Positions 1-64,000 of a stretch of DNA of 64,000 nt are shown piece by piece. Source of the stretch: Deltaproteobacteria bacterium (GTDB lineage: Bacteria; Bdellovibrionota; Bdellovibrionia; Bdellovibrionales; Bdellovibrionaceae). Under the pieces are notes generated by a model that worked only from the letters and a program-made list of their open reading frames with translations, had not been told where the DNA came from and searched no databases. Positions within the stretch are counted from its first letter, which is position 1. Each line of letters opens with the position of its first letter. The stretch covers positions 62,001-126,000 of the forward strand of contig JAFLCC010000008.1 in assembly GCA_017302835.1 (NCBI GenBank), read 5' to 3'. The translations under genes were made by a program, and so were the position numbers.

Positions 1-271
1 ACAAAAAGATCAAATATTTATTGAGATTTATAAAGAGGAAGAAAAATCAGAAAATTTAAATTTTTTACAAAAAATTTCTATTCCAGAAAACAATGAAGGT
101 TCTTTAAGCAATAGGGGTGAGGTGACGAATTTAGGATTTGCTGACGTTGATAATGATTCGTTTATGGAAATTCTAGTACCTGTATTCAATTCAGAAATGG
201 TTCCAAGACTTTACACCTTTAAATATAACTCTGCAAATAGTACATTTGAACCCATGGGGGGCGCCCTCTAG
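1..271 (+). CDS. C-terminal fragment of an FG-GAP/VCBS-like repeat protein (partial)
   Basis: An open frame enters from the left edge (frame 2) and stops with TAG at 269-271, giving about 89 residues. The end carries the pattern FADVDNDSFMEILVP, which resembles the calcium-binding DxDxDG-type loop of FG-GAP/VCBS beta-propeller repeats, usually found in exported or surface proteins. Only the tail is visible, so start, signal peptide and full architecture are unknown. The stop codon lies within the foot of a hairpin (270-292), and the next gene, ftsE, appears to have its own promoter, so this gene probably ends a separate transcript. The family call is moderate and rests on one motif. Confidence 0.6.
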   Translation, partial: QKDQIFIEIYKEEEKSENLNFLQKISIPENNEGSLSNRGEVTNLGFADVDNDSFMEILVPVFNSEMVPRLYTFKYNSANSTFEPMGGAL

Positions 272-292
272 CCGTAACCCGGGGTTATGGCT
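270..292 (+). terminator. Stem-loop at the end of the FG-GAP-like gene
   Basis: The 9-bp arms AGCCGTAAC and GTTATGGCT (one G-U pair) flank a 5-nt C/G loop whose outer bases could pair further. It starts at the stop codon of the upstream gene. No T-run follows, so it may be a weak or factor-assisted terminator or an mRNA-stabilising hairpin. Confidence 0.45.
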
Positions 293-350
293 TGATCATG
301 TGAGAAAATCTAGACTAAAATTCAGAAGATGTATTTTTAACAGATCTAAT

Positions 351-379
351 TTTATTAATTTCAGTTTGAGACTTAGAAT
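351..379 (+). promoter_or_regulatory. Candidate promoter for the ftsE operon, leaderless geometry
   Basis: TTTATT (351-356), a 17-nt spacer and TAGAAT (374-379, 5 of 6 matches to TATAAT) end 6 nt before the ATG at 386. Transcription starting 7 nt after the -10 would begin at the A of the start codon. No Shine-Dalgarno is visible before this ATG. The -35 match is weak. Confidence 0.4.
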
Positions 380-385
380 AACAAG

Positions 386-1033
386 ATGATTGAATTTTCT
401 CATTTATACAAAACCTATCATCATCAAGTTCACGCATTGAAAAATATTTCATTTAATATAAGTTCTGGTGAGTTTGTTTTTTTAACTGGCCCTAGTGGTT
501 CTGGAAAATCAACCCTCTTCAAAATGATAAATGGATATGAAGCACCTACTTCTGGAAATGTAAATGTGGCTAACTACGATGTGGCTAAGTTAGGCGAAAA
601 AGATATCCCCTATTTTCGACGAAAATTGGGAATCGTTTTTCAGGATTTTAAACTTTTATATGATAAAACGGTAATGCAAAATATTTCTCTGCCTTTGATC
701 GTTCAAAAATATTCTGACTCCTATGTAAGAAAAAGAGTTCATGATGTTTTAGATTTGGTGGGGCTTTCTCATAAAAAGGAACAATATCCAGAATATCTTT
801 CTGGAGGAGAACAGCAACGCACGGCCATCGCTAGGGCCATCGTACATCAACCAGGAGTTTTAATCGCTGATGAACCAACGGGAAATTTAGACCCAGAAAT
901 GAGTCAGCATATTATTGATGTCTTTGAAAAAGTATGTGCTCAAGGAACAACTGTATTTATTGCGACTCACGATCTAGAAATGGTAAAAAAAAGAAATAAA
1001 AGGGTTTTGCAAATTAAAGATGGTTGTCTATGA
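386..1033 (+). CDS. ftsE: Cell-division ABC ATPase FtsE
   Basis: This 215-residue ABC ATPase is the cytoplasmic half of FtsEX, which couples ATP hydrolysis at the division septum to activation of periplasmic peptidoglycan hydrolysis. The Walker A GPSGSGKST is at residues 35-43, the signature LSGGEQQR at about 138-145, the Walker B VLIADEP at about 158-164 followed by TGNLDP, and the switch His in ATHD near 195. Length is typical for FtsE. Its stop overlaps the ftsX start (ATGA at 1030-1033), and an EnvC-like gene follows, the classical FtsEX-EnvC arrangement. No ribosome binding site precedes the ATG; a -10-like hexamer lies 6 nt upstream. Confidence 0.93.
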   Translation: MIEFSHLYKTYHHQVHALKNISFNISSGEFVFLTGPSGSGKSTLFKMINGYEAPTSGNVNVANYDVAKLGEKDIPYFRRKLGIVFQDFKLLYDKTVMQNISLPLIVQKYSDSYVRKRVHDVLDLVGLSHKKEQYPEYLSGGEQQRTAIARAIVHQPGVLIADEPTGNLDPEMSQHIIDVFEKVCAQGTTVFIATHDLEMVKKRNKRVLQIKDGCL

Positions 1034-1914
1034 ACTATAAGACGCAAAAAACGTTTTTAAGATTGACCACCGTATTAATTTCCACAGCTGGTCTATCTTT
1101 GGTTTTGAGTTTTTATATAGTATTTAAAAATATAAATAATATTATTGTTACCTGGGGTGAAGCTGAAAAAGTTACGGTCTATTTTGATTCAGAAGCATCG
1201 AGCCAAAATATAGAAAATGGTAAACAAAAAATAGAAGCAATGAAAGATGTTCTGAGTGTTAACTTAATTACCAAAGAAGCTGCTATTCAAGAGTTCAAAG
1301 CGCAAATGGGTGGTTATATTAAAGATATCAAAAAAGATATAGATCTGGTTCAAATTATTCCCAGTTATCTGGAAGTCACGATAAAATCTGGCGAATCTCT
1401 TGAGGAAACGATTCAAAAAATAAATAAATTATCAAAAAAAATCGAGGCATTAGATTTTGTGGAAGAAGTTTTTTACGGCTCTATTTGGATAGAAAAATAT
1501 GCAAAAATTATTGAGTACCTATCAAGCATGGCGGGATTTATTGGATTCATATTGATGTGCACGACTTACTTTGTAATTTCAAATTTAATAAAAACAAATT
1601 TATTTCAGAGAGCTAAAGAGATTGAAGTTCTTGAAATGATTGGAGCAACCAAATCCTTCATTCGAAAACCATTTTTAATTGAAGGAGTTTTAATGAGTTC
1701 TATCGCCGGATCTCTGGCGGTGATGATCATAGGATTGGTGATTTATTTTATTAACATTAAATTCGCTTCACAGATTAGTTTTTTTAAAATGGAGCCAGTT
1801 TTTAAATTTATTACCTTTAAAGAGGTTAGTGTTTTTATGATCATTTCCATGGGAATAGGACTTGGTGCTTCCTATCTAAATTTGATTCGTTTCAGATGGA
1901 ACTCTGAAAGATGA
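1030..1914 (+). CDS. ftsX: Cell-division membrane protein FtsX
   Basis: This is the permease-like partner of FtsE, about 294 residues. One N-terminal membrane segment (about residues 15-40) is followed by a large periplasmic domain containing the FtsX extracellular-domain pattern around VTVYF, then three C-terminal membrane segments with the conserved cytoplasmic RAKEIEVLEMIGA loop. FtsX relays the ATPase cycle to EnvC in the periplasm. The ATG at 1030 was chosen because it forms an ATGA overlap with the ftsE stop. The next gene begins by the same kind of overlap (1911-1914), so translation of the operon is probably coupled. Confidence 0.92.
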   Translation: MNYKTQKTFLRLTTVLISTAGLSLVLSFYIVFKNINNIIVTWGEAEKVTVYFDSEASSQNIENGKQKIEAMKDVLSVNLITKEAAIQEFKAQMGGYIKDIKKDIDLVQIIPSYLEVTIKSGESLEETIQKINKLSKKIEALDFVEEVFYGSIWIEKYAKIIEYLSSMAGFIGFILMCTTYFVISNLIKTNLFQRAKEIEVLEMIGATKSFIRKPFLIEGVLMSSIAGSLAVMIIGLVIYFINIKFASQISFFKMEPVFKFITFKEVSVFMIISMGIGLGASYLNLIRFRWNSER

Positions 1915-3026
1915 TAAAATGGACCATATTTTATCTTTTTTATTCATTTACGTCTCAAGGAGAAGAAAGAGTAAATCAATTATATAACTCAACTAAAAGT
2001 AAAATTGAAGAACTTGATAGAAAACAAGATCAAATTGTGAATGCACTCATTAAAATTAACATTAAAACAAAAAAAATGACTTATGAAATAGATAAATTAG
2101 CGAAAGAAAAAGAGTTATTGGAAATAGGTTTAGAGAAAAACATTCAAGAGATCAAAGAAATTTCGGCTAAAATGTCAGAAACAAGAAAAGAATTTGTTAA
2201 TAAATTTAAAATGTTAAACAGGTTTAAGGGCGAAGATATTTTGAAAACGGCGCTGATGTTTCCTAAATTATCTCAGATAGAGAAAAATGCAAAAATGATG
2301 GGGTTAATTGCTGCAAATGATATTATTTCAATACAAGAATACTTTGAGGGAAAAGCAAAGTTGAAAGAAAAAATCCTCTTCTCAAAAAAAAAAATTGTCG
2401 ATTTAAATACGATAACTAAAGACATAGAACAAAAAAAATTAAATTTGGAGTCTGAATATAAAAGCAAAACTAGTTTTCTAGAAAAAATTAAAAAATCAAC
2501 ATTATTTAGTCTTTCTCGCTTAGAAAAATTTAAAAAAAACAAGAAGGATTCCAATTTGAATGATTCGGGTGTGTTGGATTTTTTAACGAGTGAGTCTTTA
2601 GCAGAAAAAAAGGGAAAGATCCTAAGTCCCATAGAGGGTCGAATCATTGAAACCTATGGCTATCAAGAAAAGGAAACAAACGCCTATTTAAATAATTCAG
2701 GCGTATTTGTTTCAGCAAGCGAAAATCAGCCGGTTAGATCCATCTATCAGGGTCTTGTTATTGAGGAAGGCTTCGTAAATGGGTTGGGAAATTTTATTAT
2801 CATTGATCATGGTGACAATTACTATTCGGTCTATGGCAATATTAAAAAATTAAGCATTAAAAAAGGTGATAGATTAAAAACAGGTCAGATACTGGCCAGT
2901 ATTGATCATCAGTATATCGATAATCAACTTGGATTGTATTTTGAGTTAAGACATTATTCGAAAGTATTAAATCCACAAAACTGGATCGGGGGATGGAATG
3001 AAGAAGTTCAAACAAGAAGTCGGTAA
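1911..3026 (+). CDS. envC: EnvC-like murein hydrolase activator with degenerate LytM domain
   Basis: This 371-residue protein has a short hydrophobic N-terminus (weak signal peptide), a long charged coiled coil (about residues 20-190) and a C-terminal LytM/M23 domain. The LytM fold is recognisable (IDHGDNYYSVYGNI, GDRLKTGQILA, YFELRH), but the zinc ligands of active M23 enzymes are missing: the first His/Asp motif reads NNSGVF, the HxH site is lost, and HLHFE is replaced by GLYFE. EnvC of Escherichia coli is likewise inactive and acts by switching on amidases. It directly follows ftsX and overlaps ctpA by 29 nt. The likely role is a FtsEX-controlled amidase activator in the periplasm. Confidence 0.85.
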   Translation: MIKWTIFYLFYSFTSQGEERVNQLYNSTKSKIEELDRKQDQIVNALIKINIKTKKMTYEIDKLAKEKELLEIGLEKNIQEIKEISAKMSETRKEFVNKFKMLNRFKGEDILKTALMFPKLSQIEKNAKMMGLIAANDIISIQEYFEGKAKLKEKILFSKKKIVDLNTITKDIEQKKLNLESEYKSKTSFLEKIKKSTLFSLSRLEKFKKNKKDSNLNDSGVLDFLTSESLAEKKGKILSPIEGRIIETYGYQEKETNAYLNNSGVFVSASENQPVRSIYQGLVIEEGFVNGLGNFIIIDHGDNYYSVYGNIKKLSIKKGDRLKTGQILASIDHQYIDNQLGLYFELRHYSKVLNPQNWIGGWNEEVQTRSR

Positions 3027-4368
3027 TAAAAAATGGTGGATGATAGGCATAACAAGTTTGGTCTTTTTATTTTTAGCGAGCCAAGCTCAAGAAAGATATA
3101 CGGAATTGCAAAACTTTAGCAAGGTACTAAATTTAATCCAACAATACTATGTGGAAGAAGTGAACACTAAAAAACTAATTCAGGGAGCAATCAAAGGAAT
3201 GCTAAAGGAGTTAGATCCTCATACAAGTTTCATGGCTGCGGATGTATTTAAAGAATTTGAATCAGAGACTTCAGGTGAGTTTGCTGGTTTGGGTGTTGAA
3301 ATGACCATACAAAATGGAATCTTGACAATTATTTCGCCGATCGAAGACACTCCCGCTTGGAATGCGGGAGTGAAGGCTGGGGATAAGGTCATTGCCATCG
3401 ATGGAAATTCGACGAAAGGACTTTCCCTTGTAGAAGCTTCTCAGCTGATAAAAGGGAAAAATGGCAGCAAGGTCATTTTAAAAGTAGTGAGAGATAAAAC
3501 TCCTGAACCGATAGATATCTCTATCACTCGAGCTCAAATTAAAATCAAATCGATAAAATACACGAATTTAGAAGACGGATTTGGCTATATTAGAATTACA
3601 AGTTTTATAGAAAACTCAGCTAAGGATCTTGAGAAAGCCATAGATAAACATCTCGAAAAAAATAAAAAAATAGAAGGAATTATCATCGATCTCAGAAGAA
3701 ATCCTGGTGGTTTATTAGAACAAGCCATAAAAATTAGCGATATGTTTTTAAAAGAGGGAGTCATTGTTAGCACGATTGGACGTAACAAAAGTGAAAAAGA
3801 AGTCTCTTATGCCAGCAAGAAAGGAAAATATACTGATTTTCCACTCATCATTTTAGTTAATGAATACTCGGCCAGTGCAAGCGAAATTGTATCAGGGGCC
3901 CTTCAAGATAACAAAAGAGCGCTTATCGTTGGCGAAAGAACTTTTGGTAAAGGTTCTGTACAATCCATTGTGAAGCTGCCAGATGGAAGCGGGTTAAAAT
4001 TAACGGTAGCAAGGTATTACACGCCGAGTGGTATCTCTATACAAGCAGAAGGAATTAAACCTGACATTGAAATAGAAGATGTAGAAGTCGAACAGTTTAC
4101 TAAAGCCTTGGTTAAACAAAAAATTTCAAGAGAAAAAGATATTCAAGGTCATTTAAAAGGCGATCGAGAGAAAACAGATTCTGAATCTAAATCCAAGAGT
4201 GATTCTGAAGAAGGCTCAGCAAGTCCCTTAGCTTGGTGGAACAATGTCGCTTCATCAAAAGAAGAAACTCTTTCTCCAAAACAAAAACTTTTAAAAAGTG
4301 ATTATCAAATCTATCAGGCCTATAATTACATTAAAACCTGGAAGACCTTAAAACTTTTAAATAAATAA
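2998..4368 (+). CDS. ctpA: Carboxy-terminal processing protease (S41, PDZ domain)
   Basis: This 456-residue S41 protease has an N-terminal membrane anchor or signal segment (about 14-30), a PDZ domain (about 85-170, with the GEFAGLGVEM and GVKAGDKVIAI motifs) and the tail-specific protease domain. The Ser-Lys dyad is visible as the Ser in the SASASEI segment and the Lys in GERTFGKGS. A low-complexity Ser/Lys/Asp linker near residues 385-410 precedes the C-terminus. It overlaps the envC-like gene, placing it in the ftsEX-envC operon. Periplasmic Ctp proteases trim or degrade envelope proteins, often peptidoglycan hydrolases; that role here is inferred from context. Confidence 0.92.
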   Translation: MKKFKQEVGNKKWWMIGITSLVFLFLASQAQERYTELQNFSKVLNLIQQYYVEEVNTKKLIQGAIKGMLKELDPHTSFMAADVFKEFESETSGEFAGLGVEMTIQNGILTIISPIEDTPAWNAGVKAGDKVIAIDGNSTKGLSLVEASQLIKGKNGSKVILKVVRDKTPEPIDISITRAQIKIKSIKYTNLEDGFGYIRITSFIENSAKDLEKAIDKHLEKNKKIEGIIIDLRRNPGGLLEQAIKISDMFLKEGVIVSTIGRNKSEKEVSYASKKGKYTDFPLIILVNEYSASASEIVSGALQDNKRALIVGERTFGKGSVQSIVKLPDGSGLKLTVARYYTPSGISIQAEGIKPDIEIEDVEVEQFTKALVKQKISREKDIQGHLKGDREKTDSESKSKSDSEEGSASPLAWWNNVASSKEETLSPKQKLLKSDYQIYQAYNYIKTWKTLKLLNK

Positions 4369-4748
4369 TCAGGGATTACGTATATAACTCAACTCTTCGT
4401 TCTCGTCGGTCGGACTCCCTGCGACTTGGCTTTGCTTGCTAAATAAATAAATCTATTTTTTGATGAGCCCTTTAGTCCAGCGCTCCCTGCGACTGTTCAT
4501 TCTTCTATAGAAAATCATCAATATGAAAGTCTTGAGAAAGTTCATCTTTTGTCTAGGAAAAATTTGTCTGTGACGATGGCTTAGGAAAAAAATTCCATTT
4601 TATTTCAAAAACTATACTCATGTCCCGTTAATTCTCGATCAAAATACCCCGTATAAAGGTGCACAGACGCACACAAGGTCCGATCCAAACGATAGGGAAA
4701 AGACCAAGGTGCTAAAACAATAACAATACCTTAACGGAGGGTAAACAA
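4369..4748 (+). other. Non-coding leader region upstream of flagellin
   Basis: There are 380 bases without a convincing gene between ctpA and flagellin. It contains two copies of a 12-mer (4415-4426 and 4483-4494), a TATAAA hexamer at 4652-4657 that could be a -10 element (no good -35), and a strong ribosome binding site (AACGGAGGG, 4733-4741) 7 nt before the flagellin ATG. I found no clear sigma-28 (GCCGATAA) or sigma-54 (GG-N10-GC) match. Confidence 0.5.
4415..4494 (+). repeat. Two direct copies of CTCCCTGCGACT
   Basis: The 12-mer occurs at 4415-4426 and 4483-4494, 68 nt apart, in the gap before flagellin. It is more GC-rich than its surroundings. Function unknown; it may be a small dispersed intergenic repeat or paired binding sites. 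Confidence 0.4.
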
Positions 4749-5582
4749 ATGGGAATGAGAATCTCGACAAACATCGCGGCTGTTAACGCACAAAGAAATT
4801 TAGTTACCAGTCAAAAAACAATTCAAAAATCGATGCAGCAGTTGGCTTCTGGAAGCCGAATAAATATCGCTGCTGACGATGCAGCTGGACTAGCCATATC
4901 AGAGGGCTTAAAGGCCCAAGCAAGATCAGCGGGGCAAGCAAGAAGAAATGCGAATGATGGAATTTCAATGATTCAGACAGCGGAAGGCGGTTTGAATGAA
5001 ATTTCAAATATTGTTGTCAGATTGAGAGAGTTAGGAATGCAATCAGCCTCTGATACTGTTTCTGACACGGAAAGAGGATTTTTAAACAAAGAAGTCACTC
5101 AGTTAAAAAGTGAAGTTCAAAGATTGGCCAATGTGACAACCTGGGGTAAAACTAAATTGTTAGATGGGTCGACTCAGACTTTTGATTATCAAGTCGGGCT
5201 TTATCAGGACCCACAGAACAGTATTATTTCTTTTGTCGCTTCGGACAATGTGGCTACTTTAGATGGTTTAGATATTGAGGGCATTGATTTCTCATCAAAA
5301 CGAGGAGCACAGGATGGTCTTGAAAATTTAGATAATGCCCTAACCAAAGTAAATGGCATGAGATCAAATCTTGGAGCTTTGCAAAACAGATTGAACTCCA
5401 CTTCTGATAACTTATCTGTTCAGGAAGAAAATATTCTTTCAGCAAATAGTCGAATCAGAGATACAGATGTGGCAATGGCGTCATCGGAAATGGTTCGAAA
5501 TAATATTCTATTGCAGGCAGGTACCGCCACCTTGTCTCAAGCAAATCAAGTAAATTCATTAGCTCTTAAACTTATCGGTTAA
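4749..5582 (+). CDS. fliC: Flagellin
   Basis: This 277-residue flagellin consists almost only of the conserved D0/D1 helices that pack the filament core. The N-terminus begins MGMRISTNIAAVNAQRNL with SGSRINIAADDAAGLAISE, and the C-terminus has SRIRDTDVA and ends ANQVNSLALKLIG. The hypervariable outer domain is nearly absent, which is common in short flagellins. A strong Shine-Dalgarno (GGAGGG) lies 7 nt before the ATG. It is a single-gene unit: long leader upstream, hairpin terminator directly downstream, and trigger factor on the opposite strand. Other paralogues, if any, lie outside the window. Confidence 0.97.
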   Translation: MGMRISTNIAAVNAQRNLVTSQKTIQKSMQQLASGSRINIAADDAAGLAISEGLKAQARSAGQARRNANDGISMIQTAEGGLNEISNIVVRLRELGMQSASDTVSDTERGFLNKEVTQLKSEVQRLANVTTWGKTKLLDGSTQTFDYQVGLYQDPQNSIISFVASDNVATLDGLDIEGIDFSSKRGAQDGLENLDNALTKVNGMRSNLGALQNRLNSTSDNLSVQEENILSANSRIRDTDVAMASSEMVRNNILLQAGTATLSQANQVNSLALKLIG

Positions 5583-5613
5583 CCCATAACTGATAAGATT
5601 GTTCTCCGTTACT

Positions 5614-5649
5614 GGCACAAGTAAAGCAAGGACTTGAATTACTTGTGCT
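5614..5649 (+). terminator. Flagellin terminator hairpin
   Basis: A perfect 10-bp stem, GCACAAGTAA (5615-5624) with TTACTTGTGC (5639-5648), plus a flanking G-U pair, encloses a 14-nt loop that contains a further CAAG/CTTG pairing. It is followed by ATTTT. Its position 30 nt past the flagellin stop, facing the convergent trigger factor gene, fits a terminator. Confidence 0.7.
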
Positions 5650-5698
5650 GGATTTTAACAGATTGCTGATGAGAGATATACAAATTATGAGAAGTAAT

Positions 5699-7015
5699 TT
5701 AGTTTTCTTCTTCCTTGAGTTGCTCTTTAGTCATTTCTTTAACTTTTACAGTTTCCATTAACTTACCTAAAACTTTTTCTTCAGTGATTTGATAAGTTAA
5801 ACGGCTCATTGTTTCCTCTTTGGAATAAAATTCTTTTATTCTCGATTCATCAATTCCAGTTTGAGCTGCATATTCTGCAAATTTCTTGTTTATATCAGCT
5901 TGAGTGCAAAGAAGTTCATATTTTCTTCCTATCGCATCAACGAGAAAACTTGATTGAATCATTTCGGCGGCTGTCTTTTCAAAATCTTTGTCCCATTTTT
6001 GAATATATTCACCCATTGAATCGGGTGCCATTCCCTGTTGTTCCATTCTTTTTTTAAAATCCTCAATTAAAGAATTTTTTTGTTCTTTTAATAAAGAACT
6101 TGGAACTTCCACTGGATTTTCCTTTACCAGAGTTTTCAGAAGTCTGTTTTTAAAGGCATCTTCAACTTGTTTTTTTTCAGAAGCTTCTAGATCGGACCTA
6201 ACAACTTTCCGAAACTCTTCAACTGAATTGACCCCAGTGCCAGAAGCTTTAATAAATTCATCGTTAATTTCTGGAAGGACTTTTGATTTTAATCCAAGTA
6301 GTTTAACTTTGAAAATAACTTCTTTTCCTTCCAAATCTTTAGAATGATAGGGAGTTGGAAACCGAAGAGTTAAACTTTTTTCATCGAGGATATTCATTCC
6401 CACAATGCCTTCCTCGAAACCTTCAATAAATTGATGAGAACCAAGTTCCAGCAAATGCCCTTCACCAGCACCTCCATCTAAAGGTTTGTCATCAACAAAT
6501 CCATTGTAATTGATAACAGCGGTGTCTCCTAGCTGGGCAGGTCTGCTATCAGTGATATCTTGTAGGATGGCTTTCGCTTTTCTCATTTTTTCAAGCGTGG
6601 TATCAATTTGTTTTTCATCAAAAGTATAAATTTCTTTTTCGACTTCTAAATTTTCGTATTTTTTCAAATTAACTTCAGGACGAATATCGAAAATGGCTGA
6701 AAAATTAAATTCCTTTTCTTCATGAAGGTCATCAAATTCAAATTCAGGATAGGAGATAGGCTCTAGCTTATGTTCAATGAGAGCTTTCGAATAGTGTTTT
6801 TGAATGAGGTCTTGCATTACATCCTGTTTCACCTTGCTGTTATACATACTTTTAATAGAGCTTAAGGGGGCTTTGCCTTTTCTGAAACCTTTAAGAGTGA
6901 CTTCTTTTTGAATATCATTAAAAATACGATCAAAACTTGTTTGGACTGTTGCGAGAGGTACTTCAATAGTTAATTTTCTTTGCAGAGGGGATAGTTTTTC
7001 GACATTAGATTTCAT
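5699..7015 (-). CDS. tig: Trigger factor (ribosome-associated chaperone)
   Basis: This is a ribosome-bound peptidyl-prolyl isomerase/chaperone of about 438 residues. The N-terminal ribosome-binding domain contains the signature GFRKGKAP (residues 44-51); a central FKBP domain follows (about 155-245, with GDTAVINYNGFVDDKPLDGG and GFEEGIVGM), then the helical C-terminal chaperone arms. The ATG at 7015 is preferred over a GTG one codon upstream because an AGGAG lies 9 nt before the ATG. In many bacteria clpP and clpX follow tig; here flagellin lies downstream on the opposite strand, so that linkage is broken. Confidence 0.95.
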   Translation of the reverse strand: MKSNVEKLSPLQRKLTIEVPLATVQTSFDRIFNDIQKEVTLKGFRKGKAPLSSIKSMYNSKVKQDVMQDLIQKHYSKALIEHKLEPISYPEFEFDDLHEEKEFNFSAIFDIRPEVNLKKYENLEVEKEIYTFDEKQIDTTLEKMRKAKAILQDITDSRPAQLGDTAVINYNGFVDDKPLDGGAGEGHLLELGSHQFIEGFEEGIVGMNILDEKSLTLRFPTPYHSKDLEGKEVIFKVKLLGLKSKVLPEINDEFIKASGTGVNSVEEFRKVVRSDLEASEKKQVEDAFKNRLLKTLVKENPVEVPSSLLKEQKNSLIEDFKKRMEQQGMAPDSMGEYIQKWDKDFEKTAAEMIQSSFLVDAIGRKYELLCTQADINKKFAEYAAQTGIDESRIKEFYSKEETMSRLTYQITEEKVLGKLMETVKVKEMTKEQLKEEEN

Positions 7016-7111
7016 CACTTAGGACTCCTAGAAATAAGGTTGCTTTTAAGTTCGTGAATACTAGGAGAGAGACCTCGGAAAATCAAGCATTTAAAGTGAA
7101 AAGGATTGCAA

Positions 7112-7969
7112 ATGCAAAAAATTATATTTGTTACAGGCAAAGGGGGCGTGGGGAAGTCATCCTATGCTGCAGTTCTTGCGCAAAAATATGCAATCCAGGG
7201 GAAAAAGACCTTACTTGTCGAGCTGGGTGACCAAAGTTTCTATAAAGAATTTTTTTCATTGGAAAAGGTAGAATATACCCCCTTACAACTTTCTCATAAC
7301 TTGGATATTTCCTTGTGGTCAGGAAAAGACTGTTTAAAGGAATATGCGCTCTATTTGTTAAAATCAGAAATGCTGTATAAATTATTTTTTGAAAACAAGA
7401 TCTCTAGAACTCTTATTCAAATTGCTCCCGGACTCTCAGAATTGGCTATACTCGGAAAAATTACGGCAGGTCCACGAAATCATGGGCCACCAACATCACA
7501 TGAAGTGATTGTTGTTGATAGCTACTCAACGGGGCATTTTTTGGCTTTACTGAAGGCTCCAAAGGGGCTTTCAGAAATTATAAGATTTGGACCCATGGGC
7601 GAACAAAGTCGAAGTATTTTTAACTCCCTTTTGAATCCAGAAATATGTCAATACCACATTGTTACCTTGGCGGAGGAGCTGCCCTATTTAGAAGGTATGG
7701 AATTGTATGAAGAAATTGAAAAATTAACAAAAATGAAACCGAAACTTATTTTTAATAGAGTTATTGAAACAAACTTAAAGGAAAAGGATTTCTTAGAAGA
7801 ATTTAAGTTAAATGATTTTCATAGATATATTAAATCAATACTTCAAAATCAGGAAAATTATTTTACTCAGACGAATCTGCAAAAAATAGAATTTGTCATT
7901 TTACCTCTGATATTTCAATCTAACCCCTTTGAGTTTATAAAAAGTCTAGCTCAAGAGGTGAATCTTTGA
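7112..7969 (+). CDS. ArsA/GET3-type ATPase, first of a pair
   Basis: This 285-residue deviant P-loop ATPase has Walker A GKGGVGKSS at the N-terminus. The switch II region, usually DTPPTGH, reads DSYSTGH. Members of this family (ArsA, Get3) dimerise around two ATP sites. The second family member starts inside its stop codon, so the pair may form a heterodimer in place of the fused two-half ArsA. The ATG at 7112 has an AAGG 7 nt upstream; a TTG at 7106 is less likely. Substrate is unknown: there is no arsenic gene nearby, and the neighbours are a lipoprotein and a glutathione-pathway enzyme. Confidence 0.75.
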   Translation: MQKIIFVTGKGGVGKSSYAAVLAQKYAIQGKKTLLVELGDQSFYKEFFSLEKVEYTPLQLSHNLDISLWSGKDCLKEYALYLLKSEMLYKLFFENKISRTLIQIAPGLSELAILGKITAGPRNHGPPTSHEVIVVDSYSTGHFLALLKAPKGLSEIIRFGPMGEQSRSIFNSLLNPEICQYHIVTLAEELPYLEGMELYEEIEKLTKMKPKLIFNRVIETNLKEKDFLEEFKLNDFHRYIKSILQNQENYFTQTNLQKIEFVILPLIFQSNPFEFIKSLAQEVNL

Positions 7970-9060
7970 AAAATACGGGGGTCATAGTATCCATTGGGAC
8001 GGGTGGAGTCGGAAAAACAACAGTATCTGCAGGTCTTGGGCTTTATTTAGCCAGTTTGGGAAATAAAGTTTTAGTTTTAACCATTGACCCTTCAAAACGC
8101 CTAGCGACCACTTTGGGAATTGGGGAAGAGAAAGGCATAGTGAAAGTCAAACTTGGTCGTTTTGCAGACAGCTTTAAAGGTGAATTGTACGCCTCAATTG
8201 TTGATCATCAATCCGTGTTCAATGATTTTATTCTTCGCTCCTCTAGAAAAGGAGGTCATATTGAAAAAATTCTAAACAATAAATTGTATCAACAACTCTC
8301 AACGAGCTTGAGCGGTTCTCAAGAATTTACAGCTCTAGAAAAACTGTACTCCTGTTTCATCTCTAAAGAATTCGACTACATTGTTTTAGACACGCCGCCT
8401 GCAAAACATGCCATTGATTTTCTAAGCGCGCCAGAGAAGTTAGCCAGCTTGTTTAGTGAAAACATCACTAAGTGGTTTAAGGACACTCAGCATGGAGGAA
8501 ATTGGCTTGCCGCCATGATTTCATCAGGAACAAGACAAGTGCTCAAGATTTTAGAAGTCTTAACAGGTTCAGAATTTGTTAAAGAATTAAGTCTATTTTT
8601 TTACTATATAAATGATTGGCAAGACCAACTTCACGACAGAACTCTTAAAGCTCATGAGCTTCTTGTCAATCCATTAACAGAATTTTATTTAGTCACAAGC
8701 ATTGATCCATCTAAATTAAAAGAAGCTACCTTATTATTAAAAGAAATCAGGAAACAAGGTTACTCTTTGACTAAAGTGATCATGAATAGATCGATTCCTT
8801 CTTGGGATATAACTAAAGAATTTGTCTCTCTTCCTGACCTAAGTGTTGAAAAAAATCAAGAGCTTGTCAGACTTTTCAACTTATTAAAGTCTGTATTTCA
8901 TCATAAGTCCATGACTCATCAAAAATTTCTTGAGGAATTACAGAAAACGGTTCAAGTCTTATCGCTTACTGAATATAATAAGTCTATCTCTGATATTGAA
9001 AGCTTAGATGAGGTATCAAGAGAAATAGGATTAAAAATTCAATTTGGTGAAAAAATATGA
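7966..9060 (+). CDS. ArsA/GET3-type ATPase, second of a pair
   Basis: This 364-residue ArsA-family ATPase has Walker A GTGGVGKTT, a DPSKR segment after the second strand and switch II DTPPAKH, all closer to canonical ArsA than its upstream partner. It begins with TTG at 7966, overlapping the previous stop (TTGA), with AGAGG a few bases upstream. Its own stop overlaps the next ATG (9057-9060), so three genes are translationally coupled. Family knowledge points to nucleotide-driven dimer switching for protein targeting or regulation; arsenite transport is unlikely because no ArsB or ArsR is visible. Confidence 0.8.
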   Translation: MKNTGVIVSIGTGGVGKTTVSAGLGLYLASLGNKVLVLTIDPSKRLATTLGIGEEKGIVKVKLGRFADSFKGELYASIVDHQSVFNDFILRSSRKGGHIEKILNNKLYQQLSTSLSGSQEFTALEKLYSCFISKEFDYIVLDTPPAKHAIDFLSAPEKLASLFSENITKWFKDTQHGGNWLAAMISSGTRQVLKILEVLTGSEFVKELSLFFYYINDWQDQLHDRTLKAHELLVNPLTEFYLVTSIDPSKLKEATLLLKEIRKQGYSLTKVIMNRSIPSWDITKEFVSLPDLSVEKNQELVRLFNLLKSVFHHKSMTHQKFLEELQKTVQVLSLTEYNKSISDIESLDEVSREIGLKIQFGEKI

Positions 9061-10160
9061 AATTTTTTTTAGTTACGAGCACTTCCTTAATAGTCTTAAT
9101 CTTAATAGCGTGTTCTTCATTTATTAAAAACAAAAATGAAGTGTTCTCATCTGGACCGACAGAAGAAGAAATCGAAATAAGTAAATTAGAAAAAAGTTAT
9201 TATTTAAATGATCGCAGTGCCTTTTCAACAGCAAAAGAGAAATTCACAAAAGATTTTCCCAACTCGAATTATAAGTTGTTTATTGAGCTCTTAACCAGTC
9301 GGTTATTATTTCAAGATAATCAATTTTCTCAAGCATTAGAGATGAATCAGTCAATTCAAAAATCGGCATATAATGTAAATAATAAAATTTATTATGAAAC
9401 TTTATTCTATAGTTCTGATATTTATGAAAGTTTGGGAAAGTTAGATAACTCACTAGCTGTTTTAGTTGAAGCTGAAAAGAATGGTTTATTTTTGAGCGAT
9501 AGAGTTAGGTTGTTTGAGCTTCCTCTAAAGCTTTCAATTGCCTATGCTCGACTTAACCAAAATGAAATGAGTCTTAATTACATTAATAAAACAGAAAGTG
9601 GATTAAAAGAATACCTATCTAAAGAAAATCATTCTAAAAAAACCTTATCTGAAATTTATTTTGAGATTGGAGCCGGGGTTCCGTCACCAGCGCTCGCTGA
9701 TTACTATACAGATGCCAAGAAATTCTCCTTAATATATAAATATTTAATATATTGTTTGCACTTCAATGAGACTCCTTATTCTGAAAAATCAAAACAGCAG
9801 TTGATCTTGCAGATAAATTCGCTTTGGAACCAAACCCACGACGGCGTGGCTATCGCTACGGGTGATAAAATCGCAGATGATCGGTTAAGATTTAAAAAAC
9901 TGACTGATTTTAGCAGGATATTAAATTCGATTAAATTATTTGAGCCTTTGGAAGATAGGCAAGTGAGTACTAATCAAAAAGAGTTTTTTTTATTTATAGA
10001 TGAAATTCAAAACAAAACATTTAATGAAATCTATGCTCAGTATAAACTCACTCCACCAACGGAGGAGTCTTTTGGACATGGCATCTTTAGAGGAAATTTA
10101 AAGACTGAAAAAATAGAAGCTCCCGAAAGTATCGAGCATATTGAAAATAAAAAGCAATAG
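9057..10160 (+). CDS. Lipoprotein with TPR-like helical repeats
   Basis: This 367-residue protein has an N-terminal lipoprotein signal (lipobox LIAC, Cys at residue 19, followed by Ser, so outer-membrane sorting is possible). The remainder is helical with repeated hairpin patterns resembling TPRs (for example the segments around residues 60-180). No enzymatic motif was recognised. ATGA overlap with the upstream ATPase and an 8-nt gap to the next gene place it firmly in the ATPase/ligase operon. It may be a scaffold, or cargo, of the ATPases; that is inference only. Confidence 0.65.
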   Translation: MKFFLVTSTSLIVLILIACSSFIKNKNEVFSSGPTEEEIEISKLEKSYYLNDRSAFSTAKEKFTKDFPNSNYKLFIELLTSRLLFQDNQFSQALEMNQSIQKSAYNVNNKIYYETLFYSSDIYESLGKLDNSLAVLVEAEKNGLFLSDRVRLFELPLKLSIAYARLNQNEMSLNYINKTESGLKEYLSKENHSKKTLSEIYFEIGAGVPSPALADYYTDAKKFSLIYKYLIYCLHFNETPYSEKSKQQLILQINSLWNQTHDGVAIATGDKIADDRLRFKKLTDFSRILNSIKLFEPLEDRQVSTNQKEFFLFIDEIQNKTFNEIYAQYKLTPPTEESFGHGIFRGNLKTEKIEAPESIEHIENKKQ

Positions 10161-10168
10161 AGGATCTC

Positions 10169-11398
10169 ATGAATCATTACACTCGAAATGAATTACATAA
10201 AAAAATATTAAACCAAATGGAGCCAATTTGCCATTGGTTCAAACAAAAATCTCTGAACTTAAGATTTCCCATATATTCTAGTTATGACATTAGGGACGCT
10301 GGTTATAAGGTTTCTAATGTCGATGCCAATATTTTCCCGGCTGGCTTTAATAACATATGCCCAACAGATAAAGAGTCTGCCATTGAAATAATGAATATTT
10401 ACTTAAAAGCAAACTATGGTGATCGGCTAAAAAAAATTGTCTTGGTCACCGAAGAACATACGAATAATCCCTATTATTGGGACAATGTCTACACGATTAA
10501 GCATCTTCTTGAATCAACAGGAAAAGAAATTCGGGTAGCCTTTCCTAAGCAGTTAACAGAAAATCTTTTTTTAAAAAGTGCTAATGGTTTTGAAATCATC
10601 GTAGAATCTGGTTTAGGCTCTGATCCTGTTTTTTCTGAGTTCAAACCGGATTTGATAATTAATAACAATGATTTTTCTAATGCCCATGAAGAATGGGTAA
10701 AAACGATAGTTGTGCCACAAAATCCTCCGCGTGAATTAGGATGGTATCAAAGAAAAAAGAGTAATTATTTTAAATACTATAACCAGTTGGTCTCTGAGTT
10801 TGCGGATGTTGCCGGGGTTGATCCCATGTTGTTTTCTGTGAAGACCGAATATTTCCAAAATTTTGATATCAATGAAGAGGCAAGCAAAAAGAAATTGGCT
10901 GAAATTGTGGATCAAACTATTTTGAATTTGAAGAATGAATATGAAAAAAGGGGCTGGCTGCAAAAGCCCTTCGTTTTTGTAAAAAACAATGCGGGAACCT
11001 ATGGTTTGGCCGTGATAAAGGTTGAAAGTGGAAGCGACGTTTTAGAATGGTCTTACAAGTCTCGAAAAAAAATGAAAGCCGCCAAAGGTGGCCGAGACGT
11101 TGAAGAGGTGATCATACAAGAAGGGATTCCTTCTATTGTTGAAAAAGAAGGAGTCGTCGCAGAGCCAGTAATCTATATGATTGGTTCAAGTCTGGCCGGT
11201 GGTTTTTTGAGGACGCATAGTGAAAAGTCATCAACGGAAAGTCTTAATAGCCCTGGCGCTGTTTATAAACGACTCTGCGTGAGCGATTTAGAGATCCGTC
11301 CAGATGGTTGTCCCATGGAAAATGTTTATGGTTGGACCTCAAAATTAGGAGCTTTGGCTATCACTATGGAAGCTAAAGAACTTGGCGTTAGGATCTGA
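10169..11398 (+). CDS. gshA: Glutamate-cysteine ligase, proteobacterial GshA-type
   Basis: This 409-residue protein resembles the ferrooxidans-type glutamate-cysteine ligase family (TIGR02049), which makes gamma-glutamylcysteine, the first step to glutathione. The N-terminal segment YDIRDAGYKVSNVDANIFPAGFNN and a Gly-rich C-terminal ATP-grasp-like region (NNAGTYGLAVI, IIQEGIPS, EPVIYMIG) support this. No glutathione synthetase lies beside it in the window. It is the last gene of the ArsA-pair operon. Recognition is from memory of family motifs, so the exact substrate is moderately certain. Confidence 0.7.
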   Translation: MNHYTRNELHKKILNQMEPICHWFKQKSLNLRFPIYSSYDIRDAGYKVSNVDANIFPAGFNNICPTDKESAIEIMNIYLKANYGDRLKKIVLVTEEHTNNPYYWDNVYTIKHLLESTGKEIRVAFPKQLTENLFLKSANGFEIIVESGLGSDPVFSEFKPDLIINNNDFSNAHEEWVKTIVVPQNPPRELGWYQRKKSNYFKYYNQLVSEFADVAGVDPMLFSVKTEYFQNFDINEEASKKKLAEIVDQTILNLKNEYEKRGWLQKPFVFVKNNAGTYGLAVIKVESGSDVLEWSYKSRKKMKAAKGGRDVEEVIIQEGIPSIVEKEGVVAEPVIYMIGSSLAGGFLRTHSEKSSTESLNSPGAVYKRLCVSDLEIRPDGCPMENVYGWTSKLGALAITMEAKELGVRI

Positions 11399-11579
11399 AC
11401 GGTCGAGTTTCAAAAATGTCTAAAGTTTATTCGATAGTCTTTAATGTCGTATTTTTATACGTTTGAACTGTCTACTTTTCTACAGTGGATAATTAATTTT
11501 TCATCGATTATAGTGCACCTTCAGTTAATTATTTAAAATTAGCTGCGCTTTATATAACTTTATATAAAAGGATAGCTGT

Positions 11580-13292
11580 ATGATCATTAATAAAAGAAAC
11601 TTATTGATTGCTTTGAATCTTTTTACTGTGTTTATCGCCTCCGTTTCTCTCGGTGAAAACAAGTGCCTGCAGACCTACAATTCAAAGAAAATAAGCCCTG
11701 AGGTATTAGGAGGAGTTTCGCGAATCATAGATACAAAGTATTCAAGTAAATTTTTGCTCACAGAAGTCGATAAGCATTTCGATGTTAAATGGGTCACTGA
11801 TCTGGGACCAGTTCTAAACCAAAAAAATTGGGGTTTTTGCCATCTATATTCATTTTTTGAAGAAAAGACTAGGGAATTTAGACAAAGAAATAATGGAAAA
11901 GACCCAAATGTTTCAATCCACTATATGGCATTCCACCACTGGTTAGGAAGAGCTATCAATACTGCTTTAGATCCGAGTTCGCCTTTAAAGCCACAGGAAG
12001 GTGGTTGGTATATCTATGATATAGATCTATTCAAAAAAATTGGATCAATGAAAATGGATGATTATCTTCGATTGGGTGGAAAAACCAATGTTGAAGAAAA
12101 ATTAACCTATTTTTTGGAATCAAGTATTTTAACCAGTACCATTTCTAAAATGCATGACCAACAAAATTTGATTGATGATCTTTTTAAAGATGAATTCTCA
12201 GATAAAGAGATGGAAGAGTTGTCTAAAGGCATTCCTTCTAAATTTAGTCCTGCAAGCAGACTTAAAATTGTAAAAAGAAATTACATGCAACAGCTTTTTG
12301 AGGGTGAAAATTATCGAAGAAAGGATGAGTTTAATGCTTTCGTTAAGGAAAAAGAAGCAGCATTTGAGGCTAAAAAGACCACTTTAACTAAAGATCAAGT
12401 TAACGTAATTAGAGATTTGGCATCTGGTCGGCTTCAAATTGCGACGTTTTCAGCGTCAGAAATCGAAAAAATAAAAATAAATGTTAGAAATGATATTAAA
12501 AAAGAAGTCACTGAACTTTTTTCACAGTTCTTTTTTGGAAAAAATGATGTTCCATCAGAGGTAATGGATCTTAAGAAAAATGTATTTTTAGCAAGATCAT
12601 TGTTCCCAGAAATAGATCAAGCCACTATTTCTGTAAGTGTGGATGAATCACAAATACGTTATGGCACAAAAGTAGGTTTCAAAGCAAAACCAGATTTCGT
12701 AAATAATCATATCTATATGAATGCGTCCAGATCAGTGCTTTATGAACTCATTTCTGAAGAAGTGGATAAGAATAATGGTGTTTGGGTTGGTTATGATCAT
12801 AATGATCCTTTTGTGGCGAATAAACTTGGAGAAGACAATTTAGGTTTGATGTCCCTTCGAGCTTTCTCTTGGACACCGCAATCTGGCTATTTATCAAGAT
12901 ATGTGCGATTTGAAAAAAAGGGTATAGTTAACGGAGGTCATGCCGTTCAAATTGTAGGAATCATTCGTGAAAAAGTTCCTGAATATTTTAAAAATCATGG
13001 TCTAAAAGGAGAGATCATTGGTTTTATAATACAAAATAGTTGGGGTGAAGAGGCTGGGCAAAAAGGATTTTACGTTATGGATAGATCCTATGCCGATGCA
13101 TTCATGTTTGAAATTACAATAAGGGATGAGCAGGGACAAGTATCAGCCCTTAAAGAAAAAATGAAGCAATACAAAAAACAAACTGGCCTTAATCAAAATG
13201 TTCAGAGCAACTCCAATGGTTTTAAAAGATATCTTAATGAGGAAAAGAAAATCCAAGAAGGTCAGTTACTCAGGGAAGCCAGCATAAATTAA
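11580..13292 (+). CDS. Secreted papain-like (C1A) cysteine protease with large insertion
   Basis: This 570-residue exported protein has a signal peptide (about 1-25). The papain-type catalytic elements are present in order: oxyanion Gln81 and nucleophile Cys87 (LNQKNWGFCHLYSF), His454 (NGGHAVQIVGI) and Asn486 (QNSWGEEAGQKGFYVM). The Cys-His distance is 367 residues, against about 134 in papain, so a large charged helical insertion of over 200 residues sits inside the catalytic domain. About 80 Lys/Gln-rich residues follow the core. ATG at 11580 has AAAGGA 7 nt upstream. A small membrane-anchored protein follows 93 nt downstream. It is likely exported to digest host or environmental protein. 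Confidence 0.82.
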   Translation: MIINKRNLLIALNLFTVFIASVSLGENKCLQTYNSKKISPEVLGGVSRIIDTKYSSKFLLTEVDKHFDVKWVTDLGPVLNQKNWGFCHLYSFFEEKTREFRQRNNGKDPNVSIHYMAFHHWLGRAINTALDPSSPLKPQEGGWYIYDIDLFKKIGSMKMDDYLRLGGKTNVEEKLTYFLESSILTSTISKMHDQQNLIDDLFKDEFSDKEMEELSKGIPSKFSPASRLKIVKRNYMQQLFEGENYRRKDEFNAFVKEKEAAFEAKKTTLTKDQVNVIRDLASGRLQIATFSASEIEKIKINVRNDIKKEVTELFSQFFFGKNDVPSEVMDLKKNVFLARSLFPEIDQATISVSVDESQIRYGTKVGFKAKPDFVNNHIYMNASRSVLYELISEEVDKNNGVWVGYDHNDPFVANKLGEDNLGLMSLRAFSWTPQSGYLSRYVRFEKKGIVNGGHAVQIVGIIREKVPEYFKNHGLKGEIIGFIIQNSWGEEAGQKGFYVMDRSYADAFMFEITIRDEQGQVSALKEKMKQYKKQTGLNQNVQSNSNGFKRYLNEEKKIQEGQLLREASIN

Positions 13293-13385
13293 TCAAATCT
13301 GGCTTAAGGTAGAGTATCCAAATAGAAAATGTTACGATAAAATATTCTCGTGGGTCTTTGTTCTTTTTTGGGGCGGGGGGGAGCT

Positions 13386-14006
13386 TTGAGAATATTTTTC
13401 CTTTTAATGATCGCTTTTAGTGCAGGTTACGTTTTCATTTCTTTAACAAATGATAAATACCTAGTTCATCGTAATCCATCGGCTATACGTCAGCACTATG
13501 ATTTTACTCATTTAAAAGGCACGGCTTTGGAAGTAGCCATGCGTGAGAGAATTATTAGTCAAATTGAAATAGTAAAAAATGAAGAAGGATTTGGTTTAAG
13601 TTTAGGGAATTTTGCCTTCAAAAATAATACAGGAGACACCTTTTTTGGTTGTCAGTATTTTAGTAAGGTGGTGTTAATTTTTGAAGGGGAAGGGGCCATC
13701 GTTGGCGGAATGGACAAGCCGCTGATGGAAGTGGAGGGGCCGTGTGAAAGTTCAGAAGACCTTGTAAGGATCAACGCCTTTATGATTCCCATGAAACAAA
13801 TAATGACGGAGAGACCTATGGATGGGGATTTCAACTATAAAAATAAAAGCTCGATGAGTCTTAAATTTTTAAATTTACCAGATGCCTGGCCAACAATTTG
13901 GAATCTGATCGGAGTCAGAATGTCCTCACCACAGAAAGATTTTATTATTGATCGCAATGAAATCACTAAAATAATAGGACAGTCGTTGTTGATTACGATT
14001 AATTAA
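13386..14006 (+). CDS. Membrane-anchored protein of an unnamed CQxF/WPxxW family
   Basis: A single N-terminal membrane segment is followed by a probably periplasmic beta-rich domain with a Cys pair (CQYF, then Cys about 31 residues on) and a C-terminal motif AWPTIW. The same layout (CQTF, Cys about 30 residues on, FWPQHW) occurs in the product of 39385-39993, so the two look like distant paralogues. Both lie directly downstream, on the same strand, of a secreted protease gene. I chose TTG at 13386, preceded by a G-run/GGGGGA Shine-Dalgarno; a GTG at 13350 would add 12 residues before the hydrophobic segment. Function unknown. The last 8 nt overlap the convergent gene. Confidence 0.65.
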   Translation: MRIFFLLMIAFSAGYVFISLTNDKYLVHRNPSAIRQHYDFTHLKGTALEVAMRERIISQIEIVKNEEGFGLSLGNFAFKNNTGDTFFGCQYFSKVVLIFEGEGAIVGGMDKPLMEVEGPCESSEDLVRINAFMIPMKQIMTERPMDGDFNYKNKSSMSLKFLNLPDAWPTIWNLIGVRMSSPQKDFIIDRNEITKIIGQSLLITIN

Positions 14007-14817
14007 TTATCAAGCCATCTGGGTGAAGTTTTTTGGCGTCAGAGATTTCTTCTTTAGTATTTAAGGGGCCAAGGAAAACATATTTCTGTCTTCGTCTGAT
14101 TTCCTTAATTAGGTTCTCAGTAACTAAAATTCGATTTTTATAGGTTAGTTTTGAAATAAGAGCATCCCCTTTAATAGAAATTGCTGGAGTTAAAAAAACT
14201 GTAGAGAATGTTTTAAGGCGCATGATTTCAGATAGCGTAGTGCCAAAGGTGTAAAGAGGTCGTTCCTCTTTTATGCTTTTAATCACAATATCATAATCGG
14301 AATGAATAAGAATTTGTTTTTCTATTTTTAGTTTTTCAATTAAAGAAATAAATTGAGTATGAATCTTTTCGGCATTGTTTTTTATGCTAATAATAAATTT
14401 GTTTTTGGAATATAGAGATAAAACATCTTCAAGTTTTAATAGTTCGAGATCGAGGCTTCTCAGTTCTTCAAAAGAATAATTCTGCAAATATCGACCTTTA
14501 AATTTAATATTTGAGATAGAATTTTTCTTCAAATCAAAAATTAAGTTATTTAAATTCGAACGAGAATCTATAACAAAAACAGAATCAGATGACATATAGG
14601 TTTCAATCCAAAAAATTGTATTTGAATGATTGGCTAGCAATTCATTGGCCGTTTTAACGGAATGAAAAACCCTGATTTCTTGAGGGGACGACTCATTAAA
14701 ATTATAAAAATCGTGCTCAAATTTGTAAGTAGGCAAAGAAAGACCCCAAAATCGAATCGTTATAAGTACTAGTACAACGCAAACTAGTGTTCCAATACTA
14801 ATTAAAATCAACCTCAT
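13999..14817 (-). CDS. Membrane-anchored, degenerate GDPD-like protein
   Basis: This 272-residue protein has an N-terminal membrane segment (about 4-25). The body follows the order of blocks of glycerophosphodiester phosphodiesterases: an IET block in place of ExD, a VID in place of HD, LEDVLSLY, an IISIKN strand, an IHSDYD block and a final HPDGLIIN. The catalytic HRG is not present (FHSV at the expected place), so it is probably inactive or has another chemistry. It is transcribed towards the WPxxW-family gene and shares the 14818-14997 gap with the divergent suf regulator. The family call is tentative. Confidence 0.5.
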   Translation of the reverse strand: MRLILISIGTLVCVVLVLITIRFWGLSLPTYKFEHDFYNFNESSPQEIRVFHSVKTANELLANHSNTIFWIETYMSSDSVFVIDSRSNLNNLIFDLKKNSISNIKFKGRYLQNYSFEELRSLDLELLKLEDVLSLYSKNKFIISIKNNAEKIHTQFISLIEKLKIEKQILIHSDYDIVIKSIKEERPLYTFGTTLSEIMRLKTFSTVFLTPAISIKGDALISKLTYKNRILVTENLIKEIRRRQKYVFLGPLNTKEEISDAKKLHPDGLIIN

Positions 14818-14969
14818 GTGGTCTCCAATGGTTTTTATCTTATTGAATTTTATTGATAATCGTTAAACTTGTTAAAGAGCAAAATAAAGATAATATAAGT
14901 GCAAAATAGACGTATTTATCTTGAATATCAATTCGTTTTCAATTACTTTGTTTTTGAGGTTCTAACAAA

Positions 14970-14979
14970 AAACTAGTTT
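14970..14979. promoter_or_regulatory. Perfect 10-bp palindrome before the suf regulator
   Basis: AAACTAGTTT lies 18 nt before the TTG start of the Rrf2/IscR-like gene and after any promoter in the 180-nt divergent gap. It could be an autoregulatory operator; it does not match the known E. coli IscR type 1 or type 2 sites well enough to say so. Confidence 0.25.
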
Positions 14980-14997
14980 ATTAACAAAGGAAATTCT

Positions 14998-15435
14998 TTG
15001 GTTCGACTCAATCGTAAAATCGAATATGCCCTGGTAGCTTTGAAATACATGACGGGTAAAATTCCTGGTGAGCTCACTTCAGCAAAAGAGGTTGCAGAAA
15101 AATTTTGTACTCCATTTGATGTCACCGCAAGGGTGATGCAATCAATGGCTTCAAAAGGGTTATTAAGATCTGAACATGGGCCTATGGGGGGTTATACGAT
15201 TTCCAAGGACCTGAGCCGTATTTCATTTCATGATTTATTAACTATGGTAGAGGGTCCCTCTTCTTTGGTGAAATGTTTTCAGAAAGAGGAAACCTGCGAT
15301 GTTCAGCCCCATTGCAATATCATTTCTCCGATTCATACGCTCAACAATAAGCTTAATGAGTTTTATTCGGGGCTTAAGTTAAAAGATCTTTTGCTTTCTC
15401 CGTCAAGCTTCAATGAGGTGATTCATGGAAAATAA
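14998..15435 (+). CDS. Rrf2/IscR-like iron-sulfur-sensing repressor of the suf operon
   Basis: This 145-residue winged-helix regulator begins [18 protein letters not shown], typical of Rrf2, with a GPMGGYTIS wing. Three Cys at 93, 100 and 106 (C-x6-C-x5-C) match the [2Fe-2S] ligand set of IscR and SufR-type sensors. The start is TTG at 14998 with AAGGA 6 nt upstream. Its 3' end overlaps sufB by 11 nt, so it is the first gene of the suf operon and probably adjusts cluster assembly to Fe-S status by autorepression. The divergent GDPD-like gene shares its upstream region. Confidence 0.87.
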
Positions 15436-16870
15436 AAATCATCGTTCTGCAAAAGAGGATTATGAATATAAATATGGTTTTGAAACACTTCTTGAAACTG
15501 ACGCCGTAAAAAAAGGAATATCAGTTGAAATTATTAAATTAATTTCATCGAAAAAGGAAGAACCTTCATGGATGTTGGATTATCGATTAAAGGCTTTCGA
15601 ATATTGGCAAAAGCTGAGTGAGCCAGAATGGGCTCATGTCCACTATCCAAAGATTGATTTCCAAGATATTTGTTATTATTCGGCACCAAAAAAAAACAAG
15701 GAAAATCCTAAATCCTTAGAGGAATTAGATCCGGAGTTAATTAAAACCTTTGAAAAACTAGGAATACCTTTATCGGAACAAAAAAGAATATCTGGAGTCG
15801 CTGTGGATGTGGTTTTTGATTCCGTTTCCGTTGGCACCACACATCAGGAAGAGCTTGAAAAAGTGGGAGTTATCTTTTGTTCAATCAGTGAAGCCATTAA
15901 GAAATATCCTGAATTGGTAAAAAAATATTTAGGAAGTATCGTGCCCTATTCTGATAATTTTTATGCCGCTTTAAATGCCGCCGTTTTTACCGACGGTTCT
16001 TTTTGTTATATTCCTAAGGGGGTTCGTTGTCCCATCGATCTTTCAACTTATTTTCGAATCAACGCTAAAGATACAGGTCAGTTCGAGAGAACACTTTTGA
16101 TCGCAGAAGAAGGTTCTTATGTCAATTATCTAGAAGGGTGTACGGCACCTCAGCGTGATGAAAACCAATTGCATGCAGCCGTCGTTGAATTGATTGCGAT
16201 GCAAGATGCAGAAATAAAATACTCAACGGTACAGAATTGGTATGCAGGTGATAAAGAAGGTAAGGGTGGAATTTATAACTTTGTGACGAAGCGGGGGAAA
16301 TGCGTTGGAAGTCATTCCAAAATTTCTTGGACTCAGGTGGAATCGGGATCGGCAATTACTTGGAAATACCCTTCGGTTATTTTGCAAGGGGATAGCTCTG
16401 AAGGATTTTTCTATTCCGTTGCCCTAACCCATGATCACATGCAGGCAGATACGGGAACTAAGATGATTCACATTGGAAGAAACACCAAGAGCACCATAAT
16501 TTCCAAGGGAATTTCTACGGATCAGTCTTCAAATGCTTACCGAGGGTTGGTGAAGATAATGCCTTCAGCAGAAAATGCCAGAAATTATTCGCAATGTGAT
16601 TCGATGTTGGTAGGTAAAAAATCTTCAGCTCATACCTTTCCTTATATCGATGTTAAAAATAAAACGGCTCAGATTGAACATGAGGCAACGACATCAAGGA
16701 TTAGCGAAGATCAGATTTTCTATTTGCAATCAAGAGGCATGGATATGGAAAAAACCATATCCATGTTGGTTAATGGTTTTTGCAAGGATGTTTTTAAGCA
16801 ATTGCCCTTAGAGTTCTCTGTAGAGGCAGTAAAGCTGATTGAAATGAAACTTGAAAATTCAGTCGGATAG
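15425..16870 (+). CDS. sufB: Fe-S cluster scaffold subunit SufB
   Basis: This 481-residue protein has the normal SufB length and hallmark segments: [53 protein letters not shown] and, near the C-terminus, [16 protein letters not shown]. SufB carries the nascent cluster on the SufBC2D complex in the cytoplasm. The invariant Cys of the EGCTAP segment, proposed to receive persulfide sulfur, is present. The ATG at 15425 lies inside the end of the regulator gene. sufC follows after 49 nt. Confidence 0.97.
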
Positions 16871-16919
16871 GAAAATGAAATTAATTAAAAAACTCATATT
16901 TAAATAATAAGGATTGGGT

Positions 16920-17696
16920 ATGTTAGAAATTAGACATTTAAAATCACAAGTGGACGGGAAAGAAGTACTTAAGGGGCTAAACTTAACAATAAATGCGGGA
17001 GAGGTTCATGCCATTATGGGACCTAACGGATCAGGAAAAAGTACGCTTTCTAAAATTCTTGCAGGTCATCCAAGTTACCTAGTAACTGGCGGGGACGTTT
17101 TCTTTGAAATTAATTTTAAACAGAAAAATATTATTGAAATGGAACCTGATGAAAGAGCTAAGGAAGGCATTTTTTTGGCTTTTCAATACCCCGTAGAGAT
17201 ACCTGGAGTTAATAATTTAACGTTTTTGATGAATTCATTTAATTCTATATTAGAACATCAAGGTTCATTGCCATTAAATGAGGCCGAGTTTAAAAAGTAT
17301 TTAGATAAAAAAATGGAACTTGTAGGGTTAAAAGAAGATTTTCTTAAAAAGGGTTTCCTTGAAAGAGGTGTCAATTCTGGTTTCTCTGGAGGGGAAAAGA
17401 AAAAAAATGAAATCCTGCAAATGGCCGTTTTGGCTCCAAGGCTCGCAATTCTAGATGAAACGGATTCAGGCCTAGATATTGATGCCCTCAAAGTGGTTGC
17501 TGATGGAGTCAATAAACTGAGATCTAAAAATAACGCCATTATTTTGATCACTCATTATCAAAGGTTGCTCGAGTATATAAAACCAGACTTTGTTCATGTC
17601 CTTTCACAGGGTAAAATCATCAAAACAGGAGGCCCCGAGTTAGCCCTAGAGTTAGAGGAAAATGGCTATGATGGAATCGAAGGAATAAATTCATGA
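16920..17696 (+). CDS. sufC: Fe-S assembly ATPase SufC
   Basis: This 258-residue ABC ATPase drives conformational change in SufBC2D. Walker A GPNGSGKST is at about residues 34-42, the signature FSGGEKKKNE is the variant specific to SufC, and Walker B is LAILDETDSGLD. The ATG at 16920 is preceded by AAGGA at a 6-nt spacing; an in-frame TTG at 16914 is less likely. The stop overlaps the sufD start (ATGA at 17693-17696), so the two subunits are coupled. Confidence 0.97.
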   Translation: MLEIRHLKSQVDGKEVLKGLNLTINAGEVHAIMGPNGSGKSTLSKILAGHPSYLVTGGDVFFEINFKQKNIIEMEPDERAKEGIFLAFQYPVEIPGVNNLTFLMNSFNSILEHQGSLPLNEAEFKKYLDKKMELVGLKEDFLKKGFLERGVNSGFSGGEKKKNEILQMAVLAPRLAILDETDSGLDIDALKVVADGVNKLRSKNNAIILITHYQRLLEYIKPDFVHVLSQGKIIKTGGPELALELEENGYDGIEGINS

Positions 17697-19102
17697 ATAT
17701 TTTAAATTCCTTTGATCGATATATTGAAAAAATGAAAGTTAATTTATCAGAACAATTAAGTTCTGATAAATTATCAGGTGGTGAGCTCGCAAATGATGAA
17801 AAATGGAATACTTTTATAAGTGAAAAAATCAAAATCAGAGAAACAATTCTATCGAAAGGCTTGCCGAAAAGAACCGAAGAAACCTGGAAATACACCTCTC
17901 TTAAGTTCTTAAATGACTTATTTTTTCAATTTGAATTACCAAAAGAAGATGAATTGAGCGAAAAATTAAGTTCAGAGATTAAAGCAATTCAATTGCCAAA
18001 TGTTCAGAGCCTTGTTTTTGTAAACGGTATTTTTCTTAAGTCACTCAGTCATTTTGATGAAAATAAAATGCAAGTTGAGAGCATTTCTCCCTTTGGTTTT
18101 AATGATCCTATTAAAGAAACTGAAAATATAAATTTAAAAGAAAAAGTAGAACCGGCTCAGTCGAGTTTTACTTTTTCAGAATCTTTAAAAAATATCCGTC
18201 AGCTTTTCTTGGTTCAGCAAAGTAAAATTATTATAAAAAATAATCAAAAATTAGAGGAGCCAGTTCAAATTATCAATTATACTTTTTCAAAAGATGAATT
18301 GAGTTTAAACAGCAACCCGCAGTTGGAAATTATTATACAGGAACAATCAAAGGCGAGTATTTTGTACACCCATCAAGGGCCATCCAATGTGAAATATTTT
18401 TCTAATGGCCAACTTTCTGTCAAATTAGCTGCAAAGGCTCAATTGGAATTGATCAACGAAACCAAGCAGAGCTTTCAATCTTATCATATGGATCAGGTAT
18501 CCATTGATTTAGCCCAAGATGCTATGCTGGTTTATTTGGATATTAATTTAAGTTCCCTTCTTTCTAGGCACGAATTGAAAGTCAATTTAAATGCTCAAAA
18601 TTCAGATGCCAAAGTTCTGGGAGTTTCTCTTCTTCAAAAAACAGAACACTGTGACCATCAAACACAGATTCATTTTCAAGCCAGCCATTCTTCTGCCGTT
18701 CAATTATATAAGAGTATTATTGACGATTCAGCTCATTCTGTTTTTAGTGGAACTGTTTATATTGATTCAGATATTGAAGGAATTACTTCATCACAACTAA
18801 ATCATAATGTACTGTTATCCGATAAAGCCGAATCAAATAGTAAACCCATTTTGATGATTTATTCAGATGATGTGAAAGCTTCCCATGGATCAACGGTGGG
18901 TCAACTAAACAAGGAAGAATTATTTTATTTACAGAGCCGATCGATTTCAACAGAAAAAGCAAAAGAGCTATTAAGTATCGGTTTTTTATTGGAAGTAATC
19001 GAGGAAATCGAACAGGGTCAACTCAAAATGTATTTAAAAAAGTCACTTCAAGAAAAATACATGAGGACGTCTCGACGACCTATTTTAAGGAATTTGCAAT
19101 AA
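17693..19102 (+). CDS. sufD: Fe-S assembly protein SufD
   Basis: This 469-residue protein is the SufB paralogue that completes the SufBC2D scaffold and helps iron entry. The N-terminus has the RTEETWKYTSL segment typical of SufD, and the C-terminus has KASHGSTVGQLNKEELFYLQSR with the family His. The large central beta-helix region is more divergent and Gln/Ser-rich, as usual in SufD. It is translationally coupled to sufC and is followed by sufS after 3 nt. Confidence 0.95.
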   Translation: MNILNSFDRYIEKMKVNLSEQLSSDKLSGGELANDEKWNTFISEKIKIRETILSKGLPKRTEETWKYTSLKFLNDLFFQFELPKEDELSEKLSSEIKAIQLPNVQSLVFVNGIFLKSLSHFDENKMQVESISPFGFNDPIKETENINLKEKVEPAQSSFTFSESLKNIRQLFLVQQSKIIIKNNQKLEEPVQIINYTFSKDELSLNSNPQLEIIIQEQSKASILYTHQGPSNVKYFSNGQLSVKLAAKAQLELINETKQSFQSYHMDQVSIDLAQDAMLVYLDINLSSLLSRHELKVNLNAQNSDAKVLGVSLLQKTEHCDHQTQIHFQASHSSAVQLYKSIIDDSAHSVFSGTVYIDSDIEGITSSQLNHNVLLSDKAESNSKPILMIYSDDVKASHGSTVGQLNKEELFYLQSRSISTEKAKELLSIGFLLEVIEEIEQGQLKMYLKKSLQEKYMRTSRRPILRNLQ

Positions 19103-19105
19103 CAT

Positions 19106-20317
19106 ATGAATATTTCAGAGATAAAAAATTTATTTCCAGCATTGAAACAAAAAATTTATGATAAACCCCTAGTTTATTTAGATAGTGCGGCCACGACATT
19201 AAAACCAATTTCAGTCATTGAAAAAGTGAGAAATTATTATTCTCTCGAAAATTCCAATGTTCATCGTGGGGCACATTATTTAAGTCAAAAGGCTACCGAT
19301 CAATTCGAAGCTGCCAGAGAAAATGTAGCTCAATTTTTAAATGCAAAAAGTACAGAAGAAATTATTTTTGTTCGGGGAACTACAGAAGCTATTAATTTAG
19401 TGGCGACTTCTTTTGGGGAAAGTTTGAACGAGGGGGATGAAATTATTATCTCCATACTTGAACACCATGCCAATATTGTCCCTTGGCATATGTTAAAGAC
19501 TAAGAAAAAGGTAACGCTCAGATTTATTCACTTGGACGACCAGGGTAATTTAAATCTGGAAGAGTATAAGAAGTTATTAAACCCCAGAGTGAAGTTAGTT
19601 TCACTGACTGCCTGTTCAAATACTCTGGGTCTTTTTCCAGACCTCGAAACGTATGTCACATTAGCTCGTTTGAATGGAAGCAAAACTCTTGTGGATGGGG
19701 CTCAACTAGTTTCTCAAAAAAAAGTCAATGTGCAAAAACTTAATTGTGATTTCTTCGTTTTCTCTGGTCATAAATTATTTGCGCCAACAGGTATTGGGGT
19801 TTTATTTGGCAAAAAAGAAATTCTAAATGAGATGCCTCCTTATCAAGGCGGTGGGGCGATGATTTCAGATGTCAGTGAAGAGAGGACATTATTTAATCAA
19901 CTTCCTTTTAAATTTGAAGCGGGCACACCTCACATTGAAGGAGTCCTTGGATTAAGTGAGGCCATCCATTTTTTAAAAAATATCCCCTTTCAAGAAATCG
20001 AAACTCATGAAGATCTATTGTTAAAGCTGTTTATGAGTGAAGTTAAAAAAATTCCGGAGGTCATTGTTTATGGAGATTCTTTAAATAAAGGAGCCATAGT
20101 CTCCTTCAATATCAAAGGGGCCCACCATTCGGATGTAGCTCAAATATTGGATCAACAAGCTATTGCTGTCAGGGCGGGTCATCATTGTACCCAGCCATTG
20201 ATGAAATATTTAAATTTACAAGGTACAGTTCGAGCCTCTTTTTCAATCTACAATGATGAAGAAGACGTCATGAAACTTATAGCTGGAATCAAAAAGTCAA
20301 AGGAACTATTATTATGA
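19106..20317 (+). CDS. sufS: Cysteine desulfurase SufS
   Basis: This 403-residue PLP enzyme takes sulfur from cysteine for cluster assembly. The PLP lysine lies in SGHKLFAPTGIGVLFGK (residue about 225), and the active-site Cys in VRAGHHCTQP near 360 marks the group II (SufS) type. No sufE or sufU acceptor is adjacent in this operon; an Nfu-type protein follows instead, overlapping by ATGA at 20314-20317. The start ATG follows sufD by only 3 nt. Confidence 0.96.
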   Translation: MNISEIKNLFPALKQKIYDKPLVYLDSAATTLKPISVIEKVRNYYSLENSNVHRGAHYLSQKATDQFEAARENVAQFLNAKSTEEIIFVRGTTEAINLVATSFGESLNEGDEIIISILEHHANIVPWHMLKTKKKVTLRFIHLDDQGNLNLEEYKKLLNPRVKLVSLTACSNTLGLFPDLETYVTLARLNGSKTLVDGAQLVSQKKVNVQKLNCDFFVFSGHKLFAPTGIGVLFGKKEILNEMPPYQGGGAMISDVSEERTLFNQLPFKFEAGTPHIEGVLGLSEAIHFLKNIPFQEIETHEDLLLKLFMSEVKKIPEVIVYGDSLNKGAIVSFNIKGAHHSDVAQILDQQAIAVRAGHHCTQPLMKYLNLQGTVRASFSIYNDEEDVMKLIAGIKKSKELLL

Positions 20318-20874
20318 GCTCTTCAGAAGTTTTAATTCGAATTCAGGAAACTCCTAATCCAAATGCATGGAAATTTATTCTTGATAAAGCCGTATTAACC
20401 GATGGTAAGGCTACCTATTCTAGCATGAACGAGGCTGAAAATAACCTTCTAGCTAAAAGTTTATTTGAGATCGAAAATGTAAAGCAAGTTCATTTTTTTC
20501 AAAACGTTATTACAATTACATTAACCTTCGATGCTGATTTTCAGGAAATTCAACCCGCTATTTCCAGTGTGATCCAAACAAGGATGCCAGTTCACAACCC
20601 AAATCAGACTATTAAAGACGAAAAAAAAATGTCCAGGGAAAATCTTTCTCCAGAGTTAAAAAGAATTGAAGAAATTTTAGATGAAACCATCAGACCAGGT
20701 TTGCAGGGTGATGGGGGAGACCTAACAGTAGTCAATTTTGAAAACAACAAACTCTATGTTCACTACGAAGGAGCCTGTGGCACTTGTCCAAGTTCAACAA
20801 CAGGAACCCTATTGGCAATTGAAGGAATACTAAAAGACCATTTAAACCAAGATATCGAAGTGATTCCACTTTAG
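20314..20874 (+). CDS. nfu: Nfu-type Fe-S carrier with Nfu_N and NifU C-terminal domains
   Basis: This 186-residue protein has an Nfu_N domain (about 1-95, beginning with RIQETPNPNAWKFI) and a C-terminal NifU-like domain (about 110-186) with the cluster-binding CGTCPSS motif. Such two-domain Nfu proteins, best known from mitochondria and many bacteria, accept or transfer [4Fe-4S] clusters. Being the last gene of the suf operon and coupled to sufS suggests it delivers clusters made by SufBCD. A Met/Lys-rich linker joins the domains. Confidence 0.92.
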   Translation: MSSSEVLIRIQETPNPNAWKFILDKAVLTDGKATYSSMNEAENNLLAKSLFEIENVKQVHFFQNVITITLTFDADFQEIQPAISSVIQTRMPVHNPNQTIKDEKKMSRENLSPELKRIEEILDETIRPGLQGDGGDLTVVNFENNKLYVHYEGACGTCPSSTTGTLLAIEGILKDHLNQDIEVIPL

Positions 20875-20888
20875 CGATTGAAAATTTC

Positions 20889-20915
20889 CCGTAATATCAT
20901 CGTATTGAATTACGG
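20889..20915 (+). terminator. Stem-loop after the suf operon
   Basis: A perfect 7-bp stem, CCGTAAT with ATTACGG, and a 13-nt loop start 15 nt after the nfu stop codon. No T-run follows, so termination strength is doubtful. Confidence 0.35.
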
Positions 20916-21039
20916 CTAAAAGACATCACCATGCAAAGCTGTTTTTGGTCACTTTGTTTAAATATCTACAGTGGAAAAAATTTAAATACCCGATAATGTA
21001 AGCTTCCTAGGGCAAGTAATCATTGAATTTGGAGTCATT

Positions 21040-22365
21040 ATGGTGCTTTCGTTTTATCAGATCTTTCAATATATTTTAATGCTAGTTACTTTTATAACGT
21101 TAAATGGATATGCCTCAATTAATAGCTATACCACATTCGAATGTCTTAAAAGTTATGAAAACAATTCTAATCTTAGCTTACAACCTGCTTATTTGGGTGT
21201 GCAAACTGTACAAAAAGAAAGTATCGTCGTCAGGTTCAAAAGTTTTTTGAATACGCGCACGGGTGGTTTTTTTGCAATTCTAATAGATGATTTTATGAAA
21301 CAAGAGTTAGATTCATCAATGAAATCTTATGATCTCCAATTAGAGGTCATGAATCAAAAAGGAACTGATTCTGCTTTTAAGTCGCAAAGTAGATTGTTTG
21401 AAACTCATTTTTCTACTTTAGAGACAAAGATAAAAATTATTGAACAGTTACTTGCCCCCTCAATGATTTCCAGATTATTTACGAGACAAAATGCAAGATT
21501 AGAAAAACTAAATAGAGCGGCAGAAGAAGTTGCGCAATGTCGCACAAAGTTTGAAAAGTGCTCGGTCAATTTAGAGTCCGCAGTAAGAGAATCAAGTCAA
21601 AATATTGAAACTTTAACAAAATTACTTGTTACCTTAAAAAACAAGCGTGCTGAACTCATAGAATTGAATAATCATATTGGCGAAAATCTTGAAATATATG
21701 ATCCGTCGAATTCAGATTCTACCCTTCTACTAAACACCTATATAAGGCAATTAGATCAAATAATATCTAATACAAATTCAATTCTTACCATGGAATCAAA
21801 ATCGCTCACTTTGGCACTTATTAAAATTAGAACTGACATACCTGAAATGAAAGAAAGAATCAATGACTTGATAGCTAAAGGGGCTCCAGAAGCAATAAGA
21901 AAAACTGTTGAAGAGAAATCTAATATTGAATTGGATTTAAAACATGAAAGAAATTTAATTAATAAAATTACAAATATCATAAGTTCTACCGCAAATGATA
22001 AGGCAAAGTTAGACGCAATTTATAATCTTGTAGGATCTGCTTCGGAAATAAAGCTTGATGAAGCTTTATTAATTTTAGAGTCAATTCCAAAAAATATTAA
22101 TTGGGGAGAGAACAATCCAAAAAATGAATATACCAGAAGTATTAATAGTATTTCAGGAAAAAAGTGGACTGGTTTTTTTAAGCATGAACTTTTAATTTGT
22201 TACGACGTTTTAGCGAAAACTGTGCATAATGGAAATTCAATTATGGGTCAAAAATTAATTAAACTTTCTAATAGTATTGTTAATAGAGAATTGAAAAACA
22301 ACAAGGAATCATATCAGGCTGATGTTCTTGCTGTTTTCAATAATCTTTATGAAAAATTTCAGTAA
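21040..22365 (+). CDS. Exported coiled-coil protein, function unknown
   Basis: This 441-residue protein has a hydrophobic N-terminal signal (about 4-27) and then mostly charged helical sequence with heptad-like patterning (for example residues 90-330). Four Cys are scattered (FECLKS, VAQCRTKFEKC, LLICYD). No known domain was recognised. The ATG has GGAG 5 nt upstream. It stands alone between the suf operon and the convergent speA gene. A structural or periplasmic role is possible, but nothing in the sequence fixes one. Confidence 0.6.
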   Translation: MVLSFYQIFQYILMLVTFITLNGYASINSYTTFECLKSYENNSNLSLQPAYLGVQTVQKESIVVRFKSFLNTRTGGFFAILIDDFMKQELDSSMKSYDLQLEVMNQKGTDSAFKSQSRLFETHFSTLETKIKIIEQLLAPSMISRLFTRQNARLEKLNRAAEEVAQCRTKFEKCSVNLESAVRESSQNIETLTKLLVTLKNKRAELIELNNHIGENLEIYDPSNSDSTLLLNTYIRQLDQIISNTNSILTMESKSLTLALIKIRTDIPEMKERINDLIAKGAPEAIRKTVEEKSNIELDLKHERNLINKITNIISSTANDKAKLDAIYNLVGSASEIKLDEALLILESIPKNINWGENNPKNEYTRSINSISGKKWTGFFKHELLICYDVLAKTVHNGNSIMGQKLIKLSNSIVNRELKNNKESYQADVLAVFNNLYEKFQ

Positions 22366-22393
22366 TCTTTAATACTGATCCGTATTGCCATCT

Positions 22394-24301
22394 TCATTCA
22401 GGATCCTCAAGGTACGTATATCCAGAAAGACCTTCTTCGTAATGTTTGATTAAGAGCTTGGCCTCTTGTTTGGTGATATTACCTTTTTGGATAAACTCTT
22501 CAGAAGCTTGCCTGACGTTATCAATCATTTTATTTCGATCATATTGAACATAAGACAGCACTTCAGTAACGGAATCACCGGGAACATAGTGGTCTATGGT
22601 ATAGCCAGCTTCGCTAATGGAAACATGGACAGCGTCGGTATCGCCAAAAAGATTATGCAAATCACCAAGAATTTCTTGGTAGGCTCCGGTAAGGAAAACG
22701 CCTAAGTAATATTGTTCATTTTCTTTGAACTCATGAATTTGTAGGGTCTTTTTATATTCACCAGTTTTGGAGTCGATGAATTTTTCAATTTTTCCATCCG
22801 AGTCACAAGTTAAGTCAGCCAGTGTGGCTTCATGTAGGGGTTCTTCATTAAGTCGGTGAATGGGCATTACTGGAAATAACTGACCAACAGCCCAAGAGTC
22901 GGGAACGGATTGAAACACCGAAAAATTACAATAGTAGGTATCACAAAGTTCTTGTCGCAAGGTACTTTGAATATCATCTAAATCGGTATTGTTCTTCGCG
23001 ATATGAAGCATTTTCGTTGCAATCGAGAAATACATGGATTCACACCAAGCTCGTTGTTCTAAGTTCAAAACGCCATAGGTAAATAATTGCAGGGTTTCTT
23101 GTTTGGCCTGGGTCAAGTCATTGAAGCATTCATTGATGTTGTCTTTGTTTACCTTTTCATAAATGTATTGTAAATCGTGCATGATCGTTGGATCTTTTTT
23201 AATCACCAATCTTGGCGGGGCATCCCGATGCAAATGATTAACTCCCAGAATGTTGAAAATTAAGACAGAGTGATGGGCCACGAGAGCCCGTCCTGATTCC
23301 GTGACAATGTGTGGGTGAGGAATATTTTTCTCATCACAAAGTGCTTGCAGCGTTGAAACCACATCATTAGCATATTCTTGTTCGGAGTAATTTATCGAAG
23401 AGTCAGAATGCCCTGTCCCATCGTAATCCACGCCTAGACCTCCGCCCACGTCGATGTATTTTAATCCGGGAGCTCCAAAAGAATAGAGCTCGGTAAAAAA
23501 TCGTGCCCCTTCCTTGAGTGAAGATTTAATGCTTTGAATGGATGGGACTTGGGAGCCAATATGGTAGTGAAGTAATTCTAAACAATCTACCATGTTTTCT
23601 TTTTTGAGAAGTTCTACGCCATCCACCATTTCCATGGAAGTTAACCCAAACTTGGATCTGGCGCCCGAGGAATCAACCCATTTCCCTGCACCTTGAGTAT
23701 TTAGTTTGGCTCTAAAACCAATTTTTGGACGAGCATTAAATTTTTTGGCGACGTTGACGATAAGCTGAAGTTCTTCTTTTCTATCTACGACGATGATCGT
23801 GTTTTTTCCTAATTTTTGCGACAGAATAGCGGTTTCAATATACTCCACATCCTTAAAACCATTGCAAATAATCAAGGCGTTTGGATCAATCATCATGGAT
23901 AAAACAACTAGTAATTCAGGTTTAGATCCACACTCTAATCCAAGCCCCACATTCTTTCCAAAATGAACTAGCTCTTGAACCAGGTGCCTTTGTTGATTTA
24001 CTTTTATGGGATAGACTCCTCGGTATTCAGCTTGGTAGCCATGGTCGGTAATTGCTGTTTTAAAGCAATTATGAAGTAAGTGAACTCGAGATTTAATGAT
24101 ATCAGGAAAGCGAATCATGATGGGAACACGGATCCCACGGTCGAGCAAATCTTGGGTGAGTTCTTGAAGATCCACAGATGAGCTTTCGTTCCCAGCGGGA
24201 GTGACAATGACATTCCCACTTTGATTGACGCGAAAATAACCTCCGCCCCAGTTGTTAATCCCATAAAGTTCAGCACTTTTTTCCGCTGTCCAGTTTTGCA
24301 T
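22394..24301 (-). CDS. speA: Biosynthetic arginine decarboxylase
   Basis: This PLP enzyme of about 635 residues converts arginine to agmatine for putrescine synthesis. Visible family features are the PLP-binding segment YPIKVNQQ, the HYHIGSQ segment, the glycine-rich YIDVGGGLGVDYDG and the C-terminal SVFQSVPDSWAVGQLFP block. Agmatinase, the next enzyme, is encoded at 32113-33048. I prefer the ATG at 24301, which has GGGAGA 5-6 nt upstream and fits the candidate promoter at 24329-24357; an ATG at 24313 would add four residues and leave almost no leader. Confidence 0.95.
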   Translation of the reverse strand: MQNWTAEKSAELYGINNWGGGYFRVNQSGNVIVTPAGNESSSVDLQELTQDLLDRGIRVPIMIRFPDIIKSRVHLLHNCFKTAITDHGYQAEYRGVYPIKVNQQRHLVQELVHFGKNVGLGLECGSKPELLVVLSMMIDPNALIICNGFKDVEYIETAILSQKLGKNTIIVVDRKEELQLIVNVAKKFNARPKIGFRAKLNTQGAGKWVDSSGARSKFGLTSMEMVDGVELLKKENMVDCLELLHYHIGSQVPSIQSIKSSLKEGARFFTELYSFGAPGLKYIDVGGGLGVDYDGTGHSDSSINYSEQEYANDVVSTLQALCDEKNIPHPHIVTESGRALVAHHSVLIFNILGVNHLHRDAPPRLVIKKDPTIMHDLQYIYEKVNKDNINECFNDLTQAKQETLQLFTYGVLNLEQRAWCESMYFSIATKMLHIAKNNTDLDDIQSTLRQELCDTYYCNFSVFQSVPDSWAVGQLFPVMPIHRLNEEPLHEATLADLTCDSDGKIEKFIDSKTGEYKKTLQIHEFKENEQYYLGVFLTGAYQEILGDLHNLFGDTDAVHVSISEAGYTIDHYVPGDSVTEVLSYVQYDRNKMIDNVRQASEEFIQKGNITKQEAKLLIKHYEEGLSGYTYLEDPE

Positions 24302-24328
24302 TGATTCTCCCATGAAAAATGTAAACTA

Positions 24329-24357
24329 GACATATTTTAAAACCATGCCGCTATCAA
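24329..24357 (-). promoter_or_regulatory. Candidate speA promoter
   Basis: On the minus strand TTGATA (24352-24357), a 17-nt spacer and TATGTC (24329-24334) stand about 21 nt before the preferred speA start. The -35 matches 5 of 6 consensus bases; the -10 is weak. Confidence 0.4.
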
Positions 24358-24449
24358 GTTTAATTTTGCACGTGTCCTAAGCCCACGGTTTGTGTCTAGG
24401 CAGGGGCTCGACAGAAGCATAGAATCTGTAAGAATCCAACGGCTGGATC

Positions 24450-24477
24450 TTTATTCTTTGTGTTAAAATAATATAAT
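24450..24477 (+). promoter_or_regulatory. Candidate promoter of the GGDEF regulator, leaderless geometry
   Basis: TTTATT (24450-24455), a 16-nt spacer and a perfect TATAAT (24472-24477) end 6 nt before the ATG at 24484. A GGAGG sits only 1 nt before that ATG, too close for normal pairing, and would be transcribed only if initiation occurred further upstream. Confidence 0.45.
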
Positions 24478-24483
24478 GGAGGC

Positions 24484-25515
24484 ATGTCCGTTGAAGAAAT
24501 TAAATCTTCTAAATCAAGAAGAATACTTGTTATAGATGATGATCCTCAAAGTATTGATATTATTTTAGAGCCTCTCAAGTGGGAAGGTTATAATGCTATC
24601 GGTGTTTTTAATTTAGAGGAAGGACTCAAGGTAATTGATTCTTGGATGCCCATCATCATCATTTTGGATTTCAAAGAAAAGGATATGAGATATAAGTCCC
24701 TAAGTAAAATTAGGGAGATTCAGCCACTAGCGTCTTTATTAATTTTAAGCGATGAAGCCACAACGGAAGCCATCATTCTGGGACTAGATAGCGGGGGGGA
24801 TGATTATATTGTTAAGCCTTTTGTTCCACTGGAGCTGCTGGCAAGGATCAGAACCCATTTGAGGATAAGGGATTTGCAGGAACAGCTTCTTATTGCTAAT
24901 GCCAAATTGAAAGAACTTGCAGATACCGATGATCTTACTGGATTGTTTAATATGAGATCTTTGTATCACAAGTTGGATTTTGAAATGCAAAGAGCCCGGC
25001 GATTTGAAAGACAAGTTTGTGTGATTATGTTAGACTTGGATAATTTTAAAGAAGTGAATGATGGGCATGATCATTTGTTCGGCAGTTTTGTGATCACTGA
25101 GGTGGGAAAAATTGTACGGGCAAATACCAGAAATATTGATATTCCGGCAAGGTATGGTGGGGACGAATTTCTGATTGTCTTAACTGAAGTGACCTTTGAA
25201 GGTGCTTATTTCTTTTGTGATAGGCTACGTAAATCCGTTGAAGGCACCGTTTTTAGGAGTGGTGAGGACAGCATTCAGTTAACAATATCTGTTGGTTTCG
25301 GAATGACTGATCCCAAAGAAAACATAACTCCCATTGAGTTAGTCAGACGTGCTGATCATGCATTGTACGAAGCAAAGGAAACAGGAAGAAACAAGGTATG
25401 TTATTTTCACATCCCTGGAGTCACCGAATTTTCGAAAGAATCTTCTTTATATCCAGCCTTGCCAGAGAATAAAAAAATGGCTAGAGCCGGCAAAAAAAAG
25501 CGAAAAGCAGGATAG
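24484..25515 (+). CDS. Response regulator diguanylate cyclase (REC-GGDEF)
   Basis: This 343-residue cytoplasmic protein has a receiver domain (about 12-130, with DDD acidic pocket, LDFKEKD phospho-Asp and VKPF Lys) and a GGDEF domain (about 150-310). The active motif ARYGGDEF is intact and an RNID inhibitory site (RxxD) lies five residues before it, so it should make c-di-GMP and be product-inhibited. The receiver motif after the Asp is unusual (FKEKDMRYK in place of a Pro-Gly-rich loop). A Lys/Arg-rich tail ends the protein. No sensor kinase is adjacent; a PilZ effector gene is about 5 kb away. Confidence 0.92.
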   Translation: MSVEEIKSSKSRRILVIDDDPQSIDIILEPLKWEGYNAIGVFNLEEGLKVIDSWMPIIIILDFKEKDMRYKSLSKIREIQPLASLLILSDEATTEAIILGLDSGGDDYIVKPFVPLELLARIRTHLRIRDLQEQLLIANAKLKELADTDDLTGLFNMRSLYHKLDFEMQRARRFERQVCVIMLDLDNFKEVNDGHDHLFGSFVITEVGKIVRANTRNIDIPARYGGDEFLIVLTEVTFEGAYFFCDRLRKSVEGTVFRSGEDSIQLTISVGFGMTDPKENITPIELVRRADHALYEAKETGRNKVCYFHIPGVTEFSKESSLYPALPENKKMARAGKKKRKAG

Positions 25516-25567
25516 TGAACCTTAATTTTTAGTTGCTAATAATCTTAATCAAATTTAAGAATAGCCA

Positions 25568-26563
25568 ATGCAAATAAATCCTGAAGTCATGAGATCAAAC
25601 CAGTTAAAAATAAAAGCTGCCAAAATAAGTTTGTTTGCAAGTTTTTTAGTGATTGCTTTAAAAATTACGGGTTACAAAGTTTCAGGATCAACGGCTATAT
25701 TTTCGGATGCCCTTGAGACCTTAATTAATATTTTAACGGCGGCGACAGCTCTTTGGGTTATTAAGTATGTGGCGCAACCAAAAGATGAAAATCATCCCTA
25801 TGGTCATGGCAAAGCCGAGTTTTTTTCGGCGGCCTTCGAAGGGGGATTGATTTTATTTGCTGCCATAACAATCATGATAGAGAGCTACCGATCCTTCGTT
25901 GCTGAGTCCAAGATTACGGATTTAAATCAAGGTATATTTTTTGTTGTGATTGCTAGTTTGGTCAATTTAGCGGTGTCTTTGTATTTAAGAAAAATTGGGA
26001 AAAATGAAAAATCAGAAACACTGCTGGCGAGTTCGTCTCACATCATGAGTGATGTGATCACCACTTCTGGTGTTGTGGTAGGACTTATTTTGGTTAAAGT
26101 TACTGAATTATTTTGGTTAGATCCGTTACTTTCTTTTATTATTTCTTTTCATTTAGTGGTTGAAGGAATAAAAATTATCAGAAGATCTATTTCGGGCTTA
26201 ACAGACGAATTGGATGATCATTCTTTAAATGAGCTTTCCTATGCGATTCAAAAAAACTTACAACCAGGAATTATCAATATACACAACTTAAGATCGATTC
26301 GATCAGGAAACTTTCATCACATTGATGCTCATCTCATTGTTCCTGAATTTTGGAATGTGGCTCTGACTCACAAAATCACCCATGAATTTGAAAAGAATGT
26401 GGTTATGGATTATCCCTATGACGGAGAATTTGCGTTTCATTTAGATCCATGTAAGGCCGATTACTGTAGATTTTGTAATATTGAAATGTGCCCCATCAGA
26501 GTAAGTGACTTTCAAAGCCTGTCTGATTTCTCTGCGAAAGAAATGATAAAAGGGGTGAATTAA
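25568..26563 (+). CDS. Cation diffusion facilitator metal exporter with Cys-rich tail
   Basis: This 331-residue inner-membrane antiporter of the CDF family has six predicted membrane segments. The metal-site motifs are visible in SDALET (helix 2) and HIMSD (helix 5), and the HPYGHGKAE loop is typical of FieF/ZitB-like exporters. A cytoplasmic domain follows (about 215-290). The C-terminus adds four Cys (C-x4-C-x2-C-x4-C near 298-311), which could bind zinc or iron, an uncommon extension. Zn or Fe export is probable; the exact metal is not determined. Confidence 0.88.
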   Translation: MQINPEVMRSNQLKIKAAKISLFASFLVIALKITGYKVSGSTAIFSDALETLINILTAATALWVIKYVAQPKDENHPYGHGKAEFFSAAFEGGLILFAAITIMIESYRSFVAESKITDLNQGIFFVVIASLVNLAVSLYLRKIGKNEKSETLLASSSHIMSDVITTSGVVVGLILVKVTELFWLDPLLSFIISFHLVVEGIKIIRRSISGLTDELDDHSLNELSYAIQKNLQPGIINIHNLRSIRSGNFHHIDAHLIVPEFWNVALTHKITHEFEKNVVMDYPYDGEFAFHLDPCKADYCRFCNIEMCPIRVSDFQSLSDFSAKEMIKGVN

Positions 26564-26567
26564 TTCT

Positions 26568-27266
26568 ATGCCATTAGCCCGCCCCATTCTCAATTTAACT
26601 AGAAACCTGCCCCTTCAAAATCAGTACACTTTGGCTTTGGACAATGAATTTAAGGAGGTTGCTTTTAATGAAGAAAGGGCGCCGTTAAATAAAGGAAAAT
26701 GGAGAGGTCAGGTTTTTCATTCGGATGAAAAGACGCCTTTAGATTTAGAGATAGGAACAGGTACGGGTTTTTTTTTCGATCAACAGGCGGTCAAAAATCC
26801 CAATCGACTGTTGCTGGGAATGGAACTGAAATATAAACCATTGATTCAAACTATTCGCAGAGCCAGACGGTCTGGATGCGTGAATGTAGCCATCTGTCGA
26901 TTCCATGGATTTAATATCGAAGAACTTTTTGTTGAGAATGAATTAGATAATGTTTTTATTCATTTTCCAGATCCCTGGGTGACTCCCAAAAAACCAAAAA
27001 ATAGAATCATTCAAAAGGACTTCTTGGATAAGATATTCAATCTGCAAAAACCAGGCTCTTCACTTGAGTTTAAAACGGATTCCTTGATCTATTTTCAATG
27101 GGCTATGGAAGAAATAAAAAAATCAAAATATGAAATTGAATTTTCTACCTATGATTTGCATCAAAGCGAAAAAGCAAAGGAAAACTTTATCACTGGTTTT
27201 GAATCTATTTTTTTGAAACAGGGGATTAAAATTAATTATGTTCTTTTAAAAAAAGGGCTAAAATGA
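26568..27266 (+). CDS. trmB: tRNA (guanine-N7)-methyltransferase
   Basis: This 232-residue SAM-dependent methyltransferase modifies G46 of tRNA variable loops. The SAM motif is LEIGTGTGFFF (in place of the usual EIGxGxG), followed by LGMELKYKPL. The family motif HFPDPWVTPKKPKNR (usually FPDPW-K-RHxKRR) and a C-terminal TGFE segment are present. It lies 4 nt after the CDF gene and overlaps the phosphatase gene downstream by 4 nt. Confidence 0.9.
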   Translation: MPLARPILNLTRNLPLQNQYTLALDNEFKEVAFNEERAPLNKGKWRGQVFHSDEKTPLDLEIGTGTGFFFDQQAVKNPNRLLLGMELKYKPLIQTIRRARRSGCVNVAICRFHGFNIEELFVENELDNVFIHFPDPWVTPKKPKNRIIQKDFLDKIFNLQKPGSSLEFKTDSLIYFQWAMEEIKKSKYEIEFSTYDLHQSEKAKENFITGFESIFLKQGIKINYVLLKKGLK

Positions 27267-27871
27267 AAAAAAAAATTGATTTGTATGTATTCCGTCATGG
27301 TGAAACGGATTGGAATGCACAGAAGAAATTTCAGGGCCACACGGATATCCCACTAAACCAGAAGGGAAAGGACCAGGCACAAGAACTATTTGAAAAATTT
27401 CAATTTTTGCAGCCAGAGGTTTGTTTGTCTTCTGATCTTCAGAGGGCTGTTGAAACAGCAAAAATTGGATTGGATGGGCATTCTTTGACTTACCTCTACA
27501 GCGAGAAATTAAGGGAAACACATCTTGGCGATGTGGAAGGGCTGTCTCAACAGGATATCATTGAAAAATTTGGATCAGAGATGCTAGATCAATGGCGTTC
27601 AGTTGAAGGAAAAGATTTATCCATGTCTTTCCCCAATGGAGAAACCAAACAGGAGCATTTGATTCGAATTCAAACTCACCTTAAAGATTTTATAAAAGAA
27701 AATAGTCAGTATCATAAAATTGCAGTTTCAACTCACGGGGGCAGCGTGGTTCGTCTGGTCCATTCTTGTATCAATGCACCTAAGGAGTCGATTGCTATTC
27801 CTAATTGTTGTCTGTACCACGTAGAATATCATCTGCCTGACGACATTTTTATTCTAGCGGGAAAGCTTTAA
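27263..27871 (+). CDS. Histidine phosphatase (phosphoglycerate-mutase-like)
   Basis: This 202-residue protein belongs to the two-His phosphatase superfamily. The phospho-accepting RHGETDWN motif is at about residues 11-18, QGHTDIPLNQKG follows, and the second catalytic His is in STHGGSVVR. This set is shared by GpmB, CobC and related small-molecule phosphatases, so the substrate cannot be assigned. It overlaps trmB and ends 8 nt from the convergent ferredoxin gene. Confidence 0.85.
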   Translation: MKKKIDLYVFRHGETDWNAQKKFQGHTDIPLNQKGKDQAQELFEKFQFLQPEVCLSSDLQRAVETAKIGLDGHSLTYLYSEKLRETHLGDVEGLSQQDIIEKFGSEMLDQWRSVEGKDLSMSFPNGETKQEHLIRIQTHLKDFIKENSQYHKIAVSTHGGSVVRLVHSCINAPKESIAIPNCCLYHVEYHLPDDIFILAGKL

Positions 27872-27879
27872 AAAAAAAA

Positions 27880-28182
27880 TTACCAATAGGAAGTATCGAT
27901 TTCAACATCGTCGGTAATTTTTATCAAACAGGCGAAGCGTTCATTTTCATTTAAGAAATTCTTTTTCTTTAGATTAATTTCCAGCTCTGATTCGGGTAAA
28001 ATATGATGAATCCCTTTGGTAATGGTTATTTTACATTTGCCGCAGATGCCCTCTCCATGACAAGAAGAGGCAACAGGAATCCCTGCTAGCAATAGGACCT
28101 TCATTAAACTATCATCGACAGAGAGACTTAATGTTTTTTTACAAAGATCAGTTTTGCTAGGATTAAAAAATATTTTTGCCAT
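27880..28182 (-). CDS. [2Fe-2S] ferredoxin
   Basis: This 100-residue ferredoxin fold has ligands in the pattern C-x5-C-x2-C (SCHGEGICGKC, about residues 40-50) and a fourth Cys in RFACL near 83. The spacing resembles adrenodoxin-type and Nqr-type domains more than plant-type ferredoxins. It is a small cytoplasmic electron carrier; no obvious partner reductase is adjacent. The gene is divergent from the short-chain dehydrogenase at 28285. Confidence 0.85.
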   Translation of the reverse strand: MAKIFFNPSKTDLCKKTLSLSVDDSLMKVLLLAGIPVASSCHGEGICGKCKITITKGIHHILPESELEINLKKKNFLNENERFACLIKITDDVEIDTSYW

Positions 28183-28284
28183 AAGACAAAATATATTTTA
28201 TTTTTTGAAAAAGCAGCAATTATATGATCCTTTTAAATTCGCGTTTTAAGAGTCTTAATTTATCAAGACCATGGGGAGATTTTG

Positions 28285-28881
28285 GTGATAATCGAAGAAG
28301 AAAATTGGAGTGTCTTGGGTGCCAGTCGAGGTCTTGGTTTTGAATTTTCAAAACAAGTTGCTGCGACTCACAAAGGGGTTCATTTATTCTTAGCTTCAAG
28401 GACAATCAATAACTTTGATTTTTCTAACACAGATCTTTTCGAGTGCTATTGTGAGGAAATATTAGCAACTAAACCTCAGCGTATTTTTTATTTTGCAGCT
28501 GGTGGAACCTATGGTCCCTATGCCAAATTTGATTGGAAAGATCATTTATGGACTTTGAATGTAACATTTTCTTTTCCTGCCTTTTTATTAAATTATTTTT
28601 TAAAAAATCATCATGGAATAAAACAACTTGTTTTTATTGGGTCATCTGTTGCTGAAAACAAACCAGATCCCCAGGCTTCCATGTATGCTGCAGCCAAGCA
28701 TGCCCTCAAAGGGTTGATCACTTCGGTTAATTTAGAAAACCCTCCGTTTGAGATTCTTTTATTTAGTCCAGGTTACATGAACACAAATATGTTGCCTAAA
28801 AAAGCTTGGCCCAGAAAAACAGAAAATATTAGCGAGCCTAGTCAAGTGGCTCAAGAATTGTTAAATCTCATTTGCGTCTAA
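28285..28881 (+). CDS. Short-chain dehydrogenase/reductase-like protein
   Basis: This protein of about 198 residues has the Rossmann motif GASRGLGFEFS, an FYFAAGG strand (NNAG equivalent), a Ser in IGSSVAE and the catalytic pair MYAAAKHAL (YxxxK). It is shorter than classical SDRs (about 250). The GTG at 28285 has GGGGAG 6 nt upstream; a TTG one codon earlier is possible. Substrate unknown. trxB follows after 14 nt, perhaps in the same transcript. Confidence 0.82.
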   Translation: MIIEEENWSVLGASRGLGFEFSKQVAATHKGVHLFLASRTINNFDFSNTDLFECYCEEILATKPQRIFYFAAGGTYGPYAKFDWKDHLWTLNVTFSFPAFLLNYFLKNHHGIKQLVFIGSSVAENKPDPQASMYAAAKHALKGLITSVNLENPPFEILLFSPGYMNTNMLPKKAWPRKTENISEPSQVAQELLNLICV

Positions 28882-28895
28882 TTCTGAAATAAAAT

Positions 28896-29834
28896 ATGGT
28901 TGTTTCCATGGCAATAGAAAATATTATTATCATCGGATCAGGTCCCGCAGGATTAACCTCAGCAATTTATTCTGCAAGAGCTAACCTCAAACCATTAATG
29001 ATTGAAGGCGAAGAGTCGGGTGGTCAGCTCATGATCACCACAGAGGTAGAAAATTATCCTGGCTTTGAGCATGGCGTGACAGGACCTGAACTGATTGAAG
29101 TGATGAGAAAGCAAGCCTCTCGATTTGGCACTAGATTTATTACTAAAAACGTAACTAAAGTCGATTTTAGTCAACGACCTTTTAAAGTTTGGATTCGGGA
29201 CGAAGTTTATGAATCTAAATCAATTATTATTTCAACAGGTGCAAGTGCGAAATATTTGGGACTAGCTTCTGAAAAACAATATCTTTCTAAGGGAGTTTCT
29301 GCCTGCGCGACTTGTGATGGGGCTTTTTTTAGAAATGTCCCCGTGGCAGTTGTGGGTGGTGGAGACACGGCCATGGAGGAAGCAAACTTTTTAACACGAT
29401 TTGCTTCACAAGTTTTTATAATCCATAGGAAGAACTCCTTCAGAGCTTCAAAAATAATGGTAGATAGGGCTTTAAAAAATCCTAAAATTAAAGTTATTTG
29501 GGATTCTGAAGTCACTGAAGTGGTTGGCGACGGTAAAAAAGTGACTAAGTTGATACTTAATAATTTGAAGTCTCATACTAAAAATGAATTAAGCGTTGAA
29601 GGATTATTTATAGCTATCGGGCACAAGCCTAATACCGATTTATTTAAAAATATTTTAGATATGAACGAAACAGGGTATTTAAAAACTCAAAATGGTTCTA
29701 GCTATACCAATATTCCAGGTATTTTTGCTGCTGGCGATGTGCAAGATCACGTGTACCGTCAGGCCATTACCGCCGCTGGATCAGGTTGCATGGCGGCTAT
29801 TGATTCTGAACGATGGCTCGAAAGTCAGGAGTGA
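28896..29834 (+). CDS. trxB: Thioredoxin reductase
   Basis: This 312-residue FAD enzyme passes NADPH electrons to thioredoxin. The FAD motif is IIGSGPAGLTSA, the redox-active pair is CATC (residues 137-140), the NADPH motif is VGGGDTAMEEA, and the C-terminal FAD block is IPGIFAAGDVQDH. Two Met codons (28896 and 28908) could start it; neither has a clear Shine-Dalgarno. Only 2 nt separate its stop from the start of the next response regulator gene. Confidence 0.95.
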   Translation: MVVSMAIENIIIIGSGPAGLTSAIYSARANLKPLMIEGEESGGQLMITTEVENYPGFEHGVTGPELIEVMRKQASRFGTRFITKNVTKVDFSQRPFKVWIRDEVYESKSIIISTGASAKYLGLASEKQYLSKGVSACATCDGAFFRNVPVAVVGGGDTAMEEANFLTRFASQVFIIHRKNSFRASKIMVDRALKNPKIKVIWDSEVTEVVGDGKKVTKLILNNLKSHTKNELSVEGLFIAIGHKPNTDLFKNILDMNETGYLKTQNGSSYTNIPGIFAAGDVQDHVYRQAITAAGSGCMAAIDSERWLESQE

Positions 29835-29836
29835 AA

Positions 29837-30334
29837 ATGACTAAGAAAATAAATACTAAAGATTTAATTGAAAAGATTGAGAAAATTACCAAAACGAGGA
29901 TTGCTTCTCAAGAAGTTGTTTCATTGGATCAATTTAGAGAGACTAAGAAAAAAACAGATCCAAAAATTATTCTCGTTATTGAAGATGATGAAACGATGCG
30001 AGCCTCAATGAAAAGAATTTTGGAACCAGAGGGCTATATTGTTAAAATGGCGGCTCATGCTAACGAGTTATCAGAGGTTCTGGATGATTCGGCTGTTGAT
30101 CTAATTTTATTGGATATTGGTTTGCCGTGGATTAACGGATTTGAGCTGGCAGAGCTTCTTAAAGAGCATAAAGATTTAAAAAAAATTCCCTTAGTTTTTG
30201 TATCGGGTCAGTCTTCTCAGGAGGATATGAAAAAGGCATTTCAAGTAGGTGCTCATGATTATATTAAAAAACCTTTTGAGATTGATAAATTAAAGAAAAC
30301 GGTCAAGACTTTACTAAAAATCACGGAAGAGTGA
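29837..30334 (+). CDS. Single-domain response regulator with N-terminal extension
   Basis: This protein of about 165 residues has a Lys-rich leader of roughly 45 residues followed by one receiver domain. The acidic pair is EDDE, the phospho-Asp is in LILLDIGLP, and the Lys is in IKKPFE. No output domain is present, so it probably signals by protein contact (CheY-like). ATG 29837 has AGGA 6 nt upstream. It follows trxB so closely that the two are probably cotranscribed, an unusual pairing. No kinase is adjacent. Confidence 0.85.
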   Translation: MTKKINTKDLIEKIEKITKTRIASQEVVSLDQFRETKKKTDPKIILVIEDDETMRASMKRILEPEGYIVKMAAHANELSEVLDDSAVDLILLDIGLPWINGFELAELLKEHKDLKKIPLVFVSGQSSQEDMKKAFQVGAHDYIKKPFEIDKLKKTVKTLLKITEE

Positions 30335-30388
30335 ACCAGCTAGGTGACCCTTTAGAAGAATTAATTTGCAAATGAGCCTGAAGCTTAT

Positions 30389-31243
30389 CTAGGCAATTTT
30401 AGATTGTTTGATATAACTATCAATCATATTTTCTAACAGTTCTTTGTTCTTTTTATCTGGGTTAACAAACACCAGGCGGCAGGGATCTAAGATATCACCA
30501 ACACACTTTGTTTTGAAATGGATTCTTGCTTTTTTGCTATCCTTTTCTAGTTTGTTAATAATGATGAGGCTAAAATCCATAGAGATATATTCTTTAGGAA
30601 TTTTATCCATAAGCTTAATCCCACCCAAGGAAATATTATCTGATTCGCTTTTAAATGTTTTTCCTGTTTTAGAAATAAGATGAACTTCCAGTTTGAAATT
30701 AAATCTCATTCGGTCTCGTCTGTCGCTTTCAACGGAAGCGACATTTGAATTTTTTGATGATGGTCCTGGAGAAATAATTTTTACTAAATGGTTTACTCGT
30801 AGATCTATTTGCTCAGCTTTGAAATCTGGAAAGAAATAGCCATAATCCACTTTTTTTTGCGTGTCATCTATGTGGGCCTCAGTGAAAGTGTTCTTGGCTT
30901 CTTGAAAAGCAATGGCGGTATCATCTAAATTTGGCTGATTGGTAATAACAATAGTTTTATCATCAACGGATGTCACCGCATCGACAACAGTTTTTTCCAC
31001 ATCAGTGACGACTAAATCCTCCGAATTAAATGTAGGAGGTAGGGCAAAAAATTTTTGCTTGGATTTTAAAAACTGATTTAGTTCGGTCCATTCGGTTTTG
31101 CCGGGAGTCCAAACAAAAATATTTTTACTCTTCAGCTTTAGGAGGTTTAGTATCAAGGCTTGAGCTTGCGTTAAGCTTAGTGGTTTACTTTGCGTTTTGG
31201 TATTTCCATCATAAAATACCCAAATATTTCCTGCTTGCTTCAT
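30389..31243 (-). CDS. PilZ-domain c-di-GMP effector with N-terminal GYF_2-like domain
   Basis: This 284-residue protein has an N-terminal small domain resembling GYF_2/DUF4339 (VFYDGNTKTQSKPLS, then WTPGKTEWTELNQF), a variable linker (about 75-165) and a C-terminal PilZ domain. PilZ c-di-GMP contacts are visible: RRDRMRF near 176 (RxxxR) and SLGGIKL about 30 residues later in place of DxSxxG. It should bind the dinucleotide and act by protein contact. It is on the minus strand, alone, downstream of the trxB/response-regulator genes. Confidence 0.8.
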   Translation of the reverse strand: MKQAGNIWVFYDGNTKTQSKPLSLTQAQALILNLLKLKSKNIFVWTPGKTEWTELNQFLKSKQKFFALPPTFNSEDLVVTDVEKTVVDAVTSVDDKTIVITNQPNLDDTAIAFQEAKNTFTEAHIDDTQKKVDYGYFFPDFKAEQIDLRVNHLVKIISPGPSSKNSNVASVESDRRDRMRFNFKLEVHLISKTGKTFKSESDNISLGGIKLMDKIPKEYISMDFSLIIINKLEKDSKKARIHFKTKCVGDILDPCRLVFVNPDKKNKELLENMIDSYIKQSKIA

Positions 31244-31326
31244 AGTAAATTGCTCGGCAAAAATATTTTAAAATTGAGAAAAAAATCGACTAAGGCTATT
31301 AAGTGCCCTAAACAAGGGTTTGCATA

Positions 31327-31354
31327 TTGAAAATATCGAACGTACTGCTAGACT
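31327..31354 (+). promoter_or_regulatory. Candidate promoter for the O-methyltransferase gene
   Basis: TTGAAA (31327-31332), a 16-nt spacer and TAGACT (31349-31354) lie about 25 nt before the start of the downstream gene. The -35 matches 5 of 6 and the -10 matches 4 of 6 consensus bases. Confidence 0.4.
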
Positions 31355-31383
31355 AAAGTTGAAATGGGAGTAGATTAGTTTTG

Positions 31384-32070
31384 ATGAGGGACAATATAAA
31401 TTCCAGTATCAAACAAGATTATTTAAGTTCGTTAATTGGGGCAACGGCTGAACCTGAATTTTTACAGATTGCCAATAAAGCAAGACTCGAATCTAAAGAA
31501 ATAGGAAAGGAACTTATATCTTTAAGTTTTTTCGAAGCTAATTGTGTTCATCAAATCATAAAACAATTTAAGTGCAAAAATTTTGTTGAGATTGGAAGTT
31601 TAACAGGATTTTCTGCTATTTTTATCCTTAATGCTCTACTTTCTGGGGGGAAACTTTATTGTTTCGAAAAGAATCCAAAGTGGAAACTTTTTTTGGAACA
31701 AAACTTATCATTACTTTTGAAACTAAAGTCAAATTCCCAGAAGACATTTAAAATTTTTCCGGGTGATGCCTTAGAAAATCTAAAATTACTTTCACTAAAC
31801 CATAAAATAGATGGTTTTTTTATAGATGCCAATAAATCAGCATACTTAGATTATTTACAAATAGCAGAGAATTTATTGATTCCTGGAGGCTTAGTCATCG
31901 CCGATAATGTTTTTTTAAATGGAAGCGTATGGGGTGAAGAGAATCCTAAATTTTCGAAAAAACAAATTGAGGTCATGAAAGCGTTTAATCAAAGAATTTT
32001 TGATCCAAAGGTTTATGATAGTTTCATCATTGATTCTTCAGATGGATTGAGTGTTTCAATAAAAAAATAA
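31384..32070 (+). CDS. O-methyltransferase (COMT-like)
   Basis: This SAM-dependent methyltransferase of about 228 residues resembles the family-3 catechol O-methyltransferase-like proteins. Visible features are VEIGSLTGFSAIF (SAM loop), YCFEKNP (acidic end of strand 2), the IDGFFIDANKSAYLDYL metal-site block and IADNVFLNGSVW. ATG 31384 is preceded by an in-frame TTG at 31381; GGGAG lies 10-13 nt upstream. Substrate unknown. The agmatinase gene follows with its own promoter. Confidence 0.82.
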   Translation: MRDNINSSIKQDYLSSLIGATAEPEFLQIANKARLESKEIGKELISLSFFEANCVHQIIKQFKCKNFVEIGSLTGFSAIFILNALLSGGKLYCFEKNPKWKLFLEQNLSLLLKLKSNSQKTFKIFPGDALENLKLLSLNHKIDGFFIDANKSAYLDYLQIAENLLIPGGLVIADNVFLNGSVWGEENPKFSKKQIEVMKAFNQRIFDPKVYDSFIIDSSDGLSVSIKK

Positions 32071-32078
32071 TGCCTGTA

Positions 32079-32106
32079 TTGACAATTGGCTTTCTGCTTA
32101 TATGAT
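32079..32106 (+). promoter_or_regulatory. Strong candidate promoter for agmatinase, leaderless geometry
   Basis: A perfect TTGACA (32079-32084), a 16-nt spacer and TATGAT (32101-32106, 5 of 6) end 6 nt before the ATG at 32113. The expected start site coincides with the A of the ATG. A GAGG only 2 nt from the ATG is too close to serve as a normal ribosome binding site. Confidence 0.6.
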
Positions 32107-32112
32107 GAGGCA

Positions 32113-33048
32113 ATGGTTTCAAATAAGTTTCTTCCTTTGAGTGGTCGGGAATTTCCAAGGTATTCTGCTATTAAAACATTTTTTCGATTACCTCATGTTG
32201 AATTGAATTCAGATTTTGATGTCGCTCTTTTTGGAATTCCATTTGATGGTGGCGTTTCCTATCGTCCAGGGGCAAGATTTGCTCCGTCTCAAATTCGAGA
32301 AGTGTCAAGTTTAGGGCGAGGGTATCATTGGTCCAGGGGCCTTCACATTTTTAAAAATAAAAATTTTGCTGATATTGGAGATTGTTCAACGGTACCCATT
32401 TCACTTGAACAAACCTACGAAAAAATTGAAAAATTTATCGCCCAATTAGTTTCAAATCATAAAAAATTTATTGCTGTTGGTGGAGATCACTCAATTACCT
32501 TGCCCATATTGCGTGCTTTGAAAAAGCATTATCAAAGTAAGTTAGCACTGATTCATTTTGATGCCCATTTAGATACCTATCCTGCTGCTTGGGGTTGTGA
32601 GTATCATCATGGTTCTTTTGCCAGACACGCTATTGAGGAAGGATTGGTTGATTCAAAAAATATGATTCAACTGGGTATTCGGGGACCTTTAGCGGATTCA
32701 ACAGACTTGGACTTTATCAAAAAACATCAAATCAATGTCAAAACCATTGATGATATCAGGGATAAAAAGCTTAATGATTTTCTGACGGAGCTTCCAGTTT
32801 TTAATTCAGATATACCTGTGTATATAAGTTTTGATATTGATTGTTTAGACCCCTCTTATGCTCCAGGAACGGGAACGCCCGTGCCCGGAGGACTTACAAG
32901 CTATGAAGTCCAGAGAATATTAAGACATTTAAAGATTAAAAACTTAGTCGGTGGGGACATCGTAGAAGTTTTACCTGCATCAGATCCTTCAGAGATCACG
33001 TCTCTTGTGGCTGTCGATGTGATGTTTGAAATGATGTGTTTACTCTAA
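32113..33048 (+). CDS. speB: Agmatinase / ureohydrolase
   Basis: This 311-residue ureohydrolase should convert agmatine to putrescine and urea. All manganese ligands of the family are present: GGDHS, HFDAHLDTYP and SFDIDCLDPSYAPGTGTP. The presence of arginine decarboxylase in the same window supports agmatine rather than arginine as substrate. ATG 32113 is set by the promoter-proximal position; a TTG at 32086 would place the start inside the promoter. It overlaps the convergent OsmC gene by 9 nt. Confidence 0.9.
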   Translation: MVSNKFLPLSGREFPRYSAIKTFFRLPHVELNSDFDVALFGIPFDGGVSYRPGARFAPSQIREVSSLGRGYHWSRGLHIFKNKNFADIGDCSTVPISLEQTYEKIEKFIAQLVSNHKKFIAVGGDHSITLPILRALKKHYQSKLALIHFDAHLDTYPAAWGCEYHHGSFARHAIEEGLVDSKNMIQLGIRGPLADSTDLDFIKKHQINVKTIDDIRDKKLNDFLTELPVFNSDIPVYISFDIDCLDPSYAPGTGTPVPGGLTSYEVQRILRHLKIKNLVGGDIVEVLPASDPSEITSLVAVDVMFEMMCLL

Positions 33049-33450
33049 ATCATAAATAAATGTGGCCGAGACAATAACCTCTGGATGAAGAGATAATTTT
33101 ACTGGGCATCCCATGGCTACATTTTCTAAAAAATTCTTTTGTTCAGAATCAAAATCCTTTTTTAAATGTAACTCTGTTGATAATTTTTTAATTCTTCGAG
33201 GATCTGCATTCATTTCTTTTGTCACTTTTCCATAGCAGCCATTAAAGTGATAACCTAAGGGCTCACCTTTGATAGCCATTGTTGTTAGCATGCATGAAAT
33301 AAGTGATGCCGCGACAAGATCTGTTGGCGAAAAGCTTTCACCTTTACCATGATTATCCTTAGGCGCATCTGTTTCCAAAGTTGCCAATGAGGGCTCGTGA
33401 GTTAGGATGCAATTTTTATTTCCACTATATTGAATAGTTAAAGTAACCAT
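33040..33450 (-). CDS. OsmC/Ohr-family peroxide-handling protein
   Basis: This protein of about 136 residues has the OsmC fold, with the redox Cys pair in LISCMLTT and AMGCPVKL. OsmC-like proteins reduce organic hydroperoxides with a thiol partner; this subgroup resembles YhfA. The ATG at 33450 has an A/G-rich Shine-Dalgarno that overlaps the end of the upstream gene, from which it is separated by 2 nt, so the two are cotranscribed. A TTG further upstream would overlap the neighbour more. Confidence 0.85.
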   Translation of the reverse strand: MVTLTIQYSGNKNCILTHEPSLATLETDAPKDNHGKGESFSPTDLVAASLISCMLTTMAIKGEPLGYHFNGCYGKVTKEMNADPRRIKKLSTELHLKKDFDSEQKNFLENVAMGCPVKLSLHPEVIVSATFIYDLE

Positions 33451-33452
33451 CT

Positions 33453-33947
33453 TTATTTTTTCTTCTTCCAACCGTAATCAATGAGCTCAAATCTTCTAAA
33501 GGTTGTTTCATCTTGGGTCATATAAAGAAGAGTACTAAAGGGAACAGTGCCGATCCAGTTGTTTTGGTCTTTGATCTTGCAAGAAGAAAAAGTACCTGCT
33601 TTTATTTTTATTTTTTCATAATTTCCAAGGCTTGCTTTAAAGCGGCATAACTGCACATAAAGATTAAGCTCAATTTTATTAAAGTAGTTGGTGCTTTCAC
33701 TCCAATAAAACTTTTCTTCCACATTTTTACCACGAGCGATTTTCTTTTCACTTACTTTTAGCATCGTGATCACTTCACCTGTTGGAGACTTTTGGTCAAT
33801 GGACTCAACAACTTCTTTAATGAACTCACCATTGATTTCAGAAGTCTGCGTTTTTTCAATAAAACTATAGGCAGCCCACTCGCCGACTCTTGATTTTGCA
33901 AAGGAAAAAACAGAAACAAACAAAACCAAGAAGATAAACTTAAACAT
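33453..33947 (-). CDS. Exported protein, function unknown
   Basis: This 164-residue protein begins with a clear signal peptide (about 1-18, ending SFAKS). The mature part is beta-rich with two Cys (VQLCRF and SSCKIK) about 30 residues apart and a Lys-rich end. AAAGGAG lies 5 nt before the ATG. It heads a two-gene unit with the OsmC-like gene, and pfkA lies upstream. No family recognised. Confidence 0.6.
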   Translation of the reverse strand: MFKFIFLVLFVSVFSFAKSRVGEWAAYSFIEKTQTSEINGEFIKEVVESIDQKSPTGEVITMLKVSEKKIARGKNVEEKFYWSESTNYFNKIELNLYVQLCRFKASLGNYEKIKIKAGTFSSCKIKDQNNWIGTVPFSTLLYMTQDETTFRRFELIDYGWKKKK

Positions 33948-33957
33948 AAAGGCTCCT

Positions 33958-34947
33958 TTAAATGGCGAGGATTTGACTTAACTGAACTAATTCAGCAGGG
34001 CTTTTCTTTTCTTTAGTTGTCGCGACTTCTAAAGGAATTTGAACTAAGTTGGGACCATCCGTTCCAATCATCACATCACAAATACCTTTGCATAAAGTAT
34101 CAACAGCCGCAGCTCCTAATCTGGAGGCTAATACCCTGTCCACGGAAGTTGGAGACCCACCCCTTTGAATATGACCCAAAATACAAACTTTAGCATCAAT
34201 GCCTGATTTTTTTCTGATGGAATCAGCTAAATCATAAGCTCTTCCCGGTTTTTGACCTTCAGCTGTTATTAAAATGCTGCTTCTTTTCCCTTTTTTAATG
34301 GAGTCTAAAATTCTTTCAACGGCTTTCTCCGTTGTTGAATTAATATCAGGGGTAAAAATATCTTCAGCGCCACCGGCAAGTCCCACATGACAAGCAATAA
34401 ATCCCGTATTTCTGCCCATGACTTCAATAATAAACAATCTGTTATGGCTATCGGCGGTGTCTCTGATTTTATCTATACAAGAAAGTGCTGTGTTTACCGC
34501 AGTATCGAAGCCAATCGTAAGATCTGTTCCATAAATATCATTATCAATTGTACCTGGAATTCCTACGATGGGAATTTTGTGTTCTTCCCAAAGGGCATGG
34601 GCGCCGCGAAAGGAACCGTCTCCACCAATGCAAACAATTCCATCTAAATTAAAGGCTTTAACATTCTCTGCAGCTTGTTTTCTTATTTCTGGTTTATGGA
34701 AGTCAGTACATCTTCCCGTTTTTAAAATAGTACCGCCACGTTGAATAATATTTGCAACGTCTCTTACCTGTATGGGTTTTATTGTTTTATCAAGCATACC
34801 AATATAGCCTTGATAAATCGCATAGGTTTCAATTCCCATAGAGGCGGCGACCCGCACAACAGCCCTGGTTCCTGCGTTCATTCCAGGAGCATCCCCACCA
34901 CTCGTATAGACACCAATTCTTTTCATTGTATTTTGATGATTTGCCAT
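33958..34947 (-). CDS. pfkA: ATP-dependent 6-phosphofructokinase
   Basis: This protein of about 329 residues catalyses fructose-6-phosphate phosphorylation in glycolysis. The nucleotide motif GGDGS (about 108-112) with the Gly that favours ATP over pyrophosphate, the catalytic PGTIDND, the MGRNTGF substrate segment and HIQRGGSP are all visible. I prefer the ATG at 34947 (AAGAAG 5 nt upstream); ATGs at 34980 and 34926 are alternatives. A perfect TATAAT lies at 35025-35030 on this strand. Confidence 0.95.
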   Translation of the reverse strand: MANHQNTMKRIGVYTSGGDAPGMNAGTRAVVRVAASMGIETYAIYQGYIGMLDKTIKPIQVRDVANIIQRGGTILKTGRCTDFHKPEIRKQAAENVKAFNLDGIVCIGGDGSFRGAHALWEEHKIPIVGIPGTIDNDIYGTDLTIGFDTAVNTALSCIDKIRDTADSHNRLFIIEVMGRNTGFIACHVGLAGGAEDIFTPDINSTTEKAVERILDSIKKGKRSSILITAEGQKPGRAYDLADSIRKKSGIDAKVCILGHIQRGGSPTSVDRVLASRLGAAAVDTLCKGICDVMIGTDGPNLVQIPLEVATTKEKKSPAELVQLSQILAI

Positions 34948-35024
34948 AATACTTCTTTTTAAATAAGGTTTTGAGTTCATTTGCTTAAATTAAACACTTA
35001 AGAAATGAACATTTAGAGCAGAGT

Positions 35025-35030
35025 ATTATA
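35025..35030 (-). promoter_or_regulatory. Candidate -10 element of pfkA
   Basis: A perfect TATAAT on the minus strand, 78 nt before the preferred pfkA start and just past the HU terminator. No good -35 stands at the right spacing; TTGACC occurs at a 13-nt spacing, which is too short. Confidence 0.35.
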
Positions 35031-35047
35031 AAGGATGAGGTTTGGTC

Positions 35048-35079
35048 AAAAAAAAACCGGCATGGCGCCGGTTTTTTTT
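35048..35079 (-). terminator. Intrinsic terminator of the HU gene
   Basis: A 5-bp GC stem, CCGGC/GCCGG, with a 5-nt loop is flanked by an A-run (35048-35056) and a T-run (35072-35079). It lies 17 nt past the HU stop codon and gives a U-tract on the minus strand; the symmetry would also allow function on the plus strand. Confidence 0.85.
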
Positions 35080-35095
35080 GCAAAACTAAAATAGA

Positions 35096-35368
35096 TTACT
35101 TTACAAGAGCTTTAAATTCAGCACCAGGACGGAATTTTGGAGCGTTAGAAGCTGGGATTTTAATGGCTTTACCAGTTTGAGGATTTCTTCCAACTCTAGC
35201 TTTTCTTTTAGCTTTAGTAAAAGTACCAAAACCAACTAATTTTACATCGTCACCTTTTTTAACAGCTTTTTTAATTGTTTCAATAGCTGCATCTAACATA
35301 TTTTCAGTTTGAGCTTTTGAAGTTTTAGTTTCTTCAGCAATCTTTTCGATTAATTGCGCTTTATTCAT
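35096..35368 (-). CDS. hup: DNA-binding protein HU
   Basis: This 90-residue nucleoid protein has the complete HU sequence pattern: MNKAQLIEKIA at the start, the VKLVGFGTF strand, the DNA-binding arm with GRNPQTGKAIKIPAS and the C-terminal FRPGAEFKALV. It bends and compacts DNA as a dimer. AAGGAG precedes the ATG at a longer spacing of about 8 nt. It is a single-gene unit with its own terminator. Confidence 0.96.
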   Translation of the reverse strand: MNKAQLIEKIAEETKTSKAQTENMLDAAIETIKKAVKKGDDVKLVGFGTFTKAKRKARVGRNPQTGKAIKIPASNAPKFRPGAEFKALVK

Positions 35369-35398
35369 ATCACATTCTCCTTATGATTTGTTATTTTT

Positions 35399-35413
35399 CG
35401 CGTGAAATACGCG
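35399..35413. promoter_or_regulatory. Short inverted repeat in the HU leader
   Basis: CGCGT and ACGCG with a 5-nt spacer, about 30-45 nt upstream of the HU start. It could be a leader hairpin or an operator; nothing else supports a function. Confidence 0.25.
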
Positions 35414-35546
35414 ATTCATATTCACAATCTCAAATCAAAATTTAGAGTACGTCAATAGAAATAAGTAATATTTTTTAAATTATTTTCAATTAGTTTTGAA
35501 ATGAACCCTAAGGATCTGTCTAAAAATAAGTTGGAAACTTCATAAA

Positions 35547-35756
35547 TCACTCTTCTTGAAAGTCAGAAGTATCTTCAGTTTCATTCATTTGGTCTTCAGA
35601 ATTTTTAGAAACAGGGATGCGAAAGTTTTCACTTGCCCAGTCACCTAAGTCAATAACCTTGCACCTTTCAGAGCAGAAGGGACGATAGATGTTTTCTGTC
35701 GAATACTTTGTTTTCTTTTTGCATCGAGGACACAATACTTCTTTGTCAGTCATCAT
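35547..35756 (-). CDS. yacG: YacG-type zinc protein (DNA gyrase inhibitor family)
   Basis: This 69-residue protein has the four-Cys zinc site CPRC...CSERC, with the family signature YRPFCSERCKVIDLGDWA. E. coli YacG binds GyrB and inhibits gyrase. The acidic tail (about 50-69) is longer than the core. Two adjacent Met codons could start it. No Shine-Dalgarno is apparent; an AT-rich stretch precedes it. Confidence 0.85.
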   Translation of the reverse strand: MMTDKEVLCPRCKKKTKYSTENIYRPFCSERCKVIDLGDWASENFRIPVSKNSEDQMNETEDTSDFQEE

Positions 35757-35826
35757 TTTTTTAAATTAATATAAATTTTTAATTTGAAGCAATGACTTTT
35801 TCTATAAGAAACCAAAAAATTAATAA

Positions 35827-36588
35827 TTAATACTTTACGAGTCTTCCTGTGGCAAAAATCTGTCCTTCAAAGCCAAGTTGGTAATCAAAAGCAGCATCTT
35901 CCAGCTTGCCATTTGCAACTTGCAGCTGAATTAAACTCCTATTAGCTTGTGTCCATTGATCCCCATAGGCTCTTGCTTCAAAACCTTTACTGTCATTAAT
36001 AACCGAGACGACCATATCTAAAGGAAGTGGATTTCTCACAACGCCAACATCATAACCAACAGGGAATCCAAATAAGCCATAAAAAAAGTCAGTTGAAGAA
36101 GGCAAAGAATATCCATACCAATAATAGTTATTTGTTGAAGGATAAGCCGAAAAAGTTGCTTTAAGCCTTTGTGATTGGGTTTTATCAATTTGAATATTTA
36201 ATTGAAATTGCCCTTTAACCCAGCTATCACAAGAGTAAATACCTCCGCTATTTTCCGCCCGGTCACAAGTTCCCATAGATTTCTTAATAAATGACTTAAA
36301 TACAGTTGTGTTTGTGATATTTACATTTCTATAACTAAAGTTGTCAGAGACAAAGTTAATACTTGAAGCAAATCCTACTCCGTAGCCATTCCACTGTTGT
36401 CCGCTATTATTGTAACAAAATCCACCTGAAAAATAAGTGCCTGTGGGACAGCCATTGTTGTTAGCATAAACAGCTGCACCTGGATTGTAATACGGTGTTG
36501 GATCATTGCTGGATTTATTATTGCCACAAGATACAAGATACACGGTGGCAATAACTAAACCTATTAGAGATAATACTATTTGTTTCAT
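35827..36588 (-). CDS. Lipoprotein, function unknown
   Basis: This 253-residue protein has a lipoprotein signal with lipobox LVSC (Cys at about 21). An Asn/Tyr/Gly-rich, flexible segment follows (about 25-75), with a Cys pair in NGCPTGTYFSGGFCY. The remainder is beta-rich with two further Cys (GTCDRA, YSCDSW). GAGGTGAG lies just before the ATG. No known domain. Probably an outer-membrane-anchored surface or periplasmic protein. Confidence 0.65.
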   Translation of the reverse strand: MKQIVLSLIGLVIATVYLVSCGNNKSSNDPTPYYNPGAAVYANNNGCPTGTYFSGGFCYNNSGQQWNGYGVGFASSINFVSDNFSYRNVNITNTTVFKSFIKKSMGTCDRAENSGGIYSCDSWVKGQFQLNIQIDKTQSQRLKATFSAYPSTNNYYWYGYSLPSSTDFFYGLFGFPVGYDVGVVRNPLPLDMVVSVINDSKGFEARAYGDQWTQANRSLIQLQVANGKLEDAAFDYQLGFEGQIFATGRLVKY

Positions 36589-36737
36589 AACTCACCTCGC
36601 GTTCTTCTGGTTTAAGAAGGACTTTCAAATAGAAGGATGTTCATGAAATATGCCAGTTAGATCTATTCCAGTAGGATTTGGCCTGTTCTTTCTTAAGACA
36701 GTGACGGAAACTGTCTAATTTAGTTAAACACAAGGTC

Positions 36738-37307
36738 TTACCATTTATAGGTAAGACCAATGCTGGGACACATAAGGGTTTTCGTGTAGGAAACATCGGT
36801 TTGAATAGATGAAACTACTTTTTTTTTGGCCGCCGCAGTAAAGTAATTTAAACTGAAGTTTGCAGTAAAGCTGTCGGAAATTTCTGGTTTTACTCCCAAT
36901 TGTAACAAGTAATTGGTGCCCAGCCAATCTTCATCCGCGCTTCCCGTATTGAATGCAGTTTTTGTTTGAATCCCATAAGTCAGAGCCGCATAAACAAGTT
37001 GGGATTTCCCAAATTCATATCTAAAATAGGGACCCATATCTTGAGTTGTATAGTTAGCTTCTTGTTGGCTCAGCTCACTTTTGGTAAGAACGTTATACAA
37101 TCCCCAGCCAAAATAAAGTGATTTTTTATTATCGATACTAAATCCCAGATTAAAACTATAAAGTGATTTTGTAGATGCAGAGGACGTGGTTGTTTCAACG
37201 GTATTCTTATCCGTGAGTAAAATATAATCTAAATTCAGCACGGCTGATGAAAAGCAGTAAGTGTTTGTTAGAAATATAAACAGGAGCCATTTAAGAAAAA
37301 GCATCAT
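36738..37307 (-). CDS. Small outer-membrane beta-barrel protein
   Basis: This 189-residue protein has a signal peptide (about 1-21) followed by alternating hydrophobic/polar strands and ends in Trp (GLTYKW), the usual terminal aromatic of barrels assembled by BAM. Its size suggests an eight-stranded barrel. Its ATG overlaps the stop of the upstream MBL-fold gene (TAATG), so they form an operon. A perfect 7-bp stem-loop (36696-36716) lies beyond its end but without a U-tract. Confidence 0.7.
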   Translation of the reverse strand: MMLFLKWLLFIFLTNTYCFSSAVLNLDYILLTDKNTVETTTSSASTKSLYSFNLGFSIDNKKSLYFGWGLYNVLTKSELSQQEANYTTQDMGPYFRYEFGKSQLVYAALTYGIQTKTAFNTGSADEDWLGTNYLLQLGVKPEISDSFTANFSLNYFTAAAKKKVVSSIQTDVSYTKTLMCPSIGLTYKW

Positions 37308-38287
37308 TAAATTTTAATTTCTTGACCTTCATAGGCAAAATCCCAAAAGAACTCTGGAATGGTGTCATTACATTCCCTCGCATGATCAATTCGCCACTGA
37401 TAATACTCGCTTGTCTGTCTTTTTATATCCTGTACCTGTTGGATGGTTGCTCCCGGATCATGATGGGCAAACAGTACTTTCTTAATATCTTCTCTAAAAG
37501 CGATATCGATACCAATTTGGGCGGCACTGTGACCCCAGTTTGCTTTTTCTGCTAATTCAGGAAAAGTGTATTGAGCATCAAAATACATTAAGTCAGACTT
37601 TTGATAAAGAGGTAAATCATCGCCCAAATCTTCGCGACTGACCCGAGTTCCTTCGGTATCTACACAATGCGAATAGACTTTCCCCTGGCTTTCGACTCTT
37701 AACCCCCAACAGGCATCGGGATGATCTAATAAATAGGGTGTGATTGTCATATCATTTATTTTAAAGGGCTTTCTTGGTTCTAAGATATGGAAATGAATTT
37801 TAGAAACAAGTTGCTCAAAGGGAACCGGAAAATAAGGTTTTTTAAAAACACCGCGAATCAAAGCCTCAATATCTTTTTGGACACCATAATAATGAATTTG
37901 CGTCCCAGAAACGAAATGAGGAGTAAAAAAAGGTAGGCCCATAACATGGTCCCAATGGAAGTGAGTCATATAAATGTGAAAGGGACCTTTCACAGGAACA
38001 TAGGTTCCACTCATTATTTTCTCACTTAAGGTTCTGATTCCCGTTCCACCATCAATAATTAATTGAGTTTTTAAGGAGCTAACCTCAACGCACGTAGTGC
38101 CCGTTCCATAACCACCCACATTGGGAATATCAGAAGAAGAAATCAGTTGATTCAATTTGGTTAGATCATTTTTTGCACCAGGCGCAAGCTCTTTCACCAC
38201 TTTTTCAATATGGTTCGACCATCCTTGCGGTGACAAGGAAGATGGTAAAGATCCTCTAACTCCCCAAAACTTAACACTTAATGACAT
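37307..38287 (-). CDS. Metallo-beta-lactamase-fold hydrolase (GVRGSLP type)
   Basis: This protein of about 326 residues has the MBL metal motif THFHWDHVMGLPFF (HxHxDH), further His in HPDACWG, SHCVDTEG and FAHHDPG, and the opening KFWGVRGSLPSS, which marks a branch related to RNase Z and phosphoribosyl-cyclic-phosphate phosphodiesterases. A phosphodiesterase is the likeliest activity; the substrate is unknown. The ATG at 38287 opens the conserved domain; an upstream ATG at 38326 would add 13 hydrophobic residues. Confidence 0.8.
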   Translation of the reverse strand: MSLSVKFWGVRGSLPSSLSPQGWSNHIEKVVKELAPGAKNDLTKLNQLISSSDIPNVGGYGTGTTCVEVSSLKTQLIIDGGTGIRTLSEKIMSGTYVPVKGPFHIYMTHFHWDHVMGLPFFTPHFVSGTQIHYYGVQKDIEALIRGVFKKPYFPVPFEQLVSKIHFHILEPRKPFKINDMTITPYLLDHPDACWGLRVESQGKVYSHCVDTEGTRVSREDLGDDLPLYQKSDLMYFDAQYTFPELAEKANWGHSAAQIGIDIAFREDIKKVLFAHHDPGATIQQVQDIKRQTSEYYQWRIDHARECNDTIPEFFWDFAYEGQEIKI

Positions 38288-38556
38288 CCCAGACAGGATT
38301 CCATGACAAATTATCAACAGCAACAATTATTTTCCAAACTAGATAAACAAATTAAATCAGATAAAATTCTTAGACCAAGGACTTGGGGGAGCGAAATTTA
38401 ATTCAACCCAATGGCTAGATGTAAAAACTGAATAGAAATTAAATTTTAAACTGGAACGAAATTCATATAAAATGAAAAAAGGTTTGATGGTGTTTTTGTA
38501 AATTGATTTAAAAAAATATTAAATTAAATGTAGAAAAATGTTAGAAAAGGGGAGTT

Positions 38557-39354
38557 ATGTTGAAGGTGCTAGTACTTATTTTATTCGTTATCGTTTTTTC
38601 AAAACCTTCATTAGCTCAGAATACCGGACCTAAAAACTCAATTTCAAATTACATTGGAACGGGCGAAAATGCAAGAAGACAGAGAGAGGAGCGGCAAAAA
38701 ATAGAGGAACAAAAGGTGGCGTCTGAGAAATTGGAGACCGAGAATAAAAAAAAGCAAGAAGAATATAATAATTTAGCGGAAGAATTGAATACTAAAAATA
38801 AACAAATCAATTCGTTTTTCACTAAAATTAAAAAATGTGAGGCCTCGAGAAATAAAAGTCTTGATCTTCAGTTTACTGCTTGCGGCGGAAAATCAACTGA
38901 ACAATATACGAATGAGCAAAAACAATTACTGAATTTTGCAGTTAAATCTCAATCAAATATAAAATTTAAATATGATAAGTTTGTAACAGAAAATACAGGG
39001 TCTAGAGAAGGCAACTACGTGCCAATAGAGATAGTAGATACTACCGACGCTATGAAATATTATGCCAACCCAAATTCAGTAAATCAACCTGCAGTAAATT
39101 CGGATTCAGGCGCAAATTCACAATCGACTTTAGAGCAAAGAGTCGCGGCGTTAGAAAAAGAAATTAGGAGGTTAAAGGAATTCATAAAAAAGAATATCGG
39201 TGAAAATAAGGATTCAATTTGTCAGAAGGTTTCAAGTTGCCCACAAATATCAAATTTAAAGGAAAAAGTAGATGCAATTAATGTAATAGCAAATCCCCGA
39301 GGTGAAAACAGTTCTGGTGGTGGTCCTAGCCCGCCACCACAAATGACTAAATAG
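38557..39354 (+). CDS. Exported coiled-coil protein, function unknown
   Basis: This 265-residue protein has a signal peptide (about 1-20, ending SLAQ), two charged coiled-coil segments (about 45-95 and 190-215), four or more Cys in the mature part and a Pro/Gly-rich tail (GGGPSPPPQ). AGGGGAG lies just before the ATG. It stands alone between minus-strand genes. No domain recognised; a YbgF-like trimerising or envelope-spanning role is possible but unproven. Confidence 0.6.
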   Translation: MLKVLVLILFVIVFSKPSLAQNTGPKNSISNYIGTGENARRQREERQKIEEQKVASEKLETENKKKQEEYNNLAEELNTKNKQINSFFTKIKKCEASRNKSLDLQFTACGGKSTEQYTNEQKQLLNFAVKSQSNIKFKYDKFVTENTGSREGNYVPIEIVDTTDAMKYYANPNSVNQPAVNSDSGANSQSTLEQRVAALEKEIRRLKEFIKKNIGENKDSICQKVSSCPQISNLKEKVDAINVIANPRGENSSGGGPSPPPQMTK

Positions 39355-39384
39355 CCGTTAGTACCTTACCTGATAAATTAACCT

Positions 39385-39993
39385 CTAGTTTGTTTTAGAG
39401 AATTCTAAATTGTAGCCTAAATAAGAGTAAAATTCGTAGTTGTTGAGGTTGATTCCGTCTAGGGATTTGTTGTAAAATTTGATGGATTTTATGATCCAGT
39501 GTTGTGGCCAGAAATCGTCAAAATTTCTGAGTTCATAGCGTGTGTTTTGATCGATAAAATTTTTATCGGTGGGGGATTTTTCAAAAATTTGATTTAAATT
39601 CAGGGTCAAATTATCACAGGTTGTTTGGGCCAGGATTATTGGCGGTTCACCGCTGAGGGCTATTTTGATGGCTTGTAATTGAATTTCAGCATAAGGAAAA
39701 GTTTGGCAGAGGGTCATGTTATTTCCGTCGATTTGTCTAAAAATCAAATTTGGAAATTCAAAAGAGAGAGTTTGATTTTCATTTCTCCAATTAAATTCAG
39801 ATAAGAGATTTCTTTTTATTTTCTTTGCGTTGTTTATCATATCTTCAGGGCTGTAATAGGGATAAGACTCATTTTCTTGAAGACTTGTGGTGATGGCTGC
39901 GGGGTGCCGTTGGCTGTATTTGTGGAGGTAATAAAATAAAACATTAAAAGTAAACAGAAGGATGGCAATAAGGATTTTTTTTCTGAGCTTCAT
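39385..39993 (-). CDS. Membrane-anchored protein of an unnamed CQxF/WPxxW family
   Basis: This 202-residue protein has one N-terminal membrane segment (about 5-25) and a beta-rich exterior domain. It carries CQTF, a second Cys about 30 residues on, and FWPQHW near 160. The product of 13386-14006 has the same order and spacing. Its ATG follows the stop codon of the matrixin-type protease gene with no gap, so the two are translationally linked. A function tied to the neighbouring protease (inhibitor, immunity or maturation partner) is inferred only from this repeated association. Confidence 0.65.
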   Translation of the reverse strand: MKLRKKILIAILLFTFNVLFYYLHKYSQRHPAAITTSLQENESYPYYSPEDMINNAKKIKRNLLSEFNWRNENQTLSFEFPNLIFRQIDGNNMTLCQTFPYAEIQLQAIKIALSGEPPIILAQTTCDNLTLNLNQIFEKSPTDKNFIDQNTRYELRNFDDFWPQHWIIKSIKFYNKSLDGINLNNYEFYSYLGYNLEFSKTN

Positions 39994-40650
39994 TTAGTAC
40001 TCACATTTCAAAGATTTTAAATCTATTGGTGAAATTTCTAATCTTAAAAAGGCAGCCGCCAGGGTTGGCCACATGACGGTAGGTTTGATGCTCATGTGTT
40101 TAAGACCTAAGACGTGCCCCAGTTCGTGAATTATTAGGCTTTCAAAATTTACTTGGACTGAGTTTTGTGGAGTTGTGGTATAAAACTCATAATCTTTTGC
40201 ATTTATTTTGATATCTGCTTCGGTAATAAGAGGTCCCAAATAGGTCAAAATAGTGAGTGCTTGTTGAGATTTATGATTCTCGCTCCAGTCTTTTGACCAG
40301 TAAACAGAGTTTACTTTATCACTGCTGGGTTTTAAAGAAGTGGATTGATTTGATTGTTGAAATTCAAAAAGTTTTTTTCCAGATGCCTTTTCCCATTTTT
40401 CACTGGCGGAGGAAATAATGGGTATCATGTCCCCCGGAATAGAGGAATCAAGGAAGAGTTTTATTGGCAAATTGGATTTCCAAGAAACCCGTTCACCAAA
40501 TTCATTTTGAATATAGCCGCAACCTTCTTGAGCTTGAGTGGCGAGATCTGTTTTAGATTCAGGACCTAAAACTAAATTTTTTTGGCAAGAAATCATGCAC
40601 AAAAAAATAGAAATATGAATTAATGAAAGTTTGATGGAATGTCGCCTCAT
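39994..40650 (-). CDS. Matrixin-like zinc metalloprotease lipoprotein
   Basis: This protein of about 218 residues has a lipoprotein signal with lipobox MISC, then a metzincin catalytic domain. The zinc site is HELGHVLGLKH (HExxHxxGxxH) and the Met-turn is PTVMWP, as in M10 matrixins. The compact domain (about 60-218) lacks a recognisable pro-domain. The ATG at 40650 starts the signal peptide; an upstream ATG at 40683 overlaps a TATAAT on this strand (40682-40687) that may be the -10. It is the first gene of a pair with the WPxxW-family protein. Confidence 0.8.
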   Translation of the reverse strand: MRRHSIKLSLIHISIFLCMISCQKNLVLGPESKTDLATQAQEGCGYIQNEFGERVSWKSNLPIKLFLDSSIPGDMIPIISSASEKWEKASGKKLFEFQQSNQSTSLKPSSDKVNSVYWSKDWSENHKSQQALTILTYLGPLITEADIKINAKDYEFYTTTPQNSVQVNFESLIIHELGHVLGLKHMSIKPTVMWPTLAAAFLRLEISPIDLKSLKCEY

Positions 40651-40787
40651 TTGTGATTTCTTATCGGTAAAATGATTCCACATTATAAGTCCGATTTTGT
40701 AAAAATTGTCATTGGAGTCAAAATATCCAAAATGATATTCTCGGCCTTTGACTAACTAGCTAATAATATTCATGTTTTGGAGTCCGT

Positions 40788-42149
40788 TTGGCCCAATCTG
40801 ATGGATCAGAAATTGCAGCAAAACTTTGCGAAAGAGAGGCCTGGTTCGTTTGGGCACCGTTTATTATGAAACTAGAGCTTAAAAGGTATAACAATATTGT
40901 TGCTTTTAAAATGAAAGGGAAGGCTGATACGGCTCTTGCTTTTCACGAGGATAATTTGGAAGTCGCTCAGATTTCTGATGAGCTGTTCTCTGAGTTAGAG
41001 AAAAAAAACTACGATGAGCTTGTTGCTTGGAGTCGCCGTAAAGAGGTTTTACCAGCTCACCCCAAGAATAATAAAATTAAAAGCGTGAATATCAATGTCA
41101 CCCAGATATGTAATTTGCACTGTCTCTATTGTGCCGCTGGTGGAGATGGATCTTATGGTGATCCAGTTAAAAATATAAGCATCGAAAAAACGCTGCCTCA
41201 GTTGAAATTTTTTTTAGACAAATTAGAAAAGGGGGAGCGTTTTCATATTAGTTTTTTAGGTGGAGAACCATTGCTTTATCCTGAAGGGATTTCACTTATT
41301 GCGGAGTATGCAAGTCAATACGCCGAAGCCAAAGCGCTAAATTTAACGATGAAAATAACGACAAATGGAACGCTTTTAAATGAATCCATAGTGTCCCTTT
41401 TAAAGAAGCATAAACCCACTCTAGTGATAAGTATGGATGGGCCCCCAGAAATAAATGATAAATTGCGGCCTCAAAAAAACTCTCATTCGACATCAATGCA
41501 AATGGTTTCAAATTTGGATAGATTATTTATGATAAAGTCAGAATTGGGTGTTTTAGGAGTTCATGCGGTTTTTTCTGAAAAAAATCTTGAAGTTGTGAAG
41601 GCCTATAAATATTTTTCAGAGTTTCCTTTTGATTTTTATGATTTTATGTTTTCGGTTTCTGAAAACAATCCAACTAGCAATCATGAATACATGGAACAAA
41701 TGGAGCAAGTGGCAGAGTTAGCTTGGGAAAAGGGATCTGAAAAAGAACTTAGAAAAATTTATATTTTTGATCATTATTTTGATCTTTTAGATAATCAAAA
41801 AAGATTAGAAAATCATTGTGGTTTAGGAAAAACACTTGCAGTGATCGACGCCAGAAATAGAATATACAACTGTCCTTGGACGATAGGTCAAAAACAAGAT
41901 CAGATAGGGCAAGATTTGCAAATCAATCAAGAAAAGTTAATTGAAAACTATTCAAATAGCTTGATAGACCGGAACCAGTGCCATCAGTGCTGGGCAAAAT
42001 ATCTTTGCGGTGGAGGGTGTTCTTACATTCACAAATCTACGTATTCTGACAAAGAAGTCGTAAAAAATGATCTTTTTTGTGAAAGAACAAGGTATGTTTC
42101 AGCATTAGCTATATATTATTTTTCAAAGAGCAGAGATTTAATGACTTGA
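40788..42149 (+). CDS. Radical SAM/SPASM enzyme, probable peptide maturase
   Basis: This 453-residue enzyme has the radical SAM cluster motif C108-x3-C112-x2-C115 (CNLHCLYC), a SAM-binding FLGGEPL segment and a complete SPASM region: a Cys pair (CGLGKT...YNC) and C398-x2-C401-x5-C407-x3-C411 followed by C431. The stretches CNLHCLYCAAGGDGSYG and CHQCWAKYLCGGGC resemble thioether-forming maturases (SCIFF/ranthipeptide and QhpD types). The first 85 residues could fold as a peptide-recognition domain. It starts at TTG with GGAG 5 nt upstream. Two tiny ORFs follow at once, which supports peptide modification. Anaerobic sulfatase maturation is the main alternative, but no sulfatase is nearby. Confidence 0.82.
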   Translation: MAQSDGSEIAAKLCEREAWFVWAPFIMKLELKRYNNIVAFKMKGKADTALAFHEDNLEVAQISDELFSELEKKNYDELVAWSRRKEVLPAHPKNNKIKSVNINVTQICNLHCLYCAAGGDGSYGDPVKNISIEKTLPQLKFFLDKLEKGERFHISFLGGEPLLYPEGISLIAEYASQYAEAKALNLTMKITTNGTLLNESIVSLLKKHKPTLVISMDGPPEINDKLRPQKNSHSTSMQMVSNLDRLFMIKSELGVLGVHAVFSEKNLEVVKAYKYFSEFPFDFYDFMFSVSENNPTSNHEYMEQMEQVAELAWEKGSEKELRKIYIFDHYFDLLDNQKRLENHCGLGKTLAVIDARNRIYNCPWTIGQKQDQIGQDLQINQEKLIENYSNSLIDRNQCHQCWAKYLCGGGCSYIHKSTYSDKEVVKNDLFCERTRYVSALAIYYFSKSRDLMT

Positions 42150-42159
42150 AGGTGGAATA

Positions 42160-42249
42160 ATGCTAGGATCACTTTGTAGGAATCGCTATGTAGAGACCGA
42201 GAAAGAGACAAAGATAGAAATCTTTCTGAAAAGCAGGGAAAATCTATGA
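42160..42249 (+). CDS. Tiny ORF (29 residues) between the radical SAM gene and the 64-residue peptide gene
   Basis: The ATG at 42160 is preceded by AAGGTGG overlapping the radical SAM stop, a good Shine-Dalgarno. The product starts MLGSLCRNRYVE, has a single Cys at position 6 and a charged helical remainder. Its TGA overlaps the ATG of the next ORF (ATGA at 42246-42249), which argues that it is really translated. It may be a peptide substrate of the upstream enzyme or a short leader peptide that couples translation. Too short for homology-based confidence. Confidence 0.45.
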   Translation: MLGSLCRNRYVETEKETKIEIFLKSRENL

Positions 42250-42440
42250 TAGAACGAATAATGGAACAATTAGCAGAACCAGAATCAAAACAAAAAGAGA
42301 AGAGCTTAAATTCTGATGTTTTATCTGATGTTATATCTGTTAGACATATCCATCAGGTTAAACCTCTTAAAGATCAGAGACACTCAAAGTCCAAAACTTT
42401 AAATGTTAAGGGCGGCGAGGGTTGTTTGCCAATAAGATAG
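42246..42440 (+). CDS. 64-residue peptide, candidate radical-SAM substrate (RiPP precursor-like)
   Basis: The product has an acidic/basic, Leu-rich N-terminal part resembling a leader (MIERIMEQLAEPE, LNSDVLSDVISV) and a Lys/His-rich middle. It ends VKGGEGCLPIR, with the only Cys at residue 60 just after a Gly-Gly. GGGA precedes the ATG, which overlaps the preceding tiny ORF. The sensor kinase starts 6 nt after its stop. A leader, Gly-Gly and single-Cys core after a SPASM enzyme is what a thioether-modified peptide would look like, but the peptide belongs to no family I recognise, and a non-RiPP small regulator is possible. Confidence 0.55.
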   Translation: MIERIMEQLAEPESKQKEKSLNSDVLSDVISVRHIHQVKPLKDQRHSKSKTLNVKGGEGCLPIR

Positions 42441-42446
42441 GTTCAG

Positions 42447-44312
42447 ATGGCTTTACCACCATCTCCAATTCCAAGAGAATCACAATGGGAAAAAATTAAG
42501 TTTTTATCAGTGATCTTGTTTAGGGTGGCTTTAGCTACAGGTCTGGCCCTTTTTATAGTGCAAATTAAGTTAGATTTTTTTGAATCTTATTTGTATGACA
42601 TGAGAGTTCGATGGAGTCCGTCCAGCAATCCTACTGGCGCTATTCAAATCGTTGAAGTGACGCCTGAAAGCGTCGAGTATTTTAAAGGAATTCCAAAAGC
42701 AGAACATCATAAGAAGGTCATGGACTTGCTTTACGAATACAAACCCAAAGCGGTAGTCTATGACATCGGTATTGATGAAATCTTGGGTTCAGATCAAAGT
42801 AAAAAAAGTTTTGCGAAATCTTTAGAAAAATTTAATCAATTTTTTGTGATCACAAATTTTCTTGAGATGCGCGGGGAAGAAGGGAAATTAAAACTTGCTG
42901 AACCTTATGAAAAAATAAAACTTTTTTCAGGTCCGAAAAGCTCTGATACGGCTAATTTTGCAAAAGATGGGGTGACTCGTCGGATGATGATTAACTATCA
43001 AGATCAAATGATGATACATCCTTTTCTTGCCAGTCAAATCAATCCAGATGTTTCTGATAAAAATAAAATAAAAGGATTGTTTTCTTTTTTGGAAACAGAT
43101 CAGGTGTATATCCGTTTCCGACCTACGGGAACCTATCCAAAAATCTCCTTTCATGAGGTGGCTAAAAGTTTAGTGTCGCCTTCCGTTTTTAAAGACAAGA
43201 TAGTGTTGATTGGTCATAATTTGGAACTATCTGAAAAAGATTACTTAATGACTCCCTATTCAAGATCGACAATTGCCATGACCACAACGGAAATGCACGC
43301 AAACATGATAGACACCTTAATATTGAATAATGCGATTACCAAGGCACCTCAATATATTAATATCTTTTCGACAATTTTAATTTCGATAATCACCGTTTAT
43401 ATAGTGTTTACGGTAAGTCCAGCTATGGGTTTGTTTATCATCGTCTTATTGTTTGGATTCTATTTAATATTTGCCTATTTTCTGTTTTGGCCTTTTGGGT
43501 ATTGGATTTCTATGGCGCACCAATTGTTGGCCATTTTTCTTTGCTATTATTTCTTTATTCCTTACCGTTTGATTATTGAAAATAGGCGTAGCTGGGAATA
43601 TTACCAAAAAAATAAACTATTACATCAAGTGGAAGAGTTAAAGACTAATTTTATTTCGATGATGTCCCATGATTTAAAAACGCCAATTGCCCGCATTAAG
43701 GGAATGACGGATGTTATTTTAAACGATGCTCATGCTGTGACAAATAATCAAAGAGACGCCTTGGATACGATCAGGACTTCCAGCGATGATTTATTGAGGT
43801 TTATAAATTCTATCTTAAATTATGCGAAGATTGAATCCCAAGGGGTCGACCTTCATTTGCAATCTAAAGATCCCAATGCGCTGATCTCAGAGGTCATAAA
43901 AAAACACGAGTTTTTAGCTAAAGTAAAAAAAATTCGTATACTGACAGAGCTGGAGCCTTTATTTCCTATAAAAATCGATCCCGAACTTATCAAACAAGTG
44001 TTTTCCAATTTAATAGAGAATGCCATTAAGTACTCACCTGATGAGACGACGATTACTATTAGCACTTCAGAAAATTCTGGATATGTGGTCGTAAAGATTT
44101 CAGATCAAGGGGGTGGTATCGCGGTCCAAGATTTGCCTAACTTGTTTATGAAGTTTTATAGAAGTGCTAATGCCAAGAGTTCGCCAGTAAAAGGGTCAGG
44201 ATTGGGCTTGTATCTGGCTAAATATTTTACAGAACTGCATAATGGTAAAATTTTTGTTGAATCTACCTATGGTAAAGGAACAGATTTTATAGTAGAATTA
44301 CCTCAAATTTAA
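42447..44312 (+). CDS. CHASE2-domain sensor histidine kinase
   Basis: This 621-residue membrane kinase has an N-terminal membrane segment (about 20-42), an extracytoplasmic CHASE2 sensor (about 45-290, opening with YDMRVRW), three further membrane segments (about 300-375), then HisKA (SHDLKTPIARIKG, phospho-His) and HATPase (NLIENAIKYS, ISDQGGGIA, GSGLGLYL). It lies 6 nt after the 64-residue peptide gene and 24 nt before a sigma-54 response regulator, so kinase and regulator are almost certainly partners. CHASE2 ligands are generally unknown. Confidence 0.9.
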   Translation: MALPPSPIPRESQWEKIKFLSVILFRVALATGLALFIVQIKLDFFESYLYDMRVRWSPSSNPTGAIQIVEVTPESVEYFKGIPKAEHHKKVMDLLYEYKPKAVVYDIGIDEILGSDQSKKSFAKSLEKFNQFFVITNFLEMRGEEGKLKLAEPYEKIKLFSGPKSSDTANFAKDGVTRRMMINYQDQMMIHPFLASQINPDVSDKNKIKGLFSFLETDQVYIRFRPTGTYPKISFHEVAKSLVSPSVFKDKIVLIGHNLELSEKDYLMTPYSRSTIAMTTTEMHANMIDTLILNNAITKAPQYINIFSTILISIITVYIVFTVSPAMGLFIIVLLFGFYLIFAYFLFWPFGYWISMAHQLLAIFLCYYFFIPYRLIIENRRSWEYYQKNKLLHQVEELKTNFISMMSHDLKTPIARIKGMTDVILNDAHAVTNNQRDALDTIRTSSDDLLRFINSILNYAKIESQGVDLHLQSKDPNALISEVIKKHEFLAKVKKIRILTELEPLFPIKIDPELIKQVFSNLIENAIKYSPDETTITISTSENSGYVVVKISDQGGGIAVQDLPNLFMKFYRSANAKSSPVKGSGLGLYLAKYFTELHNGKIFVESTYGKGTDFIVELPQI

Positions 44313-44336
44313 AATGGAGCTGAAAAGGAGTCTACA

Positions 44337-45854
44337 ATGTTTAAGATTTTAGTCGTTGATGATGACGCGGGATTAAGACTATCAATCAAATCTGCCTTTT
44401 CTGGTTATGAAAAATTTGATGTTTATGAAGCTTTCGATGGTATCAATGCCATGGAAAAAATTAAATCTCCAGGATCCAAATTCGACATCGTGATTTTGGA
44501 CGTAGATATGCCTCGGCTCAATGGTCTTGAAACACTGAAGCAGATAAAAGAGTTTGATCCAGGGATTATAGTGCTCATGTTAACAGCCCATGCGACATTG
44601 CATGACGCTGTTAACGCAGTTAAAGATGGCGCTTATAACTACCTCTCTAAACCGGTCTCTAGTGAAGAAATATTAGCTTTAATTGAAAAAGCGATGCAAG
44701 CACACTCTATGATATCAAATATTGCAGCTAGCTCACCCGTGTTGGTCGAAGCTGGGAGAAAAATAATTGGTAATACCACGCAAATGCAAAAAGTGTTTAA
44801 TATTATACACAAGTTGGCCAAAGTGGATACTCCGGTTTTAATTAGGGGAGCTAGTGGTACAGGCAAAGAATTAGTAGCGAAGGCCATTCACTTTAATTCT
44901 GTGAGAAAAGATGAGAAATTTGTTGCTATAAATTGCTCAGCTATACCTGAAAACTTATTTGAATCAGAACTTTTTGGACATGAAAAAGGATCTTTTACAG
45001 GAGCTAGTGAAAGAAAAATTGGGAAATTTCAATATGCAGATGGTGGAACTTTATTTTTAGATGAGATTGGAGATATGCCTCAACTGATGCAGGTAAAAAT
45101 ACTACGAGTTTTGCAGGAAAAATTATTTACACCAGTGGGTTCTAATCGAGAAATTCAATCCAATGTCAGAATTATTGCGGCTACAAATCGGCCACTTGAG
45201 GAAATGATTAAGATAGGCTCTTTCAGAGAAGATTTATTTTACAGGCTGAATGTGGTTCCTATATTTTTACCAGCATTATGTGATCGCAAAGCCGATATCG
45301 AAAGGTTGATTCAAATTTTTGTAAAAAAATTCAATGAGGTCCATAAAAAGAAAATAACCGGTGTGACTGCCGATGCCATGAATATATTAAAGCGTTACTC
45401 TTGGCCTGGAAATATCCGCGAACTTGAGAATGTAATCGAACATTCTTTTGTATTAGAGACTGGAACGATCATTTCAATGTCTTCTTTACCTGAAAGCTTA
45501 TTGGCCGCAGTGGGAGTGAATCTATTTGACCTAGATACGCTAAGCCAGTCTTCACAACTTGGTCCTGTATTTATTGATTCAGGAAGTGATATAGAAACTG
45601 AGGATGCGAATTCTGATTTAGATACTGATGGAGATTCTGAATTTGATGATTCAGGTATGAAGGTTACTTTTAACGGAGACTTGGATTTTAATGTTCAAAA
45701 AGAAGCCTTTGAAAAGGAATTTATCATTAAGGCTCTCAAAACTTTTAAAGGCAGAATAAATCAAACGGCCCTGCATGCGAATATACCTAAAAAAACTCTT
45801 CTCAGAAAAATTGAAAAATATGGTATCAATGCAAAGGACTATTTTGACCAATAA
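44337..45854 (+). CDS. NtrC-family sigma-54 response regulator
   Basis: This 505-residue regulator has a receiver domain (phospho-Asp in VILDVDMPRLNG, about residue 53), an AAA+ sigma-54 interaction domain (GASGTGKELVA Walker A, the loop motif GSFTGA, LFLDEIGDMP Walker B, NIRELENV) and a C-terminal Fis-type HTH (about 465-505). An acidic Asp/Ser-rich insert (about 415-445) separates the last two. AAAAGGAG lies 6 nt before the ATG. It should activate sigma-54 promoters in response to the adjacent CHASE2 kinase. I found no clear -24/-12 promoter in front of the locus. Confidence 0.93.
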   Translation: MFKILVVDDDAGLRLSIKSAFSGYEKFDVYEAFDGINAMEKIKSPGSKFDIVILDVDMPRLNGLETLKQIKEFDPGIIVLMLTAHATLHDAVNAVKDGAYNYLSKPVSSEEILALIEKAMQAHSMISNIAASSPVLVEAGRKIIGNTTQMQKVFNIIHKLAKVDTPVLIRGASGTGKELVAKAIHFNSVRKDEKFVAINCSAIPENLFESELFGHEKGSFTGASERKIGKFQYADGGTLFLDEIGDMPQLMQVKILRVLQEKLFTPVGSNREIQSNVRIIAATNRPLEEMIKIGSFREDLFYRLNVVPIFLPALCDRKADIERLIQIFVKKFNEVHKKKITGVTADAMNILKRYSWPGNIRELENVIEHSFVLETGTIISMSSLPESLLAAVGVNLFDLDTLSQSSQLGPVFIDSGSDIETEDANSDLDTDGDSEFDDSGMKVTFNGDLDFNVQKEAFEKEFIIKALKTFKGRINQTALHANIPKKTLLRKIEKYGINAKDYFDQ

Positions 45855-46060
45855 AGAACGGGAATAACACTGGAAATATCAAAATTTTCTAATGTCAATG
45901 ACAAATTTATTTCTTGAGTCATTAGACAAGGGAAATTTATTGAAAAATTCTTAAATTAGTTTAAAAAAAATAATTATTGATGATTAATGCCAATATTAAT
46001 TTAAAAAGTCTAATAAGTTTTATTGACTGAAAGTCTTTTGGTTCTTAGTTTCTAAATCCC
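45855..46060. other. AT-rich gap with imperfect inverted repeats
   Basis: These 206 bases separate the sigma-54 regulator from the next gene. Around 45890-45925 alternative pairings (CTAATG with CATTAG, AATGAC with GTCATT) could form a terminator-like stem without a clean T-run. TTGACT at 46023 may be a -35, but no good -10 follows. No small ORF convinced me. Confidence 0.3.
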
Positions 46061-46735
46061 ATGGCAATGAATCCGCTACCCCCACAGGCTTACACAAAAG
46101 ACTCTCTTTTGAAGGCATATTCTTGGTTGCAAAATCAAGAATCTTCAATCAAGGAAATGGCTACAACGCCTGATATTTTAGTAAGTTTGTTTTTAAAGGC
46201 CACTCGGGATGGGGACAGTGTTCTGGAACGTCCGTCTATTCAAAACTTTAAGCATGAGCTCAAACAATTGGCTGGTATGATGGGCGAGTTTGATAAAGAG
46301 GTCATTGAAGAAAAAATCCAGAACCAAAATCTCCAGAAGCAAAATATATTTAATGACAAACTTAAAAGCCCATCTCTTGAAAGTGATAAGTTAGGTGGTA
46401 ATACTTTAGGTGGAGATAAATTGGCGGGGCTTTCAACAAATTTTGATTTCACTCTGCCTTTGAACGGAAATTCATTGGATAGTCGTTCTCTAGAAAATCG
46501 ACCCATAGAAAATCGTTCTCAAGAAAGTAATTCTGCAGAAAACAATCCAGAGAAGCTATCTAAAACTCATCATGAAGTTTTAAAAAAAGGGGATTGTTCT
46601 TTGCTTGAAAATTTAGATGCAAAGTCTTTGATGTTAATTTCAGAAGTTAAAACTCAGTTAAATCTTAGTTCTGATTTGGAATCCTTAAAGCTTTTAATTC
46701 AAGCGGGCTATAATAAAACTAAAAAATTATTTTAG
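46061..46735 (+). CDS. Hypothetical cytoplasmic protein upstream of ileS, with low-complexity middle
   Basis: This 224-residue protein has a helical N-terminal part (about 10-90), a Gly/Asn/Ser-rich middle with short near-repeats (LGGNTLGGDKLAG, then a run of five-residue units of the SLENR type around 130-160) and a helical C-terminus rich in Leu/Lys. No signal peptide or membrane segment. The start is ATG at 46061 or 46067; neither has a strong Shine-Dalgarno. No family recognised. Confidence 0.55.
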   Translation: MAMNPLPPQAYTKDSLLKAYSWLQNQESSIKEMATTPDILVSLFLKATRDGDSVLERPSIQNFKHELKQLAGMMGEFDKEVIEEKIQNQNLQKQNIFNDKLKSPSLESDKLGGNTLGGDKLAGLSTNFDFTLPLNGNSLDSRSLENRPIENRSQESNSAENNPEKLSKTHHEVLKKGDCSLLENLDAKSLMLISEVKTQLNLSSDLESLKLLIQAGYNKTKKLF

Positions 46736-46825
46736 GAGCCTATTTGAAAAAGGTTCTTAGTGACGGATTGCGCTAAGCTTGTGGTCTGTTTGATAAAAAG
46801 ACAAAAGTTAAATACTTTAAGAAGT

Positions 46826-49639
46826 ATGACACAAAATATACCTGACTATAAATCAACCATTAAATTACCGCAAACAACTTTTCCAATGAAGGGTGATTTA
46901 CACCTTAAAGAGCCAGCGATAATTAAAGACTGGGAAGAGAAGAAAATTTATCAAAAGATTCAAGAGAAAAATAAAAACAACACTCCCTTTATTCTTCCTG
47001 ATGGGCCGCCCTATGCCAATGGGTCTATTCATATCGGTCATGCTTTAAATAAAACTTTAAAAGATATCATTATTAAATATAAATCATTAAAAGGTTTTCG
47101 AGCTCCATTTATTCCTGGTTGGGATTGTCATGGGCTTCCTATCGAACATAAAGTCATGAAAGAGTTAAATGAAAAAAAACAAATAAAAAATGATCATGAA
47201 ATTCTTGAGCTTTGTCGAGCCGAAGCCTCTAAGTGGGTAAAGCACCAAAGAGATCAGTTTAAAAGATTAGGTGTGCTTGCTGATTGGGAAAATCCTTATT
47301 TAACCATGGATCATGATTATGAGGCCGAAGAAATTCGTGAATTTGCACGAGCATTTAAAAAAGGAGTTATTTATCGAGGATCAAAACCCGTTTATTGGAA
47401 TTGGACACTAAAGACGGCTCTTGCCGATGCGGAAGTGGAATACCACCAACATAAATCTCCTTCCATTTATGTTAAATTTCAGGTGACAGATGTGGAGTCT
47501 TTAAAAAAACTGGGCTCGCCTAAGGGAAATACTTATTTTGTTATCTGGACAACAACTCCTTGGACTCTTCCTGCGAATGTGGGTATTTGCTTGCATCCTG
47601 ATTTTGAATATGGGGTCTACTCTGCAGGTATTAATTCTTATGATGTTAATTCGTCAGGTGAAGAAAATTTCGTTATAGCCAAAGGATTAAAGGAATTTTT
47701 TGAAAAAGAAACTTCGATCCTTCTTACAGAAACTTCGGTGCATAAAGGCTCGGAGTTAGAGTATATAAATGCAGATCATCCTTGGATCTTAAGAAAATCC
47801 CAAGTGATGTTGGGTCTTCACGTTAGCTTAGATGCGGGAACAGGATGTGTTCACACGGCTCCAGGACATGGCGCGGATGATTTTAAGGTGAATGCAAAAT
47901 ACCAGTTGCCCGTCTTATGTCCTGTTGACGATGCTGGTTGTTTCACAGAAGAAGTGCCAGAGTGGAAGGGCATGAATATTTTTAAAGCCAATCCTTTGAT
48001 TGTTGAAAAATTAAAACAATCTGGTCATTTAATTAAACTTCAAGAGATTGAGCATTCTTATCCTCATTGCTGGAGATCAAAAACACCCTTGATTTTTCGA
48101 ACAACTCCCCAATGGTTTTTAGGTATTGATATCGAGGGAAGTGAGATTAGGAAAAAAACATTAGAGAAAATGAAAACCATTAAATTTGTTCCTGCTTGGG
48201 GGCAAGCAAGATTTAGCGCCATGATGGAAAGTCGTCCTGATTGGTGTTTAAGTCGGCAACGAATTTGGGGAGTTCCAATTCCTATTTTTTATTGTGTCGC
48301 TACGGGCGAGCCATTGGCTGATTTTGAAGTCATGATGAAAGTCGCCGATGTCATAGAAAAAAAAGGAATAGAAGGATTTAATTCAACTCCAGCGATTGAG
48401 TTTCTTGGTAATAAAAAATTTCCATGCGAATCAACAAATGAAAAAATAAAGGCCGCTTATGGGAGCCAAGGGTTTAAGCATGGAAAAGATATTTTGGATG
48501 TGTGGTTTGATTCAGGAATTTGTCATGCCGCCGTTCAAAAAAAGAGACCTGGAATGAGCTTTCCTGCAGATATTTACCTAGAGGGCAGTGATCAACACCG
48601 TGGCTGGTTTAATACCTCGATGTTATCTTCTATGGCCACTCAAGGTGAGCCACCATTTAAGACATTATTAACCCATGGTTTTGTGATGGATTCCCAAGGC
48701 CGAAAAATGAGTAAGTCTCTTGGAAATGTTGTCGATCCCAATGAAGTTGCAAGTAAAAGTGGAGCCGAAATCATTCGTCTGTGGTCTTCTTATGAGGACT
48801 ATGGACAAGATCTATCCTGTGGAAAGGATGAACTCACACGGGTGACAGAAACCTATCGTCGTATTCGAAATACCATGAGGTATTTACTCGGATCGATCTC
48901 AGATTTTAATCCGGCAAAAGATAAAGTTTCCTTGGATAAAATGACAGAGATTGACCTCTGGGCTTTAAATGAGCTTTATGAGCTGATAGAAAAAATTGAA
49001 AATGCCTATGATAATTATGATTTTTATAAGATTTATCATGCGTTAAATACTTTTTGTACGGTCACCCTTTCTTCAATATATTTGGATGTGTTAAAAGATC
49101 GACTTTATACTTGGAAAGAAAATGGAGTTCCCAGAAGATCTTCACAAACAGTTTTATTTTATGTATGTGAAAACTTAATGTCTTTAATGGCGCCTATTTT
49201 ATCTTTTTTAGCGGAGGAAGCTTATTCTCATTATGCGTTTAAAAATACCGAGAGTATTTTTCTTAAAAATTTACCCGAAAAGAATTCTGAATGGAAAAAT
49301 GAAGCCATTAAAGACAAATTCAAAAATCTGATAGAAGTGAGAATCGAAGTGCAGAAAGTTTTAGAGGGGCTTCGAGCTCAAAAAATTATTGGATCTTCTT
49401 TAGAAGCTAAAGTTAGCATCAAATCGGAAGGACCTTTGTTTGAGATTTTAAAAGATTTTTCTGGTTTGCGAGAATTTTTAATTGTTTCAGAGGTAATTTT
49501 AATGAAAGATACGTTTCAAGTATCTGCTTCAAAAGCAGATGGTGAGAAATGTGTTAGATGTTGGACTTATAGTACTCAAATTGGTCAAAACAACCAGTAT
49601 CCTGGAATTTGTCCTAAATGCACAGAGGCTTTAATATGA
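46826..49639 (+). CDS. ileS: Isoleucyl-tRNA synthetase
   Basis: This class I synthetase of about 937 residues charges tRNA-Ile. Visible are the HIGH motif (SIHIGHALNKT), the editing domain with TTPWTLPANVG and DAGTGCVHTAPGHG, the DQHRGWF segment, KMSKSLGN, and a C-terminal zinc finger (CVRCW...CPKC), so it is the bacterial form. The ATG at 46826 opens the conserved sequence; frame-compatible upstream codons lack support. The stop overlaps the lspA start (ATGA at 49636-49639), the common ileS-lspA pairing. Confidence 0.97.
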   Translation: MTQNIPDYKSTIKLPQTTFPMKGDLHLKEPAIIKDWEEKKIYQKIQEKNKNNTPFILPDGPPYANGSIHIGHALNKTLKDIIIKYKSLKGFRAPFIPGWDCHGLPIEHKVMKELNEKKQIKNDHEILELCRAEASKWVKHQRDQFKRLGVLADWENPYLTMDHDYEAEEIREFARAFKKGVIYRGSKPVYWNWTLKTALADAEVEYHQHKSPSIYVKFQVTDVESLKKLGSPKGNTYFVIWTTTPWTLPANVGICLHPDFEYGVYSAGINSYDVNSSGEENFVIAKGLKEFFEKETSILLTETSVHKGSELEYINADHPWILRKSQVMLGLHVSLDAGTGCVHTAPGHGADDFKVNAKYQLPVLCPVDDAGCFTEEVPEWKGMNIFKANPLIVEKLKQSGHLIKLQEIEHSYPHCWRSKTPLIFRTTPQWFLGIDIEGSEIRKKTLEKMKTIKFVPAWGQARFSAMMESRPDWCLSRQRIWGVPIPIFYCVATGEPLADFEVMMKVADVIEKKGIEGFNSTPAIEFLGNKKFPCESTNEKIKAAYGSQGFKHGKDILDVWFDSGICHAAVQKKRPGMSFPADIYLEGSDQHRGWFNTSMLSSMATQGEPPFKTLLTHGFVMDSQGRKMSKSLGNVVDPNEVASKSGAEIIRLWSSYEDYGQDLSCGKDELTRVTETYRRIRNTMRYLLGSISDFNPAKDKVSLDKMTEIDLWALNELYELIEKIENAYDNYDFYKIYHALNTFCTVTLSSIYLDVLKDRLYTWKENGVPRRSSQTVLFYVCENLMSLMAPILSFLAEEAYSHYAFKNTESIFLKNLPEKNSEWKNEAIKDKFKNLIEVRIEVQKVLEGLRAQKIIGSSLEAKVSIKSEGPLFEILKDFSGLREFLIVSEVILMKDTFQVSASKADGEKCVRCWTYSTQIGQNNQYPGICPKCTEALI

Positions 49640-50151
49640 AAAAAAAATACATACTACTATTACTTATTTCTTGCATTATCATTGTCTTAGATCAAGTCAC
49701 CAAGATTTATATTCATTCTCGATTTCAGTTAAGCGAATCAGTTATTGTCATCAAAGATTTTTTTAATCTTACTTATGTAAGAAACTATGGTGCTGCTTTT
49801 GGTTTTCTAGCTGAGTCTCATCCTACCTTTAGAGAAATCTTTTTTCTTTCGATGCCTCCGATTGCCATCATTATTATCATGACTATTTTAAGATCAGTTA
49901 AAGACAATGATTTTTTACAGATTTCAGCTTTATCTTTAATTTGCGGAGGCGCCCTTGGCAATTATATCGATAGGTTAAAGTATAGGTATGTTATTGATTT
50001 TTTAGATTTCCATATTTTTAACAAATATTCTTACCCAGCTTTTAATATAGCTGATTCGGCTATTGTTTGCGGTGTTGGTATATTAATATTGGTGATGACC
50101 TTAGAGAAAAAGAAATCAAGCCCGCCTTCAGAAATTGAAATAGCGGGTTAG
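49636..50151 (+). CDS. lspA: Lipoprotein signal peptidase (signal peptidase II)
   Basis: This 171-residue inner-membrane aspartyl protease removes signal peptides of lipidated prolipoproteins. The N-terminal LDQVTK motif, YGAAFG, and the catalytic Asp residues in GNYIDRL and FNIADSAI are present, with four membrane segments. Several lipobox proteins in this window are its presumptive substrates, and lgt, the preceding step of the pathway, is encoded at 51723. Confidence 0.95.
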   Translation: MKKKYILLLLISCIIIVLDQVTKIYIHSRFQLSESVIVIKDFFNLTYVRNYGAAFGFLAESHPTFREIFFLSMPPIAIIIIMTILRSVKDNDFLQISALSLICGGALGNYIDRLKYRYVIDFLDFHIFNKYSYPAFNIADSAIVCGVGILILVMTLEKKKSSPPSEIEIAG

Positions 50152-50169
50152 TATCGGTGCCGTAAAAAT

Positions 50170-51633
50170 CTATTTTCCAAAGAAATAATGAAAAGAGGGT
50201 GTGGATTCTTTTTTATTTAATTCAGTAAAAAAGAGTGAAATAACTTCTGTTTTCTTCCCTGGCTTTACGTTAAATATTGTCAAATCTGAATTTTGAATAA
50301 TTTGGTGTAGCCCTCTTCCGGCGCCGCCTTTACCTTCATTTAAAGTTCCAGCCTGACCATTATAACAACTATCTAAATAGTCAGTGATAATTTTTTTGGT
50401 TAAGCTTCCAAAAGGGTCTGTCACCGCAACAGCTAAATAGATTCCATCACAGGCGTAGGAAAGCTGAGACTGTTGATGACTATCTAAAACGACCTCTACC
50501 TTGCGTGATAAGTGATTGAATAGAGATTTGCCATTTTTATCTGCAGGAGCATCATATATGGCATTCATAAGAAGCTCTTCGGTAACTAAAAATAATTTTT
50601 CTAGAATGGTAGTGCGAATACCTAAATGCTTAAAATATTCTGTCATCTCATTTTTTAGGTTGAGCCGTTCGGAACTTGTTGCAATCTTCTTAGATTGAAT
50701 GTCAACACCCCAAGATAAATATTTTTCAATCCCAAAAATATCATCATTCAATAATTTACTCAGAGTTGTTAAAAGAGTTTTAATTGTCAATTGCTTATCT
50801 TCAGGGTCCCTCGTAATCACATTGTCAATCTGTGATAAACTTTTAAGTGTAGGTATATTGTCTTCTACTTTTTTTGAAAGTATTAAAACTAACTTAGAGC
50901 GATTCTTTAATTTTTCCAGGTCGCTGATTATGTCCTTGCAGCTTTCGTCAAAAATGATGGCATCATACTTGTTCATTTTGATAAGATTCTTGGCGGTCTC
51001 AAGATCAGAAGTGACATCCATCTTAACACCAGAGCTGCCCACGGCCATTTTTGCAAGGACCAGTTGCTTTCGGTCTTGATCTACTAATAATACATTTTTC
51101 CCAGTGGTCTTCTCCAGATTTGCCTGCGCCTGAAAAAGCTCTCGGTTGGCAACCTCAAATAATCTGGCTTTTTCGTTTGTTTTCATCAACCTATCGGCTA
51201 AAACCGTCGAATAGACGCGATAAAGAAGGGCATTGAATTTTTCAAAATCTTTTTGAGGAACATGATTAAAATAGTGAGAATCGATGACGAAACAGCTAAT
51301 ATTATTCTTAGCACGGATGGAGGAAGTTACAGGAATTTTTAAAACAACACTCATCTCTCCCATAACATCTCCGGGAGTCTGTAAAATGGCGACGACCTCA
51401 TTGGCAAGAATGATTTCAGCAGCTCCGCTCCTTAAAAAGTAGAGTTTTGAGTTGATCTCGCCTTCGCGAAGTATGTAGTTCCCAGCTTGAAAGTTTTCTT
51501 CCATTGTCATTGTTGAAATTTGCAGCAACATTTCGTCATTAAATGAGGAAAAAAAAGAGAAACCTCTTAACTCTTTTGAAATATCAACAGGATGCAATTT
51601 CATAATATTAATTATGTATTCAATAAGCCTCAT
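50170..51633 (-). CDS. Cyclic-nucleotide-domain, pseudo-receiver and HATPase fusion protein
   Basis: This protein of about 487 residues has an N-terminal cNMP-binding fold (LREGEINSKLYFLRSG, then GDVMGEMSVV), a receiver-like middle (VLLVDQDRKQ, with IIFDES at the phospho-Asp position) and a C-terminal RsbW/anti-sigma-type HATPase (VTEELLMNAIYD, VTDPFG, GGAGRGLH). The phosphate-binding cassette reads IPVTSS where cAMP binders have an Arg, so nucleotide binding may be lost. Start is uncertain: ATG 51633 has AAGAG upstream, ATG 51603 and ATG 51708 are alternatives. The gene is divergent from lgt with little space between. Confidence 0.75.
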   Translation of the reverse strand: MRLIEYIINIMKLHPVDISKELRGFSFFSSFNDEMLLQISTMTMEENFQAGNYILREGEINSKLYFLRSGAAEIILANEVVAILQTPGDVMGEMSVVLKIPVTSSIRAKNNISCFVIDSHYFNHVPQKDFEKFNALLYRVYSTVLADRLMKTNEKARLFEVANRELFQAQANLEKTTGKNVLLVDQDRKQLVLAKMAVGSSGVKMDVTSDLETAKNLIKMNKYDAIIFDESCKDIISDLEKLKNRSKLVLILSKKVEDNIPTLKSLSQIDNVITRDPEDKQLTIKTLLTTLSKLLNDDIFGIEKYLSWGVDIQSKKIATSSERLNLKNEMTEYFKHLGIRTTILEKLFLVTEELLMNAIYDAPADKNGKSLFNHLSRKVEVVLDSHQQSQLSYACDGIYLAVAVTDPFGSLTKKIITDYLDSCYNGQAGTLNEGKGGAGRGLHQIIQNSDLTIFNVKPGKKTEVISLFFTELNKKESTPSFHYFFGK

Positions 51634-51722
51634 TGATCGAGCTCTTTTCCAAAAATCATGAAAATGAAGGCAAAAGTCTAGTTCAGATATTAATTTATCG
51701 AAAAACATGATTAGTTATAAGC

Positions 51723-52496
51723 ATGTATCCTTATTTAAATTTGGGCCTAGTGAAGCTGCAATCATATTTTTTGATTCTTGTGATCTTAATAACCGTAACG
51801 CTTTTTTGGGTTTTTAAAAAAAGTATTAAAAGCAATTTACCTAGGAACTTTGTCCTAGATCTAACCTTTATCCTGATCATTTCTGGATTTTTATCTGCAA
51901 GACTTTTTCATATTTTATTTGAGAATAGACAATTTTATTTTTCTAGACCCGTTGAAATGTTTCAATTTTGGAATGGTGGATTTGTATTTCTTGGTGGATT
52001 TATAGGAGCTCTCATTTCAGGAATTTTGTATACTTTGTTATGTAAAAAGAAGGAACTTCTACCTCGACTTCTAGATTTCTATTCTCCTATTTTAGCGTTC
52101 AACTATTCCATAGGAAGAATTGGGTGTTTTTTGGCTGGTTGTTGCTATGGGAAAACATGTCCCTTTCCTTGGGCGGTTGATGGAAGGCATCCAACCCAGC
52201 TATATGCCTTTTTTTGGGATTTTATTTTATTTATTATATTGATCAAGATTGAAAATAATATGATGAAGCCTGAAAAGAAATTCGCAGGCCTGCTCTTTTG
52301 TGTCTGGCTTTTGGGACATGGTCTAGGAAGATTTATTTTGGAATTTTACCGGGATGATTTTAGAGGTCCTATTTATATACTTTCAATTTCAGGGTGGTTA
52401 AGTTTAGGAATCATCATTTCCTCATTGAGTTTGTATCTCTTTCTTAAAAGAAGAATCCGCCATTATCAGCCATTACGAGATATCAAACTCAAATAG
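51723..52496 (+). CDS. lgt: Prolipoprotein diacylglyceryl transferase
   Basis: This 257-residue membrane enzyme adds diacylglycerol to the lipobox Cys. Seven membrane segments are plausible; the family block GRIGCFLAGCCYG, FWNGGFVFLGGF and HGLGRFILEFYR with the essential residues are present. The N-terminal region is shorter than in E. coli. Its last codons and stop lie inside one arm copy of the inverted-repeat array that precedes the DUF234-type ATPase gene. Confidence 0.94.
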   Translation: MYPYLNLGLVKLQSYFLILVILITVTLFWVFKKSIKSNLPRNFVLDLTFILIISGFLSARLFHILFENRQFYFSRPVEMFQFWNGGFVFLGGFIGALISGILYTLLCKKKELLPRLLDFYSPILAFNYSIGRIGCFLAGCCYGKTCPFPWAVDGRHPTQLYAFFWDFILFIILIKIENNMMKPEKKFAGLLFCVWLLGHGLGRFILEFYRDDFRGPIYILSISGWLSLGIIISSLSLYLFLKRRIRHYQPLRDIKLK

Positions 52497-52561
52497 CGGA
52501 TAATCAATATAAATTGACAATTATCCGCCATTTGAGTTAAACTGACTCAAATGGCGGATAA
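52455..52561. repeat. Nested inverted-repeat array before the DUF234-type ATPase gene
   Basis: A perfect 17-bp inverted repeat (52521-52537 with 52545-52561, 7-nt loop) carries the core ATCCGCCATT/AATGGCGGAT. A third arm copy with one mismatch lies at 52487-52503 across the lgt stop, in the orientation that can pair with the middle arm. The 10-mer core also occurs at 52455-52464 inside lgt. There is no T-run after the hairpin; the ATPase Shine-Dalgarno follows directly. It could be an operator, an alternating mRNA structure or the end of an inserted element. Confidence 0.75.
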
Positions 52562-52570
52562 AGAGGCGAA

Positions 52571-53998
52571 ATGGATTCTCAGATTGTTGGTCGAAAAAAA
52601 GAATTAAATATTTTAAGGGATTTATTAATTACTGAAAAAGCAAAAATTGTTTGTGTTTATGGGCGTCGACGAATTGGAAAAAGTTTTTTAATTGAGAACG
52701 CTTTTAAAGGTGAAAATTTTCTGAAATTCGAAGGATTAGAACGCGAACAAACTGATATTCAAATTCGACAGTTCACCAAAGATTTAGCAAATCAAACAGG
52801 TGATGTTCTCTTGGGAAAAGTTAAAAATATAGAATGGGTTGATATTTTTGATAAATTGACAGAAGTCTTAAAGAATAGAAAAAAGAAGACAGTAATCCTG
52901 ATAGATGAGTTCCAGTGGTTAGCAGCACAGAAAACTATTCTTGTTTCTTTATTTAAAAAATATTGGGACCAAGAGTGGTCAAAGTGTAAAGTTATTTTTG
53001 TTTTATGTGGTTCCATCTCGTCGTACATGGTTAAAAAAGTAATTAAATCTAAAGCGTTATACGGACGAATTGATTTGGAAATAAATTTGGGTCCACTAAG
53101 TTTAAAGGAGTGTGCGCTTTTTTTGCCAAAAAGAAGTAAAGAAGAAATCCTAAAGTATTATTTAACTTTTGGTGGGGTGCCCAAATATTGGACTTTAATT
53201 GCAGCCAATAAATCCTATGAACAGAATATGGAAAAGATTTTTTTGCAAAAGGAAGGGTACCTGTTTAATGATTATGAAAAAATATTTTATAGTCAATTCA
53301 AAGAGCCTAAAATTTATGAGGCCATAGTTGCAATTTTGGTGGCTCGACCTTTAACATTAGAAGAAATTGCTAAAAAATTGAATAAAAAATCAAGTGGAAG
53401 CTTAAAATCATATCTAGATAATCTTTCCTTAGCTGGATTTTTGATGAGTTATAGTCCTTTCGATAAATCAGAAACTTCAAAGTTAAAGAAATATAAAATT
53501 TCAGATGAGTATGTGAGGTACTATTTTAAATTTATAAAGGAAAACCAAAGAATTATTAAAAATAACCAAATAAATAAACCTCTTTTTCAAAGAATCATTC
53601 AATCGAAGTGGGAAGTTTGGTCAGGATTTGCATTTGAAAATTTTTGTTTAAAAAACGCTATGTATTTAGCAAGTAAATTGGAATTTGATGAATATGTTGA
53701 ATCTTTTGGACCTTATTTTAATAGGGCCAAAGAGTTAGATAATAAGGGTACAGGTTTTCAAATTGATTTATTGTTTAAAAGATCAGACAAGGTGATTACT
53801 TTATGCGAAGTAAAGTACATGCAAAAACCCATCACAGCAAAAGTAATATCTTCTGTTGAGGAGAAATCAAATCGGTTACAAATACCAAGGGGATATGTCC
53901 TTGAAAAAGTTTTACTAACGGTTTGTGGAGCGGATGAAGGGTTAATTCAATCTAAATACTTTAATCATATTTTGAAAATAGATGATCTTTTTGTGTAA
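52571..53998 (+). CDS. Archaeal-type AAA ATPase with C-terminal DUF234/PD-(D/E)xK-like domain
   Basis: This 475-residue protein has a STAND/AAA-like ATPase domain (about 1-230: Walker A YGRRRIGKS, Walker B VILIDEFQWL), a winged-helix segment (about 260-320) and a C-terminal domain with an Asp (FQIDLLF) followed about 15 residues on by ExK (LCEVKY), as in DUF234 proteins. These are widespread in archaea and patchy in bacteria, often thought to be mobile; function is unknown. AGAGG lies 4 nt before the ATG, right after the inverted-repeat array. Horizontal transfer is plausible. Confidence 0.82.
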   Translation: MDSQIVGRKKELNILRDLLITEKAKIVCVYGRRRIGKSFLIENAFKGENFLKFEGLEREQTDIQIRQFTKDLANQTGDVLLGKVKNIEWVDIFDKLTEVLKNRKKKTVILIDEFQWLAAQKTILVSLFKKYWDQEWSKCKVIFVLCGSISSYMVKKVIKSKALYGRIDLEINLGPLSLKECALFLPKRSKEEILKYYLTFGGVPKYWTLIAANKSYEQNMEKIFLQKEGYLFNDYEKIFYSQFKEPKIYEAIVAILVARPLTLEEIAKKLNKKSSGSLKSYLDNLSLAGFLMSYSPFDKSETSKLKKYKISDEYVRYYFKFIKENQRIIKNNQINKPLFQRIIQSKWEVWSGFAFENFCLKNAMYLASKLEFDEYVESFGPYFNRAKELDNKGTGFQIDLLFKRSDKVITLCEVKYMQKPITAKVISSVEEKSNRLQIPRGYVLEKVLLTVCGADEGLIQSKYFNHILKIDDLFV

Positions 53999-54015
53999 AT
54001 AGAGATAGGACAGGT

Positions 54016-55458
54016 ATGTTATCTAATTTAAAGAAAATACTACTTTTATTAATTTTAAATCAATTTGTTTATGGGAACGAAGCCACACGTACGGTAATGG
54101 TTCAACTATTTCAATGGCCATGGAAAGAAATCGCTCGTGAATGTGAACTTTATTTAGGACCAGTGGGATTTGCAGCTGTTCAGATTTCACCACCAAATGA
54201 GACGCTCATGATTGAGAATCATCCCTGGTGGGAAAGCTATCAACCAGCAAGTTATAAAATTCATAATCGATTAGGTACTGAGCTAGAATTTCAAGATATG
54301 ATAAATCGCTGTAGACGAGTTGGTGTGCAAATCTATGCGGATGTCGTACTTAATCACATGACAGGCGCAGATTCAGGAAAAGGCACTGCTGGATCTGAAG
54401 TGAGTCATTATGAATATCCTGGAATTTATAATAACAACGATTTTCATCATTGTGGTCGGAATGGCAATGATGATTTAGTGAATTACAAGGATCTTTATGA
54501 GGTCCAAAACTGTGAACTTGTTAATCTTGCCGATTTAAATTCATCAAGTCTAAAGGTTCAACAAACACAAGTACAGTACTTGAATCGACTTGTTTCCATG
54601 GGAGTCCGTGGTTTTCGTGTGGATGCAGCTAAGCATATCTCGGTGAGGGATTTGGATAATTTGTTATCTAAAGTTCAATTTTCCCCATACATTATATTTG
54701 AATTAATTCTTGGCGAGGAGGGGCTTCATTATAAAGATTATAGTTATTTAGGTGATGTGAATGTATTTGAAGTTCCATTTTTAATTGGTCAAGCCTTTCA
54801 AAAAAAAATGTTAAGTTCTCTTTTTAAGATCATGCCTAATAACATGCTACCGTCCTCAGAGTCAGCCGTCGTATTTATTGAAAACCATGATTTGCAAAGA
54901 ATCGACTCACCTCTTATCTTGTCTTTACAAAAAAATCCGGAGCTTTACAGCTTGGCGCAAGTTTTTCTTCTGGCATGGCCCTATGGTTACCCTCAGCTTT
55001 TTTCTGGTTATAAATTTTTAAATTTTAACGAAGGTCCACCTTTAGAAAGCTCAGGATATGTAAAAAGAATATTGTCTCCTAATGGAAACTTCTGTGAGGC
55101 CCCTTGGCTTTGTGAACATCGATTGCCAGAAATACGTAAGATGGTTGAATTCAGAAATCAGACCAATTCTTACTTTGCAGCCAGTAATCTCTGGAGTGAT
55201 TCTTCAGAGCGAATTGCTTTTGGCAGAGGGCCCTACGGAATGGTTCTTATTAATGGCTCGAATTCCCTATGGCAAGTTCGAATACCTACAAAGATGGAAA
55301 TGGGAAGCTATTGCAATATTTTAGATCCAGGATATGAGCCTTTAAGAGCCAGATGTTTAAATCCTTCAGTACGGGTGTCAGGGGATAGGATGTTAGAAAC
55401 TGAGGTAAAACCATTGCAAGCGGTTGTTATTCAAAAAGGAATGAAGTTGTTAAGATAA
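54016..55458 (+). CDS. Secreted animal-type alpha-amylase (GH13)
   Basis: This 480-residue protein has a signal peptide (about 1-20) and a GH13 catalytic barrel closest to animal-type amylases (VMVQLFQWPWKEIARECE, VQISPPNE). The catalytic residues are Asp203 (GFRVDAAKH), Glu229 (IIFELILGEE) and Asp292 (IENHDLQR). Of the chloride ligands known in animal enzymes, Arg201 and Asn290 are kept, but the third position is Gln327 (GYPQ) in place of Arg, which is associated with chloride-independent activity. It hydrolyses alpha-1,4-glucans outside the cell. Confidence 0.92.
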   Translation: MLSNLKKILLLLILNQFVYGNEATRTVMVQLFQWPWKEIARECELYLGPVGFAAVQISPPNETLMIENHPWWESYQPASYKIHNRLGTELEFQDMINRCRRVGVQIYADVVLNHMTGADSGKGTAGSEVSHYEYPGIYNNNDFHHCGRNGNDDLVNYKDLYEVQNCELVNLADLNSSSLKVQQTQVQYLNRLVSMGVRGFRVDAAKHISVRDLDNLLSKVQFSPYIIFELILGEEGLHYKDYSYLGDVNVFEVPFLIGQAFQKKMLSSLFKIMPNNMLPSSESAVVFIENHDLQRIDSPLILSLQKNPELYSLAQVFLLAWPYGYPQLFSGYKFLNFNEGPPLESSGYVKRILSPNGNFCEAPWLCEHRLPEIRKMVEFRNQTNSYFAASNLWSDSSERIAFGRGPYGMVLINGSNSLWQVRIPTKMEMGSYCNILDPGYEPLRARCLNPSVRVSGDRMLETEVKPLQAVVIQKGMKLLR

Positions 55459-55460
55459 AG

Positions 55461-55500
55461 GTCTATCTAGAAAAATCTGAGCATTTATTTTTAGATGGAC
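55461..55500. terminator. Bidirectional terminator between amylase and amidotransferase genes
   Basis: Arms GTCTATCTAGAAAAAT (55461-55476) and ATTTTTAGATGGAC (55487-55500) pair with one G-U and one bulge. A-rich and T-rich flanks lie on both sides. It sits between two convergent genes and could stop both transcripts. Confidence 0.6.
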
Positions 55501-55512
55501 TCTATTTAAAAC

Positions 55513-56577
55513 CTACTTGAATTTTCTGAATTTTTGCTCACTTGGTAATTGAGAATTTACTTCTTGAGTCTGTGAAATATCAGAAGTTGTTTTTATTTTA
55601 AAGCGCTTATGCAGTCGAGCGTAGGCAACCACTCTTCGAATAAAACTATGGCCTAATTCCGTAAACTCGTGATTTTTATTCAATTCGTTTGGAAGTTCTG
55701 GATGGAATTGAACGCTTATGGATTTATGGTTATTTGAAACTAAAGCCTCAATGACATTATGTTCTTTATCTAGAGCCGCACAGAAACTATCTTTATTTTC
55801 ACTGAATTTGACGGCCTGATGATGATAGCTATTAACATTTACACAAAATGTAGAATTATTCTTATATCCAAAAAGCCTAGATAAGAGCGAGGGGTTAATC
55901 TGAACAGAGTGGTAAATGTATTCAGGATTCTCATTAGAGGATTTTCGATGTTTTGCCAGGCATTCAGAATTAATTTCGCCGAGATCTTGGATCAATTCGA
56001 AGCCATCTATGATAGCGGAAAGTTGATGGCCTCTACAAATTCCGAGAAAAACTCCTGTAGAATATTTTTTATAATATTTAACTAAGTTGAATTCAGAAAG
56101 ATCTCTTTCAAAGTTAACATTTTGTGCGAACAAATTCTTTTGATTGTAAAGCGAAGGATGGATGTCATCTCCACCAAGAGATATGAGTAAATCAAAATAT
56201 TCTGCAACAAATCTTTGATAGGTTACAGAATCCTCTAAGGAAAGTGTCCAATCAAATCCCATGGGAATGATGAAAACTTGGCAATTAGATTTATTCAGCA
56301 AATTATAGTCTCTGACAATGCGATCACCTAAAGTCATGTCCTCCACAGAATTTGCTATAATTCCAATTTTAACTTTACCAGCGTCAGACTTTAAAGATCG
56401 AAAGTGAATATCCGTAACTGAAATTTTAAACCGGCGAAAATAATAAAAATTTTCCTCGAAAGAATTTTTTAAAAATAAAAAAGGAATCGACGATTCTTGA
56501 AAATAGCCCAATTTAAATTTTTCTTCAAAAATGTAATTCACCTTCATCTTATCGGAAAATATAAAAGATTTCTTCAT
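55513..56577 (-). CDS. Class I glutamine amidotransferase-like hydrolase (C26, PuuD-like)
   Basis: This 354-residue protein has a class I amidotransferase domain (about 70-330) with the nucleophile in LGICRGHQ, the His in VQFHPE, and the ISLGGDDIHP motif of gamma-glutamyl-GABA hydrolases. PuuD-type enzymes cleave gamma-glutamyl amides, for example in putrescine breakdown, but no other puu gene is visible. An N-terminal extension of about 65 residues and a Gln/Ser-rich tail are unusual. No ribosome binding site is obvious before the ATG. Confidence 0.8.
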   Translation of the reverse strand: MKKSFIFSDKMKVNYIFEEKFKLGYFQESSIPFLFLKNSFEENFYYFRRFKISVTDIHFRSLKSDAGKVKIGIIANSVEDMTLGDRIVRDYNLLNKSNCQVFIIPMGFDWTLSLEDSVTYQRFVAEYFDLLISLGGDDIHPSLYNQKNLFAQNVNFERDLSEFNLVKYYKKYSTGVFLGICRGHQLSAIIDGFELIQDLGEINSECLAKHRKSSNENPEYIYHSVQINPSLLSRLFGYKNNSTFCVNVNSYHHQAVKFSENKDSFCAALDKEHNVIEALVSNNHKSISVQFHPELPNELNKNHEFTELGHSFIRRVVAYARLHKRFKIKTTSDISQTQEVNSQLPSEQKFRKFK

Positions 56578-56768
56578 ATTGCGATTCTCATATTTACTTA
56601 ATTATATATTTACATATTTAACTATTCTGCTCTGCAAAAGTTAGACCCCCATAAACGCGATCTTTCACAAAAACTCGAGTTTAAAATGTAAAAATTAAAT
56701 GATGGAATTTAAAATCACAGTTTAGTGTCATTTTATTAGACAGCATAGGTTAAGGGTTGGCCAAGCTT

Positions 56769-57572
56769 TCAATCTATCGTTAAAATATTTGTTCGAGTTC
56801 GAGATGCAAAATAAATTTCTGGAAGAGTTAGATATAATACTTCCAATATTAAACCTTCCTTAATTTTAAATGTTAAATCAGATAAACCATTTACAATTTC
56901 AATTAGATCATAAAGATTCATTTTTAATCCAGTATCATTAATAAATTTTGAAGCCAGTTCTATTCTTGTCCCGGACGAAAGATTTCCCCATCTATTTATA
57001 TTAAGAGGACTTCCAAGTTTAAAAAGAATATCAAACATTTTTCTGGCAATCTGATGTCGGGATAACTTGTCAATTTCCGAAAACACGTAAGCCGAAGTAG
57101 AAACAATGTTTAAATCCGTTTTCTGAGTCTTAATAGCTTCAATATTATTTGGATTCAGCTGGTTCCTCATCTGCGTTTCGCTTTTATGAGCACTTAATTC
57201 AATGGATTTTAAAAAGAGTGCTTCATGGATGGGACTTAGTAAGAAACCAATATTCACTAGTTTTTGAATCGCACTCTTAACTGGCTCGAAATCTTCGCTT
57301 TTACCACTAACTTCATTTACTATTCCAAGTGAGAATCTCTCTAAGAAGGACGCAGTTAAGTTAAAGTGCAATTCTCTGGTAATTCCAAAAGGTTTGGAAG
57401 TATTGGAAGGAATGGGGGAAAGGGCGCTTAGGTTACTTTCAAGATGGTGATCTTGATACATTTGATAACATAAGGGGTTTGAATGTAGAGGGTGAATATC
57501 AATGATAAAGGTCATCAATAATAAAATTCTGATAGTATTTCCTTGAATCCACAGTGACCAACTATTTTTCAT
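56769..57572 (-). CDS. Exported protein, function unknown
   Basis: This 267-residue protein has an N-terminal hydrophobic signal (about 12-30) followed by mostly helical sequence. One Cys (LCYQMYQ) lies just after the signal. No domain recognised. It is divergent from recD2, with a 176-nt gap, and downstream of the amidotransferase gene with a 191-nt gap. Low-complexity Leu/Ser/Ile content matches its neighbours. Confidence 0.5.
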   Translation of the reverse strand: MKNSWSLWIQGNTIRILLLMTFIIDIHPLHSNPLCYQMYQDHHLESNLSALSPIPSNTSKPFGITRELHFNLTASFLERFSLGIVNEVSGKSEDFEPVKSAIQKLVNIGFLLSPIHEALFLKSIELSAHKSETQMRNQLNPNNIEAIKTQKTDLNIVSTSAYVFSEIDKLSRHQIARKMFDILFKLGSPLNINRWGNLSSGTRIELASKFINDTGLKMNLYDLIEIVNGLSDLTFKIKEGLILEVLYLTLPEIYFASRTRTNILTID

Positions 57573-57748
57573 TTAAAACTCCTGTGTAGGGACTTGCGGT
57601 TATCGAGCTTGCGAATGTTCTGCCATAACCGAGGTAAGTTAAAATGATTTGGATAGGAATTTTTTTGAAATTGGCAGCAATGAGTGTCACTCGTATACTT
57701 TGATGACAATCTGGTGATATACAATATTTTAAAGTCAGGAGTGATTCT

Positions 57749-60292
57749 TTGAACAATAACCCAAACAACAGTGAAAAGCTTGAGAGGTTAACCGGTATTG
57801 TTGAGAGGATTACGTTTCACAATGTTGAAAATGGTTGGACGGTTCTCAAGGTGTCTCCTTTTCGGGATCCTGGAAAATTGATTGCAGTGGTGATTCATCA
57901 AGCCAAGGTTTTTGCGGGGGCGACGATGGAGTTTCATGGTTCTTATTCCTATCATCCAAAACATGGAGAGCAGTTCAAGGCCATTCACGCTATTGAAAAA
58001 AAACCAGCTACTGCCGCAGCTCTAGAAAAATATTTGGGTTCGGGATTAATTAAAGGTGTGGGGCCTGCGATTGCCAGACGGATTATCAATCACTTTAAGG
58101 AGCGAACTTTGGAAGTGTTTGAAGGGAAAATGGCTGAGCTTTTAGGGGTTCCAGGTATAGCCGAAAAAAAATTGGAGCAAATCAGAGTTTCATGGGATGA
58201 GCATAAGGCCATTCGGGACGTGATGCTTTTTTTACAGAATTATGGAATCAGTACCTTATTTGCTACCAAAATTTATAAGACCTATGGAAATAAAGCGATT
58301 CAAATTGTTTCTGAAAATCCCTATCGTTTGGCAAACGATGTGTACGGTATTGGTTTTTTTTCAGCCGATAGGATTGCCTTGGCAATGGGTTTTGAAAAAA
58401 AAGGGAGACCTCGGATTGAAGCTGGAGTGAAGCATGTATTATCTTCAAGTAGGGACGAGGGGCATTGTTTTTTAACTCAAGAACAAATATTAGAAAAAAC
58501 TCCCGAGTTGTTACGCGAAGATCTTTCTGAAGATATCATCTTAGATATTTTAATTAATTTATTGAAATCGGATCAAATTAAATCCAGAAAATTAAATAAT
58601 TTAAAGATTTGTTATTACTCTAAAACTCTTTATTTCGATGAATTAACGACAACTAAAAAACTAACTGAATTATTAAGAACGAAAATTCAAGTTGATAAGG
58701 ATCGAGTTCAAACCTGGGTATCAAAGTATTGCCAGAAATTTGAAATTCTATTGAGCGATCAGCAAAGCCAAGCTGTTTGTGGTATTGCTGAAAAATCGTT
58801 TTCGATTTTGACTGGTGGTCCTGGTTGTGGAAAAACAACAACAACCAAAGTGCTAGCGCAGTTATTAAATTCCATGAAAAAAAGAATTCTGCTGGCAGCT
58901 CCAACGGGTCGGGCAGCCCAACGTATGACGGAAGTTATTGGGATGGAGGCCAAAACGATTCATCGACTTTTAGAGTGGACCCCTGATGTGGGAGGTTTTA
59001 AGAAAAATGAAAAAGAGCCCTTGGTTTGTGATTTTTTAATTGTGGACGAAGTGTCGATGCTGGATATCAGTTTGTCGGCCTCCTTATTCAAAGCAATACC
59101 CTTTGGGGCTCAAGTTTTATTTATTGGTGACCCAGATCAATTACCAGCAGTTGGTGCGGGAAATGTCTTATCTGATTTACTCAAAACGGAAGGGGTTCCC
59201 AGATTTAAACTCACACAGGTTTTTAGACAAGCTCAAGCCTCGTCGATTATTCGTTTCGCCCATGAAATCAATATGGGATCGGTTCCAAAAATATTATCTC
59301 CATTAACTCATCCCTCTGGGTTTAAGGAGGGAAATGATTGTTTATTTCTAGATGCGGACGAGGCCACGAAAGATCAAATTCAATTTATTCAAAAGGCCAA
59401 ATATTTAATGGAGGCTGCAAGAAATAAGGAAGGCGGCGTTTTGCTGAGGCAGGGCGAGTCTTGGATCGGACGTGTGCAAAGCTCCTTATCCGGAGTCGAG
59501 GTTGATAAGCTCTATCGGCCAGAACAAGTAGATGTTGAATCCATTAAAGCGCCAGTGTTGGTGATACCTGAAAAATATAAACATGTGAATTTGGAAAAAC
59601 TGGCCCAGGCAAAGTCTGGGAGTGAAGAGCTTGCTTCTGTTCTTAAAAATATTCATCCATGGTCCTCCCTTCACTATGGAATGAATGCCGTCGATTCTCT
59701 GCTGAGATTGTATCATAAAACAATACCTGAGTGGTTGGGACCAAAGGTGGAAATACAAGTTCTGACTCCCCAGGTTCGTGGAAGCATGGGAACTATGAAT
59801 CTGAATTCCTGCCTGCAAGATCTGTGTAATCCACAGAGTCCACAGAAAAAACAATTAAAGTTTGGTGAGAAAATTTTAAGGCTCGGAGATCGAGTCATTC
59901 AGACAAGAAACAATTATAATTTAGGTATTTTTAACGGGGATATTGGCAAAATTTCTGAAATAGATTTAGAGGAGCTTTCTTGTGAAGTTGTTTTTCAGGG
60001 AGCCGATGAGCGAAGAGTGATTTTCCAAAGAGAAGATCTTTCTGAACTTGTACTCGCCTATGCGATAACTATTCATAAAAGTCAGGGAAGTGAATTTCAA
60101 GCTGTGATTATTCCAGTGCTAGGGCAGCATTTTAATATGTTATTTAGAAATTTAATTTACACAGGAATGACCAGGGCCAAAAAATTGGCCATTTTTGTCG
60201 GGAGTCGAAAAGCTTTAACCCTGGCTATTGGTCAAATTGATAATAGGGAAAGGCAAACAGCCTTGACTGAATTATTATCTCAACTTTTTTGA
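57749..60292 (+). CDS. recD2: RecD2-type 5'-3' DNA helicase
   Basis: This 847-residue SF1B helicase has an N-terminal OB-like region (about 10-80), tandem HhH domains (about 90-215), a Walker A LTGGPGCGKTTTT (about 350-363), Walker B VDEVSMLD, GDPDQLPAVG, the VFRQAQ motif III/IV and the C-terminal ITIHKSQGSEF and YTGMTRAKK motifs. It is RecB/RecC-independent. A stretch of about 95 extra residues (about 560-660) interrupts the region before IQVLTPQ. Starts at TTG with CAGGAG 7 nt upstream. Role: genome maintenance. Confidence 0.94.
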   Translation: MNNNPNNSEKLERLTGIVERITFHNVENGWTVLKVSPFRDPGKLIAVVIHQAKVFAGATMEFHGSYSYHPKHGEQFKAIHAIEKKPATAAALEKYLGSGLIKGVGPAIARRIINHFKERTLEVFEGKMAELLGVPGIAEKKLEQIRVSWDEHKAIRDVMLFLQNYGISTLFATKIYKTYGNKAIQIVSENPYRLANDVYGIGFFSADRIALAMGFEKKGRPRIEAGVKHVLSSSRDEGHCFLTQEQILEKTPELLREDLSEDIILDILINLLKSDQIKSRKLNNLKICYYSKTLYFDELTTTKKLTELLRTKIQVDKDRVQTWVSKYCQKFEILLSDQQSQAVCGIAEKSFSILTGGPGCGKTTTTKVLAQLLNSMKKRILLAAPTGRAAQRMTEVIGMEAKTIHRLLEWTPDVGGFKKNEKEPLVCDFLIVDEVSMLDISLSASLFKAIPFGAQVLFIGDPDQLPAVGAGNVLSDLLKTEGVPRFKLTQVFRQAQASSIIRFAHEINMGSVPKILSPLTHPSGFKEGNDCLFLDADEATKDQIQFIQKAKYLMEAARNKEGGVLLRQGESWIGRVQSSLSGVEVDKLYRPEQVDVESIKAPVLVIPEKYKHVNLEKLAQAKSGSEELASVLKNIHPWSSLHYGMNAVDSLLRLYHKTIPEWLGPKVEIQVLTPQVRGSMGTMNLNSCLQDLCNPQSPQKKQLKFGEKILRLGDRVIQTRNNYNLGIFNGDIGKISEIDLEELSCEVVFQGADERRVIFQREDLSELVLAYAITIHKSQGSEFQAVIIPVLGQHFNMLFRNLIYTGMTRAKKLAIFVGSRKALTLAIGQIDNRERQTALTELLSQLF

Positions 60293-60315
60293 ACTAAGTA
60301 CCGATTCCTATTCTG

Positions 60316-62499
60316 ATGAATCATGTGCAATTAAAAAATTTAAAAAGGTTTTCAGTTAGTTTTGTCCTGATTTCTTTTTGTTTGGTGGCTTGGGAGAATC
60401 AGCCATTTTTAAAAATGACCTCAATGAATTTTGAACGGGCGACATTGGATTATCGGTATAAGAATTTTATGCCCCAAAGAATGCCATCAAAGGACATCGT
60501 ATTTGTTGATATTGACGATCAATCATTAAATTCACTCAATGATAGGTTAGGTCGTTGGCCTTGGAGTCGTGAAGTTACGAGCAATGCCATAGAATATATT
60601 GAACAAGGAAATCCAAAAATTATATTAATGGATATTTTATACTCAGAAAACGATAAGAAAAATCCTGAAAAGGATGATTTTTTAGCTAAGACTATTTCCA
60701 ATTATAAAAATGTTTCATTTGCTCTCAGTTTCGAGAATTTTGAGGGCAATAAGGCGGATCGATTGCCCGCCAGTCAAGTGCCATTTTCAATTGATATAAA
60801 GAATTATCAACCGAAGTCCAATAATTATTTTTTGTCCTATACGAAACCATTTAGTCCTTTATGGGAAAGCCTTTCCCATGTTCATGTAGTCAATACAACA
60901 AAAGATTCAGATGGCCTATTTCGATTTGCTCCATTGTTTTTTGAGTACAATTCAGAAGTGTTCCCTTCATTGACTTTCAAAGCGGTATCTCAATTTGTAA
61001 ACAACCCAACATACCTCATTGAAGATCATCGGCTATTGTTGTTTGAAAATGACGTGATAAAATATAGAATTCCTTTGGATGATAATTTTAATCTTAAATT
61101 GCATTTTTATCCTCATAAAAATTTATTTAAAACTATAAAATTCGATAAGATCTATCAAGACTCTTTAAGCGTGCTTCAGGGTGAGATTTCTGATCCTGAA
61201 GCCCATTTAAAAAAACTCAAAGAAGACTTTGAGAACAAAATTGTCCTTATCGGTGGCAGCGCTACGGGACTTCAGGATTTGAAGGTTACGAATATCGATA
61301 AAGATTTTCCGGGAGTATTATTACACGGGACGGCGATTTCAAATATTCTAAATAACAATTATTTAAAAACTATTCCGGTTTATTCTAAATATTTAATTGC
61401 CCTCTTATTTATGATTGTCATTTATCTTAGTTTTATCTTCCTAAACAATGTGATCGTAAAAAATATTTTTCCACTTTTGTTCATGGGTGGGTATATCTAT
61501 TTTTCTTTAATCCTTTTCCAAAATAACGAGATAGATCTCCCCATAGCAACGCCTTTGATTTTTGGTTTCCTAAGTTATGGAGATGGGATACTTTATCTGA
61601 CTTTAGTTGAGGCCAAGCAGAAGAAAAAAATCATGGGGACACTCTCAAAATACTTATCACCTCAGGTCACCTCACAATTAATTGAAAAAGGGATAGATCC
61701 AACGGCAGAGGTAGGGCACAAACAGGAGCTGACCATTTTGTTTTCAGATATCAGAGGATTTACAACCCTTTCAGAGACCATTAAACCTGAACAAGTTGTC
61801 GAAATGTTAAATTTCTATTTAGCTAGAATGACAGACGTCGTATTCAACAATCAAGGTACCTTGGACAAGTTTATAGGGGATGCTGTGATGGCATTTTGGG
61901 GGGCCCCGGTCGACGACAGCAAACATGCTCTCAATGCAGTCATCTCGGCCCTGAGCATGAAGTTCAAACTAAAAGAAATAAACAAACATTTCTTATCAAA
62001 GTATAATATGGAATTTAAAATTGGAATTGGTGTCAATACAGGAAATGTCATTGTCGGAAACATTGGTAGCAATAAAAGACTCGATTACACCGTTATCGGT
62101 GATAATGTAAATTTAGCCTCTCGACTAGAGGGTTTGACCAAGAATTATGGCATAGAGATTTTGATTGGTGAAGCGACATTTAGTTCGATTAAAGACTCCA
62201 TATTTTGTCGGCCTATTGATTGGGTTTTGGTAAAAGGAAAAAAAGAAGCCACAAGCATTTATGAACCGATTGTATTAAAATCAAAGATGACCGAAAAAGA
62301 TCAAGAATTATATGACACCTATTCCAAAGGTCTAGGTTTTTATAGAAGTGCCAAGTTTCATGAGGCCAAAATATGTTTTGAAGAGTTAATTCAAAAATTT
62401 CAAGATCCACCATCTAGGGTGATGCTAGATAGATGTTGCCATTTGATTGAAAATCCTCCGAGTCACTGGACTGGAGTGTATACGTTTTCTTCTAAATAA
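60316..62499 (+). CDS. CHASE2-domain class III adenylate/guanylate cyclase
   Basis: This 727-residue membrane protein has an N-terminal membrane segment, an extracytoplasmic CHASE2 sensor (about 35-350), three membrane segments (about 355-425) and a class III cyclase domain (about 470-645). The metal Asp pair (FSDIRGF and FIGDAVMAFWGAP), the Lys before the latter (LDKF), RLDYTVIGD and NLASRLE are present, consistent with an active adenylate cyclase. A short TPR-like helical tail follows. The ATG lacks a clear Shine-Dalgarno. A second CHASE2 protein in the window is the sensor kinase at 42447. Confidence 0.92.
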   Translation: MNHVQLKNLKRFSVSFVLISFCLVAWENQPFLKMTSMNFERATLDYRYKNFMPQRMPSKDIVFVDIDDQSLNSLNDRLGRWPWSREVTSNAIEYIEQGNPKIILMDILYSENDKKNPEKDDFLAKTISNYKNVSFALSFENFEGNKADRLPASQVPFSIDIKNYQPKSNNYFLSYTKPFSPLWESLSHVHVVNTTKDSDGLFRFAPLFFEYNSEVFPSLTFKAVSQFVNNPTYLIEDHRLLLFENDVIKYRIPLDDNFNLKLHFYPHKNLFKTIKFDKIYQDSLSVLQGEISDPEAHLKKLKEDFENKIVLIGGSATGLQDLKVTNIDKDFPGVLLHGTAISNILNNNYLKTIPVYSKYLIALLFMIVIYLSFIFLNNVIVKNIFPLLFMGGYIYFSLILFQNNEIDLPIATPLIFGFLSYGDGILYLTLVEAKQKKKIMGTLSKYLSPQVTSQLIEKGIDPTAEVGHKQELTILFSDIRGFTTLSETIKPEQVVEMLNFYLARMTDVVFNNQGTLDKFIGDAVMAFWGAPVDDSKHALNAVISALSMKFKLKEINKHFLSKYNMEFKIGIGVNTGNVIVGNIGSNKRLDYTVIGDNVNLASRLEGLTKNYGIEILIGEATFSSIKDSIFCRPIDWVLVKGKKEATSIYEPIVLKSKMTEKDQELYDTYSKGLGFYRSAKFHEAKICFEELIQKFQDPPSRVMLDRCCHLIENPPSHWTGVYTFSSK

Positions 62500-62607
62500 G
62501 GGCTAAGAAGAGTAGATATTTCTAGACGGGTTTTTTAACTAATTTCTATTCTGTTTCAAAAAAATAAATTATCCTAGGCCTATCCATTGGATTGAAGAGG
62601 AATTAGA

Positions 62608-63099
62608 ATGAAATTGGTTTTTGGATTGTTTTTTATTATAAGCATTGTTGTTGAAGTCTGTTTCGCGAAAGAAGTGGTTTTTATCACCGTTCTTAAAGGA
62701 AAAATTTTAAAAGAAAATAACTCGCAAAGCGAAGCTTTGGAAGAGCTGGCCAGAGGAGATTCCATGGAGATTATCAAAATGGAAGGTGCTTGGTATCACG
62801 TTAACTATAAGGGAAAAACGGGTTGGATTGCCAAACTTTTCACTTCTAAATCGCCGCCGTTAAAAAATTCAGATATTAACAATTTAAAAAAAATAGATTC
62901 AGATAAAGTGGGCAGAGTTCGTTTAAATTACGAAAATAAAGGCGCTGCCAGGGGTTTAACAGACGCAACAACTAAATTGAGTCGAAATGGGTATGAAGAC
63001 AACCAAAAATTATTTGAAGGAATTCAGTCCATAGAAAACCAAAATTTCAGCAAAGATGATATTCTTAATTTTCAAAATGAGGGAAAATTAAAACAATGA
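62608..63099 (+). CDS. Exported SH3b-domain protein
   Basis: This 163-residue protein has a signal peptide (about 1-21, ending CFAK) and a bacterial SH3 domain (about 25-85, with GDSMEIIKMEGAWYHVNYKGKTGWIAKLF), which usually binds cell-wall material. GAGGA precedes the ATG. Its stop overlaps the M48 protease ATG (63096-63099), so the two products are coupled and probably act together in the periplasm. Confidence 0.8.
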   Translation: MKLVFGLFFIISIVVEVCFAKEVVFITVLKGKILKENNSQSEALEELARGDSMEIIKMEGAWYHVNYKGKTGWIAKLFTSKSPPLKNSDINNLKKIDSDKVGRVRLNYENKGAARGLTDATTKLSRNGYEDNQKLFEGIQSIENQNFSKDDILNFQNEGKLKQ

Positions 63100-63977
63100 A
63101 GAAATTCACATTACTTTTAATTCTTGGCTTTCTGTCGATAGTCTTAATGGATTGTCAGTCAAATACAAAAAATCAAAGCGGTTCAGCTGCTAAACGGAAA
63201 ACCTTGTCCAACCCGATGGAGGACAAATCTTTAAAAAACCAAATAGAGCAGGAACTTCAAGAAGAGCAACTACTTGGGAAGCTCTTATTAGAAAATTTCA
63301 TCAAAGACTATGGAAATTTTAATTCAGACAAACCCTTAAACAAATACATTCAATTGTCTGGAAATAATATCTCTTATCAGTTTGGTAGAAGTGAAATCGT
63401 TTTTAAGTTCGGGATTTTGAATACGATGGAAGTGAATGCCTATTCCTTACCCGGAGGGTACGTGCTCTTAACAAGGGGTCTGTTAGAAAAAATTAAAAAT
63501 GAAAGTGAATTAGCTGCGGTTATGGGACATGAAGTCGCCCATATCAACCAAAAGCATATTTTTAAAACAGTTCGAAAAGACAGGCAAATTGGTTTTGCTG
63601 AAACATTGACTTCCATTTTGTCCATGGGAAAGGCGAGCCTGAGCAGCGCGATGTCTCAAGCCATTGGTGAAAGTGTTCAGCTGTTAACAAAAACGGGGTT
63701 AAACAGAGAACAAGAGTTTGAAGCGGACGAGTATGGTGTGTCGTTTGCCAGTCAAGCTGGATATGATCCACGTGATTACATTAATCTTTTAAATAGACTT
63801 AAAACTAAATCCGATACGACCAACTTAAAAAATACACACCCACCTTTTGACATGAGAGTCTCAAAAATTGAAGCGATGATAAAGTCAAATTCGATTTCGA
63901 CTGAATTGAGATGGGATAAAAGCTCGCTTGATGAACGATTTTCTTTGAATTTCAAAAATTTAACTAAAATGGAATAG
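63096..63977 (+). CDS. M48 zinc metalloprotease lipoprotein
   Basis: This 293-residue lipoprotein (lipobox LMDC, Cys about 20) has an M48 peptidase domain with the zinc motif MGHEVAHINQKH (HExxH) and the third ligand in EFEADEYGV. The Ser/Gln-rich linker after the lipid anchor is followed by the catalytic domain. Periplasmic M48 lipoproteins such as LoiP and BepA take part in envelope quality control. Translationally coupled to the SH3b protein. Confidence 0.9.
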   Translation: MKKFTLLLILGFLSIVLMDCQSNTKNQSGSAAKRKTLSNPMEDKSLKNQIEQELQEEQLLGKLLLENFIKDYGNFNSDKPLNKYIQLSGNNISYQFGRSEIVFKFGILNTMEVNAYSLPGGYVLLTRGLLEKIKNESELAAVMGHEVAHINQKHIFKTVRKDRQIGFAETLTSILSMGKASLSSAMSQAIGESVQLLTKTGLNREQEFEADEYGVSFASQAGYDPRDYINLLNRLKTKSDTTNLKNTHPPFDMRVSKIEAMIKSNSISTELRWDKSSLDERFSLNFKNLTKME

Positions 63978-63981
63978 GTTG

Positions 63982-64000
63982 ATGATAAAAAAAAATATTA
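63982..64000 (+). CDS. Possible start of a further gene (cut by the window edge)
   Basis: After the M48 stop at 63975-63977, an ATG at 63982 opens a frame beginning MIKKNI that runs off the window. An AGG overlaps the stop codon upstream. Only six residues are visible, so whether this is a real gene cannot be decided here. Confidence 0.3.

Follow-up and report, generated by a model that had tools for sequence, protein, structure and literature searches.

Analysing a 64,000-nucleotide stretch of DNA (the window), which belongs to a single contig of a 3.6 Mb genome from the same family as Bdellovibrio, we found that a small protein, B, is the regular, membrane-tethered gene partner of one clade of lipoprotein matrixins, a partnership that is well supported. 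B (202 aa; 39385..39993, reverse strand) is the second gene of a bicistron with a matrixin of peptidase family M10A (218 aa; 39994..40650, reverse strand), whose stop codon abuts the B start codon with a gap of 0. We collected 39 B genes, one of which lies at a contig end, and among the 38 testable loci a matrixin stands directly upstream on the same strand in 36, separated from B by -35 to +7 nt. The matrixin tree separates into two clades (support of the split 99/99), and the paired matrixins occupy one side of it, clade I, in which all 36 members have B directly downstream. No member of the family of B was found near any of the 54 sister matrixins of clade II that were checked (34 of 34, then a further 20 of 20). 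Searching with the matrixin alone recovered six B genes beyond the first set, five of which had been missed by single-sequence searches. The order of the pair is constant across no fewer than five distinct genomic contexts. Mirror-tree comparison was uninformative, with partial correlations of 0.40 for B and matrixin given A, the homologue of B described below, and 0.44 for A and matrixin given B. That matrixin and B are paired is a real and specific feature, and an old one within the family.

The window's matrixin matches the M10A profile (PF00413; E 1.7e-9, 38.2 bits against a Pfam cutoff of 24), belongs to clade I, and carries a lipobox (ISC), the zinc motif HELGHVLGLKH, and both an N-terminal and a C-terminal Cys. 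All 70 matrixins examined have the HExxHxxGxxH motif as well as the C-terminal Cys; a recognisable lipobox is present in many of them and an N-terminal C[GN][FY] in nearly all. Their N-terminus is short and holds no long propeptide, so that latency by means of such a propeptide is impossible. Divergent from the matrixin gene lies a gene for a radical-SAM/SPASM-like protein (40788..42149, forward strand; identity read from the sequence), which occupies this place only in the genus of the window and in a single neighbouring one. Clade-II matrixins (L172-L198 and others) often have, some 40-135 nt further downstream, a gene for a conserved protein of 80-110 aa that has no evident signal and ends like YHEMADVPV...LQDLQxRLxFVMREVRYLMKV.

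An earlier note on this DNA had regarded the product of 39385-39993 as related to that of 13386-14006 (A; 206 aa, forward strand, TTG start), and this view was borne out: by comparison of their sequences, A and B are true homologues. Pairwise BLASTP of A against B gave an E value of 0.037, too weak on its own, and it was the profile comparison that settled the question, aligning 198 columns of the A and B profiles with a probability of 100% and an E value of 4.6e-41. Iterative profile searches seeded with either protein converged on an identical final set of 96 proteins. Within the family tree, B splits from A with a support of 94/83. No family in Pfam, NCBIfam, PHROGs, or PADLOC covers A and B, a sequence search of the PDB gave nothing useful, and the window's A and B have no Pfam match at E values up to 1; scattered Pfam matches of single members (Rpb4, E 3e-4, in one of 52 relatives) were taken as chance. 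The two proteins represent a new protein family, ordinary in kind, with a protease-bound branch.

The motif by which the two proteins had been likened was upheld in part. The two Cys are invariant in all 121 family sequences and spaced by 30 in 114 of them, whereas the Gln of CQxF is variable and WPxxW is kept in 60 of 63 A sequences but in only 18 of 38 B sequences. The final Trp (W172) is present in 120 of the 121. An Arg just past the membrane helix (R29) is found in 119, where it forms part of R-x-P-A-A in A or R-x-x-A-S in B. Since A keeps the same core residues and has no matrixin, these residues are not a signature of matrixin binding.

The family is almost confined to Bdellovibrio-like bacteria. 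A family-profile search of 369 genomes found a member in 126 of the 141 genomes of the order. Outside the order it gave three matches, all in one further family of that class, plus a marginal match (E 4e-4) elsewhere in the phylum. There is one copy in the other families of the order and often two in the window's family; A is the near-universal single gene of the order and the ancestral copy, while the duplicate, B, was seen in the window's family alone. The order-wide envelope protein A would have been duplicated, with one copy joining one of two matrixin paralogues. A third, divergent member of 185 aa in genome G046 (L263 4649-5206) adjoins exported proteins and has no matrixin beside it.

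The surroundings of A agree between the window's family and the other families of the order, from which 20 loci were compared. They comprise, in order, ArsA/Get3-type ATPases, a TPR lipoprotein, a glutamate-cysteine ligase of the PF08886 type, A, PepA, ClpP, and ClpX. In the window, the conserved upstream neighbour of A across the order, the ligase (GshA), is located at 10169..11398 (forward strand), and between it and A lies a gene for a papain-like secreted protein (11580..13292, forward strand), which matches the Peptidase C1-like profile (PF03051; E 4.7e-13, 49.2 bits against a cutoff of 22). The distance from this reading frame to the TTG of A at 13386 is 93 nt, shrinking to 57 nt with the GTG at 13350 as the start; a G-rich run, GGGGGGAG, just 5' of the TTG fits the start at 13386. 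The gap around A between the ligase and PepA-ClpP-ClpX (11399-13385 in the window, and the same gap in relatives) is prone to insertions of unrelated genes, which include papain-like, PLD-like, clostripain, beta-propeller, and Omp85 genes and an HTH gene with an exported protein.

These data bear on the earlier and wider idea that the A/B family as a whole pairs with secreted proteases regardless of their type, the papain-like enzyme included, an idea that began from the window arrangement and to which one divergent clostripain beside an A gene of another family (L234) might be added. At 31 of the 63 A loci in the window's family, the ligase is directly upstream on the same strand; a papain-like neighbour occurs at one of the 63, in the window, and a matrixin at none. 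Within the window's family, the two nearest homologues of the papain-like gene are on other contigs with no A/B family member beside them. The papain link is thus private to the window, those two homologues stand apart from the A/B family, and the gap readily takes in other genes, for which reasons the papain-like gene is best read as a private insertion, a local coincidence with no part in the conserved unit. The neighbourhood survey largely refutes the any-protease idea, which we now consider highly improbable. Of the two secreted-protease neighbours named in the earlier note, the matrixin is a partner family-wide and the papain-like enzyme is confined to the window's genome, and the notion of the small protein as the shared element beside unrelated proteases finds no support, as the usual upstream neighbour of A is the glutamate-cysteine ligase. 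A is mostly located away from protease genes, while B is beside the matrixin, and the proposal of a membrane-tethered protease partner therefore survives for B and not for A, with inhibition or self-protection as a putative role.

What happens to B once the matrixin has disappeared can be seen in two sister genomes (G015 and G026), which retain B and have no clade-I matrixin. In these genomes, B keeps 54-56% of the conserved positions, compared with 72-100% in 19 paired relatives, and has a 7-residue deletion between the two Cys, while A and the clade-II matrixin are on short branches. The degeneration of B is suggestive of dependence on the matrixin, and suggestive only, because it is one event in two genomes. 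It also bears on the explanation that the proximity is inherited synteny and nothing else, with a housekeeping envelope gene duplicated beside a matrixin and never moved since. Such a history would be in keeping with an order-wide family whose ancestral copy is protease-free and with matrixin–B pairs that appear to descend from one event; however, the abutting order has been kept through at least five surroundings, every clade-I matrixin has its B, and B is eroded where the matrixin was lost, which together make the explanation improbable.

Structure prediction was carried out for the window's A and for a B protein of B. bacteriovorus, with six sequences each. The models (A: pLDDT 80, pTM 0.74; B: pLDDT 79, pTM 0.69) agree in secondary structure and in their top structural match, so that A and B share a predicted fold. 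A and B each have one N-terminal hydrophobic helix, and both models run from this membrane helix through a flexible stretch of low confidence and a short helix to a beta-sandwich; in the window's B, the predicted parts are the membrane helix, a linker, and an Ig-like beta-sandwich with the invariant C96 and C126. The top match is the N-terminal domain of Cwp6 (5j72; Z 7.8 for A and 7.4 for B, about 102 residues), followed by FnIII and Ig-like domains, all with Z below 8, which indicates a common beta-sandwich arrangement alone and has no functional meaning. Foldseek (E 0.14 for A and 0.27 for B) returned common beta-sandwiches and no named family, and the lack of an inhibitor family there is not evidence. 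In the A model, C89 immediately precedes the first of two successive strands and C120 immediately follows the second, so that a disulphide closing this hairpin is plausible.

The flexible linker of both models, with its nearly invariant R-x-x-A-[SA], also raises the possibility that B is a substrate: by cutting the linker, the matrixin would free the sandwich from its inner-membrane anchor, in a regulated step of signalling or release. The motif in the linker is conserved just as well in the matrixin-free A, and we regard cleavage of B as rather unlikely.

Our preferred reading, for which we see roughly even chances, is that B is a dedicated inner-membrane-tethered partner of the clade-I lipoprotein matrixin that binds, restrains, or escorts the newly exported enzyme. 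Matrixin and B would be made from one transcript with coupled translation, and the matrixin would be exported as a lipoprotein lacking a long propeptide. B would be anchored in the inner membrane and expose its sandwich to the periplasm, its flexible linker with R-x-x-A-[SA] lying between the membrane helix and the sandwich, and would bind the new matrixin, keeping it inactive or escorting it until it exits to the outer membrane or beyond. Two observations run counter to a dedicated partner, namely that the sister-clade matrixin, of the same build, has none, and that B survives, though eroded, after the one loss of the matrixin in two genomes. The unpaired sister matrixin, together with the protease-free A, calls for caution about a role in restraint or escort, and B may instead be a foldase, an adaptor, or a substrate.

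Known systems offer parallels in layout. AprI/Inh is a periplasmic inhibitor of serralysin-type M10 proteases in Pseudomonas and Serratia, with a putative function in protecting the producer; it is soluble once its signal peptide has been cleaved, and it inserts its free N-terminus into the active site (PMC4070987). Like AprI/Inh, B is a small protein of the envelope, by its predicted location, whose gene adjoins that of an M10 protease; unlike it, B has a membrane anchor as its N-terminus, and its protease is a lipoprotein of the matrixin type, where AprI/Inh has an RTX serralysin. Neither A nor B matches the AprI/Inh family in Pfam (E up to 1), nor does any of 52 relatives. The potempins of Tannerella forsythia are small envelope inhibitors encoded in a bicistron with a KLIKK protease and reported to be specific for that neighbour; they are lipoproteins, and their genes precede the protease gene (PMC7296668). 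B resembles them as a small protein, of predicted envelope location, in a bicistron with a protease, but it follows the protease gene in 36 of 36 pairs, and the lipoprotein here is the protease. No N-terminal Cys is present in the window's A and B, and the anchor of their aligned relatives has no lipobox. The KLIKK proteases include the matrixin-like karilysin, and one protease of these bicistrons is a matrixin. AprI/Inh and the potempins thus show that the gene of an M10 protease can adjoin that of a small envelope inhibitor. The analogy with AprI and the potempins is one of layout and not of sequence, and B has no detectable relation to either family. On this analogy, the likeliest task of B is to capture the matrixin at the inner membrane just after export and to restrain or escort it.

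The Lif lipase-specific foldases, which are helical and membrane-anchored, have a linker and are encoded directly downstream of a secreted lipase. B is likewise an anchored partner with a linker directly downstream of the gene of a secreted hydrolase, and it could accordingly be imagined as promoting its enzyme, in the manner of a steric foldase or an assembly chaperone anchored in the membrane that helps the propeptide-less matrixin to fold and then hands it on. The order from enzyme to partner, the N-terminal anchor with flexible linker and predicted periplasmic domain, and the absence of a long propeptide from the matrixin all suit this proposal. Yet Lif is helical and serves a lipase whereas B is a predicted beta-sandwich, the sister matrixin of the same build has no such partner, and the Lif foldase profile in Pfam matches neither A, B, nor their relatives. 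We consider a foldase an unlikely account of B, if a somewhat better one than cleavage of its linker.

Predatory bacteria of the Bdellovibrio type export many proteases and must avoid self-digestion, and B probably controls or escorts the matrixin. The one paper retrieved that mentions both Bdellovibrio and matrixin is a review of RTX proteins, and a 2025 proteome of predation does not name the matrixin–B pair in the passages retrieved. An order-wide envelope protein may, tentatively, have been duplicated to give an inner-membrane-tethered controller of a lipoprotein matrixin, which would be a new family and a new layout for restraining an M10 protease. A itself stands for an order-wide protein family that has had no name, and the matrixin and B provide a concrete, conserved protease–partner pair, in bacteria for which laboratory strains exist, with the unpaired sister matrixin as an internal control and a natural loss event.

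Follow-up and report, generated by a model that had tools for sequence, protein, structure and literature searches.

Nisin-type autoinduction (NisRK) and other peptide-kinase loops bring together a peptide, a modifying enzyme, a sensor kinase and a regulator in one operon. The locus described here joins the same four kinds of gene, although it has radical SAM rather than lanthionine chemistry, a CHASE2 kinase and NtrC/sigma-54 control, and it comes from a Gram-negative predator and is without exporter, protease and immunity genes. A peptide-modifying radical SAM/SPASM enzyme beside a small Cys-bearing precursor is also the arrangement of CteB/CteA and other SCIFF ranthipeptides, which are widely kept and, according to excerpts from two reports, are listed with a quorum-sensing role (PMC8326336, PMC8102284). 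Here, however, the precursors have one Cys (in 77 of 80 homologues) where the SCIFFs have six, with the Cys-x-Pro at the very end, and the enzyme is 20–22% identical and has Pro, Asn, Gln or Val after the first SPASM-region Cys where CteB has His. PapB, of the PapB/freyrasin ranthipeptides, crosslinks Cys to Asp or Glu, and an RRE domain is the expected binding site of the leader (excerpt of PMC9413430). Its NCBIfam model (NF047865) gives the best score with our enzyme (E 8e-50), but this is half of the cut-off (169.9 versus 340) and the precursors are without CX3D/E motifs; the residue at +4 from the Cys in the 60 family peptides is Gly in 23, Arg in 21, Lys in seven, Asn in three and Glu in two, with Asp in none listed. 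In the NxxC RaS-RiPPs of streptococci, as excerpted sources describe them, a single thioether links one Cys to a residue close by, with production tied to a peptide-sensing regulator (PMC8326336, PMC13361665). The single Cys, the thioether (here putative) and the peptide-linked regulation (here proposed) are common ground, but those systems are under cytoplasmic Rgg/SHP control whereas this operon has a co-encoded membrane kinase, and there is no conserved Asn. Finally, anaerobic sulfatase maturases share the fold of our enzyme (Z of about 30) and a CxPxR core is found in part of the peptide family, although our enzyme is without Asp277, has an extra N-terminal domain, and would act on a peptide of 27–64 residues rather than a sulfatase. 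A literature search, with most subscription journals outside it, found no paper joining CHASE2, a histidine kinase, radical SAM and a peptide, and none on ChlA/ChlB or on D277 of anSME; matches in the Bdellovibrio literature for CHASE2 or radical SAM were judged from listings to be incidental.

The window, which is the whole stretch of 64,000 nucleotides that was analysed, lies on a contig (C8) of a 3.63 Mb genome that is 99.98% complete. Four genes form an operon-like run on the plus strand: the radical SAM/SPASM peptide maturase (40866–42149; PF04055, E 2.6e-17), the 64-residue peptide ORF (42246–42440), a CHASE2-domain membrane histidine kinase (42447–44312; CHASE2, 2.2e-31; HisKA, 7.9e-16; HATPase_c, 1.8e-27), and an NtrC-type response regulator with a receiver, a sigma-54 AAA+ domain and a Fis-type HTH (44337–45854; PF00072, 3.3e-26; PF00158, 7.3e-72; PF02954, 6.9e-06). 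The order of spacer, kinase and regulator is kept in the named loci as well. The ORF is as the original prediction described it, with a C-terminus of NVKGGEGCLPIR, a sole Cys at residue 60, and a stop codon 6 nt upstream of the kinase ATG at 42447; it is conserved and looks like the precursor gene of a new radical-SAM RiPP family. Its start codon is uncertain, the candidates being an ATG at 42246 with a weak GGGA upstream and another ATG at 42261. Residues 1 to about 30 align with no counterpart in most homologues, and the longer N-terminus and the 6-base gap are local traits. A leader block, HIHQVKP (residues 34–40; 42345–42365, plus strand), is the counterpart of HIKK[IV]KP in the 56-row alignment of the peptides (A3), and corresponds to a strand in a fused model of a relative (see below). 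The core, GGEGCLPIR, is at residues 56–64 (42411–42437, plus strand), and this alignment shows no variation at Cys60 and Pro62 and at least 90% conservation at Pro40.

The enzyme gene is present, as a single copy, in 60 of the 66 genomes of the family. We read the locus in all 60 (in one it is split over two contigs), and each has a short peptide ORF between the enzyme and the CHASE2 kinase. A survey of 140 genomes of the order places the enzyme in 81, comprising the 60 above, 13 of family f10 and eight of family f4. Twenty of the 21 sister-family loci were read (G093 was left out), and at every one the enzyme has a neighbouring peptide that begins with an HIKK-like stretch and carries a Cys close to its end. 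The prediction that pairs the peptide, as a conserved partner, with the radical SAM enzyme next to it is thus borne out, with a dedicated short precursor adjoining the enzyme in 80 of the 80 enzyme-bearing genomes read. In the family, the peptides follow the plan M-x(n)-HIKK[IV]KP-linker-[G/D]C-x-P-tail; lengths among the homologues range from 27 to 64 residues, and the core is short and strongly conserved between genera (GCIPVR or GCLPIR). The Cys tail, on whose conservation the original prediction depended, is retained: among the 60 family and 20 sister-family peptides the Cys is present in all 80, Cys-x-Pro in 73, and only a single Cys in 77, and a single Cys near the C-terminus is the most conserved feature of the peptide. 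The tails of f10 have C-x-P at 12 of the 12 loci read, and those of f4 have C-x-P in one, C-P-E in six, and C-E-I in one of eight. The f4 loci with Cys-Pro-Glu (L111 and L118–L122) keep the HIKK start and represent a sub-lineage with a different core.

A profile of the peptide matches 60 of the 140 genomes of the order, every match being at this locus with the enzyme present, and gives no matches in the 59 enzyme-free genomes; it misses 21 enzyme-bearing genomes, mostly of f10 and f4, where the peptides were found by reading. The peptide is single-copy in 59 of the 60 matched genomes. The one genome with two matches (L063, G040:C37) has two tandem precursors between enzyme and kinase, ending in CIPIG and CIPSGLPNSSSN. 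Of the 14 matches that our first peptide search gave outside the window's own genome, six (L007, L009, L012–L015) fall within frames that are long or broken and unrelated; for L007 and L009 this comes from reading the locus, and for L012–L015 only from the open frame, the stops and the position. In a sample of 290 genomes of the phylum the enzyme is in 58, all within the order, with none outside it at E 1e-35. Named records with the enzyme include B. bacteriovorus strain kdesi and Bdellovibrio sp. qaytius. Among the matches listed in named genomes, the relatives of the enzyme are of the Bdellovibrionota type down to 29% identity and then, at 25–30%, belong to other phyla; of the other-phyla relatives that were scanned, ten have QhpD, PapB or nif11 as best models, and the 18 that were read, again among the matches listed, have no convincing CxP peptide alongside. 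A Bdellovibrio-type locus is also present in a metagenome bin titled Streptomyces griseus (L137, CALQIT020000002.1), a title that is probably wrong.

The enzyme ORF can be opened from a TTG at 40788, and the ATG at 40866 fits the homologues. In an AlphaFold2 model (pLDDT 92.6) the N-terminal domain (40869–41036, plus strand) has four strands and two helices and is presumed to be leader-binding; A37 is 100% and W58 98% conserved, and the domain aligns with CteB from model residue 12. The Cys residues of the CxxxCxxC motif (85, 89 and 92) and those of the SPASM region (321, 339, 375, 378, 384, 388 and 408) are invariant in 75 of 75 homologues. CteB (5wgg) is the nearest solved structure, with Z 34.9 over 390 residues, nearly the full length, and E 1e-50 by sequence; the sulfatase maturase anSMEcpe matches at E 4e-25 by sequence (4k37) and Z 30.4 by structure (4k38). 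The best NCBIfam models are PapB, nif11, SCIFF and QhpD, all at half of the cut-off or less (e.g. SCIFF TIGR03974, E 8e-40, 137.1 versus 425 bits; QhpD TIGR03906, E 2e-35, 122.1 versus 453), and the enzyme passes no NCBIfam cut-off. Directly after the first SPASM-region Cys, 54 of the 75 enzymes have Pro, nine Asn, eight Gln and four Val, and Trp is next in 69; in alignments this position is His in CteB and Asp277 in anSMEcpe, and it is His in the readable QhpD/PapB-like relatives. By similarity, the enzyme belongs to the peptide-thioether branch, but with an active-site neighbourhood of its own that appears to fit neither the thioether nor the sulfatase type; its reaction should not be presumed.

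That the peptide is the substrate of this enzyme seems very probable, and we strongly infer that the neighbouring enzyme binds the leader block, HIKK[IV]KP, through its N-terminal domain. At nine loci the enzyme and peptide are in one frame with a single stop between them, and with the stop read as Gln the chain was folded with 53 rows. The fused AlphaFold2 model of L061 has a strand at 437–440, inside the leader block (H436–P442, block pLDDT of about 83), and a disordered core (pLDDT 38). The strand was called by DSSP, which requires a bonded partner that the output does not name, and the model may lend weak support to docking on the N-terminal domain.

A sigma-54-like -24/-12 element, TGGATCAGAAATTGCA (40802–40817, plus strand), matching nine of 11 consensus positions, lies 48 nt before the enzyme ATG. 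Elements scoring at least 9 are present within 150 nt upstream of the enzyme at 43 of 74 loci, compared with 42 of 7,400 shuffles (0.6%) and none of 74 within-gene windows. GG and TTGC are present in all 43, the search itself having required GG and GC. The other 31 loci, which include four of the window's own genus, lack a site with this score, and several have weaker ones. No such site is directly upstream of the kinase at any of 79 loci with the enzyme, and one is directly before it in six of 20 enzyme-free loci; it is as if the enzyme and peptide had been placed between promoter and kinase, inside a regulator-controlled operon. The combination of an NtrC-type regulator, a sigma-54-like element at the start and an rpoN gene in the window's genome suggests that the operon probably activates itself, and we consider it fairly likely that all four genes would be transcribed from a sigma-54 promoter activated by their own regulator, creating positive feedback. 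In a search for an upstream activator site the palindromes and words differ among genera. Palindromes TGGTGTCAAAGTGACACTA and AGAGGTGTCAACCTGACACCTCT at L118 and L122 (some 110 and 56 nt ahead of the sigma-54-like site) and at L117 are possible regulator binding sites.

Downstream of these four genes, 34 of 54 loci have one for a 224-aa protein of unknown family and 27 have one for an MBL-fold protein, while ileS and a PBP-like gene are each found at 25; the last three names are our own reading of the sequences. The 224-aa protein is at 46061–46735 in the window, downstream of the regulator, and has no credible Pfam match. Divergent from the enzyme is a gene (39994–40683, minus strand) for a Matrixin-like metallopeptidase (PF00413, E 1.8e-9), and a like gene is at only six of 54 loci. 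No exporter, protease or immunity gene is conserved in the operon neighbourhood. The flanking genes are also partly syntenic, so gene order alone is no proof of joint function; the exact match between genomes with the peptide and genomes with the enzyme is independent of gene order.

The reading that we favor by a small measure is that the peptide is a RiPP precursor, modified by the enzyme within a self-activating operon, and that it feeds the kinase. Export of the peptide would be part of this reading; against it stand a CHASE2 domain expected outside the cytoplasm and an operon with no accompanying exporter or protease. A trimmed or modified peptide might enter the feedback loop by modulating the neighbouring CHASE2 kinase, a step that we consider a little less probable than its opposite; more tentatively still, the Cys-x-Pro peptide could serve Bdellovibrio-type predators as a pheromone or an internal signal that a CHASE2 kinase reads and an NtrC/sigma-54 loop amplifies. 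The kinase is in 114 of the 140 genomes of the order compared with 81 for the enzyme, and among some 34 enzyme-free loci, the 20 that were read contain no like peptide, from which it follows that the kinase can work without the peptide; the kinase and regulator either predate the peptide or persist better than it does. On a tree of 90 kinases the presence of the enzyme involves seven changes, at least four of them forced by supported branches, and is clustered, yet with several losses or gains. Evolutionary rates of the sensor domain are no higher in lineages that lack the enzyme (Mann-Whitney p 0.25).

These observations are also compatible with the modified peptide being the output, an effector, either secreted or intracellular, that might act for example on prey, on siblings or on the envelope of the producing cell, and whose production the kinase and regulator switch on upon another cue. 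The persistence of the kinase and regulator where enzyme and peptide are missing favors such an effector, as does a sensor domain without a detectable signature of the peptide, and many of the enzyme-free loci adjoin cell-wall synthesis genes, which suggests a separate cue. However, the operon has no conserved immunity gene, exporter or protease, and the core is short, conserved across genera and single-copy in 59 of 60 genomes, unlike diversifying antimicrobial peptides. We regard an effector role as possible but doubtful.

Within the C-terminal Cys-x-Pro core, the invariant Cys is the likely site of modification, and of the products that could be formed there a thioether to a nearby residue is the most likely, with about an even chance of being correct. 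By analogy this chemistry is plausible because the nearest families of the enzyme (PapB, SCIFF and QhpD) make Cys thioethers and its nearest structure is CteB. There is no fixed reactive residue next to the Cys at any position in the peptide homologues, and a thioether acceptor is not conserved. The Cys could instead be oxidised to C-alpha-formylglycine, as by anaerobic sulfatase maturases, giving a peptide aldehyde. The sulfatase signature is C-x-P-x-R, and the window core, CLPIR, fits it; CxP is in 73 of 80 peptides and CxPxR in 21 of the 60 from the family, and the enzyme aligns with anSMEcpe (4k37, 4k38) and with TIGR03942. But the TIGR03942 score is far below the cut-off (88.7 versus 349.45; E 4e-25), the Arg of CxPxR is not conserved (0 of 20 outside the family), and the f4 sub-lineage has CPE tails (six of eight). 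Moreover, the position of Asp277, which we take to be the catalytic residue of anSME, is Pro, Asn, Gln or Val in 75 of 75 enzymes and never Asp, and formylglycine formation seems improbable.

A Gly-Gly preceding the Cys tail had suggested to the original prediction a peptide cut after the double Gly by a C39-type exporter. The Gly-Gly is indeed present here, with KGGEGC in the window's genus, and a C39-domain protein is encoded elsewhere in the window's genome, but the motif is not conserved across the family, being within six residues of the Cys in only 18 of 60 peptides. Cleavage after it would leave only seven residues, the operon has no exporter, and a C39 domain is found in 25 of 66 family genomes (the enzyme is in 60 of 66); the ORFs that carry this domain, of 154–481 aa, are too short for a peptidase-ABC exporter. 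We consider C39 processing very improbable. The C39 peptidase-domain proteins themselves (G000:C4:139158-139547 and relatives) are not tied to the peptide. The basis of the peptide finding is not the Gly-Gly but the family-wide leader block and the Cys-x-Pro core tied to one enzyme.

The peptide ORF is real and not a chance occurrence. In 59 testable spacers between enzyme and kinase we looked for ORFs of 25 codons or more whose last residue is no more than 14 beyond a C-x-P, and found one in 58, compared with 25 of 5,900 dinucleotide shuffles and none of 59 antisense spacers. The sole miss is L101, where the peptide overlaps the kinase start and extends just beyond the tested stretch. When a loose leader motif is added to the CxP tail, 54 of 59 spacers qualify versus none of the 5,900 shuffles; four of the ORFs with a CxP tail lack the motif. 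Among 25 pairs of close homologues, which are not independent, pN/pS is 0.11–0.65 in all 23 for which it is defined, and being below 1 in each of these it indicates that the peptide reading frame is under purifying selection. That the spacer is instead a regulatory RNA or noise with an untranslated ORF is scarcely credible, given that the purifying selection acts on protein, that the start region is conserved with Shine-Dalgarno-like words, and that the conservation is frame-specific in the shuffle and antisense comparisons. The original prediction knew of no family match, and neither Pfam nor NCBIfam has a model for the 56 peptides of A3; the best weak match (DUF5323, E 0.0034, two of 56) and others like it look like chance.

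If this interpretation is true, nearly all Bdellovibrionaceae, including B. bacteriovorus, would possess a dedicated radical-SAM RiPP whose operon includes a sensor kinase of its own, and the family would add a new precursor and maturase pair with a minimal one-Cys substrate, as well as a role for the CHASE2 domain. It would also be a candidate for peptide signalling in predatory bacteria. The enzyme-peptide-kinase arrangement may be an unrecognised peptide signalling circuit, and if the signal reading is true it would constitute a RiPP signalling system of a Gram-negative predator, one that would have gone unseen because a gene of 27–64 codons has no family model. The complete unit comprises four genes, and the organism is open to genetic work in the laboratory.
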